Positions 1-40,449 of a stretch of 40,449 nt of DNA are shown here, one piece after another (the stretch's first letter is position 1; the number at the start of each line of letters is the position of its first letter). Source of the stretch: Sporomusaceae bacterium (lineage in GTDB: Bacteria > Bacillota > Negativicutes > Acidaminococcales > JAJUGR01); contig JAJUGR010000022.1 of assembly GCA_029265905.1 (NCBI GenBank), positions 1 through 40,449 of the forward strand. The letters run 5' to 3'. A program made the position numbers and the translations under genes. The notes under the pieces are model-generated. The model saw only the letters and a list, made by a program, of their open reading frames with translations, was not told the origin of the DNA and did no database searches.

Positions 1-36
1 AATTGTCGATTCTAGGGTAATCTTGTATTGGGCCAT
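1..36 (-). CDS. Start of an IS256/Mutator-type transposase (12 codons visible)
   Basis: ATG at 36-34 is preceded by a strong GGAGGT ribosome site at 50-45 with 8-base spacing. The visible product is MAQYKITLESTI, which then leaves the window. From memory, several Mutator/IS256-family transposases of Firmicutes begin with a similar MAQY-[QK]-IT sequence. The position inside an IS256-like terminus supports the call. Only 12 residues are visible, so identity rests mainly on the neighbouring inverted repeat. Confidence 0.55.
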   Translation of the reverse strand, partial: MAQYKITLESTI

Positions 37-138
37 GCTCTTTTACCTCCGGTTCTGTAATGTTGGGGTAGCAACTACATTCTACCGGATTTTAGAGCCT
101 GGCCCTATTCCTTTTTACACAATTATACGGACTTAATC
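1..138 (-). mobile_element. Terminus of an IS256-family insertion sequence (partial)
   Basis: Read on the minus strand, the element begins at 138 with GATTAAGTCCGTATAATTGT, followed by GTAAAAAGG. This closely matches the terminal inverted repeat I recall for IS256 (GATAAAGTCCGTATAATTGT...). About 100 bases further in, a transposase-like reading frame starts and runs off the window. The insertion lies just beyond the terminator of the operon that ends at 223, so it probably did not disrupt a gene. The other end, and hence the target duplication, lies outside the window. Confidence 0.7.
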
Positions 139-165
139 GCCATTTGTTTGATAGAAAAACAGAAA

Positions 166-190
166 ACGCGCCTCCTGATAAGAAGCGCGC
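166..190 (-). terminator. Rho-independent terminator of the TRAP/AroE/TPP operon
   Basis: On the minus strand GCGCGCTTCT (190-181) pairs with GGAGGCGCGT (175-166), with three G-T wobbles, around the loop TATCA. A TTTTCTGTTTTTC tract follows. It lies 32 bases after the stop codon of the TIM-barrel gene, as expected for the operon end. Confidence 0.75.
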
Positions 191-222
191 TCCCTCGTAT
201 TGTCGAATCACTGTTGAATTGA

Positions 223-1068
223 TCACCGGCAGGCTGCACAAATCCTCTCCCGCCGGGGGTGGGCGGCAAAATAGGCCTTGGCTGTTTCCAGACAGCGGAA
301 GGCGTGCTCCGCGTAGCCAAATTCTTTCACATAAGCACTGTTAGGCAATTCGATCGAATAAACCATCTCCGGAAGCCGGTTGAAGATGCTGGCAATATCG
401 ATGCCGCCCTGCCCGGCGTACAACCGTCCCTCACGCATAACGCGGATCAACTCTTCTTTTTCCGCCGGAATTTCAGCCGGCGCGTCGCATAAGTGGGCAA
501 AATGGAACCATTCCCGCGGCAAGGCATCGAGGTCCTCTACCCTGTCATGCGCGCGATGGAAATGATGGGCGTCAATCATCAGCCCGGCATTGTCGCGGTT
601 GACCGTTTTCAGCACGTCGACGGCGCCTGCCAAATTCTTCACGCCGGCAATCGGCACATATTCCAGGTCAACCTTCATGCCTAGCGACTTGGCCATATCG
701 CAGATCTGGGCAAATTTCTCCAGATACACGTCGCGGTTATCCGTCCAGATGCTCGACAAAACATTCGTCGCACCGAGTTCAGCCGACACCTCAAACGCCG
801 GCAAATATTGAATTGGATCGATCTCATTTGTGACGCGCGCCAATTCGATGTCATGAATCTTAATCCCTGTATCCGCCAGGGCCCGTTTGGTTTGCTTCAG
901 CATCTCCGGGTTGTCCGACAGCGAATAGTTCGGCTCGCCCGGCAAGCCCATGTAGATCGGCCGGATGCTGACGTAGTCATAGCCGGCCCGTGCGGCGATA
1001 TACGTCATCTCAGGCGGCGCGCAGCCAAGAACGGTCAAGTGCGCCAAGGAATATTTTTGTTTCGACAT
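223..1068 (-). CDS. Sugar-phosphate isomerase/epimerase-family TIM-barrel protein, possible dehydratase
   Basis: The 281-aa product belongs to the AP-endonuclease-2 / xylose-isomerase-like TIM-barrel superfamily. This superfamily includes inosose dehydratase (IolE), hydroxypyruvate isomerase and 3-dehydroshikimate dehydratase. A metal-binding quartet is readable: E136 (DLEY), D166 (LMID), H192 (FAHLCD) and E240 (YSIEL). That is the usual E-D-H-E arrangement of these divalent-metal enzymes. No signal peptide is visible, so it is cytoplasmic. The ATG at 1068 was chosen because AGGAAGGGG sits 8 bases upstream; a TTG at 1074 is too close to it. It is the last gene of the TRAP/AroE/TPP operon, separated from the TPP gene by a 14-bp hairpin. 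With an AroE-type dehydrogenase upstream, dehydration of a keto-acid or cyclitol ketone is plausible, but the substrate is unknown. Confidence 0.7.
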   Translation of the reverse strand: MSKQKYSLAHLTVLGCAPPEMTYIAARAGYDYVSIRPIYMGLPGEPNYSLSDNPEMLKQTKRALADTGIKIHDIELARVTNEIDPIQYLPAFEVSAELGATNVLSSIWTDNRDVYLEKFAQICDMAKSLGMKVDLEYVPIAGVKNLAGAVDVLKTVNRDNAGLMIDAHHFHRAHDRVEDLDALPREWFHFAHLCDAPAEIPAEKEELIRVMREGRLYAGQGGIDIASIFNRLPEMVYSIELPNSAYVKEFGYAEHAFRCLETAKAYFAAHPRRERICAACR

Positions 1069-1106
1069 ATGCAATACCCCTTCCTTTTACTCGCATGGGC
1101 TGGCTG

Positions 1107-1139
1107 TTAAAAAGCGGCGGTATAGCCGCCGCTTTTTAA
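1107..1139 (-). terminator. Perfect 14-bp hairpin between the TPP gene and the TIM-barrel gene
   Basis: TTAAAAAGCGGCGG (1107-1120) and CCGCCGCTTTTTAA (1126-1139) form a perfect stem with a 5-base loop and T-runs on both strands. It looks like a bidirectional terminator. Inside the operon it may act as partial termination or as an mRNA-stabilising hairpin that lowers expression of the last gene. Confidence 0.75.
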
Positions 1140-1154
1140 ACGCTCGCCTTGCGA

Positions 1155-2915
1155 TCAGGTGCTGACGTGATGGACTTTTTTGCCCGGCGAATAGATGTCC
1201 ATGATGTTCCAGTGGCCGGCCGTCGGGACCGGGTTGTTGACCATCCAGACATCGATCACGACCGGCTTGTTCATCGCGATCGCTTTTTCCATCGCCGGCT
1301 TGAATTCATCTGCCGACTGAATCGTGATCCCCTCGACGCCGTAAGCGCGGGCAATGGCCGCAAAATCAGGCGAATACGTTTCGCCGTCTTTTTCAAACAG
1401 CGTGCCGAAGGTCGTGTCGTAGTGCGCTTTTTCCAGTCCGGCGATTGTGCCGAACGCATGGTTGTTCATGATCACGAAAATCGCCGGGATATTTTCAATC
1501 GCCGCCGTCGCCAACACGGCCGGGTTCTGGCCGAAGCCGCCGTCGCCGATCAGGGAGACTACTACGCGGTCCGGCGCCGCGACTTTCGCGCCCAGCGCCG
1601 CCGGCGAGCCAAAGCCCATCGTGGCGTAGCCGCCCGGCGTCAGGATCGAGCCCGGTTCATAGATCGGGAACTGCTGGCCGACGCCGTTTTTGTTCCAACC
1701 CACGTCAGTCGTGATGATCGCGTTGCGCGGCAGCACAGACCGCAGATCCGCCAAGATCCGCTGCGGGCTCATCGGGAAGACGTCGCTTTCTTCCACAGCC
1801 TTGTTGCTGGCCTTGAATTCTTTCTTGTACGCCGCGATTTCCGCCTTCAGTGCGCTTGCGTCGCGGCCTTGCGGGAAGAGCTTCTTCGCCACGCGGGTCA
1901 GGACAGTCAGCGCGTTTTTCAGGTCGGCCACGGCGCCGATCTCAACCGGGTAGTTGCGGCCGATTTCGCTCGGATCAATGTCGATGTGGATGAGCTTCGT
2001 CGGCGGGAAGCTGAAGGTGAACTCCGGATACCAGGAGCTGCAATCCGCTTCCTTGAAGCTCGTGCCGAGGCCGAGAATATAGTCGGCGTTCAGGCACTTG
2101 TCGTTGATGAACTTCGTGCCCCAAAAGCCGGTCATGCCCAAAGAAAGCGGGTGGTCGGCCGGCAGTGCGCCGACGCCCATCAGGGAGTTGGAAACCGGGA
2201 TGCCCATCTGGTCGACGAATTCGGCCAGCTCTTTGGCCGCGTCGGCCAGGATAATCCCGCCGCCGACATGGATGACAGGATTCTTGGCGGCCGCCAAGGT
2301 CTTGACGATCTTTTCCGCCAGTTCGTCGTCAATCGACGGTTTGTACATGGTTTTGGCATTGTGCTTCAGCCGTTCAAACAACGCCACGTCAATTTCCTGG
2401 GAGAAGATGTCCATCGGAATATCAACCAGGACCGGGCCGGGGCGTCCGGACTCAGCCAGCGCAAACGCTTTTTCCAGGATTTCCGGCAGGAGGTCTGCGC
2501 GGTCGACGCGCCAAGCGCGTTTGACGAAGGGGCGATATATTTCCCACTGGTCGCCGTCCGCATGGAGGTTTACTTCCTGATGCGGATGCTTGCCGTAGTA
2601 GTGGCTTGGCACATCGCCGGCGATGACGACCATCGGGATGGAGTCCATCGCGGCATTCGCGACGCCAGTAGCGGCGTTGGTCAAGCCTGGTCCCAGATGG
2701 CTGAGCACAACGGAGGCTTTTTTCGTCACGCGGGCATAGCCGTCAGCGGCATGCGAGGCAATCTGCTCGTGCCGCACGTTGATGAAGCGGATTTTTTCAC
2801 TCTTGGATAAAGCAGCAAGAAAAGCGATGACCGTATGGCCGCATAAGCCGAAGATGTGCTCAACACCACGGTCTTCCAAGTATTTGATCATTTGATTAGC
2901 GACTAAATCTTTCAC
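1155..2915 (-). CDS. Thiamine-diphosphate-dependent enzyme of the acetolactate synthase superfamily
   Basis: The 586-aa product has the three-domain layout of acetolactate synthase-like enzymes. The catalytic Glu50 lies in VRHEQIASHAADGYARV in the pyrimidine domain. A central nucleotide-binding-like domain follows (about 180-330). The diphosphate motif runs from GDG at 457 to NN at 485. The GTG at 2915 was chosen because AAAGGAGG lies 7 bases upstream; an ATG at 2939 has only a weak site. No regulatory subunit (IlvN) or other isoleucine/valine gene is nearby, so a biosynthetic IlvB role is unlikely. Its operon partners (AroE-like dehydrogenase, TIM barrel, TRAP importer) resemble the dehydrogenase-dehydratase-TPP hydrolase logic of inositol catabolism, although this is not an obvious IolD. 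A carboligase, decarboxylase or C-C hydrolase is likely; the substrate is unknown. Confidence 0.8.
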   Translation of the reverse strand: MKDLVANQMIKYLEDRGVEHIFGLCGHTVIAFLAALSKSEKIRFINVRHEQIASHAADGYARVTKKASVVLSHLGPGLTNAATGVANAAMDSIPMVVIAGDVPSHYYGKHPHQEVNLHADGDQWEIYRPFVKRAWRVDRADLLPEILEKAFALAESGRPGPVLVDIPMDIFSQEIDVALFERLKHNAKTMYKPSIDDELAEKIVKTLAAAKNPVIHVGGGIILADAAKELAEFVDQMGIPVSNSLMGVGALPADHPLSLGMTGFWGTKFINDKCLNADYILGLGTSFKEADCSSWYPEFTFSFPPTKLIHIDIDPSEIGRNYPVEIGAVADLKNALTVLTRVAKKLFPQGRDASALKAEIAAYKKEFKASNKAVEESDVFPMSPQRILADLRSVLPRNAIITTDVGWNKNGVGQQFPIYEPGSILTPGGYATMGFGSPAALGAKVAAPDRVVVSLIGDGGFGQNPAVLATAAIENIPAIFVIMNNHAFGTIAGLEKAHYDTTFGTLFEKDGETYSPDFAAIARAYGVEGITIQSADEFKPAMEKAIAMNKPVVIDVWMVNNPVPTAGHWNIMDIYSPGKKVHHVST

Positions 2916-2944
2916 TGGTAGGCCTCCTTTATCGTTCATGAAAC

Positions 2945-3814
2945 TTATTTCGCCTTCTCCGAGACAATCTTGTTAATTGTCTCCCGCATCATGGCAACCG
3001 GTTCGGGAACGCCGGTCCACAAGGAAAAGGCCTTCGCCCCCTGGTTGATTACCATGCCGATGCCGTTCATGATCTTGCAGCCCTGCGCTTCCGCATCTAA
3101 AAGCAGTTGCGTTTTGGCCGGATTGTAGGTCAGATCGGCTACGAACAATTCCTTGCGCAGATGCTCCTTGGCCAGCGGCGTCTCGCCAAGGTGAGGATAC
3201 ATGCCAACGCCGGAGGCGTTGATCAGGACGTTGCACTTGGCAACAAACTGCGGAATAACCTTATCATCAAAGGCGACCATTTCCGCACAAGGTGCGATTT
3301 TCGTATTGATGTCGTTGACCAGGGAATTGCTGGCCGCTTCAAACATATCGGTGATATAGATTTTCGGCACGCCTTTGAAAGCCAGGGTTGAGGCGACGGC
3401 TCTAGCCGCCCCGCCCGCGCCAAAGATGAAGAAGCTGCACTTCGTGATGTCCAGGCCGGATTCGTCAACCAGCGATTGAACGAATCCTTCGCCATCCGTG
3501 TTATAGCCCTTGAGCTTGCCATCTTTTATCACGACCGTGTTGACCGAGCCGATCTTCTCAGCCAGTTCATCAACTTCGTCCAAATATTCCATGATCTTAA
3601 TCTTGTTTGGCTTGGTGACGTTGAACCCGGCAAAATGCATTTTCCGAATACCGTTAACCACCGTTTCCAGATTTTCATTATTGACTTCTATCGGGAAGTA
3701 AAAATAATCCAGATGGAGTTTTTCAAAGGTTTCATTGTGCATTTGCGGTGAAAAGGTTTGTTTTAGCGGCTCGCCCAGCAAGCCGATCAGTTTTGTGTCC
3801 ACAGTAACCATCAT
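2945..3814 (-). CDS. AroE-family shikimate/quinate-type dehydrogenase, probably NAD-dependent and catabolic
   Basis: The 289-aa product matches the shikimate dehydrogenase fold. It has a substrate-binding TFSPQMHN motif (20-27), NVTKPNK with the catalytic Lys71, GYNTDGEG with catalytic Asp107, and the dinucleotide-binding loop GAGGAA (132-137). Two features differ from biosynthetic AroE. The first Ser of the carboxylate-binding SxS motif is Thr20. The NADP-phosphate-binding N-R-T motif after the second strand is replaced by D156-M-F, which suggests NAD rather than NADP. The ATG at 3814 has AAGGAG 9 bases upstream; an upstream ATG at 3835 has none. It sits between dctM and the TPP gene. A catabolic quinate/shikimate-like dehydrogenase is inferred; housekeeping AroE is less likely in this context. 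Confidence 0.85.
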   Translation of the reverse strand: MMVTVDTKLIGLLGEPLKQTFSPQMHNETFEKLHLDYFYFPIEVNNENLETVVNGIRKMHFAGFNVTKPNKIKIMEYLDEVDELAEKIGSVNTVVIKDGKLKGYNTDGEGFVQSLVDESGLDITKCSFFIFGAGGAARAVASTLAFKGVPKIYITDMFEAASNSLVNDINTKIAPCAEMVAFDDKVIPQFVAKCNVLINASGVGMYPHLGETPLAKEHLRKELFVADLTYNPAKTQLLLDAEAQGCKIMNGIGMVINQGAKAFSLWTGVPEPVAMMRETINKIVSEKAK

Positions 3815-3856
3815 CGACTTTCGCTCCTTATCCATGCGTCATTACAACTTAATCGG

Positions 3857-5137
3857 TTACCCGAGGAGGAACTTCAGCGGAATCAGCACAAGCTCAGGGA
3901 AAAGGATTAGCAGCACGAGGACAACTGATTCGATGATCAAAAACGGCATAACGTCTTTCATCAAATCGTCCATCTTGACCTTGCCGGCGCCGCAGGCGGC
4001 ATTCAAGACCGTGCCAACCGGCGGCGTCAAGAGGCCGATCGCGTTGTTCAGAATGAAAACCACGCCGAAGTAAACAGGATCGATGCCGGCCTTTGTAATC
4101 AGCGGCATCAAGACAGGCGTCAAAATCAAGACGGTCGGGGTCAGGTCCATAGCCGTACCAACAAAGAAAACCAGTACATTGATCGCGATCATGAGCAGTA
4201 TCTTATTGTCCATGTAAGCGGCCAGCCAGCCCGTGATCGTCGCCGGGATGTTGGCGATCGCAATCAACCAGGCCGAGACCATTGCCCCGGCGATCAGGAA
4301 CATGATGACGCTCGTCGTTTTCGAGGCTGTCACGAGAAGTTCCCATAGCATCTTCACCGTCATGCTGCGATAGATGACAAAGCACAAAAAGAGGGTGTAG
4401 AAAACAGCGCCAACCGCCGCTTCCGTCGGCGTCACAATGCCGAACTTGATGGTGATCATGATGATGAAAGGGAGCGCCAGCGCCCAAATCGCGTCTTTGG
4501 TCGCAACCATAACTTCTTTAAACGACTTGCGTTCAAACGTTTGCAGGTTTTGCTTGCGAGCCAGGTACCACCAGGTAACGGCCAAGCTGATAGCGATAAT
4601 CAGGCCCGGCACGAGGCCGGCCATAAACAGCTTCATAACCGAAACGCCGCTGATCGAGCCGAAGATAATGAAGGGGATGCTGGGCGGCAAAATCGGCGCT
4701 ACGATCGAGCCGGCGCCAATCAGCGCGGCCGATTCGCTTTTCCGGTAGCCGACCTCGCCCATCATCGGAACCATGATCGCGGCCAACGCGGCCGTGTCGG
4801 CGACCGCCGAACCGGACAGGCCGGCAAAGATGAAGGCCGTGATGATCGCCACATAGCCAAGGCCGCCGCGGATATGCCCGACCAGCGCCATGCCGAAGCG
4901 GATGATGCGATGGGAAATACCGCCCGCATTCATCAACTCGCCAACAAGGATGAAGAAGGGAATGGCCATCAGGGCAAAGTTATCAGCGCCGATAATCAAG
5001 TTCTGCGCCAAAATGCGGCTGTCAAACAAGCCCAAGGAAACCATCAAAGCAATGCCGCAGAACAAAAGTGCAAAGGCAATTGGCATGCCTAGCGCCATGG
5101 CGCCGCACAGGGAAGCTAAAAATACTGCAACTGTCAT
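3857..5137 (-). CDS. dctM: TRAP transporter large permease DctM
   Basis: The 426-aa product is almost entirely hydrophobic, with about a dozen predicted membrane segments typical of the DctM/SiaM ion-coupling subunit. Recognisable family segments include LGMPIAFALL near the N terminus, FAGLSGSAVADTAALA and the PPSIPFIIFG loop (the two hairpin regions), and LLTPPVGTVLN near the C terminus. It uses the sodium or proton gradient to drive uptake of the solute bound by DctP. The ATG overlaps the dctQ stop by 4 bases (ATGA), so the two are translationally coupled. Length and layout are normal for the family. Confidence 0.95.
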   Translation of the reverse strand: MTVAVFLASLCGAMALGMPIAFALLFCGIALMVSLGLFDSRILAQNLIIGADNFALMAIPFFILVGELMNAGGISHRIIRFGMALVGHIRGGLGYVAIITAFIFAGLSGSAVADTAALAAIMVPMMGEVGYRKSESAALIGAGSIVAPILPPSIPFIIFGSISGVSVMKLFMAGLVPGLIIAISLAVTWWYLARKQNLQTFERKSFKEVMVATKDAIWALALPFIIMITIKFGIVTPTEAAVGAVFYTLFLCFVIYRSMTVKMLWELLVTASKTTSVIMFLIAGAMVSAWLIAIANIPATITGWLAAYMDNKILLMIAINVLVFFVGTAMDLTPTVLILTPVLMPLITKAGIDPVYFGVVFILNNAIGLLTPPVGTVLNAACGAGKVKMDDLMKDVMPFLIIESVVLVLLILFPELVLIPLKFLLG

Positions 5138-5700
5138 TTCGCACCTTCTCCTTTGCCCGCTAATTGATCAACAATACGATCATCCTCGGATTCCTTCATA
5201 TGGACCAAGTGGTCGATGGCGCCTTTTACAAACAGCGCCCTATACAGATTGCAGCAAACAATCAAAAACATGCCAACGCTAGTAACAATGCCGATTCCGT
5301 ACATGAACGCGAGCGGGATATTCGTAGCCGGCGCCAGCGTATCTATCGTCAGCGTGGTCATTTCAAAGCTACCGTCAAACAGCACCCATAAGCAAACGAG
5401 CATCAAACTTTGGCTAATAACATAGCACAGTTTTTTCACTGGACCAGGCAAAGCCTCAACCAAAGAGCTGAAACCGAGATGATGATTTTCTTTCAACGCC
5501 CCAATGGCGCCTAGGAACACAACCCATACGAACAGGAACCGGGAGAATTCTTCCGCCCATGTCAGCCCCGAATTAAAGACATAACGCAAGACGACATTGG
5601 AAAAAACCAAGATTCCCATCAATGCCAAGAACATCGCCATGACATTGCTCACAGCCCACTCTACTCTCTCTATCTTTTTCATTGTTGTTTGTTCCTCCAT
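5134..5700 (-). CDS. dctQ: TRAP transporter small permease DctQ
   Basis: The 188-aa product has four predicted membrane helices (about 15-40, 50-70, 90-110 and 130-155), as in DctQ. The family signature WAEEFSRFLFVWVVFLGA lies in helix 2. It supports DctM in the membrane and contacts the binding protein. Two starts are possible. The ATG at 5700 has AAGGA 7 bases upstream. The ATG at 5682 (MKKIERVEW) has GGAGGA about 11 bases upstream. A perfect 19-bp hairpin separates it from dctP. Confidence 0.9.
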   Translation of the reverse strand: MEEQTTMKKIERVEWAVSNVMAMFLALMGILVFSNVVLRYVFNSGLTWAEEFSRFLFVWVVFLGAIGALKENHHLGFSSLVEALPGPVKKLCYVISQSLMLVCLWVLFDGSFEMTTLTIDTLAPATNIPLAFMYGIGIVTSVGMFLIVCCNLYRALFVKGAIDHLVHMKESEDDRIVDQLAGKGEGAK

Positions 5701-5729
5701 AACGTTGTCCTTGTGGCAGTCATTTGGAT

Positions 5730-5770
5730 AAAAGATTCTTAAGAAGGGAGGCCCTTCTTAAGAATCTTTT
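5730..5770 (-). terminator. Perfect 19-bp hairpin between dctP and dctQ
   Basis: AAAAGATTCTTAAGAAGGG (5730-5748) and CCCTTCTTAAGAATCTTTT (5752-5770) are exact inverted repeats with a 3-base loop, ending in T-runs on both strands. Between a binding-protein gene and its permease genes, such a structure usually terminates part of the transcripts and stabilises the upstream message. The binding protein is then made in excess. Confidence 0.8.
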
Positions 5771-5786
5771 GCAAAGCAGGGTCGGA

Positions 5787-6800
5787 TTATTTCGCTGCCG
5801 CGACGATTCTGTCAACCAGGTCGCCGCCAATCGTCTTGGCGACGCTTGCATACAGCGGTTTGACCATTTCCATGATCTTCTCTTTTTCGCCCGGGTTCAT
5901 ATCATTGATCTTCATGCCTTTTTCCGTCAGGATCTTGACGCTAGCCTGGTCTTCTTCTTCATTCAGCTTACGTTGGTAATCCCGCGCTTCAATGGCAGCC
6001 TTTTTGATTATTTCTTTCTCTTGGTCGGTGCACTTATCCCAGAATACTTTGCTCACCAGGAATACGTTGGCATTATAAACGTGGCCGGTGTTGCTCAGGT
6101 ATTTTTGCACTTCGTTGAATTTGCTGGAGACAACGTTGCCATAAGGATTTTCCTGTCCGTCAACAACGCCTTGCTCCATCGCGGAGTAGAGTTGCGAGAA
6201 AGACATCGGGGTCGGGTTGGTGCCCATCATTTTCCAGAACTCGACGTGCACCTTGCTTTCCAGCGTCCGAATCTTCAAGCCCTTGAGGTCATCAGCCGTA
6301 TAAATCGGACGTTTGCTGTTGGTGACATGGCGGAAGCCGTTTTCCCAGTAACCCAAGCCGATCAATTTGGCCTTCGGCAGGTCGTTCAGCAATTCGGTGC
6401 CAATCGGGCCGTCAAACACTTTATAGGCGGTTGCTTTGTCTTTAAACAGATAGGGCAGGTCGAAGGCATCAAAGCGGGGCGCAAAGGCAGCCACCACGCC
6501 AGTCGATACAGCAGTACCCTGAACAGTTCCCATCTGCAAGGCTTCCAATACCTGGCGGTCGCCGCCCAGCAAGCCATCGGCGAAAACTTCGCCCTTTAAT
6601 TTGCCGCCGGATTCTTTTTCAATGATCTCAGCAAATTTTTTGAGGCCTTTCGTGAGCGAGCGGTCGCTGTTCGTAACGATGCCCAGCTTCATCACTTTCA
6701 CGCCGCCGGCCGGCGCGGCGTCCTTTTTGGACGAACACCCAGAAACAACCAACAAACTGAGGCTTAATGCGAGACTGAGTAACTTGGTGGATTTTTTCAT
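5787..6800 (-). CDS. dctP: TRAP transporter solute-binding lipoprotein DctP
   Basis: The 337-aa product has a lipoprotein signal peptide (KK start, hydrophobic core, lipobox VVSGC with Cys22). A DctP/YiaO-type binding domain follows. The conserved Arg178 (GLKIRT), which in characterised TRAP proteins forms a salt bridge with the substrate carboxylate, is present. So is the QENP motif (216-219) after the hinge helix. The ligand is therefore probably an organic acid. It is the first gene of the operon, with a long 565-base upstream region carrying two LacI-type operators. The strong hairpin after it should raise its level relative to the permeases. Substrate identity cannot be read from the sequence. 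Confidence 0.93.
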   Translation of the reverse strand: MKKSTKLLSLALSLSLLVVSGCSSKKDAAPAGGVKVMKLGIVTNSDRSLTKGLKKFAEIIEKESGGKLKGEVFADGLLGGDRQVLEALQMGTVQGTAVSTGVVAAFAPRFDAFDLPYLFKDKATAYKVFDGPIGTELLNDLPKAKLIGLGYWENGFRHVTNSKRPIYTADDLKGLKIRTLESKVHVEFWKMMGTNPTPMSFSQLYSAMEQGVVDGQENPYGNVVSSKFNEVQKYLSNTGHVYNANVFLVSKVFWDKCTDQEKEIIKKAAIEARDYQRKLNEEEDQASVKILTEKGMKINDMNPGEKEKIMEMVKPLYASVAKTIGGDLVDRIVAAAK

Positions 6801-6974
6801 TGCTTTGCCCCTCTCTTTACTTTAGTACTTTTGTTTCCCTAACGCTTGAAGGCCGGCGCGATCTTGGCGTGGCACCCAAACCGAAGCGTTATTGATACCT
6901 GAGCTAAGGTAAGACCTAAGTAAAACAGAACATGAATGCGGCATGAATAAAAATCAAATTCTTGGCAGTTCGTT

Positions 6975-6988
6975 TTGGATCGATCTAA
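6975..6988. promoter_or_regulatory. LacI-type operator O1
   Basis: TTGGATCGATCTAA is a palindrome centred on the CG step at 6981/6982 with one mismatched pair. LacI/GalR-family operators typically have a central CG. It shares the 12-mer GATCGATCTAAT with the second site 99 bp away. It lies 174 bases upstream of dctP. Confidence 0.7.
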
Positions 6989-7071
6989 TTGAAAAGCAAA
7001 CAACGAGCCCATTTGCTTCATGCAGTTCAAACTGGCACTGTCACACACCAAACTGATTGCCGTTACCTGTT

Positions 7072-7089
7072 TACTAGATCGATCTAATA
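7072..7089. promoter_or_regulatory. LacI-type operator O2
   Basis: TACTAGATCGATCTAATA is an 18-base palindrome with one mismatched pair and a perfect 12-base core TAGATCGATCTA centred at 7080/7081. Its centre is 99 bp from that of O1, about nine to ten helical turns. This would suit looping by a tetrameric or bivalent LacI-type repressor. Confidence 0.75.
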
Positions 7090-7256
7090 CGAGTATAAGC
7101 GCCAACCGGAAGCGCTGTCAATACAAAAATCTGATAATTTTAAAAAGCTCGTCTAATCAGATTTCAGGAAATTTTTCACGTATTGTTTTGCTCGCTCTTC
7201 CTCGTTTCAGGCAATGTTTTCACAACCTATGAGCGTCAAACAACAATATTTCTGAA

Positions 7257-7285
7257 TTGACAGTATATTGCCGCTGTCCTATAAT
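7257..7285 (+). promoter_or_regulatory. Consensus sigma-A promoter of the lacI-type gene
   Basis: TTGACA (7257-7262), a 17-base spacer and TATAAT (7280-7285) form an exact consensus promoter. It points to the regulator gene that starts 80 bases downstream. Confidence 0.85.
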
Positions 7286-7365
7286 AAGCCTAACTTCACA
7301 GCGGAATTTCAATGTCATGCAAGCAGTCTTTTGCAAAATCGGTTATGTTTAGGTGATGGTTCATT

Positions 7366-8439
7366 ATGAAACAAGAAAAAAAATTAAATGTTACCCTGCA
7401 GCAGGTTGCCAAGCACGCCGGGGTCTCCCGCTCCACCGCCTCGCTTGTCATGCGCGGCAGCCCCAGCATCACGCCGGCAACGCGGGACAAGGTCCTTGCC
7501 TCCATGCAGGAATTGGGCTATGTCTACGACCGGGTCGCCGCCAACTTGCGTTCCAAGGATTCGTCCACCGTTGGTCTGATCATCATGGAACTTTCCAACA
7601 CATTTTATTCTGAGCTATTAGTCGGCCTCCACCACAAGCTGGACAAATGCGGCAAAACAATAATCCTGGGAACAACCTTCGACTCGGCGGAAATTCAGGA
7701 CCGGCTTTTATCGACGATGCTCGAGCACCGGGTTGCCGGCATTATCCTGTCGGCGGTGCCCGGCAGCCCGAGCGAACCGATCGACCAAATCTGCAAACTC
7801 GGCATACCGGTCGTATTGATCGGGCGAAAGCTTGACACTAAACTGTGCGACTACGTCGGCATTGATAACGTCTTAGGCGGCCAGCTCGCCACTAACCACT
7901 TGATTGAACAAGGCCATCGCCGGATCGCCTTCATTGGCGGCTATTCGCTTTTGTCCTCCTGGCGCGGACGCAAGGAAGGTTACGACTTTTCGCTTAGTCT
8001 TGCCGGAATAGACATTGATAGTGATTTAGTTGTTGAAAGCCCCGCCACCTTGCAGGGGGGCGTCGACAGCATCCAAAAGGTGTTGAGCCTCCCCAATCCG
8101 CCGACCGCCGTCTTTTGCTACAACGACAGCATCGCCATCGGCGCGATGATGAAAATGAAGGAAATGGGCGTCATCCCCGGGCAAGACGTTGCCGTCGTTG
8201 GCTTTGACGACATTCCCGAGGCCAGCATCATCACGCCGAAACTAACGACCATCTCCTCTGCGCCGCGTCTCATGGGCGTTCATGCCGCCCGGCTATTGCA
8301 GGCTCGCATGGAGGGTCTGAGCACCAAGCCGCAATACGTCATTCTCCAGCCGGAATTGGTTGTGCGCGAGTCGTCAGCTTACGCACACCCAGAAAACCTT
8401 CCCGGCAATGCCGCTGCAAAAAAAACGCGACTCGCTTAG
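7366..8439 (+). CDS. LacI/GalR-family transcriptional regulator of the TRAP operon
   Basis: The 357-aa product has an N-terminal LacI helix-turn-helix (about 9-29, VTLQQVAKHAGVSRSTASLV) and hinge region. A periplasmic-binding-protein-like effector domain follows from about residue 62 (VGLIIMELSNTFYSELL), with the family segments GHRRIAFIGG and VVGFDDIPEA. The C-terminal tail of about 20 residues, rich in Lys/Ala, extends slightly beyond the usual end. ATG at 7366 has AGGTGA 7 bases upstream. It is divergent from the dctP operon and is expected to bind the two TAGATCGATCTA-type operators. It would repress until an imported substrate or pathway intermediate binds. The effector is unknown. Confidence 0.92.
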   Translation: MKQEKKLNVTLQQVAKHAGVSRSTASLVMRGSPSITPATRDKVLASMQELGYVYDRVAANLRSKDSSTVGLIIMELSNTFYSELLVGLHHKLDKCGKTIILGTTFDSAEIQDRLLSTMLEHRVAGIILSAVPGSPSEPIDQICKLGIPVVLIGRKLDTKLCDYVGIDNVLGGQLATNHLIEQGHRRIAFIGGYSLLSSWRGRKEGYDFSLSLAGIDIDSDLVVESPATLQGGVDSIQKVLSLPNPPTAVFCYNDSIAIGAMMKMKEMGVIPGQDVAVVGFDDIPEASIITPKLTTISSAPRLMGVHAARLLQARMEGLSTKPQYVILQPELVVRESSAYAHPENLPGNAAAKKTRLA

Positions 8440-8453
8440 AGGCGCGTTTTTTT
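8418..8453 (+). terminator. Terminator overlapping the end of the lacI-type gene
   Basis: AAAAAAACGCG and CGCGTTTTTTT flank a short CTC/GAG inner stem. The stem includes the last codons and stop of the regulator gene, and the T-run runs from 8447. Confidence 0.75.
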
Positions 8454-8471
8454 GTTTCGGGCAGCCATGCC

Positions 8472-8500
8472 TGCAATAGCAATCAAAATAGTGGTATAAT
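8472..8500 (+). promoter_or_regulatory. Probable promoter of tcdA
   Basis: A perfect -10 TATAAT (8495-8500) lies 17 bases after a weak -35 TGCAAT (8472-8477), 33 bases upstream of the tcdA start. Confidence 0.55.
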
Positions 8501-8533
8501 TGAATATCACTTTTAACAAAGAAGGGGAATAAT

Positions 8534-9304
8534 ATGCTGCATCAGTTTTCCCGCACCGAACTCCTTATCGGCGCGGAAGCTTTGGAGACATTGCGCAACA
8601 GCAAGGTCGCTATTTTCGGCATAGGCGGCGTTGGTTCCTTCACAGTCGAGGGGCTCGCCCGCGCCGGGGTAGGCAAATTCGTCCTAATTGACGACGACAC
8701 AATTTGCCTGACCAACATTAACCGCCAACTCCATGCCACAAACAAAACAATCGGCCGGCCGAAGGTTGACGTCATGAAAGAGCGGATTCTCGACATCAAT
8801 CCGCATGCAGAGGTAACCACATTCCAACGCTTTTACCTCCCACCCGTAGCTGACAGCCTGCTGTCGGACGACTACAACTATATTGTCGATGCAATTGATA
8901 CGGTTACTGCCAAGCTCGATCTCATCGAGCGGGCCAAACAACGGAACATCCCTGTCATCAGTTGCATGGGCGCCGGCAACAAGCTCGATCCAACCCGTTT
9001 TGAGGTGACGGACATCTACAAAACATCCGCTTGTCCGTTGGCCAAAGTGATGCGCAAGGAACTGCGCGCCCGCGGCATTGACTCATTAAAGGTGGTTTAT
9101 TCCAAGGAACCACCGCTAATGCCTAGGGAGACAACTGCGTCAAGCTGCACCGCCGGTTGCGCTTGCCCGCCAGACTCTCCCCGCACCTGCACGACCAAGC
9201 GCCAGATTCCCGGCAGCATTTCCTTCGTCCCCTCCGTCGCCGGGCTGATCATCGCCGGCGAGGTCGTGAAAGACCTGATTCAATACGAACGGAAGGCTGA
9301 TTAA
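8534..9304 (+). CDS. tcdA: tRNA threonylcarbamoyladenosine dehydratase TcdA (ThiF/E1-like)
   Basis: The 256-aa product belongs to the ThiF/MoeB/HesA E1-like family, in the TcdA (CsdL/YgdL) branch. This branch uses ATP to cyclise the t6A base at position 37 of ANN-decoding tRNAs. It has the nucleotide-binding loop FGIGGVGS (28-35), the DDD-x-I-x-x-x-N-x-N-R-Q adenylate-site segment, and the family segments GAGNKLDPTRFEVTDIYKT and GSISFVPSVAGL. A Cys-rich stretch (SSCTAGCACPP...TC) replaces the usual variable region before the C terminus. GAAGGGG is 8 bases before ATG. A 67-codon gene follows after one base, so the two are cotranscribed. Confidence 0.93.
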   Translation: MLHQFSRTELLIGAEALETLRNSKVAIFGIGGVGSFTVEGLARAGVGKFVLIDDDTICLTNINRQLHATNKTIGRPKVDVMKERILDINPHAEVTTFQRFYLPPVADSLLSDDYNYIVDAIDTVTAKLDLIERAKQRNIPVISCMGAGNKLDPTRFEVTDIYKTSACPLAKVMRKELRARGIDSLKVVYSKEPPLMPRETTASSCTAGCACPPDSPRTCTTKRQIPGSISFVPSVAGLIIAGEVVKDLIQYERKAD

Positions 9305-9305
9305 C

Positions 9306-9509
9306 ATGTGCATTGATACTGTCTTTGACGCAACCCCCCGCAAGGAGGAACCAAAAGAATACTTCACTGTGTTCGACAACGGCAAACCCTGCCGTTGCTG
9401 GTTATCCGCCAAACAGGTAATGACCGGAGCCGACGGCAGCCGCTACGCACTTGGTCAGCTGTCCGACGGAATAAGCACCCGCACAATAAAAGTAGTGATC
9501 ATTGACTAA
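9306..9509 (+). CDS. Small protein of unknown function, cotranscribed with tcdA
   Basis: The 67-aa product starts one base after the tcdA stop, with GGAAGG in the tcdA 3' end as ribosome site, and is followed directly by a strong terminator. It begins MCIDTVF and has Cys33 and Cys35 in CRC, an acidic N-terminal third and a hydrophobic IKVVIID end. There is no signal peptide or membrane helix. The MC start loosely recalls small CooT-like metal-binding proteins, but the rest does not obviously fit. I do not recognise the family. Position suggests an accessory role to TcdA or simple cotranscription. Confidence 0.65.
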   Translation: MCIDTVFDATPRKEEPKEYFTVFDNGKPCRCWLSAKQVMTGADGSRYALGQLSDGISTRTIKVVIID

Positions 9510-9518
9510 CGCAATCAA

Positions 9519-9556
9519 CAAAAGCCTTTGAGCGCAGCACCGCTCAAAGGCTTTTG
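9519..9556 (+). terminator. Terminator of the tcdA unit
   Basis: CAAAAGCCTTTGAGCG (9519-9534) and CGCTCAAAGGCTTTTG (9541-9556) form a perfect 16-bp stem with a 6-base loop, followed by TCTTTTAT. Confidence 0.9.
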
Positions 9557-9767
9557 TCTTTTATACAAGGACTAACCCACCGCGTTCACGGCCAGTTATT
9601 GTGCGTCCAGAGAAAACACAGCCGCTTGAAAAGGCCGGTAAAATTCGCAACCAACTTTGGGCCTCTCGGCCGCTTCCACCGCCGGAAATGCAGCCGCTGT
9701 ACCGGCAGCCATCGCCGCCTAGTGGGTTAAAAGCTTGGCAACCGCTTAGGCTGCAATCAACGCAAAC
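9557..9767. other. Intergenic stretch without recognisable content
   Basis: About 210 bases lie between the tcdA terminator and the tctC terminator. I see no gene with a ribosome site, no repeat and no promoter. A 60-codon frame at 9601-9783 lacks a ribosome site and its composition does not look coding. Confidence 0.5.
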
Positions 9768-9815
9768 TAGAAAGAGCGAGTGAAGCTCCCCAAGGAGTCA
9801 CACTCGCTCTTTCTA
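9768..9815 (-). terminator. Terminator of the URO-D/tctBAC operon
   Basis: TAGAAAGAGCGAGTG (9768-9782) and CACTCGCTCTTTCTA (9801-9815) are exact 15-base inverted repeats. The 18-base loop contains a further CTCC/GGAG pairing. It lies 27 bases after the tctC stop. Confidence 0.8.
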
Positions 9816-9842
9816 TTATTGTGCAACCAGCATTTTTCGTTA

Positions 9843-10832
9843 TTACCAGGGGTTTTTCTTGAATTCTTCTCTAAAGAAGGCGTCTTGCTTTTGCAGTTCC
9901 TTCTTGAAGTCTTCCGGTCCCAGGTAGGCCAACGGCAAGTTCAAAGCCTTGGCATTCTTTTGGAATTCAGGATCATCATACGCTTTTTTCATCGCATCGG
10001 CCAAAACCTTTATCTGGTTCGGGTCCATGCCGCTCGGAGCAGCTATGCCGCGCATAGCTACCTGGACGTAGTCAAAACCATTTTCTTTATAGGTCGAGGC
10101 ATCAGGATACATGGCAATGCGTTTTTCGGAGCCAACCGAAATGACGCGAATTTGTTTCGCTTCATGCTGCGGATAGACCTCAGAAGCATTCGAAATCATG
10201 ATATCGATGTTCTTCCCCATCAGCGCCGTTAATTGCGGCCCGGTTCCTTCAAAAGGAACTTTTTTGATTTTTATGCCCTGCGTTTGTTCCAAGGTCCGGA
10301 TCGCCAGCGCTTCTGACGTTCCCGGTCCGCCGTAGCCGAGCTTCAGTTGATTCGGATTAGCCTTCGCAAACTCAATAACGTCTTTCAGCGTTTTGAAGGA
10401 GCTGTCGGCCGGCACGACAAATACGCCCGGATCGCTGACAAAGTTGGCAATCGGCACGAAATCATCAAGCTTATACTTCACCTTGTTGCCCAACTGGATC
10501 GGGCTCAACAGGACAGTCGGCGCATTGATCATGCCGATGGTATACCCATCTTTAGTTGCTCCCGCCAATGCCGTAAAGCCAATCGCGCCGCCGGCGCCCG
10601 GTTTGTTGTCAACCACAAACCCCTGGCCGGTGTATTTTTCCGCCGTTTTCAGAATTGACCGGGCCACGATATCCGTTCCGCCGCCAGCCGGGAAGGCCAC
10701 GATTGCCGTGATCGGTTTTTTAGGATAGGCCTCACCAGCTTTTTCACTTGCTTGCTTTTTCCCGCCGCACCCTGCCGCAAGCGTTGTAAGCATCAACGCC
10801 GCAACAAACCCAGCCACAATCTTCCGTTTCAT
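9843..10832 (-). CDS. tctC: Tripartite tricarboxylate transporter binding lipoprotein (TctC/Bug family)
   Basis: The 329-aa product has a lipoprotein signal (lipobox LAAGC, Cys22) and the Bug/TctC fold. It shows the early PKKPITAIVAFPAGGGTDIVAR segment that contacts the ligand, the VDNKPGAGGAIG loop and the LGYGGPGTSEALA motif. These proteins bind carboxylates, amides or other polar organic compounds outside the membrane and deliver them to TctAB. It is the last gene of the operon, 69 bases after tctA. Having the binding protein at the distal end, with its own ribosome site, is common. The ligand is unknown. Confidence 0.93.
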   Translation of the reverse strand: MKRKIVAGFVAALMLTTLAAGCGGKKQASEKAGEAYPKKPITAIVAFPAGGGTDIVARSILKTAEKYTGQGFVVDNKPGAGGAIGFTALAGATKDGYTIGMINAPTVLLSPIQLGNKVKYKLDDFVPIANFVSDPGVFVVPADSSFKTLKDVIEFAKANPNQLKLGYGGPGTSEALAIRTLEQTQGIKIKKVPFEGTGPQLTALMGKNIDIMISNASEVYPQHEAKQIRVISVGSEKRIAMYPDASTYKENGFDYVQVAMRGIAAPSGMDPNQIKVLADAMKKAYDDPEFQKNAKALNLPLAYLGPEDFKKELQKQDAFFREEFKKNPW

Positions 10833-10901
10833 CTTTCAATGCACCTCCACATTTTTATCCTCCCCACTGAACTGCAACCTCGACGTTCGTTTCTTCCCTC
10901 C

Positions 10902-12407
10902 TTAGGCGGCTTCATCAGCAGCTAAATTGTCTCTCTTGTTTTTAATGGTTGTATAAAACCCGACGGCCAAAATAATGCCGCACAAGGTCAACAAGACCGC
11001 CGAAATGGGGCGCTGGAACAAGACAAGCAACCCATTGTCCGACATCGACAGCGTCTGCACCAAGGTAAACTCAATGTTTTTGCCCAGTACAAAAGAGAGG
11101 ATCAAGGCAGCGCTGGGCAACTTCCATTTTTTCATCAGGTAGCCGATGGCGGCAAAGGCAATCGTCAGCCCGACTTCCCACAAGCTCCTGTTTACGCTGT
11201 AGACACCGACCATGCAGATGAGCAAAATAAGCGGAAATAGCAATTTGTAAGGCACAAGCGCAATGCGCGCCCACCAGCTGGCCATTGGCAAGTTCATGAT
11301 CAAAAGCAGAACGTTGCCGATAAACATGCTGGCGACAACCGCCCAAATGAAGTCAGGGTTCTTTTGATACAAGAGCGGCCCTGGGGTAAGGCCGTGCATA
11401 ATGAACGCCCCCAGCAGCACGGCAATCGTCGGCGAGGTAGGGATACCGAGGGTAAACAGCGGAATCAGCGCGGCTCCGGCGTATGAATTATTCGCAGTCT
11501 CCGGCCCCGCAACCCCTTCAATGGCCCCTTTGCCAAAACGCGAAGGATCTTTCGCCAGCTTCTTTTCCAGCGAATAGGACATCAGCGCAGCAATGGAGGC
11601 GCTAGTGCCCGGAATCAATCCCAGAACGCCGCCGATGCCAGTCCCTCTCAGGATGGCCATCAGTGATGGCTTCCATTCGTACCGGGGCGGTATCATCTTG
11701 CTGATTTTTTCCGGTTTGTTCAAGTCCATGTTTTCTTCCGTATTGGTCAAAATCTCCGACAAGCCAAACAACCCGATGGCCAGGACAACAAAATCGATTC
11801 CTTCCAACAATTCAATTTGGCCGAACAAAAAGCGGTCCGCACCGGTGGCCGGATCTTGCCCAACCAAAGCCAACAGCATGCCGATAATCGCCGAGATCAT
11901 GCCTTTAACAACCGACTTGCCAATTAACCCCACTAACAACAACAAACCGAATACCATGATACTGAAGAATTCTGGCGGCCCAAAGCGCAACGCATATTCA
12001 GCCAGCGTCGGCCCTAAAAAGGTCAAGCACAAGACTGCGACAACCCCGCCAATGAAGGAACCGATAGCCGCCGCGCCCAAAGCGCTGCCCCCGCGCCCCT
12101 GCTTGGCCATCTGGTGCCCGTCGATGCAGGTAATAACGGAGGCGCCTTCGCCCGGCACATTAATCAGCACCGAAGTGATCGTCCCGCCATACATGGCGCC
12201 ATAAAAGATGCCAGCCAGCATGATAATCGCCGGGACAGGACCCAAGCTATAAGTCAAGGGAATCAGCATCGCCGTACCGGCAACGGGACCAAGCCCGGGC
12301 AGAACGCCAACCAACTGACCAACGGCAACGCCAATCAGGCAAAACAACAGGTTGCTCGGCGTAAGCGCAGCTTCAAACCCATGCAACAACAGCAATAAAT
12401 TCTCCAT
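10902..12407 (-). CDS. tctA: Tripartite tricarboxylate transporter large permease TctA
   Basis: The 501-aa multi-spanning membrane protein (about 12 helices) has TctA signature segments. These are VLPGLGPVAGTAMLIPL near residue 40, FYGAMYGGTITSVLINVPGE near residue 70, and the related GLIPGTSASIAALMSYSLEKK with GAALIPLFTLGIPTSPT in the second half. This internal repeat is characteristic of the family. It couples ion influx to solute uptake. It follows tctB by 13 bases. Confidence 0.95.
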   Translation of the reverse strand: MENLLLLLHGFEAALTPSNLLFCLIGVAVGQLVGVLPGLGPVAGTAMLIPLTYSLGPVPAIIMLAGIFYGAMYGGTITSVLINVPGEGASVITCIDGHQMAKQGRGGSALGAAAIGSFIGGVVAVLCLTFLGPTLAEYALRFGPPEFFSIMVFGLLLLVGLIGKSVVKGMISAIIGMLLALVGQDPATGADRFLFGQIELLEGIDFVVLAIGLFGLSEILTNTEENMDLNKPEKISKMIPPRYEWKPSLMAILRGTGIGGVLGLIPGTSASIAALMSYSLEKKLAKDPSRFGKGAIEGVAGPETANNSYAGAALIPLFTLGIPTSPTIAVLLGAFIMHGLTPGPLLYQKNPDFIWAVVASMFIGNVLLLIMNLPMASWWARIALVPYKLLFPLILLICMVGVYSVNRSLWEVGLTIAFAAIGYLMKKWKLPSAALILSFVLGKNIEFTLVQTLSMSDNGLLVLFQRPISAVLLTLCGIILAVGFYTTIKNKRDNLAADEAA

Positions 12408-12420
12408 TCATATCCCCCCT

Positions 12421-12855
12421 TTAAAATCCAAAGCTATTTACAGGCAAAGGCGATGCGAAGGCTTCGGTAAACAGGAAGAACAATACAACCGAGGCTACGA
12501 TCGAAATGCCCAAACTTGTGTACCAGGGATAGCCCTTGCGCAAAAAAGCGAATAAGAACAGAATGCTGCTCAAGTTAAAACCGATAATGGGAAGCAACAA
12601 CACATACAACCCCATGCTAACCAAAATAAACAGCATTTCTTTTTGCGACTGCTTGTCTGGCGCCTTTTCAGAAGAATCCGTGCCCTTGTAGGCCGAATAC
12701 AGGTACATTAAGGACAGCAAAATTAAAATCCCCGACAGCCAAAGCGGAAACATGCCCGGCCCTGGCCCCAGCTCGCTGGAATACGGATATTCCAACGCAT
12801 AAACAAAAAACACCAATGAAACGACAAGAGAAAAGATTCCGCCGCTAATCCCCAT
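12421..12855 (-). CDS. tctB: Tripartite tricarboxylate transporter small permease TctB
   Basis: The 144-aa product has four predicted membrane helices and the TctB-type ELGPGPGMFPLWLSGILILL segment after the first helix. The ATG at 12855 is preferred: GAGGGGGTAGGA lies just upstream, and the hydrophobic first helix follows within a few residues. Longer readings to 12963 add a basic, non-membrane extension that overlaps the preceding gene. It forms the membrane unit with TctA. Confidence 0.9.
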   Translation of the reverse strand: MGISGGIFSLVVSLVFFVYALEYPYSSELGPGPGMFPLWLSGILILLSLMYLYSAYKGTDSSEKAPDKQSQKEMLFILVSMGLYVLLLPIIGFNLSSILFLFAFLRKGYPWYTSLGISIVASVVLFFLFTEAFASPLPVNSFGF

Positions 12856-12883
12856 TTTTCCTACCCCCTCATGCAGTTGTTTT

Positions 12884-13903
12884 TCAAACCCGGGCCGCGC
12901 TTGCAAGCCCGCTCGACACCGACGCAACCGTCTCTTTAATGAACAGCAGCGTGTCCCAGTCAAACGGCGCGCGAATCACGCACCCCGGCGCGATGAACAA
13001 TTTTTTGCCGCCGGTCAGCTTCACCATATCCTCAATCTCCTGCTTCAATTCCGAACGCATATTATTTGTGATGTTAAAGCGCTGCAGCCCGCCCACGATG
13101 GATTTGCCGGTTTGGGCCGTTAAGAACGCTTCCACCGTTGGATCAGTTTCCCACACATGCCAGCTGATGCCTTGAACCGGATAATCCTTTAACAGGTCAA
13201 ACATAATGTTGTTGCCGTGAATGTGCATCACATTAAACCAGGATGCTCCCTGAATGGCTTGCAGAACCTGCAGGTCATACGCCACGCCAAACTCCTGATA
13301 TTCCGCTAGGGTGGCATGGTCGTAGCTGGACATCTGGCTGGCGAAGAAAACGCCGGCGCAACCCAACTCCAAAGCCAGTTTTGCATACCGAATCGTGCTA
13401 TCGGCTATCACCGCCAGAGCGCTCTTGACCTTGTCCGGATCGCTTTTCATATGCTCTTTCAGCTTATCGCCGGCCAATTTTTCCGCCGTCGTCAAGGGCG
13501 AAAAGACGGTTACCAAAACCGGCGCTTCCCCCTTCACCATGGCAAGCAGCAAACTCAAAGAACGCAATTCCCGTCCCAGCGCCCCTTGTTCCACATCCAG
13601 TGCGTTGAGCGACAACCAGTCCTCGGGTTGTTCGATGGCATGTTTTGTTACCCGCGCCACCCCGCCCAACGGGACTTGGCTAAAATCAATATTGCTGTTC
13701 CAGTCTTCAATCGAAAACATGCCGTTAGACATATTTTTTACGAAGTCCAAATCCAGCTTGTGGTAAAAAGCATAGGTAGCCTCGGCCAATTTTTGCGCGT
13801 CCAAGTCTACGTCCGAGCAATGCGTCCACAAACTAAACGGAATTTTATCCGTTAGTTCGCCGTTTATTGTCCTACGAACCCGTTCCATCTTGGTCAGCAT
13901 CAT
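12884..13903 (-). CDS. Uroporphyrinogen decarboxylase (URO-D) superfamily protein, not HemE; methyltransferase-like
   Basis: The 339-aa product starts like MtaA/MtbA/CmuA-type members of the URO-D superfamily (MERVRRTINGELTDKIPFSLW). It lacks the R-Q-A-G-R substrate loop of true uroporphyrinogen decarboxylase. H227 and H229 (MHIHGNN) and C308 (APGCVI) fall where corrinoid methyltransferases of this superfamily bind zinc through H-x-C...C, so an H-x-H...C site is possible. ATG at 13903 has AAGGGGAG 7 bases upstream. It heads the operon with tctBAC, suggesting it acts on, or is induced with, the imported compound. Methyl transfer or decarboxylation is inferred; no corrinoid protein gene is adjacent. 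Confidence 0.75.
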   Translation of the reverse strand: MMLTKMERVRRTINGELTDKIPFSLWTHCSDVDLDAQKLAEATYAFYHKLDLDFVKNMSNGMFSIEDWNSNIDFSQVPLGGVARVTKHAIEQPEDWLSLNALDVEQGALGRELRSLSLLLAMVKGEAPVLVTVFSPLTTAEKLAGDKLKEHMKSDPDKVKSALAVIADSTIRYAKLALELGCAGVFFASQMSSYDHATLAEYQEFGVAYDLQVLQAIQGASWFNVMHIHGNNIMFDLLKDYPVQGISWHVWETDPTVEAFLTAQTGKSIVGGLQRFNITNNMRSELKQEIEDMVKLTGGKKLFIAPGCVIRAPFDWDTLLFIKETVASVSSGLASAARV

Positions 13904-14042
13904 CTTGCACTCCCCTTTTACCAAGTTAATATAATTCATTTTGTATGAATGGCTCTTTCCCCCACCGCCTTGAAGGGCGGCGGCAGCGGTTAAAGCTGGA
14001 GCGGATCAGCATACTCATTACATTTTCGCTATTTCAAAGCGC

Positions 14043-14065
14043 TAAAAACAACATAATTGTTTTTA
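14043..14065. promoter_or_regulatory. Palindrome upstream of the URO-D/tct operon, possible operator
   Basis: TAAAAACAA (14043-14051) and TTGTTTTTA (14057-14065) are exact inverted repeats around CATAA. They lie about 140 bases upstream of the operon and 68 bases downstream of the cyuA stop. It could be a regulator site or a weak cyuA terminator; there is no long T-run after it. Confidence 0.4.
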
Positions 14066-14132
14066 TTCGTGTTTTTCCTGAAATCTCCTGCCAATCCGCT
14101 TGTACCGCACGCAAGAATTACCGCTGCCGCTA

Positions 14133-15434
14133 TTAGATTTTATTTAGCATAATTGCTAAAATTTGGTCATCCGTTTGCGTCATGCCTTTTGTCGCCAAGA
14201 GGCCTAAATTCTCAATGGACTGATCAAGATCCGCGTCGACAATCCCCTCATTTCCGGTTACGTGCGTGCCGTCCATCGCCATCAAGACAGCTTTAAACGC
14301 GGATGATGCCGAAGTAGATACTTTCATTGAGCAGCTGTTTGATGCCCCGTCGCAAATAATTCCCGCGACGTCGCCAATCATGTTGATAATCGCCATACGC
14401 ACGCAATCAAAATCGCCTTTCAATAGCCACGCCATGCCGGCCGCCGCCCCCATCGAGGCCGTCGTCACAGCGCACAGGGCTGACAGTTTGGGCAGCTTGT
14501 CGTGAATATAAATCGCCATTAGGTGGGAAAGCATCAACGCCCTAACCAATCGCTCCTTGTCTGCGCCGATGTATTCCGCCACCGCCACAACCGGCATCGT
14601 GGCCGCAATCCCTTGGTTGCCGGAGCCGGAGTTCGTCATGGCCGGCTTGACCGCGCCGCCCATCCGTGCATCAGACGCTGCCGCGGTCCGCATCTGCACT
14701 TGCGTCAGCAGGCTGTCGGACAGCAGTCCGTTTTCAATATGCCGGTTGATCGTGGCGCCGATCCGCAAGCCGTATTGCCCTCCCATGCCCTCGACCGACA
14801 GCGAGTCGTTCATGCTGGCCGCTTCGTAAATAAAATCAATCATTGCCAAGGGGGCTGAAACGGCAAAATCATACACGTCGCGCGCACGCACGTTTTCCAG
14901 AGAGTAGCCGCTCTCTTCCCCGCCACCCGACTGTTGCTCATCCACCAGAAAAACAATTTGCCCATCTTCTTCGATTCGCACTACATTCGTATGATTATCG
15001 GCAATGCAGACGCGCACATAGTGCGAACCATTCATCACGCGCGCCTCGGAATACAGGACATTAGGCACGTCGGCAACCGAGAGGCTGACCCGCTGTTCAT
15101 CGATCATGCGTTTTGCTGCCACGACATGCTCAGCAGTGATGTTTTTCAACACTTCCAGCTTCCCGTCCGGGTCACCGCCCAAGGCCCCTACGGCCGCGGC
15201 AATAACAAGTCCCGTAGAGCCGGTTCCCGGTACAGTTACCCCCATGCCGTTTTTCATCAAATTGGCCGATACCTTTGCTTCGATTCGTTCGACCGGCTTA
15301 TTTAACCGTCGGGCGGCAATGGCCGCAGCCAGGGCCAGCGAAATCGGTTCCGTGCAGCCTAAAGCCGGTACAACTTCTTGTTTTACCGCCTGAATAAAAA
15401 TTGGCCACAGCGGATTTCCATTGGTCACGTTCAT
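14133..15434 (-). CDS. cyuA: L-cysteine desulfidase (UPF0597 / CyuA-CdsB family)
   Basis: The 433-aa product matches the UPF0597 family (YhaM/CyuA), distantly related to serine dehydratase alpha subunits. These oxygen-sensitive 4Fe-4S enzymes split L-cysteine into pyruvate, ammonia and sulfide. Visible motifs are GCTEPISLALAAA with Cys27, the SGSGNQGIAATMP segment, and the C-terminal CDGASNSCSMK, which supplies further cluster cysteines. The ATG at 15434 has AGGAGG 8 bases upstream; a GTG at 15467 has no such site. A sigma-54 promoter lies at 15481-15497, and the gene next upstream encodes a sigma-54 activator. In Clostridioides difficile the desulfidase gene cdsB is likewise controlled by a sigma-54 regulator, CdsR. 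Other substrates in this family (serine-like) cannot be excluded. Confidence 0.87.
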   Translation of the reverse strand: MNVTNGNPLWPIFIQAVKQEVVPALGCTEPISLALAAAIAARRLNKPVERIEAKVSANLMKNGMGVTVPGTGSTGLVIAAAVGALGGDPDGKLEVLKNITAEHVVAAKRMIDEQRVSLSVADVPNVLYSEARVMNGSHYVRVCIADNHTNVVRIEEDGQIVFLVDEQQSGGGEESGYSLENVRARDVYDFAVSAPLAMIDFIYEAASMNDSLSVEGMGGQYGLRIGATINRHIENGLLSDSLLTQVQMRTAAASDARMGGAVKPAMTNSGSGNQGIAATMPVVAVAEYIGADKERLVRALMLSHLMAIYIHDKLPKLSALCAVTTASMGAAAGMAWLLKGDFDCVRMAIINMIGDVAGIICDGASNSCSMKVSTSASSAFKAVLMAMDGTHVTGNEGIVDADLDQSIENLGLLATKGMTQTDDQILAIMLNKI

Positions 15435-15480
15435 TCCACATTCCTCCTGGAGACAACTGATTGTCACACTGCTTCATTAA

Positions 15481-15497
15481 TGCAAAAACCATGCCAA
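15481..15497 (-). promoter_or_regulatory. Sigma-54 (-24/-12) promoter of cyuA
   Basis: The minus strand reads TTGGCATGGTTTTTGCA, a close match to the sigma-54 consensus TTGGCACG-N4-TTGCA with the GG and GC steps correctly spaced. It sits 47 bases upstream of the cyuA ATG, directly downstream of a sigma-54 activator gene. Confidence 0.85.
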
Positions 15498-15541
15498 CTA
15501 GCGGAACCGTCTATTTTCACACTTTTTCATAAACGTCAATT

Positions 15542-15632
15542 TCTCAAAAAGAGACAAAAAAACTCCCTGCGTGCCCATAACACGCTGGGAGTCGTTGTTT
15601 CTCATTTTGAAACATCAATTCTCAAATTGAGA
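15542..15632. promoter_or_regulatory. Three palindromic activator sites upstream of the cyuA promoter
   Basis: Three related 13-mers occur: TCTCAAAAAGAGA (15542-15554), TCTCATTTTGAAA (15600-15612) and TCTCAAATTGAGA (15620-15632). The first and third are palindromes with a common TCTCA...GAGA pattern. They lie roughly 75-160 bases upstream of the expected cyuA start point, the normal range for enhancer sites of sigma-54 activators. The third site lies within the last codons and stop of the activator gene. Confidence 0.65.
15562..15592 (-). terminator. Terminator of the sigma-54 activator gene
   Basis: ACTCCCTGCGTG (15562-15573) and CACGCTGGGAGT (15581-15592) pair with one mismatch around a 7-base loop. 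The minus strand then runs into a T-tract. It separates the activator transcript from cyuA, so cyuA depends on its own promoter. Confidence 0.8.
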
Positions 15633-17402
15633 TTCAAGGCCGTATTCCTTCAGTTTGCGATAAAGCGTCGCGCGGCTAATCCCAAGCGCCCGCACCGTCT
15701 GCTCTCTCCCCGCCACAGTTGGGCCAAACTTGTTGACAGCGGCGACAATCGTTCTTTTTTCCAATTCCGCCAAAGGAATGATATCGCCAGACGATCTAGC
15801 CCCCGCCGCTGACGCTTTTTGTTTGATGCGCGCAGGAATCGCACTAACTGAAATAAGACTTGTCGGCTCAATGTTTACCAAGTACTCGGTTACATTTTCA
15901 AGCTCCCGCACATTGCCTGGCCAATCATAATCAAGCAGCAACCGATAGGCCTGCTCGTCTATGGTTTTGATGGGCTTATTCATCGCCGCAGCGTGCTTAA
16001 ACAAAAAAGACTGAATCAGCAAGGGCAAGTCATCCTTGCGCTCCCGCAAGGCAGGAATATACAGCGGGAACACATTAATCCGGTAATACAGGTCCTGGCG
16101 GAACTCGCCATTGGCCACCATTTCATCCAGGTCCTTGTGCGTGGCGGAAATAATCCTGACATCGACCGGCAGGCTGTCGATGCCGCCGACACGCTCTACC
16201 TTGCGTTCCTGCAAAACGCGCAGCAGTTTGGCCTGCAGCGACAACGACATATCGCCGATTTCATCCAAAAACAGCGTTCCGCCATCAGCCAGTTCAAATT
16301 TCCCTGGTTTTCCGCCGCGCTTTGCGCCGGTAAAAGCGCCTTCCGCGTATCCGAACAATTCGCTCTCCATCAGCGCCTCCGGAATCGCCGCACAGTTAAC
16401 CGCAATAAACGGCTTGTTTTTCCGTTCGCCAGCGCAGTGAATAGCGCGCGCGAACAGCTCCTTGCCGGTGCCGCTTTCGCCCTGAATTAAAACGGTCGTG
16501 CTGCTTCTCGACGCTTTACGCGCCGTATCTTTCACCGCACGCAGCAAGGGGCTCTCACCTAAGATCATATCGAGCGTGTAACAGTGCGCCTGAGAAGAAA
16601 GCTCCGACACAAACTGGCGCACCTCCGCCATTTCCCGCAGCGTCACGACGCTCCCCCGCACTTTGCCCCCCTCGAACCAGGGTTTGGCCGTAACCATGAA
16701 GTGCAGATGGCGGTCATTGGCGTTTCGAATAAACTCCCGGTTGGCAAAAGAACGGCCGTTTTGGATGACTTGTTCTAACGACAAACCCGGCAACAAGGTC
16801 CCAACAGAGCTGCCGACCGCCTCATTTGCCTTTGCATCCAACATAATCGCCGCAGCTGTATTCATATTGACAACCCGCCCCAGGCGGTCTACGGCGAGAA
16901 TGCCTTCCTGCACAGAATTCATCACGGTTTCCAGTTGCTGTTTCGTTACCTGTAACTGCTGCAATGTTTCCTGCTCGGAAATTTTGCTGGCCAACAGCTC
17001 CGCCATGCGCGTAATAAAATCAAGCAAATCGCGTTGCTGTTCAAGCAGCGTCTGCCGCTGTGCTTCGCTGAAAGCAACAAGGGCAATAATTCCGACCGTG
17101 CTCCCCCGGGCATTGATCGGGCAGCAAACCTCTGCCAATTCAGCGCAATTGTCCCGCAGGCGGCACGTTTCACACGCCTTGTGTTTGCCCGGTTCCTTAA
17201 TGATAAAGCCCCGGCCGCTGCGCAACACTTGGGCAAAAGCCGAAGCCTGGTCCAGCTTTTCGCCAACGGCCCGGTCGTAGCGGCCCGTGCCGGCAATACG
17301 GTTCAGCTTGTCGTCGACGATTGTCACCTCGACTCCCAGCACGCTGGCGATCGCTTCGGCGACTTGCTGGGCTGAGTGTTGAATCTGCTGAAGTTTTGAC
17401 AC
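15615..17402 (-). CDS. Sigma-54-dependent transcriptional activator with Cys-rich sensor domain, probable regulator of cyuA
   Basis: The 595-aa product has four regions. An N-terminal GAF-like sensor (about 1-135) carries clustered cysteines C77, C80, C86, C93 and C94. A PAS domain follows (about 155-260). The AAA+ domain has Walker A GESGTGKE (308-315) and GAFTGA (355-360), the loop that contacts sigma-54. A Fis-type helix-turn-helix ends the protein (GREQTVRALGISRATLYRKL). The start is GTG at 17402 with AAAGGGTG 9 bases upstream. The cysteine cluster could sense cysteine, sulfide or redox state, or hold a metal or iron-sulfur cluster. With the three palindromes and the -24/-12 promoter it forms a self-contained control module for cyuA. 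Functional similarity to CdsR is inferred from context. Confidence 0.93.
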   Translation of the reverse strand: MSKLQQIQHSAQQVAEAIASVLGVEVTIVDDKLNRIAGTGRYDRAVGEKLDQASAFAQVLRSGRGFIIKEPGKHKACETCRLRDNCAELAEVCCPINARGSTVGIIALVAFSEAQRQTLLEQQRDLLDFITRMAELLASKISEQETLQQLQVTKQQLETVMNSVQEGILAVDRLGRVVNMNTAAAIMLDAKANEAVGSSVGTLLPGLSLEQVIQNGRSFANREFIRNANDRHLHFMVTAKPWFEGGKVRGSVVTLREMAEVRQFVSELSSQAHCYTLDMILGESPLLRAVKDTARKASRSSTTVLIQGESGTGKELFARAIHCAGERKNKPFIAVNCAAIPEALMESELFGYAEGAFTGAKRGGKPGKFELADGGTLFLDEIGDMSLSLQAKLLRVLQERKVERVGGIDSLPVDVRIISATHKDLDEMVANGEFRQDLYYRINVFPLYIPALRERKDDLPLLIQSFLFKHAAAMNKPIKTIDEQAYRLLLDYDWPGNVRELENVTEYLVNIEPTSLISVSAIPARIKQKASAAGARSSGDIIPLAELEKRTIVAAVNKFGPTVAGREQTVRALGISRATLYRKLKEYGLESQFEN

Positions 17403-17546
17403 GCACTACTACACCCTTTCTTTGCTTCCTGACATCGTTTTTCAATGACGACTTGCAGGCAGGAACCCTCTTTACAACCGCCATTTTCATGATACGCTTG
17501 AAGTAAGAAACGACTGCTGAACATATTATAAAACGAGGTGATTCAA

Positions 17547-18188
17547 ATGTATCAAAATCGTTGGGAAGCCGGCAAGATTCTGGCCGAAAAACTGGCAAAA
17601 TACCACTTTGAATCAGTCTGCGTGTTGGGCATTCCACGCGGCGGCATCGTCACGGCCGCCCCGATCGCCCAACATTTTAAAACAAACTTGGACGTATTGG
17701 TGACACGCAAAATCGGGCACCCCATGAACCCGGAATTCGCCATCGGCGCGGTCATGCCCGATGGCAGCGCCGTTTTCGATTCCTTCACAATCAGCACCTC
17801 CAACGTGCCGCAAGCCTACTTGTCCGCAACCGTCGCCGAACAGCACGCCGAGCTGCAGCGCCGCATGCTGCTTTACACCGGCTCGACAACCCCGCCCAAC
17901 GTAGCCGGCAAAACCGCGATCATCGTCGACGACGGCATCGCCACCGGCTACACCATGATCGCGGCGATCAAATGGATCAAAACGCTGAAGCCGGCCAAAA
18001 TCGTTGTTGCCGTGCCCGTCGGCCCGCCGGAAACAATCGAGCAGTTGATGCGCTTGGCGGATATCGTGGTCTGCCCGCTGCAGCCGCCTTCCTTCATGGC
18101 CGTAGGCATGCATTACGCCGAGTTCCCGCAGACAACCGACGAGGAAGCTATCGCCCTCTTAAAGCAATGCCGGCAGCCTGCCACTTAA
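17547..18188 (+). CDS. Phosphoribosyltransferase-family protein
   Basis: The 213-aa product is a type I phosphoribosyltransferase-fold protein. The PRPP-binding motif IIVDDGIATG (125-134) and the early GIPRGGIV loop (28-35) are clear. This subgroup occurs as stand-alone genes in many bacteria, and its substrate is not established from sequence. A flexible loop after TRKIGHPMNPEFAIGAV resembles the group annotated as putative phosphoribosyltransferases. ATG at 17547 has GAGGTGA 6 bases upstream; GTG at 17538 overlaps that site. It is divergent from the sigma-54 regulator and converges on the kinase gene, sharing TTAA between the two stop codons. Confidence 0.88.
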   Translation: MYQNRWEAGKILAEKLAKYHFESVCVLGIPRGGIVTAAPIAQHFKTNLDVLVTRKIGHPMNPEFAIGAVMPDGSAVFDSFTISTSNVPQAYLSATVAEQHAELQRRMLLYTGSTTPPNVAGKTAIIVDDGIATGYTMIAAIKWIKTLKPAKIVVAVPVGPPETIEQLMRLADIVVCPLQPPSFMAVGMHYAEFPQTTDEEAIALLKQCRQPAT

Positions 18189-19567
18189 AGCTTGTAGATG
18201 CTTCCGCCGATGAATTCTCTAAGCACCGAATTGAAGGGGACTTTATCAGCCGCAAGCGGCTCGAAAAAGCTCAGCAGGTTCAACAAGCGTTCGCGCGTAT
18301 CATAGTAAGGGCTGCCTTCCGGCACCTTTTTCAGCACGGCTTCCGCAAAGGGGCGCAGGACATTCATCTCATACAGCAGGCTTGAGTTGAACATCACGTC
18401 CGATTCCTCCCTGAACTTAAAGACATGGAGGTCCTCGCCCCGGCGCACATTGCCCCATTGCTTGAGCGTCTCCTCCGGCGCTGTCCCCCGGAAACGCTCG
18501 CCTCGCACCATGCGGCGAAGCAACCGCACCTCGGTTGTCGGCACTCGGTTCGTGTAATCAACGTTCAGTTCAAACAAGGCGCTGATATAAATTTTAAACA
18601 GCATGTTCCGGTTCACCTCCGGCAGCAGGGCCGGATTCAAGGCGTGGATGCCTTCGATAACCAAAATTTCCGACGGCCCCAGCCGCATGGGAGCCGTTTT
18701 TTTTAGTCTTTTCCCCGAAGAGAAGTCAAATAGCGGCGTTTCAACGGTTTCCCCTTTGATCAACTGCCCCAACTGGTGCTGCAGCAAAGCCAGGTCGAGC
18801 GCATAAAGCGTCTCAAAGTCAAAGTTGCCCTCGGCATCCCTCGGCGTATCCTCACGGTTGACGAAATAATTGTCCAACGACAGCGGCACCGGCTTCAACC
18901 CGTTGACAAGCAACTGCGTAGACAGCCGCTGCGCGAAGGTTGTTTTCCCGGACGAGGACGGGCCAGAAATCATCACCAACCGCACCGCCCGGCGATGCTG
19001 CAAGATGTGATCCGCGATATCGGCTATTTCCTTTTCCTGCAACGCCTCGGCAATACTGAGCAACTCCAATCCGCGGCCGGAGGTGATGTAAGCATTCACA
19101 TCCGGCACCAACTCCAGGTCCAGGTTGTCAAGCCATTGCTGCAGCTTGCCATACGTCTCAGACAAGATGGCCGGAAAAACAAAGGCCGCATCGCCTTCCG
19201 CCGCCTTGGCGAAATCCACTATAAACCCGGTCGAAAAAGGAATAATCCGAAACGGCTCCACCAACGCGGCATGCGTGTTGGCCGGATAAACCGCTTTGAT
19301 GATGGCGTCGCCAACTCGATAGCGGTAATATCCGCCTTGCCTGTCGACAAGCTCAATCGGGCTGTCCTTTGCCACCCATTCCTGCAGTTTGGCGGCAATT
19401 TGCATGACTTCCCGCGTGGACAGCACCGACCCGATCAATTTGCAAAACACGCCATCTTGTATGGAGTACGCGGTTTTCAAGGTTTCTCCCGGAAAGAGCT
19501 CCTGCACGACTTTAATCAGCCCCAGCTTCACCGTTTGCCGGCGTTGGCGCAAATGCGTTTCGCCCAT
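18185..19567 (-). CDS. Uridine kinase-like nucleoside kinase
   Basis: The 460-aa product has an N-terminal domain of about 190 residues of the threonyl-tRNA synthetase-like type often fused to this kinase. A P-loop kinase domain follows, with GPSSSGKTT (202-210), SLDNYFVNREDTP and EGIHALNP, typical of the uridine kinase/phosphoribulokinase superfamily. It probably phosphorylates a nucleoside, but the fusion class is poorly characterised. Homologues are often about 550 aa, so this copy is somewhat short at the N terminus. ATG at 19567 with GGTG upstream is preferred over 19627, which would overlap the channel gene. It lies 26 bases downstream of the channel gene and probably shares its transcript. 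Confidence 0.85.
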   Translation of the reverse strand: MGETHLRQRRQTVKLGLIKVVQELFPGETLKTAYSIQDGVFCKLIGSVLSTREVMQIAAKLQEWVAKDSPIELVDRQGGYYRYRVGDAIIKAVYPANTHAALVEPFRIIPFSTGFIVDFAKAAEGDAAFVFPAILSETYGKLQQWLDNLDLELVPDVNAYITSGRGLELLSIAEALQEKEIADIADHILQHRRAVRLVMISGPSSSGKTTFAQRLSTQLLVNGLKPVPLSLDNYFVNREDTPRDAEGNFDFETLYALDLALLQHQLGQLIKGETVETPLFDFSSGKRLKKTAPMRLGPSEILVIEGIHALNPALLPEVNRNMLFKIYISALFELNVDYTNRVPTTEVRLLRRMVRGERFRGTAPEETLKQWGNVRRGEDLHVFKFREESDVMFNSSLLYEMNVLRPFAEAVLKKVPEGSPYYDTRERLLNLLSFFEPLAADKVPFNSVLREFIGGSIYKL

Positions 19568-19593
19568 CCCCTTCACCCCCGGCTTTCCCGTTG

Positions 19594-20424
19594 TTATTTG
19601 ACCAACCTGCCGCCGCACGCTTTGCAAAAGTTTGCATCCGGCTCATGCTGCCCCATTCCGCACTCCGGGCAATGGCTGCGTTTTGCCGACCGGCCCGCCC
19701 GGTATGCGATTTCCGCCGTAACGATGCCGGTTGGGACAGCAATTATACCATAGCCCATAATCATAACAACTGCAGCAAGCAGCCGCCCGCCGACCGTGAC
19801 CGGCGTGATGTCACCGAACCCGACTGTCGTCAGCGTGACGATCGCCCAATACATGCCGGTCGGAATGCTGTCAAACCCGCTTTCCGCCCCTTCGATGACG
19901 TACATCATGGTTCCGATAATAACCACCAACACCATAACCGTACTCAAAAAAACGGTGATTTTAAACCGGCTCGCCCGCAACGCCTCGATGAGCAACTCCG
20001 CTTCGCCGACATAGCGGCCCAACTTCAGTATCCGGAACACCCGGAGCAGGCGCAAAACCCGAATGACCAAAAAATACTGCAGCCCAAATTCAAAAACGCT
20101 CAGGTAAGTCGGCAAAACAGCCAACAGGTCGATGATCCCCAGCGGACTGGTGACGTAATAGCGCCAGCTGCGCACGCAAACCAGGCGCAATGCGTATTCC
20201 AGCGTGAAAACGAGTGTGAAAAGCCATTCTAGGCCGCGCAGCCAGGCACCGTATTCCGCATTCAGGCTGTCCACGCTTTCAAAAATGACCGACAGCACGC
20301 TCAGCACGATCAGCCAAAGCAAAGCCACGTCAAAAGCACGCCCGGCCGGCGTGTCAGAGCGGAAAATGATCACATACAGTTGTTCGCGCCAATCGCTTGT
20401 CTGCGGGCTTTGGTCTCGCAGCAT
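19594..20424 (-). CDS. Voltage-gated-type potassium channel with C-terminal zinc ribbon
   Basis: The 276-aa product has six predicted membrane helices. The S4-like helix carries regularly spaced arginines (R122-R137, RVLRLLRVFRILKLGR). The pore helix and selectivity filter TVGFGD (200-205) are those of K+ channels. After the last helix a zinc-ribbon tail follows, with CPEC (252-255) and CKAC (267-270). The single-chain six-helix design matches bacterial Kv-like channels such as KvAP, whereas the zinc ribbon is unusual as a cytoplasmic domain. ATG at 20424 has GAGGGG 9 bases upstream. It is followed by the nucleoside kinase gene. Confidence 0.92.
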   Translation of the reverse strand: MLRDQSPQTSDWREQLYVIIFRSDTPAGRAFDVALLWLIVLSVLSVIFESVDSLNAEYGAWLRGLEWLFTLVFTLEYALRLVCVRSWRYYVTSPLGIIDLLAVLPTYLSVFEFGLQYFLVIRVLRLLRVFRILKLGRYVGEAELLIEALRASRFKITVFLSTVMVLVVIIGTMMYVIEGAESGFDSIPTGMYWAIVTLTTVGFGDITPVTVGGRLLAAVVMIMGYGIIAVPTGIVTAEIAYRAGRSAKRSHCPECGMGQHEPDANFCKACGGRLVK

Positions 20425-20519
20425 AATTATTCGCCCCTCTTTCGCGACGAATCACGGCTCATCCTGCTTTGCCTATTCTACGTTTCGACGCCAAACCCCT
20501 GCCTCGGCTATAAAAGCAG

Positions 20520-20548
20520 AAAACACGGCCCGCATCAGGCCGTGTTTT
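20520..20548 (-). terminator. Terminator of the marR-lysA unit
   Basis: AAAACACGGCC (20520-20530) and GGCCGTGTTTT (20538-20548) form a perfect 11-bp stem with a 7-base loop and T-runs on both sides, 13 bases after the lysA stop. Confidence 0.9.
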
Positions 20549-20561
20549 TCGTTGCGATGGT

Positions 20562-21818
20562 TTAGTTTTCTTTCGGCAATTCCAGGGTGGCAAAGTAGTC
20601 GGCAACCGTTTCCGCCCGGCGAATCATTTTGACCTCGCCGTTTGGCTGAAGCAGCAGCTCAGCAGAGCGAAGCTTGCCGTTGTAGTTGAAGCCCATGGCA
20701 AAGCCGTGCGCGCCGGTGTCGTGAATCACGACCGTGTCGCCGATGTCGATAACTGGCAAAGCGCGGTCGATGGCGAACTTGTCGTTGTTCTCGCACAGGG
20801 AGCCCGTAACGTCATAGACATGGTCGAGCGGCAGGTTTTCTTTGCCGACCACGGTGATGTGGTGATAGGAGCCATACAAGGCGGGGCGCATCAAGTTGGC
20901 CATGCAGGCGTCCAAACCGACATAGTTTTTATAAGTCTCCTTCTTGTGGAGCACCTTGGAGACCAGGTAGCCGTACGGGCCGGTGATCATGCGGCCGCAT
21001 TCCATGCAGATGCGGAGCGGGTGCAGACCGTTGGCGACGATTTTCTCCTCATAAAGCTTTTTAATGCCTTGCCCGACATACTCCAAGTCAACCGCTTCCT
21101 GCTCCGGTTTGTAAGGAATGCCGATGCCGCCGCCGAAATTGACGAATTCCATGTTGATGCCCAATTGCTGCTTGATCTCAACGATCAGGTCGAACATCAT
21201 GTTCGCTGTGCCGATAAAGCAGTCCGGGTTCAGCTCGTTGGAAATAACCATGGTGTGAATGCCGAAGCGTTTCACGCCTTTTTCTTTCAAGATGCGGTAG
21301 CCTTCAAAAATTTGCGCCTTCGTGAAGCCGTATTTAGCCTCTTCCGGATAGCCGATAATCGTATTGCCGCTTTGCATCAGCGGGCCCGGGTTGTAGCGGA
21401 AGGACACGATGTCCGGCAGGCCGGCATGCTTTTCCAGGTATTCGATGTGGCTGATGTCATCGAGGTTGATAATTGCCCCAATTTTTTTCGCCGCCTGGAA
21501 CTCGGCCGCCGGCGTGTCATTGGACGAGAAAATGATGTTTTCGCCCGTGATGCCCGCCATCTCCGACAGCAGCAATTCCGGCAGGGAACTGCAGTCGGCG
21601 CCAATGCCTTCTTCACGCAGAATTTTCAAGATCGACGGGTTAGGCGTCGCCTTAACCGCAAAATATTCCTTGTACTCAGGCGCCCAGGAGAAGGCCGCCA
21701 AAAGACGGCGCGCATTGCTGCGGATCGCCGCTTCGTCATAGATATGAAAAGGAGTCGGATATTCCTTAATAATCTCTTCCAGCTGTTCTTTTGTAAAAGG
21801 TAGTTTTTTCTCCGCCAT
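20562..21818 (-). CDS. lysA: Diaminopimelate decarboxylase-family enzyme (PLP, fold III)
   Basis: The 418-aa product is an alanine-racemase-fold PLP decarboxylase. The PLP lysine is K56 in YFAVKATPN. The HxxMVISNE segment, FGGGIGIPY (glycine loop for the PLP phosphate), MECGRMITGPYG, GSLCENNDKFA (substrate-binding Cys/Glu) and HDTGAHGFAMGFNYN near the C terminus all fit LysA-type enzymes. It would convert meso-diaminopimelate to L-lysine. Related enzymes acting on ornithine, lysine or carboxynorspermidine share this fold, so the substrate is inferred. ATG at 21818 has GGAGG 9 bases upstream. It lies 30 bases downstream of a marR-type gene, probably in one operon, which is unusual for lysA. 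Confidence 0.85.
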   Translation of the reverse strand: MAEKKLPFTKEQLEEIIKEYPTPFHIYDEAAIRSNARRLLAAFSWAPEYKEYFAVKATPNPSILKILREEGIGADCSSLPELLLSEMAGITGENIIFSSNDTPAAEFQAAKKIGAIINLDDISHIEYLEKHAGLPDIVSFRYNPGPLMQSGNTIIGYPEEAKYGFTKAQIFEGYRILKEKGVKRFGIHTMVISNELNPDCFIGTANMMFDLIVEIKQQLGINMEFVNFGGGIGIPYKPEQEAVDLEYVGQGIKKLYEEKIVANGLHPLRICMECGRMITGPYGYLVSKVLHKKETYKNYVGLDACMANLMRPALYGSYHHITVVGKENLPLDHVYDVTGSLCENNDKFAIDRALPVIDIGDTVVIHDTGAHGFAMGFNYNGKLRSAELLLQPNGEVKMIRRAETVADYFATLELPKEN

Positions 21819-21848
21819 AAACAAATGCCTCCAGTATATAAAATTTCC

Positions 21849-22304
21849 TTAAGAATTGGCCTTTTCCAATGCCGTCACCAGGCGCTCGACCGCGCTCATC
21901 ACCTCACGGACATGCCCGCGCGGCAGGTGCTCAATGACATTCTGGTAGTAATACTCGATGCTGCCCTGCAGTTTGTGCGCCGCCGCCATCCCCTGCTCGG
22001 TGAGGGATGCCTCGACAATCCGCTTGTCGTGCAGCGACTTTTGGCGCACGACAAGGCCGTCGCGAACCAAGTTGTTCATAATGCGGGTCACCGTGCTGAT
22101 TTCGAGCTTCATCTTTTCGCTTATTTCATTAATCGAAAGGGTGTGATGTTTGTGCAGTTCCAGCAAAACGTGGCATTGTGAACTGGTAAACCCGTGGGAC
22201 TTGATATGCACCCGCTCCAACTGCTGAAAAGTGCGCACCGCCTTTTGCAGCAATTCGCCGATATCTTCAACGCAGCGCTTGTATTTTTCCTCATCCGTGT
22301 GCAT
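21849..22304 (-). CDS. MarR-family transcriptional regulator
   Basis: The 151-aa product has the MarR winged-helix core: FTSSQCHVLLELHKHHTLSINEISEKM, recognition helix STVTRIMNNLVRDGLV, and the wing with DKRIVEASLTEQG. Dimerisation helices lie at both ends. ATG at 22304 has GAGGTG 6 bases upstream; GTG at 22313 is less likely. Its own promoter overlaps a 13-bp inverted repeat, so autoregulation is likely. It probably also controls lysA downstream. The ligand is unknown. Confidence 0.92.
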   Translation of the reverse strand: MHTDEEKYKRCVEDIGELLQKAVRTFQQLERVHIKSHGFTSSQCHVLLELHKHHTLSINEISEKMKLEISTVTRIMNNLVRDGLVVRQKSLHDKRIVEASLTEQGMAAAHKLQGSIEYYYQNVIEHLPRGHVREVMSAVERLVTALEKANS

Positions 22305-22321
22305 CCTGTTCACCTCTGCTT

Positions 22322-22354
22322 ACACATTTATTTGTATCATGCAAGTAAATGTGT
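22322..22354. promoter_or_regulatory. MarR-type operator over the marR promoter
   Basis: ACACATTTATTTG (22322-22334) and CAAGTAAATGTGT (22342-22354) are 13-base inverted repeats with one mismatch and a 7-base centre. They cover the -10 region and spacer of the marR promoter, as expected for an autorepressor. Confidence 0.75.
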
Positions 22355-22359
22355 GTCAA
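22331..22359 (-). promoter_or_regulatory. Sigma-A promoter of marR-lysA
   Basis: On the minus strand TTGACA (22359-22354), a 17-base spacer and TACAAA (22336-22331) form a promoter 27 bases upstream of the marR start. Confidence 0.7.
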
Positions 22360-22379
22360 GCAAAATCGTTGCCGCGAAG

Positions 22380-23231
22380 CTAGCGTTCGGGCGCTGGTTG
22401 AAAGAAAAACCACCGCATCGCAATCCGTTTGGCGATTTCCTCCCGCGAACCGGGCGCAATCGGCTGCCAAGCGCCGCCGTCCAGCAAGGAAATCCTCCGT
22501 TGCCGGCGATCATAGTCGGCGTAGGATACCACCCTCGACTTCTCCTCGCGCAGCGAAAATTGATAGTGAATGACCGTATGGCGCAAGTCCTGAAGGACCG
22601 GACGCGGTTTTACGGCCAGCGCCTCCACTTCCGCTATGCGCGCGGCGATTCCCTGCTCGTTCCAAACCCAGCGCATCCGGATTTCAATATATTCGGGATC
22701 GACAGGCGGCCAGACGACGACTGAATGAACATCCCAGTAGAGGTCGCCATCCGAACAAGGCATCGTTCCATACCAACGGGGGCCGTCCGCCAGCAAATGC
22801 TCCGGCCTGGACTGCAGGTCAATTTTCCCGTCCTTGGCAAAGGCCAGCGCCCGTTGAACGCCCTGCAACCGTTCCGAATCCATCGGCAGCAGGGCAAACG
22901 ACCCCGGTTTTAGCGACCGAAAAAGCTCCCGGCCGTCTTTATCGTAATAATAGCTGCTAAGGTTGCGGTTCTGCAGGATCTGGCTCAATAGCACTTCATT
23001 TTGCCACAGCACCTTTTTGTACTGGTGCGGATGCCCATCGTCGTCAACAACCCATAACGTCCAGTAAACAACGCGCTCCCCGTCCCGCACGACGGAATCG
23101 ATATCGACGTACTCAGTGCACGCCCCAAAGCGCGTTCCCTCCAGTCGCTGCAGATACGTCCAGTTTGCCGCATCCGCAGTGCCCATAAAGCAAAACCACG
23201 CCAACAGCCACAACAATACGCCTCTTTTCAT
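22380..23231 (-). CDS. Secreted protein of unknown function with two similar halves
   Basis: The 283-aa product starts with a clear signal peptide (MKRGVLLWLLAWFCF..., cleavage after TADA), so it is exported. The mature part seems to hold two related units. Each opens with W-x-Y/G, a Cys, then an acidic 'Y(V/W)D-(I/V)-(D/H)SV' strand and a W-rich beta strand (about 23-110 and 150-265). The second unit ends with SREEIAKRIAMRWFF. The pattern resembles small 'surface-adhesin E-like' secreted proteins of Negativicutes, but this is recognition by eye only. It stands alone between marR-lysA and livF. I cannot assign a function. Confidence 0.7.
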   Translation of the reverse strand: MKRGVLLWLLAWFCFMGTADAANWTYLQRLEGTRFGACTEYVDIDSVVRDGERVVYWTLWVVDDDGHPHQYKKVLWQNEVLLSQILQNRNLSSYYYDKDGRELFRSLKPGSFALLPMDSERLQGVQRALAFAKDGKIDLQSRPEHLLADGPRWYGTMPCSDGDLYWDVHSVVVWPPVDPEYIEIRMRWVWNEQGIAARIAEVEALAVKPRPVLQDLRHTVIHYQFSLREEKSRVVSYADYDRRQRRISLLDGGAWQPIAPGSREEIAKRIAMRWFFFQPAPER

Positions 23232-23322
23232 TGTAACGCCCCCTCGCCAGCCACTCTCGCATTTTCACTTATAGAAACGTTCTTATGCCGCAAAAGGTAA
23301 CGGTTTTGCCGCCTTGGCAAAG

Positions 23323-23349
23323 AAAAACCCCGGCTTTCGCCGGGGTTTT
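23323..23349 (-). terminator. Terminator of the livKHMGF operon
   Basis: AAAACCCCGGC and GCCGGGGTTTT form a perfect 11-bp stem with loop TTTC, nine bases after the livF stop. Confidence 0.9.
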
Positions 23350-23357
23350 CGTGCTCA

Positions 23358-24071
23358 TCACACGGCCTTCTTGCCGCCCAGGTAGGCTTCCATGACCCGC
23401 GGATTGTTCGCGATTTCCGCCGCCGCGCCGCTCAGGACGATGCGGCCTGTCTCCAGGACATAAGCATGATGGGCAATTTTCAGGGCTTGCCGTACATTTT
23501 GCTCAACCAAGAGCACCGTCATCCCTGCCTGGTTGATTTCCTGGATGACCTTGAAGATGTCCGCGACGACGAGCGGCGCCAAGCCCATCGAAGGCTCGTC
23601 TAACAGCAGCACCTCCGGCCTGGCCATCAGCGCCCGGCCGATCGCCAGCATCTGCTGCTGGCCGCCGGACAAGGTCCCGCCCAATTGCGCCTTGCGCTCT
23701 TCCAAAATCGGAAACCGCGCGAAAATGCGCTTCAAATCTGACTGCACCTCATTGTCGCGCCGCTGGCAGGCGCCCATCTCCAGGTTCTCCAGAACCGTCA
23801 TGCGCGCCAGAATGCTGCGCCCTTCCGGCACCAAGGAAATGCCGCCATTGACGATCTTATGCGTCGGCATGCGGCTGACGTCCTGATCCTTGAACAAAAC
23901 CCGTCCGGAGGTCGGCTTGATGATGCCCATGATCGCCTTCATCGTCGTCGTCTTGCCGGCGCCATTGGCGCCAATCAAAGAAACGATTTTGCCGGCCGGC
24001 ACGGCCAAATCGATGTTTTTCAGCGCTTGGATATTGCCGTAACCGGCGGCAAGCTGCTCGATTTTCAGCAT
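23358..24071 (-). CDS. livF: Branched-chain amino acid ABC transporter ATPase LivF
   Basis: The 237-aa ABC ATPase has Walker A GANGAGKTT (about 34-42), signature LSGGQQQML, Walker B VLLLDEPSMGLAPL and a switch His in LLVEQN-type context. The MGLAPLVV extension after Walker B is typical of LivF. It pairs with LivG to power LivHM. It is the last gene of the operon, one base after livG. Confidence 0.96.
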   Translation of the reverse strand: MLKIEQLAAGYGNIQALKNIDLAVPAGKIVSLIGANGAGKTTTMKAIMGIIKPTSGRVLFKDQDVSRMPTHKIVNGGISLVPEGRSILARMTVLENLEMGACQRRDNEVQSDLKRIFARFPILEERKAQLGGTLSGGQQQMLAIGRALMARPEVLLLDEPSMGLAPLVVADIFKVIQEINQAGMTVLLVEQNVRQALKIAHHAYVLETGRIVLSGAAAEIANNPRVMEAYLGGKKAV

Positions 24072-24072
24072 C

Positions 24073-24834
24073 TTACGCCTCCTCCTTGCCCAGATAGGCC
24101 TCGATTACTTCCGGGTTGTCCTGAATTTCTCCCGGCGTGCCTTCAGCAATCTTTTTGCCGAAGTTCAGTACGACCAAGCGGTCGCAAATATTCATCACCA
24201 GGCCCATGTCATGCTCAATCAAAATGACCGCTTTATCCATGGCCCGGATTTTTTTGATCAGCGCCTGCAAATCTTCCGTTTCGCTCTCATTCATGCCGGC
24301 CGCCGGTTCGTCCAGCAGGACCAAATCCGGATCGGAGGCCAGGGCGCGGGCGATTTCCAGCCGGCGCTGCTTGCCGTACGGCAGATTGGATGCGATCGTG
24401 TCCGCCTCTTCGCCGATGCCGACCAGGGTCAGCAGTTCCTGCGCTTTTTCGCGCACGGCCTGTTCCTCCGCCCGCTGCGCGGCTGACCGGAAAATACCCG
24501 GCCACAAGCCGGCTTTCATGCGGCAATGGGCGCCTACCAGGACATTCTCCAAGGCTGTCATATGGCCGAACAGACGGATATTTTGGAAGGTGCGGGCAAT
24601 GCCGAGCTCCGTAATCTTGTGCGGCTTCACGCCGGCCAGCGGTTGCGCCTTGTATACCACCTGCCCGGAGGAGGGCGGCAAGACGCCGGTAATCAGGTTG
24701 AACAGCGTCGTCTTGCCGGCGCCGTTCGGACCGATCACGCCGACAATTTCACCGGGGTTGACAACAAAATCAACGTCCGCCACAGCCATCAGGCCGCCGA
24801 ATTGTTTACTTACATGCTGAACTGCTAACGTCAT
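24073..24834 (-). CDS. livG: Branched-chain amino acid ABC transporter ATPase LivG
   Basis: The 253-aa ABC ATPase has Walker [10 protein letters not shown] (about 36-44). The LivG-specific [11 protein letters not shown]-loop segment, [16 protein letters not shown] in place of a standard LSGGQ, and [15 protein letters not shown] are present. The C-terminal [18 protein letters not shown] end is typical. Its ATG overlaps the livM stop by one base. Confidence 0.96.
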
Positions 24835-25808
24835 CAGTTTGTCCCCCCGGAGATTTCTTCCTGCTGAACCGCCTTTTTCGCTAACAGCTTAGTTCGCCAG
24901 TACCGGATCGTCTCTTCGCTGATCAGGCCCTGCGGACGGAAAGCCATCATGAGCACCAAAATCGCGCCGTAAATCATCGAGCGGTATTCGGTCGCAAACC
25001 GGAGCGCCTCCGGCAAGAGCGTCAGGATGAAGGAACCAACTAGCGGCCCCCACACCGTATCGCTGCCGCCCAGCACGGCAAACAGCAGGATTTCCACCGC
25101 CCGGTGGTAGGCAAAGTCCTTCGGCCCGATAAAAAAGGTGATATGCGCCGCCAGGCCGCCGGCAATACCGGCGACAAAAGCGCCCATAAAAAACGCCAGC
25201 AGCTTGTAGTAACGCGTGTCAATGCCGGAGACTTCCGCCGCGTATTCGTCTGCTTTAATCGCGGCAAAGGCGCGGCCCAACCGGGAATTGTTCAGCCGCA
25301 CCGAAAACAGGATCAGGCCGACGAGCAGCAAGGCCAGGATGACGATGACAGAGAGGTTGCCCAACTGCCGCACGCTCAGCGGTCCCAGGCCGTCGCCCAG
25401 GCCCATGGCGATAAACGCCTTGCTCATCATGATGCTCATCGACGGAATGCCGGACAAGCCCAAGGCGCCATTTGTGACCTTCAAGTTCAAGATGACCACG
25501 CGAACCACTTCGCCAAACCCGAGCGTGGCGATCGCCAGGTAAATGCCGCGCAAGCGCGTGGTCGGCAAGCCGATGACGGCCGCCAGGAGGCACGCCGCCG
25601 CGCCGCCGATTGGCACAGCAAGGTACAGCGGCAAACCGGCCTTCATCGTCAGCAGCGCCGACACATAGGCGCCGATGCTCATAAAGCCGGCGGCGCCCAA
25701 CGACAGTTGCCCGGTTGACATCGTCAGATACATGCTCAGCCCCAAAATGGCATTGATGATGATAAACATCGCCATTTGCAGATAATACGGATTCAACAAA
25801 AACTCCAT
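24834..25808 (-). CDS. livM: Branched-chain amino acid ABC transporter permease LivM
   Basis: The 324-aa product has about nine membrane helices and LivM hallmarks: LSMYLTMSTGQLSLGAAGFMSIGAY, the TTRLRGIYLAIATLGFGEVVR cytoplasmic loop that engages the ATPases, and the C-terminal GGSDTVWGPLVGSFIL. It is hydrophobic throughout except for the charged C terminus, and lies 3 bases after livH. Confidence 0.96.
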   Translation of the reverse strand: MEFLLNPYYLQMAMFIIINAILGLSMYLTMSTGQLSLGAAGFMSIGAYVSALLTMKAGLPLYLAVPIGGAAACLLAAVIGLPTTRLRGIYLAIATLGFGEVVRVVILNLKVTNGALGLSGIPSMSIMMSKAFIAMGLGDGLGPLSVRQLGNLSVIVILALLLVGLILFSVRLNNSRLGRAFAAIKADEYAAEVSGIDTRYYKLLAFFMGAFVAGIAGGLAAHITFFIGPKDFAYHRAVEILLFAVLGGSDTVWGPLVGSFILTLLPEALRFATEYRSMIYGAILVLMMAFRPQGLISEETIRYWRTKLLAKKAVQQEEISGGTN

Positions 25809-25811
25809 GAC

Positions 25812-26693
25812 CTACCGCCCTCCCTGTTGCTCTTTGCTGCCAAAAAGCCCCTCGGGACGCAAAAACAACAGCAAAATGATCATGCCGAACGCCACGGCAT
25901 CGCGATATGAGGATACCCCGTAGGCCACGCTGAAAATTTCCGCCACGCCCAACAGAAGGCCGCCGACCATCGCGCCGGTTATGTTGCCCAGACCGCCGAG
26001 AATCAGCACCGCCAGTCCCTTAAAGCCCATGGTAATGCCCATCGTCGGTTCAATCGCATTGAACGCCAGTCCAACCAGCACGCCGGCGCCGCCTCCCAAC
26101 GCTGAAGCCAGCATCACCGTGAGCACGATAATTTTTTTTGTGTCGATACCCAGCAAATTTGCCGTCTCGATGTTTTCCGAAGTGGCGCGGATCGACTTGC
26201 CCAGCTTCGTCTTCTCCAGCCAAAAGCGCAACACCAGCATCAACCCGCAGGAAATAGCGAGAATGATAATCTGCACCATGGATATCTTCACCCCGGCCAG
26301 GTCAAACACTTGCGTGGAAGACACCGGAGGAAAGGATTGCGCCTCGGCGCCAAACAGCCTGAGCGCCAAGCTCTCCAGAAAAATCGACACGCCAATCGTG
26401 CTGATCAGCGGCGCCAGTTCCGACACCTTGCGGCGGCGGAGCGGACGAAGCGCCAGCACCTCCATCAGGTACCCCAGCACCGCCCCGGTCGCCATCGCGG
26501 CCAGCAGGGCGCCGGCCAAGCCGACGTTGGCATGCACGGCAATCATCAAGCCGACAAACGCGCCAAACATGAAGATTTCGCCGTGCGCCATGTTCACGAT
26601 ATTCAACACGCCAAAAATCAACGTGTACCCCAAAGCAATCAACGAGTAGGTGCTGCCCAACGTGATGCCGTTAACCATTTGCTGCCAAAACAA
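25812..26693 (-). CDS. livH: Branched-chain amino acid ABC transporter permease LivH
   Basis: The 293-aa product has about eight membrane helices. LivH motifs include NGITLGSTYSLIALGYTLIFG and VLNIVNMAHGEIFMFGAF at the N terminus. The RATSENIETANLLGIDTKK loop contacts the ATPase, and GLAVLILGGLGNITGAMVGG lies near the C terminus. It forms the channel with LivM. Confidence 0.96.
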   Translation of the reverse strand: MFWQQMVNGITLGSTYSLIALGYTLIFGVLNIVNMAHGEIFMFGAFVGLMIAVHANVGLAGALLAAMATGAVLGYLMEVLALRPLRRRKVSELAPLISTIGVSIFLESLALRLFGAEAQSFPPVSSTQVFDLAGVKISMVQIIILAISCGLMLVLRFWLEKTKLGKSIRATSENIETANLLGIDTKKIIVLTVMLASALGGGAGVLVGLAFNAIEPTMGITMGFKGLAVLILGGLGNITGAMVGGLLLGVAEIFSVAYGVSSYRDAVAFGMIILLLFLRPEGLFGSKEQQGGR

Positions 26694-26724
26694 GCGTACT
26701 CCCCCAGTCCTTCACTACAAACCT

Positions 26725-27870
26725 TTATTTCAGTTCCGTAAATTTGCCGTCTTTTACCACCAGCACGTTCACATCCATCGCCGGGTTGCGTTTTGCGTCA
26801 AAGGCAAACTTGCCGGTTACGCCGTCATAATCCTTGACGGCGGCCAACTGCTCGCGCAGTTTTTTCCGGTCAGTGTTGGAGCCGGATTTCTCCAGCGCGA
26901 TCGCCATGATCTGCAGAGCGTCATAGGCCTGTGCGGCGAATTGGTCCGGTTCCTTGTTGTACTTCGCCTTGTAATCAGCAATGAATTTTTTTACTTTCGG
27001 GTCATCCTTGCCAGGGAACCACGGGCTGGCCACAACCGCGCCGTCGGCAGCCGCCCCGGCGGACTTGATCAGTTGCGGCGAATTGAAGCCGTTGTTGCCG
27101 ACAACCGGCACGTTGATGCCAAGCTCACGCGCTTTTTTCAAAATCAGCGCCGCTTCCTGGTACAAGCCGGCCACCATGACCGCATCCGGTTTCAGCGTGG
27201 CGATCTTGGTCAGTTGGGCGGAAAAGTCCGTATTCTTGTCGGCGAAGGTTTCCACGCCCAGAACCTCGATGCCCTCTTCCTTCAAGGTCTGCTGAATGGT
27301 TTTATAGCCGGAAACCGCCAAGTCGTTGTTGTCGGAATACATGATCGCGACTTTTTTCAGGTTGTATTTCGCTTTGGCCCGTTTGATCGACTGCGGAATA
27401 GCCGCCGACTCCGGCAGCGAATTTCTAAAGACATAATCGCCGATTTCCGTAATGCCTTCAACCGTCAGCGAGGTGCCCATAATCGGCACGCCTTCCTGGT
27501 TGACCATCGGCCCGATGGCGAACATTTCGCTGCTCAAGGTAGGTCCCATGATCGCCAGGACATTGTCCTTGTGAATCAGCTTGTTGGCGGCATTGATCGC
27601 TTCATTCTTCTCGCCTTTGGAATCTTCAAACACGAGCTCAATCTTCACTTTCCCCTTGGCATTGATTTCATCGCGCGCCAATTCCAGCCCTTGGCGGATC
27701 GATTCGCCGTAAGCCGCCCCTGCGCCGGTGAGGTAGGAAATAACCCCCATTTTAGCAGCGCCGCTGCTCTTGGCCGGCGCCTTGTCTGTGCCGCCGCAGC
27801 CCCCGATCATCACCGCCATGGACACGGCCATGAGGCCCGCCGTCAGCTTCTTCATCATTCCTTGTTTCAT
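26725..27870 (-). CDS. livK: Branched-chain amino acid binding lipoprotein LivK
   Basis: The 381-aa product has a lipoprotein signal ending in MIGGC and a type I periplasmic-binding fold. The segments GVISYLTGAGAAYGESIRQGLELARDEIN and IMYSDNNDLAVSG match Leu/Ile/Val-binding family proteins. ATG at 27870 (MKQGMMKK) with AAAGGTGG upstream is preferred over a 14-codon longer reading. It is the first gene of livKHMGF, behind two tandem leucine T-boxes, so leucine is probably among its ligands. Confidence 0.93.
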   Translation of the reverse strand: MKQGMMKKLTAGLMAVSMAVMIGGCGGTDKAPAKSSGAAKMGVISYLTGAGAAYGESIRQGLELARDEINAKGKVKIELVFEDSKGEKNEAINAANKLIHKDNVLAIMGPTLSSEMFAIGPMVNQEGVPIMGTSLTVEGITEIGDYVFRNSLPESAAIPQSIKRAKAKYNLKKVAIMYSDNNDLAVSGYKTIQQTLKEEGIEVLGVETFADKNTDFSAQLTKIATLKPDAVMVAGLYQEAALILKKARELGINVPVVGNNGFNSPQLIKSAGAAADGAVVASPWFPGKDDPKVKKFIADYKAKYNKEPDQFAAQAYDALQIMAIALEKSGSNTDRKKLREQLAAVKDYDGVTGKFAFDAKRNPAMDVNVLVVKDGKFTELK

Positions 27871-27935
27871 GCTTTGTTTCCACCTTTCTTCCTTGTTTCC
27901 GCTTACCTGCAATTAACGCATGGCAAAAAATTAAA

Positions 27936-28195
27936 TCGCCCCTACTGATGCCATCACGAACATCAGTAGGGGCGACGATGCGCGGTACCACCCTACATTT
28001 TACTCTCTCGCCCGCCGAACGGGCGGACTTCCGGATAACGCCCGGCGGCGCTCTCGCCTAGCTGCAGCCGGTCTACACTAGACAGGCACAGGTCAGCAAA
28101 AGGGTTCCCAGGTGAGTTGACGCTATGATTTCGCCCTGGCTTGCACCATCCGCCAGTTCTCTAAAGGCGCATCGTCCGCATCGCTCCTGGTCATA
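27936..28195 (-). ncRNA. T-box leader 2 (proximal), leucine specifier CTC
   Basis: The minus strand carries the T-box AGGGTGGTACCGCG (27994-27981). Upstream is a Stem I with CCAGG...CCTGG closing pairs, and the specifier CTC sits in CAACTCACCTGG. The terminator TCGCCCCTACTGATG / CATCAGTAGGGGCGA (27936-27950 and 27961-27975) is followed by a T-rich tail ending in TTTTTT. The TGGT bulge would pair with an ACCA 3' end, as in tRNA-Leu with discriminator A. Uncharged tRNA-Leu(GAG) should stabilise the antiterminator and allow livK transcription. Confidence 0.92.
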
Positions 28196-28223
28196 ACCCA
28201 TGCTATTCATTTGAAAAACAAAA

Positions 28224-28490
28224 GCGCCCCTACTGATGCCGAAACCGGCATCAGTAGGGGCGACAAATCGCGGTACCACCCTACATTATACTCTCTCGCC
28301 TGCCGAACGGGCAGACTTCCGGATAACGCCCGGCGGCGCTTTCACCTAACTGCCGGGCCGGTCTAACCAAGCCAGGTACAGGTCAGCAAAAGAGTTCCCA
28401 GGTGAGTTGGCTGCACCGATTCCACACTGGCTTGCACCTTCCGCCAGCTCTCTGCAATGCCTATCGATTGCGCCGCTCCCAGTCATTACT
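28224..28490 (-). ncRNA. T-box leader 1 (distal), leucine specifier CTC
   Basis: It has the same organisation as the proximal copy. The T-box AGGGTGGTACCGCG occurs at 28282-28269 on the minus strand, and the specifier is CTC in CAACTCACCTGG. A 17-bp terminator CGCCCCTACTGATGCCG / CGGCATCAGTAGGGGCG (28225-28241 and 28246-28262) is followed by CTTTTGTTTTT. The two copies share long identical stretches, which suggests tandem duplication. Confidence 0.92.
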
Positions 28491-28549
28491 TGTCATTGTT
28501 CATTTTTTACGTTACAAAACAAGCTTATTTATTCCATAACGCATAACCA

Positions 28550-28578
28550 ATTATTGCAGAACAGAACGCCTTTGTCAA
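28550..28578 (-). promoter_or_regulatory. Sigma-A promoter of the T-box/liv operon
   Basis: The minus strand has TTGACA (28578-28573), a 17-base spacer and AATAAT (28555-28550), placing the start point just upstream of T-box 1 and just beyond the pepT stop. Confidence 0.85.
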
Positions 28579-28597
28579 CACCGAAAGTACTTTTTGC

Positions 28598-29845
28598 TTA
28601 TTTTTTCCGCAAGCCCCAGCGACGCGCCAGTTCGACGACCACCTGGGCCGCCTTCACCATGGACGGCACGGGAATATACTCGTACTTGCCGTGGTAGTTG
28701 TGGCCGCCGGCAAAAATATTCGGGCACGGCAGGCCTTTGTAGGACAGCTGCGCGCCGTCCGTGCCGCCGCGGATCGGCACGACGACCGGCGTCACGCCGA
28801 CCGCTTCCATCGCCGCTTGCGCCTCTTCGACCACAAAAAAGACTTCTTCAATCTTCTCCCGCATGTTGTAATACAAGTCCTTCATCTCGAGCGTCACCGC
28901 TTCATAGCCGTACTTGGCGTTGAAGCAATCGGCCAAGCTCCGCACAAAGGCTTTGCGCGCTTCAAATTTGGCTCGGTCATGGTCGCGGACCAACATATCC
29001 AGCACAACGTGGTCGACGCCGCCGGAAATGCGTTTGGGATGGAAGAAACCTTCGTGTCCTTCGGTATACTCTGGCTTTTGGCCCGCCGGCAGCATCATCT
29101 GCCATTCGGCCGCCATTGTCATCGCATTGATCATTTTGTTCTTGGCCCAGCCGGGATGCACGATGCGTCCGTTGAAATGCACCAGCGCATTAGCCGCGTT
29201 GAAGCTCTCATAGATCAATTCGCCCAGGCCGCCGCCGTCGAGCGTGTACGCGAAATCAGCACCAAACGCCGCTACGTCAAAATGGTCCGCACCGCGGCCA
29301 ATTTCTTCATCAGGCGTCATCGCCAGTCGGATCTTGCCATGCTTTATTTCGGGATGATTGAGCAGGTACTCCACCGCCGCCAAGGCCTCGCAAATGCCGG
29401 CCTTGTTATCGGCGCCCAACAGCGTTGTGCCGTCTGTGACCAAGATGTCCTGCCCCCGGTAATCAGTCAGTTCGGGAAACTCCTTAGGCGAAAGAACCAC
29501 TCCCGCCGCCTCATTCAGCACAATATCCCCGCCATCATAATTGCGCACCAACCGGGGCTTCACGTCCTTGCCGGTCAAATCGACCGCCGTATCCATGTGC
29601 AGCACAAAGCCAAGCACCGGCGCGTCAGGGCAGCCGTTATCCGGCAGCGTAGCCATCACATAGCCGTGCTCATCCATCGTCACATCAGTCAGACCGAGCG
29701 CCTGCATGTCTTCCGCCAGCAGCCGGCCCAGCTCCAGTTGCCCTGGCGAGCTCGGGCAGGTTTTGGACGCGCTGTCCGCCTGGGTATCGACTTTTGCGTA
29801 ACGGATAAAGCGCTCCACCATTTTTTCCGCATCAAGCGTCATCAT
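28598..29845 (-). CDS. pepT: Peptidase T (tripeptide aminopeptidase, M20B)
   Basis: The 415-aa product matches PepT. The first metal site is HMDTAVD (H83, D85) and the bridging Asp lies in LLGADNKAG. TPDEEIGRGADHFD holds the catalytic Glu and a metal Glu, and the C-terminal metal His is in FAGGHNYHG. PIRGGTDGAQLS is characteristic of the family. It is cytoplasmic and releases N-terminal residues from tripeptides. The start overlaps the upstream M20 peptidase stop by 4 bases (ATGA), and an ATGATG leaves the exact codon open by one residue. Confidence 0.96.
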   Translation of the reverse strand: MMTLDAEKMVERFIRYAKVDTQADSASKTCPSSPGQLELGRLLAEDMQALGLTDVTMDEHGYVMATLPDNGCPDAPVLGFVLHMDTAVDLTGKDVKPRLVRNYDGGDIVLNEAAGVVLSPKEFPELTDYRGQDILVTDGTTLLGADNKAGICEALAAVEYLLNHPEIKHGKIRLAMTPDEEIGRGADHFDVAAFGADFAYTLDGGGLGELIYESFNAANALVHFNGRIVHPGWAKNKMINAMTMAAEWQMMLPAGQKPEYTEGHEGFFHPKRISGGVDHVVLDMLVRDHDRAKFEARKAFVRSLADCFNAKYGYEAVTLEMKDLYYNMREKIEEVFFVVEEAQAAMEAVGVTPVVVPIRGGTDGAQLSYKGLPCPNIFAGGHNYHGKYEYIPVPSMVKAAQVVVELARRWGLRKK

Positions 29846-30984
29846 TTCACGCCCCCTGCAAAATCCCGAATCACTTCGCGCAACAGCGTCATGCGCGGTT
29901 CGACGGAATCAATCTCCATGTATTCGTCAACCGTGTGCGACAAGCCGCCAACCGGACCGAACCCGTCAATGCTGGGCACGCCCAGCGCCGCGGTGAGGTT
30001 GGCGTCCGAACCGCCGCCGGTGGCAATCCAGGCAAACTCGACGCCGATCCGCTTCGCCACTGCGTCAACCCGCTCGCACAGCGCCAGTGTTGCCGCCGAA
30101 GGCTGCATCGGCGGACGGGTCACGCCGCCGCTGACAGTCACCTTGATTCCTGGCGTACGGGGATTTTGCAGCATTTCTTCAATTGCTTGCTGAACACGCG
30201 CCGCTTCCGCCAGCTCCGTCATCCGCACGTCCACTTCCGCCACGGCGTCCTCGGCGACCGTGTTGGGCGTCGTGCCGCCCTTGACCACGCCGACGTTCAC
30301 GTTCGTGCCCTTGGCGTAATCAGTCAGGCCATGCAGGCCAAGGATCCAGTGCGCCAGCTCATTGATCGCGCTGACGCCTTTTTCCGGCGCGATTCCGGTG
30401 TGCGAGGGCACGCCTTTGCAGGTGATGGTGTACCGGCCAACGCCCCGGCGCGTATTGACCATTGATCCGTCAGCCCGCGCCGGCTCCAGCACGATCGCGC
30501 AGCGGCTTTTGCCCGCCAGGCTTTCAATCCACGGCCGGGAGTGCCGGGAGCTGATCTCTTCGTCGCTGTTGAACGCCAGGCAAATCGAGGCATTGTCGAG
30601 CGCCCCCTCTGCCTGCAGCTGGCGCAAAGCATAATAGGCCGAAAGCAGAGAGGCCTTCATGTCGACGACGCCCGGCCCGTAAGCCCGTCCGTTCCGCACG
30701 GAGAAAGGGCGCTTGGCCGCGTCTCCTCTGGCGAAAACCGTATCCATGTGGCCGATGAGCAGCATGTCAAAGGGCTCTTTCCCGCTGTTGCTAATCTGCA
30801 GGCACGGTCCGACCGAAACATCCGTCGTGTGCAGTTGCGCTTTCCAGCCCAATTGCGAAAACCGTTCGGCAAAGTAAGCCGCGATTTTCGCCGTCCCTTC
30901 CGGATCGCGGCTGCCGCTGTCGATGTTGACTAGCTTCTCTAGTTCCTGCAAATATTCTTCAAGCGAAAACTTCATTTCAGCCAT
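29842..30984 (-). CDS. M20-family metallopeptidase, carboxypeptidase G2-like
   Basis: The 380-aa product is an M20A/ArgE/CPG2-type di-zinc hydrolase. The first metal motif is GHMDTVFARGD, followed by GPGVVDMKASL with the bridging Asp and NSDEEISS with the catalytic Glu. The dimerisation domain (about 175-285) contains RGVGRYTITCKGVPSHTG. The GGGSDAN segment near the C terminus supports a CPG2-like glutamate carboxypeptidase or aminoacyl-dipeptide hydrolase. ATG at 30984 is preferred over an upstream GTG that overlaps the GGGGTGAT site. Position between a DcuC-type carrier and pepT suggests peptide catabolism. Confidence 0.9.
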   Translation of the reverse strand: MAEMKFSLEEYLQELEKLVNIDSGSRDPEGTAKIAAYFAERFSQLGWKAQLHTTDVSVGPCLQISNSGKEPFDMLLIGHMDTVFARGDAAKRPFSVRNGRAYGPGVVDMKASLLSAYYALRQLQAEGALDNASICLAFNSDEEISSRHSRPWIESLAGKSRCAIVLEPARADGSMVNTRRGVGRYTITCKGVPSHTGIAPEKGVSAINELAHWILGLHGLTDYAKGTNVNVGVVKGGTTPNTVAEDAVAEVDVRMTELAEAARVQQAIEEMLQNPRTPGIKVTVSGGVTRPPMQPSAATLALCERVDAVAKRIGVEFAWIATGGGSDANLTAALGVPSIDGFGPVGGLSHTVDEYMEIDSVEPRMTLLREVIRDFAGGVK

Positions 30985-31026
30985 TGATATCACCCCAATG
31001 AGTTATTTCCTTGCCGCATGCGTGTC

Positions 31027-32286
31027 TTACAGCAGCATAAACATCGCAGCAATCGCCGCCAGCACCATCCCCAACGCATTGCGCTTTGCGATTTCCATCG
31101 GATCAACCCCGGCCAATTGCGCGCAAATGATTGCCGCGCCAGCCACCGGAGACATCGTCCGGCCGAAAGAACCGCTCAACAGAGACGCCGAACCCATCTG
31201 CGAAATACCAAAACCGAAATCAGCGGCGTGCGGCGTAATGGCGCCATTGAACGCCAGCGTAGCAGCGTCGCCGGAACCGGACAAGATAGCAATGACCATC
31301 GGACCAAACGCAGCCGCCAGTCTCGATACTTGCTGCGAGTTTTTCATAATATCAATCAAGGCTCCGGTCAAACCGATCAGCTTCATGCCTTCCGTGAAAA
31401 CGGCGGCAGCGATAATGATACCGATGACATTGGCATAAGCATTGCCCATGCCGTCAAAAAAGTTTGTTGTGACCGCCTTGGGATTGGCCCGGCAGACAAC
31501 CAGGCCGAGCACAACGCCGAACAACATCGCCTGCGGCACCGAGATCTCTGGCAATACATGCACTTGCTTGCTGCCCAGCACCAGCAAAATCAGCGGAATC
31601 GTCGGAATCGCCGCCATTATGTAATTAATTTTAAAGGCGTCTTTTCCTTCACTGTCGCTTCCAAGACTAGCGTTCACGTACCCCGTATGCTCTTTGCGCA
31701 GCATTGCCACGAACAACAAGCCTAACGCGCCAATCAGCGCGCAGACAACGGAGGGGATCGTGTGCCCGGCGATGACCGACATAACATCGATCCCGGCCAG
31801 TTTGGCAATAAACGGCGGATGGGCCCCGCCCGGGCTGAGCACGCCGCCGAAGGTGCCCGCCATAACCGCGCTGCCGGCAACCGCCGGATGGACGCCAGCC
31901 CGCATCAGGGCCGGAATCAGGATCGCGCCAACTGCCGCCGAACAACCGGCCGCACTCGGCAGAGCAATGTTAATCGCGAACGTGACCATAACCGTGGCAG
32001 GAATCAAAATCGCCCGCATCCGCGTCACCGAGCCTGCTACTAGTTGCACCATATGCCGATCGCAGGTTGTGTACTTCATAACATAGGCAAAACCCATTAC
32101 TGTACAAATTACGGGAACAAGCCCGCTGTTGACCATAGCCTTGGAAAAAGCGTCGATGGCAACCCCCAGCTTGCCGGCAACAGCCGCCATCACCACGCCC
32201 GACGTAAAGAGAACCATTCTTGTTTCATGTCGCTTGATAATTGCGTAAAAAGTTACCAGAACAATTACAGCACCAATCCAAACCAT
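31027..32286 (-). CDS. DcuC-family C4-dicarboxylate/anion carrier
   Basis: The 419-aa membrane protein has about twelve helices. Segments such as NIALPSAAGCSAAVGAILIP, GTFGGVLSPGGAHPPFIAKLA and ILSGSGDAATLAFNGAITPHA match the DcuC/ion-transporter superfamily. DcuC proteins exchange or export succinate and related dicarboxylates. Members near peptidases may instead carry amino acids or peptides, so the solute is open. AAAGGAGA is 8 bases before ATG. It heads the carrier-M20-pepT operon, and an unusual 20-bp palindrome lies 71 bases upstream. Confidence 0.87.
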   Translation of the reverse strand: MVWIGAVIVLVTFYAIIKRHETRMVLFTSGVVMAAVAGKLGVAIDAFSKAMVNSGLVPVICTVMGFAYVMKYTTCDRHMVQLVAGSVTRMRAILIPATVMVTFAINIALPSAAGCSAAVGAILIPALMRAGVHPAVAGSAVMAGTFGGVLSPGGAHPPFIAKLAGIDVMSVIAGHTIPSVVCALIGALGLLFVAMLRKEHTGYVNASLGSDSEGKDAFKINYIMAAIPTIPLILLVLGSKQVHVLPEISVPQAMLFGVVLGLVVCRANPKAVTTNFFDGMGNAYANVIGIIIAAAVFTEGMKLIGLTGALIDIMKNSQQVSRLAAAFGPMVIAILSGSGDAATLAFNGAITPHAADFGFGISQMGSASLLSGSFGRTMSPVAGAAIICAQLAGVDPMEIAKRNALGMVLAAIAAMFMLL

Positions 32287-32356
32287 TTTGTCATCTCCTT
32301 TTTGTATATTTTATTCATTAATGCTATAAATAGTTTAGCACAAACCAGCATGTTAC

Positions 32357-32376
32357 GTTTGCAAAATTTTGCAAAC
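32357..32376. promoter_or_regulatory. Perfect 20-bp palindrome between divergent carrier and hydrolase genes
   Basis: GTTTGCAAAATTTTGCAAAC is a perfect palindrome in the 175-base region between the DcuC-type gene (minus) and the hydrolase gene (plus). It is a likely binding site for a dimeric regulator acting on one or both genes. No regulator gene is adjacent. Confidence 0.65.
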
Positions 32377-32461
32377 ATTCCACAATTCAATGTAACCTTT
32401 TATATAATCTCCTTTTTTGATATGATCAATGTTGTTGCTACGTCATAACGGGAGGCGTCAG

Positions 32462-33457
32462 ATGGTTGAAGAAATACTGCCCGACATTTTTAAAATAACC
32501 GTGCCACTGCCGGACCATGCGGTCCGTTCCGTCAACAGCTATATCATCGCGTCAAGCGACCGCACCCTTGTGATTGACACGGGCTGGAACCGCATGGCCT
32601 GTTTGGAAACGCTGCTGGCAGCGATGGAGGAAATCGGCGTCGACCGCGCTCATGCGGACCTCTTTTTAACCCACATTCATGCCGACCATGCCGGCCTCGC
32701 CGGCTGGATGGCGCAAAAAGGCGCGACCGTCTACTGCGGCCAGCGCGACATAGCGCTAATGGACAACTTCATCAACACCAGCGGCGATAAAAGTTGGCCG
32801 GTCATGCAGCAGTTGGCCAAGCCGCATGGCTTTTCGACCGAGGAACTGACCAAAGGACTCGAGGCCCATGCCGGAAACCGGTACGCCCCCGAAGGTCTCG
32901 GACAAATGACCGCTGTGCAAGACGGCGACACCCTGACCGTCGGCAGCTACCAACTAACCTGCATCGCCACGCCGGGCCATACGCCGGGCCACATGTGCCT
33001 GTATGAGCCGACCAACAAGCTTCTGTTTTCCGGCGACCACCTGATCGGCGGCTTCACCCCGACCATATCGCAATGGGCGCTGGATGGAACAGGCGTTGAT
33101 GATTACTTGGCCTCGCTCGATAAACTGCTCGCCTACGATATCAGCCTGGCTCTGCCCGGACACTGGGATAGTTTCACGAATTGGCAAGGCCGGATCAAAA
33201 AAGCGAAGGCCTTCCACGCCGCCTGCAACGACGACATCCTCGCCGTGCTGGCAGACAAACAGCCGCTATCGGCGCGCCAGGTAGCGGCCGCCCGCAGTTG
33301 GAACGGCAGCAAGAACGCCTGGGTGTTTTTCCCGATGGCCCGCAAATGGAGCGCCACGGCCGACACCCTGGCCCATCTGTGCCACCTCCGCGACCATGGC
33401 CAGCTAGAAATGATCCGGCATCAAGAGCAGGTGCTGTGGCGCACGAAAATTGATTGA
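32462..33457 (+). CDS. Metallo-beta-lactamase-fold hydrolase
   Basis: The 331-aa product has the MBL zinc motif HIHADH (71-76), a further His in TPGHTPGHM (about 174), the bridging Asp in FSGDHL and the last His in LPGHWD. The C-terminal part (about 250-331) is a small winged-helix-like region seen in the LACTB2/glyoxalase II-like subgroup. Likely substrates are thioesters or other esters; the specific role is unknown. ATG at 32462 has GGGAGG 6 bases upstream, and 11 codons further upstream are therefore excluded. It is a single gene with its own terminator. Confidence 0.9.
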   Translation: MVEEILPDIFKITVPLPDHAVRSVNSYIIASSDRTLVIDTGWNRMACLETLLAAMEEIGVDRAHADLFLTHIHADHAGLAGWMAQKGATVYCGQRDIALMDNFINTSGDKSWPVMQQLAKPHGFSTEELTKGLEAHAGNRYAPEGLGQMTAVQDGDTLTVGSYQLTCIATPGHTPGHMCLYEPTNKLLFSGDHLIGGFTPTISQWALDGTGVDDYLASLDKLLAYDISLALPGHWDSFTNWQGRIKKAKAFHAACNDDILAVLADKQPLSARQVAAARSWNGSKNAWVFFPMARKWSATADTLAHLCHLRDHGQLEMIRHQEQVLWRTKID

Positions 33458-33475
33458 CAAAAAGGTTCAAAAAAA

Positions 33476-33503
33476 GGCTGTTTGCCGCGTCCGGCAAACA
33501 GCC
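33476..33503. terminator. Bidirectional terminator between the MBL gene and dapA
   Basis: GGCTGTTTGCCG (33476-33487) and CGGCAAACAGCC (33492-33503) form a perfect 12-bp stem with loop CGTC. T-runs occur on both strands, between two convergent genes. Confidence 0.9.
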
Positions 33504-33524
33504 CTTTTACTACCAAGTCTCGCT

Positions 33525-34403
33525 TTAGAGCAAGCCGTAGGCCTGCATTTCCTTGCGCAGCATTTCAAGGTGGTCTTCAGTAAGGTCCGTAAGCGGCATG
33601 CGGCACGGACCGGCGGCAAAGCCCATAAGCTTAACGGCCGCTTTGATCGGAATCGGGTTGACTTCGACAAACAGCGCTTTCAACAATTTCAACGTTTTCA
33701 ACTGAAGCTTGATCGCGCCATCGATATCGCCGGCAAAGAACTTCGCCACCATATCATGCGTATCGCCCGGAATGATATTGGCCATCACGGAGATGACGCC
33801 TTTGCCGCCCATGGACAGCATCGGCAGCACCATGTTGTCGTCGCCGGAATAAACCGCAAAATCGTCACCGCACAAATTGATCACATCGCCAACTTGGGCA
33901 AAATTGCATTCCTTCACGGCGACAATGTTGTCGATCTCCGACAGCGCCTTTATCGTTTCCGGGTTGATATTGACGCCGGTCCGCCCTGGGATATTGTACA
34001 GCACGACCGGGATGCTGATGCTGTCGGCAATCATCTTGAAGTGGCTGAAAAGCCCCTTTTGCGTCGCTTTGTTGTAATAAGGCGATACGGATAAAATCGC
34101 ATCAGCCCCCACCGCTTCCGCTTCTTTCGACAACTCTATGGCATGGCGGGTATCGTTGCTGCCCGTTCCGGCAATGACCGGCACGCGTTTGGCCACCTTG
34201 TCCACGACAAATTTAATGACTTGAATGTGTTCCTCATCCGGCATAGTTGACGCTTCACCCGTAGTGCCGCAAACAACAATTGCATCCGTGCCGCCTTTAA
34301 TTTGGAATTCAACCAACTCAGCCAAAGCATCGTAATTGACGCCAGTTTCCGTAAAAGGGGTGACAATTGCTACAGCAGAACCAACAAATAAGGGTTTTCT
34401 CAT
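33525..34403 (-). CDS. dapA: 4-hydroxy-tetrahydrodipicolinate synthase
   Basis: The 292-aa DapA/NAL-family TIM barrel has GTTGEASTM (46-54; Thr47/Thr48 of the catalytic triad), YNIPGRTGVN with the catalytic Tyr, and VAVKECN with the Schiff-base Lys. Arg in IPGR contacts the substrate carboxylate. It condenses pyruvate with aspartate semialdehyde, the first step toward diaminopimelate and lysine. ATG at 34403 has AAGGTGG 7 bases upstream; a longer frame to 34517 lacks a ribosome site. No other dap gene is adjacent; lysA lies 12 kb away. Confidence 0.95.
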   Translation of the reverse strand: MRKPLFVGSAVAIVTPFTETGVNYDALAELVEFQIKGGTDAIVVCGTTGEASTMPDEEHIQVIKFVVDKVAKRVPVIAGTGSNDTRHAIELSKEAEAVGADAILSVSPYYNKATQKGLFSHFKMIADSISIPVVLYNIPGRTGVNINPETIKALSEIDNIVAVKECNFAQVGDVINLCGDDFAVYSGDDNMVLPMLSMGGKGVISVMANIIPGDTHDMVAKFFAGDIDGAIKLQLKTLKLLKALFVEVNPIPIKAAVKLMGFAAGPCRMPLTDLTEDHLEMLRKEMQAYGLL

Positions 34404-34545
34404 AAAAAATCCACCTTCGTTAATATTTTGTCCAACCAAAATGCTTAGTAATGCGTTCTCCACAACCGGCAAATTTTCCTGCTTTCTGTCATCAACTTTT
34501 ATGTAATTATTCCGCATTTTATTGTTTTTGCTAATTCAAAATGCC

Positions 34546-34574
34546 TTGCCAAGGGTTACAAAGTGCAATAGAAT
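34546..34574 (+). promoter_or_regulatory. Sigma-A promoter of the orphan livK-type gene
   Basis: TTGCCA (34546-34551), a 17-base spacer and TAGAAT (34569-34574) lie 67 bases upstream of the start codon. Confidence 0.7.
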
Positions 34575-34641
34575 GTTGAAAAGGACCGATCCATTTGACT
34601 TCAAATGAGGAAACTGTGATTTTTGGGAGGCAGAAGCACAT

Positions 34642-35808
34642 ATGAAAAAACGTTTTTCAAAGCTCACTTGCCTGGGCCTCAGCCTTGCGCTGGCGGCCGG
34701 CCTGGTTTCGGGCTGCAAGGACACCGCAAGCAAAGACATCAAAATCGGCATGGTGTATGAATTGACCGGCAATACGGCTTCGTACGGCACGTCAGCCGCC
34801 AACGGCGCCAAGCTGGCCTTCAAGCAAATCAATGCTGCCGGCGGCGTGCTGGGCAAGCAGATCCAGATTGTTGCCGCCGACAACAAAGGCGAGCCGTCTG
34901 AATCAGCCAACGTCATGACGAAAGTGCTCACCCAAGATAAGGTGGTGGCGGTAACCGGCTTTACGGTCAGTTCCTGCGCCATTGCCGCTTCCTCGGTCGC
35001 GGAAAGCAACAAGATTCCCTTTGTGGCTGCCGCCCCGGTCAATCCGAAAGTCACGGTCGATGAACGCACCGGCAAGGTAAAAGAGTACGTCTTCCGCGCC
35101 TGCTTTATCGACTCCTTCCAGGGCATGGTCGGCGCCAATTTCGCCGCCAACAGCCTCAAGGCGAAAAAGGTTGCCATCATGACCGACAGTTCCAGCGACT
35201 ACAGCAAGGGCCTGACGAGCATCTTCAAGGACGCTTTCACGAAGAAAGGCGGTCAAATTGTCGCGGAAGAAGCCTATTTGCAAAAAGACCAGGATTACAA
35301 GTCCGTCCTGACGAAAATCAAGGCGCAAAACCCTGACTTGCTCTACATCCCCGGCTACTACGAAGACGTGGGCAAGATCATCAAGCAGGCCCGCGAGCTG
35401 GGCATGACCCTTCCCGTACTCGGAGCCGACGCCTGGGATTCGCCCACGCTGGTTGAGATGGGCGGCCCGCAAGCGTTGAACAATACGTATTTCACGAACT
35501 TCTACTCGGTCGATGACCATAACCCCGCCTCAAACGCCTTCGTGGAAGCCTATAAAAAAGAATACGGCCAAGCGCCGGACTCCATGGCCGCGATGGGTTA
35601 TGATGCCGCCAATCTCTTGGTTGATGCCATCCGCCGGGCCAACAGCACGGACGCCGCCAAGATTCGCGATGCGCTGTCCGCCACGAAGAGCTTTCAAAGC
35701 GTAAGCGGTGAGATGAGCCTGAACAGTACGCACGACGCGGTCAGAGGGGTCGTCATTATCGAAATGAAGGATGGCAAGCAAGTCTACAAAGAAACCATTA
35801 AGCAATAA
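34642..35808 (+). CDS. Orphan branched-chain amino acid-type ABC binding lipoprotein (LivK family)
   Basis: The 388-aa product has a lipoprotein signal (lipobox LVSGC) and a type I binding fold. It carries IGMVYELTGNTASYGTSAANGAKLAFKQIN, VAVTGFTVSSCAIAASSV and VAIMTDSSSDYSKGL. No permease or ATPase gene is nearby: it has its own promoter and a terminator on both sides. It may feed the LivHMGF complex encoded about 8 kb away with a different ligand. It is clearly divergent from the other LivK in this window (different lipobox and ligand-loop sequence). Confidence 0.9.
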   Translation: MKKRFSKLTCLGLSLALAAGLVSGCKDTASKDIKIGMVYELTGNTASYGTSAANGAKLAFKQINAAGGVLGKQIQIVAADNKGEPSESANVMTKVLTQDKVVAVTGFTVSSCAIAASSVAESNKIPFVAAAPVNPKVTVDERTGKVKEYVFRACFIDSFQGMVGANFAANSLKAKKVAIMTDSSSDYSKGLTSIFKDAFTKKGGQIVAEEAYLQKDQDYKSVLTKIKAQNPDLLYIPGYYEDVGKIIKQARELGMTLPVLGADAWDSPTLVEMGGPQALNNTYFTNFYSVDDHNPASNAFVEAYKKEYGQAPDSMAAMGYDAANLLVDAIRRANSTDAAKIRDALSATKSFQSVSGEMSLNSTHDAVRGVVIIEMKDGKQVYKETIKQ

Positions 35809-35817
35809 TGGCCCATA

Positions 35818-35864
35818 GCAGAAAAAATGCCCCGCGAGATTTCCTCGCGGGGCATTTTTTCTGC
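35818..35864. terminator. Bidirectional 21-bp terminator between the orphan livK-type gene and nadC
   Basis: The two arms (35818-35838 and 35844-35864) are exact 21-base inverted repeats around a 5-base loop. A GC-rich core CCCCGCGAG is flanked by runs of six A and six T, serving the two convergent transcripts. Confidence 0.93.
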
Positions 35865-35866
35865 CG

Positions 35867-36697
35867 CTATATAAGACGCAGGCTGATGTCGGCCGCTTTG
35901 ACCGAGTGCGTAAGCGCGCCGCTGGAAATGATGTCAACTCCGGTAGCCGCCAAGGCCGCCACTCTCTCTAGCGTCACGTTGCCGGACACCTCGACCAGCG
36001 CGCGGCGATCAATCAGCCGCACGGCGGTCTCGATCATCGGCAAATCCATGTTGTCCAGCATAATCACGTCAGCGCCGGCCTGCAGCGCCTGCTTTACCTG
36101 CTCAAGGTCCTCCACTTCGACTTCGATTTTAACGAACGGCGACACCTTTGCCCGCGCCCGCGCCACAGCCGGCAGGATTCCGCCGGCCGCCTTGATATGG
36201 TTATCTTTGATCATCACCATGGAATCGAGCCCAAATCGGTGGTTTTTCCCCCCGCCGACCGTCACAGCGTATTTTTGCAGCATGCGCAATCCCGGCAGGG
36301 TTTTCCGCGTATCGACGACAAGCGCCCGGTGTCCGCCGCACGCCGCCGCATACCGATTTGTTTCCGTGGCAATGCCGGTCATATGCTGCAGGAGGTTCAA
36401 CGCCACCCGCTCGCCCGCCAGCAGCGACTGGGTCGGGCCCTCAATACGGGCAAACCGTTGGCCTTTTTCAACCTTATCGCCGTCGGCATAGTCGAACGCC
36501 ACGTTCACCCGCTCGTCAAGCAGGGCAAACGTGCGCGCGAATACCGCTGTTCCAGCCAAAATCAGCGCCTGCTTGGCGATCAAATAACCGGCCGCCGTGT
36601 CCTCTTCGGCAAAAATCGCTTCCCCCGCCAGATCGCCCGCGCCGATGTCTTCTATCAAAGCGCGACGCAGCAATTCATCCAACGCCAGTTTGTTCAC
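35867..36697 (-). CDS. nadC: Nicotinate-nucleotide pyrophosphorylase (carboxylating)
   Basis: The 276-aa product matches quinolinate phosphoribosyltransferase. It has the N-terminal ALIEDIGAGDL, the LNLLQHMTGIAT helix, DTRKTLPGLR (substrate-binding Arg/Lys), GGGKNHRFGL, KDNHI, and EVEVEDLEQ with the later IMLDN. It forms nicotinate mononucleotide from quinolinate and PRPP. The start is GTG at 36697: its GTGA overlaps the nadB stop, and GAGGCGG lies just upstream. Longer readings overlap nadB without a ribosome site. It is the third gene of nadABC. Confidence 0.95.
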   Translation of the reverse strand: MNKLALDELLRRALIEDIGAGDLAGEAIFAEEDTAAGYLIAKQALILAGTAVFARTFALLDERVNVAFDYADGDKVEKGQRFARIEGPTQSLLAGERVALNLLQHMTGIATETNRYAAACGGHRALVVDTRKTLPGLRMLQKYAVTVGGGKNHRFGLDSMVMIKDNHIKAAGGILPAVARARAKVSPFVKIEVEVEDLEQVKQALQAGADVIMLDNMDLPMIETAVRLIDRRALVEVSGNVTLERVAALAATGVDIISSGALTHSVKAADISLRLI

Positions 36698-38280
36698 GCT
36701 AACACCGCCTCTTTTCCCCATTGCTGCAACGTATGCTTTCCGGCATCGGCGTCGCATTTGTCCGGAAAATCCGTCCGGTAATGCACGCCGCGGCTTTCCT
36801 TGCGCAACAGGGCCGCTTCCACCAGGAGCGCCGCCAAGCGGCCGGCGTTGCTTGCCTGATATCCGCGTCTGTCCGCCGCGCCGGGCTCATTTTTCGGCCC
36901 GGTCTTGAGCGTGGAGAGCAGCGACGACAGTCCGTCCGCCTGCCTCACCACCCCGGCTGCGGCCTCCAATCTGCTCTGCAAGACAGAAAGCTCCAGATCC
37001 GGCCCCCTGTCCAGCACGCCCTCACACAAAGCCCCGCTGACCGCGGTTGAAACGCGGGAGCCATTAATGCACGCCGCCACCCGGCGTCCAAACACGACGC
37101 CTTCCAGCAAGGAGTTGCTGGCCAAGCGATTGGCGCCGTGCACGCCGGTTGCCGCCGCCTCGCCGCATGCATACAAGCAAGGCAGGCTTGTGCGTCCGTA
37201 CAAGTCCGTCTTGATCCCGCCGATCGTATAGTGCGCCGCCGGCGCAATCGGAATAATATCCCGCTCCATGTAGTAGTTATTCTTGGCCAGTTCGGCATAG
37301 ACTTGACGGAAGCGATCGACCAGGTAGTCTTTGCCAAAATGCCGGGCGTCCAAATAAAGCGAGCCGCCGCCCTGCCGTTCCGTTTCGCGCAGCATGGCCC
37401 GCGAAACGACGTCGCGCGGCGCCAGTTCGGCGCTCTCGTGGTAGGCGGGCATAAAACGCTCCCGCGCCTCATTGAGCAATAAAGCGCCTTCGCCGCGAAA
37501 CGCCTCGGTCAGCAAAAAGGCCTTGCCCGTCAGCGTTGTGAAAGCCGTCGGGTGAAATTGCACAAACTCCATGTCAGAAAGCACCACGCCAGCGCGATAG
37601 GCCGCGGCAATGCCGTCCCCGCAGGATGAGAGCGCGTTCGTCGAACGGGCGAACAGGCCGCTGTATCCGCCCGTGGCGACCACAACCGCCCCGGCGCGCA
37701 AATGAATAAGCCGCCCCGCCACCTCAACGAGGCAACCACAGCAGCCTTGCGCCGCCGTCAGCAAGTCGACAAGGAACGCCCCCTTGATCGGCTCGATATT
37801 GCTTCGTCTCTCCACCTCGCCCGCCAGCGTCTCGGCGATATGGCGCCCGGTATAGTCGTAATAATTCGCCACCCGGTGGCACGAATGCCCGCCTTCCCGC
37901 GTAAGCGTCAAGCCATTGCCGTCACGGCAAAAATCAGCCCCCAGCGTCTGCAGATAAGCCAAGGCCGCCGGCCCCTCGGCGGTTAAAACGGCCACCGCCT
38001 CCTTGCGGCAGGCGCCTTGCCCGACCCGCATTGTGTCGTCGAAATGCAACTGCACGCTGTCGTCGGGACCAACCGCCACCGCCATGCCGCCCTGCGCTTT
38101 ATGCGTGCTGCTTTCCGCCAGCTCCGCCTTGCTGACCAGCGCCACGCTGCAACTAGGATCAATCGACAGAGCCGCCGTCATGCCAGCAACGCCCGCCCCG
38201 ACGACGACGACATCATAGCGTTTTTCCGGCAACTCACCCAGTTTGCGCCATGCCGGCGTAATATAGCCGCGCTGGGTCAC
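36694..38280 (-). CDS. nadB: L-aspartate oxidase
   Basis: The 528-aa flavoprotein has an FAD-binding GAGVAGMTAAL (27-37), the STHKAQGGMAVA loop, REGGHSCHRV, VVATGGYSGLF, and the late GEAAATGVHGANRLASNSLLEG signature. It oxidises aspartate to iminoaspartate for NadA; in anaerobes fumarate serves as electron acceptor. The start is GTG at 38280, one base after the nadA stop, with GGAGG inside the nadA 3' end. It overlaps nadC by 4 bases. Confidence 0.96.
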   Translation of the reverse strand: MTQRGYITPAWRKLGELPEKRYDVVVVGAGVAGMTAALSIDPSCSVALVSKAELAESSTHKAQGGMAVAVGPDDSVQLHFDDTMRVGQGACRKEAVAVLTAEGPAALAYLQTLGADFCRDGNGLTLTREGGHSCHRVANYYDYTGRHIAETLAGEVERRSNIEPIKGAFLVDLLTAAQGCCGCLVEVAGRLIHLRAGAVVVATGGYSGLFARSTNALSSCGDGIAAAYRAGVVLSDMEFVQFHPTAFTTLTGKAFLLTEAFRGEGALLLNEARERFMPAYHESAELAPRDVVSRAMLRETERQGGGSLYLDARHFGKDYLVDRFRQVYAELAKNNYYMERDIIPIAPAAHYTIGGIKTDLYGRTSLPCLYACGEAAATGVHGANRLASNSLLEGVVFGRRVAACINGSRVSTAVSGALCEGVLDRGPDLELSVLQSRLEAAAGVVRQADGLSSLLSTLKTGPKNEPGAADRRGYQASNAGRLAALLVEAALLRKESRGVHYRTDFPDKCDADAGKHTLQQWGKEAVLA

Positions 38281-38281
38281 G

Positions 38282-39187
38282 CTAGACCACCTCCAGCATG
38301 CGGATCAGCGCTCGCCGGGCCGGCCCCGCGAGCGCTTCATCGACCTCAATTTGGTGCTGGTTGTGCAGGAGCGCCGCGTGCACGCTCTGCAGGCGCGTTT
38401 TTTTCATGTTCGGACAAACCAAGCCCGGGTGCAGCAAAAAGAAATGCTTGTCCGGTCGCGAAGCCCGTAAGTTGCACAGCACGCCTACTTCCGTTCCGAT
38501 AATCAAGGACTTCTCTTGCGATTGCTCGGCGTAACGGATGATCTCCGCCGTACTGCCGGTGAAGTCGGCCATGGCGACAACGTCCGGCGCACATTCCGGA
38601 TGAACAAGGATTTTGGCGTGCGGATAGTCGGCCCGGATTTGCGCCACGTCGCCCGGACGCACCTTGGCATGCGTCACGCACGCGCCGTGCCACAGGACCA
38701 ATTCTTTCTCGGGCAGTTGTTTGGCTACATAATCACCCAAGTGGCCATCAGGGACGAAAATGACCTTTTTCTCCGGCAGGGAGGCAACCACCTTGACGGC
38801 ATTGGAAGACGTGCAGCAGATGTCTGTCTCCGCCTTCACCTCCGCCGAAGAGTTGACGTAGCAGACGACCGGGGCGCCAGGGTGCTGCCGCTTCAAGGCC
38901 CGCACATCGCCGCCGGTAATGGTGTCGGCCAGCGGGCAGCCGGCGTCGCTTTCCGGCAGCAAGACCGTCTTATCCGGCGAGAGTATCTTGGCTGTTTCCG
39001 CCATAAACCGGACCCCGCTAAAAACGATTGTCTCGCAGTCCAGGTTGGCCGCGATCTTACTTAAATAGAACGAATCGCCGATGTAGTCGGCCACTTCCTG
39101 CACCTCGTCAAGTTGGTAGTTGTGCGCCAGGACAAGGGCATTGCGCTCGCGCTTCAGTTTCTCGATTTCCTGTTTTAGATTGACCAC
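38282..39187 (-). CDS. nadA: Quinolinate synthase
   Basis: The 301-aa product is a 4Fe-4S quinolinate synthase with cluster cysteines C84 (DAGCPLAD), C170 (WHGACVTH) and C258 (GLVCPN). The family segments LAHNYQ and YVNSSAEVKAETD are present. It condenses iminoaspartate with dihydroxyacetone phosphate. GTG at 39187 has AGGAGG exactly 7 bases upstream. It is the first gene of nadABC, behind a promoter with a palindromic operator at its start point. Confidence 0.96.
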   Translation of the reverse strand: MVNLKQEIEKLKRERNALVLAHNYQLDEVQEVADYIGDSFYLSKIAANLDCETIVFSGVRFMAETAKILSPDKTVLLPESDAGCPLADTITGGDVRALKRQHPGAPVVCYVNSSAEVKAETDICCTSSNAVKVVASLPEKKVIFVPDGHLGDYVAKQLPEKELVLWHGACVTHAKVRPGDVAQIRADYPHAKILVHPECAPDVVAMADFTGSTAEIIRYAEQSQEKSLIIGTEVGVLCNLRASRPDKHFFLLHPGLVCPNMKKTRLQSVHAALLHNQHQIEVDEALAGPARRALIRMLEVV

Positions 39188-39223
39188 TTTTTTTCCTCCT
39201 TAGCGCTTTACCGCCAATAGACT

Positions 39224-39240
39224 TGACAGGTGTCTTGTCA
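39224..39240. promoter_or_regulatory. Probable NiaR (niacin repressor) operator of nadABC
   Basis: TGACAGGTGTCTTGTCA has the inverted repeat TGACA-N7-TGTCA. It lies 9 bases downstream of the -10 box, overlapping the expected start point. NiaR (YrxA) sites of Firmicutes contain similar GTGTCTTG/ACA elements and control nadBCA. The regulator gene is not in this window. Confidence 0.6.
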
Positions 39241-39249
39241 CTTATGGTT

Positions 39250-39278
39250 ATTATACGACCGGCGCCGAAAAATAACAA
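39250..39278 (-). promoter_or_regulatory. Sigma-A promoter of nadABC
   Basis: The minus strand has TTGTTA (39278-39273), a 17-base spacer and a perfect TATAAT (39255-39250). Confidence 0.75.
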
Positions 39279-39303
39279 GCAAGACAAAACCGCAAAACAG
39301 ACA

Positions 39304-39350
39304 AAAAGCTGTTGGCGGTCTGGCAAAATACCAGACCGCCAACAGCTTTT
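39304..39350 (-). terminator. 20-bp terminator of the yjiHG unit
   Basis: Exact 20-base inverted repeats (39304-39323 and 39331-39350; core GCTGTTGGCGGTCTGG) enclose a 7-base loop and end in T-runs. It follows the yjiG stop by 27 bases and insulates the nadABC promoter. Confidence 0.93.
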
Positions 39351-39377
39351 CGCTGAGCAAAAGCAGCTTGCCTGTGT

Positions 39378-39875
39378 TTAGTTTAGTCCCATCGCATTTA
39401 AAATCAGGCGCGTCAAGACCATCGCAATCGCGGCATCAACAAGCGGCACGCATAAGAGCAGCGAGTGACGCATTTTATTTGTGTTGGCCACAATAACGAT
39501 GCGCACGAAATGCCCGATCAGCGTCCCCATCGTAATACAGGCCGGAAACAGAATCGTCGCCTGAGCTGCGGTAATCACGCCCTTGGAATACAGCGTCGCG
39601 GCGGTCGCGCAGCCGGCGGCCTTGGCGAAAAAGGCCGCCACCAGGGCAAACACGGCTTCGCCGGGCAGGCCAAACAGCGCCATGACCGGACTCAGCAATT
39701 TGCCGACACTGTTCATCAGCCCGGTAATCTCCAAAAAGACAATCAGGACGTAGGCCAGCACCATCGCCGGAGCAATCATTTCCGCCCCGATATAAAAGCC
39801 TTTTTTGGCGCCGGCCATAAATTCCTCAACAATACTGGGTTTCATTTTTTGCAGTTCGATATTCGTTTCAGCCAC
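39378..39875 (-). CDS. yjiG: YjiG-type nucleoside-recognition (Gate) domain membrane protein
   Basis: The 165-aa product has four to five membrane helices and the Gate/nucleoside-recognition domain seen in SpmB and YjiG: KGFYIGAEMIAPAMVLAYVLI, AAFFAKAAGCATAATLYSKG. The start is GTG at 39875, 8 bases after AGGAGG; the TTG at 39881 is too close. It follows yjiH by 12 bases, and the pair is conserved (yjiH-yjiG next to iadA in E. coli). The role is uncertain, probably transport of a small solute. Confidence 0.85.
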   Translation of the reverse strand: MAETNIELQKMKPSIVEEFMAGAKKGFYIGAEMIAPAMVLAYVLIVFLEITGLMNSVGKLLSPVMALFGLPGEAVFALVAAFFAKAAGCATAATLYSKGVITAAQATILFPACITMGTLIGHFVRIVIVANTNKMRHSLLLCVPLVDAAIAMVLTRLILNAMGLN

Positions 39876-39887
39876 TGCCAACGCCTC

Positions 39888-40310
39888 CTACGCCGTCTTT
39901 TGGGCCAGCCGCTTCAAGTACAAGCGGACCAAGTTGGCCCCGATTATTTTAACGACCACGATTATCCCAATAACTGCGCCTACCGGCAGGACCGTAATCG
40001 GCAGCAAGGCGGCGCCCGTGCCGAACGTGTTGGTGACAGGCGCGGAGCCGGCATACTGATAAGCGACAAACACCGTCCGTTCGTCGTCCGTCATCAGCTT
40101 ATCCTCAACCAGGCCTTTCGTCATGACGGCGCCCACATCCGAACTGGTGAAGCTGCTGACAAAAGCCAGACCGCTAGCGCCGGGGATGCCCAGGAACGGG
40201 TGCAAAATCGGCCGGAACAAGATTTCCGCCGCCCGCAGGGCCCCCAGCGATTCGGCCACCTGAATGGCGCCCAAGGCAAACATCAGCGTTGGGAACAGAG
40301 TCAGTGCGAA
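39888..40310 (-). pseudogene. yjiH: yjiH, 3' part only; interrupted by a group II intron
   Basis: The visible 140 residues (FALTLFPTLMFALGAIQVAESL ... KRLAQKTA) match the C-terminal part of YjiH, a Gate-domain membrane protein usually about 220 aa or longer. The only in-frame ATG (40331) lies inside the intron's domain VI, so it is not the native start. The 5' part should lie beyond the intron, outside this window. The intron is in the sense orientation, so splicing could restore a functional message; 'pseudogene' is therefore provisional. Confidence 0.75.
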
Positions 40311-40449
40311 ATCGAGTAGGAGGTTGCCCATTAGTTGAGCAACCGACCTCTCACACCACCGTACGTACCGTTCGGTATACGGCGGTTCAATAACTTGAGT
40401 GCAGTACCTCGTATCGTTTAGCTATGTCATCATAGCCGATCGATGCGAG
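40311..40449 (-). mobile_element. 3' end of a group II intron (domains V and VI, maturase end)
   Basis: On the minus strand the intron-encoded ORF stops at 40387. Domain V follows directly: ACCGCCGTATACC-GAAC-GGTA-CG-TACGGTGGT at about 40385-40354, a hairpin with a two-base bulge and a CGC triad in the lower stem. Domain VI is GGTTGCTC-AACTAAT-GGGCAACC at about 40344-40322, with an unpaired A in the loop region. The end TCCTACTCGAT leads into yjiH, so the 3' splice site is placed at 40311/40310. The 5' end is outside the window. Confidence 0.8.
40387..40449 (-). CDS. C-terminal end of a group II intron reverse transcriptase/maturase
   Basis: The last 20 codons (LASIGYDDIAKRYEVLHSSY) are open to the window edge and end at TGA immediately before domain V. 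This is the normal position of the ORF end in many compact bacterial group II introns. The residues alone would not identify it; the RNA structure next to it does. Confidence 0.65.
   Translation of the reverse strand, partial: LASIGYDDIAKRYEVLHSSY

Follow-up and report, generated by a model that had tools for sequence, protein, structure and literature searches.

Two complete leucine T-boxes in series upstream of a livKHMGF-type operon in a Sporomusaceae bacterium

In T-box leaders, the antiterminator is stabilized by uncharged tRNA. The main text of PMC12452182 lists trp, ilv, leu (ilv-leu) and thrS as targets of tandem T-boxes, together with the transporter operons metNIQ, artQ and glnQ. 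The first-pass annotation of the locus described here gave amino acid biosynthesis and synthetase genes as the known setting of tandem T-boxes and pointed to an importer as the target at this locus; with transporter operons among the targets in that text, such a target is not new in itself. A more "digital", "pseudo-cooperative" response is the published expectation for tandem riboswitches (PMC9481103), and less leak with a steeper response has also been argued for tandem T-boxes (main text of PMC12452182). "Partially tandem" T-boxes have been noted as a known form (PMC7583486), and in L. lactis heritable two-state expression results where one T-box controls a high-affinity methionine importer (PMC7058034). 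Among leucine T-boxes, 74% have the specifier CUC (PMC7778990).

We examined a window of 40,449 nucleotides (contig JAJUGR010000022.1 of assembly GCA_029265905.1; positions are those of the whole stretch). On its minus strand, two complete T-boxes lie behind one promoter-like site and are followed by livK, livH, livM, livG and livF. The first-pass annotation had named no strand. Read 5' to 3' on that strand, the order is the end of a pepT-like gene (28598), the promoter-like site, T-box unit 1, unit 2 and livK. The leader comprises the following features.

28550 to 28578, minus strand: promoter-like site, TTGACA (-35), 17-nt spacer, AATAAT (-10), TG upstream of the -10; by consensus match alone
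28253 to 28495, minus strand: T-box unit 1, full-length RF00230 match, 69.0 bits, E 1.3e-14
28393 to 28490, minus strand: Stem I of unit 1, comprising a K-turn (AAUGA/GGGA), a compact specifier loop (AGC / AACUCA), a bulge AGAGA and, at the apex, a double T-loop sequence
28404 to 28406, minus strand: unit 1 specifier CUC (Leu), from the RF00230 alignment and the sequence
28319 to 28392, minus strand: Stem II of unit 1 with the IIA/B pseudoknot, in which 2 of 4 pairs have changed on both sides
28269 to 28282, minus strand: unit 1 T-box sequence AGGGTGGTACCGCG, bulge UGGU complementary to ACCA of an A73 tRNA
28225 to 28262, minus strand: terminator of unit 1, about 16-17 bp, followed by CTTTTGTTTTT
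27965 to 28203, minus strand: T-box unit 2, full-length RF00230 match, 64.0 bits, E 2.4e-13
28103 to 28198, minus strand: unit 2 Stem I, compact specifier loop as in unit 1
28114 to 28116, minus strand: unit 2 specifier CUC (Leu), from the RF00230 alignment and the sequence
27981 to 27994, minus strand: unit 2 T-box sequence AGGGTGGTACCGCG, from the sequence and the RF00230 match
27935 to 27976, minus strand: unit 2 terminator, 16 bp, U-tract TTTAATTTTTT interrupted

The promoter-like site agrees with the consensus at 11 of 12 positions and has an extended -10. It was the sole such site found on the minus strand for the leader, so both units would be carried by a single transcript. Each unit contains a K-turn base, specifier loop, AGAGA bulge, apical loop, Stem II, IIA/B pseudoknot, Stem III, T-box sequence and terminator. 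The antiterminator arm AGGG...CCCU overlaps the terminator stem in the units, making antiterminator and intrinsic terminator mutually exclusive. Two complete units, each with its own terminator, thus stand upstream of one gene, as the first-pass annotation had described.

The covariance model scan suggested at that stage was performed with cmscan at permissive settings, and each unit matched RF00230 over its full length (model positions 1-219). Neither reached the RF00230 gathering score of 93, and a scan at the default Rfam cut-off lists no T-box here; the two units have the lowest scores among the 19 T-boxes of the source genome (2.4 Mb). An annotation pipeline based on this cut-off would therefore overlook both.

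Paired positions co-vary across units 1 and 2 and the Pelosinus leaders. The named structure was drawn by hand on unit 1 and counted on five leaders (the two window units and three from Pelosinus). In these, 87.7% of cells were paired, compared with 31-48% when partners were slid by 1-3 columns, a control biased in favor of the structure because the latter was derived from one aligned row. Stronger evidence comes from the both-sided changes: they occurred in 12 pairs, whereas shuffling gave a mean of 6.3 and 0 of 500 shuffles reached 12. Between units 1 and 2, 14 of 60 pairs differ; 11 of these are still standard, 4 of them changed on both sides, and the 3 broken pairs lie at the edges of variable helices. 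Both units are T-boxes; a chance or artefactual origin was discarded given two independent full-length model matches and structure-preserving changes.

The genes behind the leader are as follows.

26725 to 27870, minus strand: livK-like substrate-binding protein, ATG at 27870 with AAAGGTGG upstream; Peripla_BP_6, 1e-67; nearest NCBIfam model a BCAA binding protein, below cut-off
25812 to 26693, minus strand: livH-like permease; BPD_transp_2, 6.5e-44; LivH the best NCBIfam match
24834 to 25808, minus strand: livM-like permease; BPD_transp_2, 9e-39; LivM the best NCBIfam match
24073 to 24834, minus strand: livG-like ATPase; LivG best, 296 bits; BCA_ABC_TP_C
23358 to 24071, minus strand: livF-like ATPase; LivF best, 269 bits

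Gene order and family matches bear out the proposed livKHMGF operon, with the binding protein, two permeases and two ATPases of a LIV-I importer. The substrate is not fixed by these matches, as the NCBIfam equivalog cut-offs were not reached; the leucine specifier of the leader would lend indirect support to a branched-chain substrate. Elsewhere in the window, a second liv-type substrate-binding protein gene (34642-35808, plus strand) lies away from the operon beside a dapA-like gene, and RF00029, a domain of group II introns, matched at the window's end with 46 bits (40311-40387, minus strand).

In both units, CUC occupies the specifier position and is followed by a conserved purine, with varying neighboring bases, and it is invariant across both units and six Pelosinus leaders. 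The source genome encodes tRNA-Leu(GAG) (L141; contig C32, 79559-79643) with discriminator A73 and the end ...GCACCA, and the UGGU bulge of the units fits this A73, being complementary to the ACCA end. The leucine specifier read from the sequence at the outset is confirmed by these observations. Two other T-boxes of the source genome (L003 and L012) also read CUC, making the tandem pair part of an ordinary leucine regulon; by sequence recognition, we take the gene after the first to be leuS-like and the one downstream of the second to be ilvC.

The specifier loop itself is unusual. Most T-boxes of the source genome have the Stem I S-turn, with AGUA opposite the specifier and GAA before it. This S-turn (AGUA/GAA) is absent from both units, which have instead the compact AGC/ANCUCR loop common to Pelosinus; the compact pattern matched 7 of 380 Negativicutes genomes, namely the source genome (twice) and six Pelosinus-type genomes. 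A clear AGUA is also missing from the same-operon T-boxes of Avacidaminococcus and Veillonella and from the T-box upstream of ilvC in the source genome. The S-turn is a common, not an obligatory, T-box motif, and the compact loop is a small structural question in itself. The S-turn has been described as tilting away from modified tRNA position 37 (review PMC7583486). The Stem II GAA is GAC in these units, and together with the missing S-turn this could reduce tRNA affinity. Unconstrained folding often paired the specifier of the units and did likewise with control T-boxes; masking of the specifier by a facing GAG (an "anticodon mimic") was dropped as a candidate, as ordinary T-boxes of the genome range from 0.01 to 0.94 in unpaired probability.

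We next consider the origin of the pair. Alignment of LivK gave 25 orthologous loci. The comparison with one-unit relatives, also suggested in the first-pass annotation, showed a single T-box before livK in Pelosinus (six of six Pelosinus-type genomes), Anaerospora, Avacidaminococcus and two other Negativicutes; most Veillonella have no T-box before livK. On the tree, the two units group together (support 98.7/99), and this group is sister to the Pelosinus leaders. As the units are sisters and relatives have one unit, the duplication is lineage-specific and followed the split from Pelosinus. The earlier suggestion of a duplication was therefore upheld, but its description as recent and the copies as nearly identical was overstated: the units are 80% identical overall, which is about as far apart as the leaders are between Pelosinus species (83%), and identity is spread unevenly, with 72/96 positions (75%) identical in Stem I and 39/41 (95%) in IIA/B plus Stem III. 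This unevenness could also stem from gene conversion in the 3' part.

LivK and PepT (window positions 26725-29845) are each about 80% identical to proteins of Pelosinus, which NCBI places in another order; same-order relatives reach at most 66% for LivK and about 60% for PepT (eight genomes compared). The livK and pepT genes are not adjacent in the Pelosinus-type genome compared. These identities may point to horizontal transfer or to a misplaced genome.

Four livK leaders, orthologous or related, carry a full T-box and, after it, another T-box sequence with a terminator but no recognizable Stem I.

L052 (genome G032), 3198-2770, minus strand: full plus Stem I-less livK leader, first specifier AUC (Ile)
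L100 (Veillonella sp. R32), 2482-2830: full plus Stem I-less livK leader
L102 (V. intestinalis), 2494-2835: full plus Stem I-less livK leader
L144 (genome G319), around 1822-1500, minus strand: full plus Stem I-less livK leader

The first T-box shows 93% identity between the two Veillonella species, while the stretch where a second Stem I would be expected is poorly conserved. The same arrangement occurs before a trpD-like gene in the trp leaders L142 and L143 (around 1500-1700), which come from two genomes in a different Negativicutes family; there the second IIA/B, Stem III and terminator are almost exact copies of the first. It is conceivable, though quite improbable, that the Negativicutes livK leader repeatedly gained a second T-box decision, that the Stem I-less form questions one tRNA twice in a proofreading-like manner, and that the window pair is the full-copy counterpart; the Stem I-less tandems are a more open question than the full pair. 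Specifiers differ as well: the liv T-box of Anaerospora hongkongensis (L085, 2503-2783) reads UUC (Phe) where relatives read CUC, and this UUC and the AUC of L052 are possible specifier changes before one operon. In G319, a second, divergent T-box with an apparent AUC specifier (L144, 2070-2269, plus strand) lies about 250 bases from the liv leader.

Our main reading, to which we assign a probability of roughly 85%, is that two complete, terminating leucine T-boxes in series control livKHMGF and arose by tandem duplication of an ancestral liv T-box. Each unit would hold tRNA-Leu(GAG) through the CUC of Stem I and test the tRNA 3' end at the UGGU bulge; with uncharged tRNA the antiterminator would form, and with charged tRNA the terminator would remain. 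RNA polymerase starting at the promoter-like site would have to pass two decisions to reach the operon, so read-through would approximate the product of two probabilities, with lower leak in the presence of leucine, a steeper rise on leucine shortage and some loss of maximum output. By analogy with described tandems, this steep, low-leak response is plausible. The pair formed, after the lineage had split off, from one liv T-box of the kind that is still single in Pelosinus.

The units might also differ in threshold, through tRNA affinity or terminator strength, in which case the pair would widen or shape the response and not merely steepen it. Stem I is the most divergent part, and the predicted specifier pairing and the U-tracts differ between the units, but the specifier pairing is weak evidence because ordinary T-boxes vary equally in it; we regard such a difference as possible, if somewhat unlikely. 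Less probable still, at about one chance in several, is that only one unit is a working sensor and the other, most likely the more changed unit 2, is a decaying duplicate acting as a fixed, partial terminator. The branch of unit 2 is longer (approximately 0.20 versus 0.08 for unit 1), its score is lower and its U-tract is interrupted, and relatives have second modules without Stem I; against this, unit 2 retains a 16-bp terminator along with CUC, K-turn, pseudoknot and T-box sequence, and most of the changes relative to unit 1 preserve pairing. A specifier in another frame of ACUCA, ACU (Thr) or UCA (Ser), by which the operon would answer a different amino acid, was dismissed as highly improbable, for although frame +1 reads UCA or UCG in all orthologues, frame -1 varies (ACU, UCU) while frame 0 is the invariant CUC with its conserved purine, the UCA reading is ruled out because UGGU requires A73 and the genome has G73 in 3/3 serine tRNAs (A73 in 5/5 leucine tRNAs), and the target is a branched-chain importer.

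The two leucine T-boxes in series before livKHMGF can be set beside several known systems. A strict spacing pattern for full tandems, which makes the count a lower bound, matched 2 of 380 Negativicutes genomes: the source genome and G066 (L156). The G066 tandem likewise consists of two complete T-boxes with specifier CUC in series, their T-box motifs separated by 278 bases, but differs in its ordinary specifier loop and biosynthetic target, which we take to be leuC by sequence recognition. The Pelosinus livK leaders (L080-L082, L148-L153) share the orthologous operon and leader, CUC and the compact AGC loop, and have one unit where the window has two. The AND gate of a ppGpp riboswitch and T-box-Leu (PMC9481103, PMC7583486) also stacks a leucine T-box with a second RNA decision, but there the second input is another ligand, and such an element is absent in the window. 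A ykkC-type aptamer immediately precedes the liv T-box in L085 (2353-2456) and L087 (2351-2454), with Rfam Guanidine-I scores of 57 and 54 bits, below cut-off; it is perhaps of the ppGpp subtype. Pseudo-cooperative tandem riboswitches (c-di-GMP-I, glutamine, TPP; PMC9481103) resemble the pair in their serial independent decisions and the more digital response expected, whereas in the window the ligand is tRNA and the response is ON.

The Bacillota tandem T-boxes of PMC12452182 have, like the window, two complete sensor and terminator units in series for the same tRNA; the liv-type (LIV-I) target sets the window apart, as it is not among the enriched targets in the main text of that paper. Our literature search, partial in coverage and so short of establishing absence, found no tandem T-box before a liv operon. 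The window pair is a further example of a known arrangement, not a new type of switch, and extends the range of tandem T-box targets to a liv-type importer. It also provides a natural comparison on one operon, with one unit in Pelosinus, two full units in the source genome, and a full plus a Stem I-less unit in Veillonella and others.
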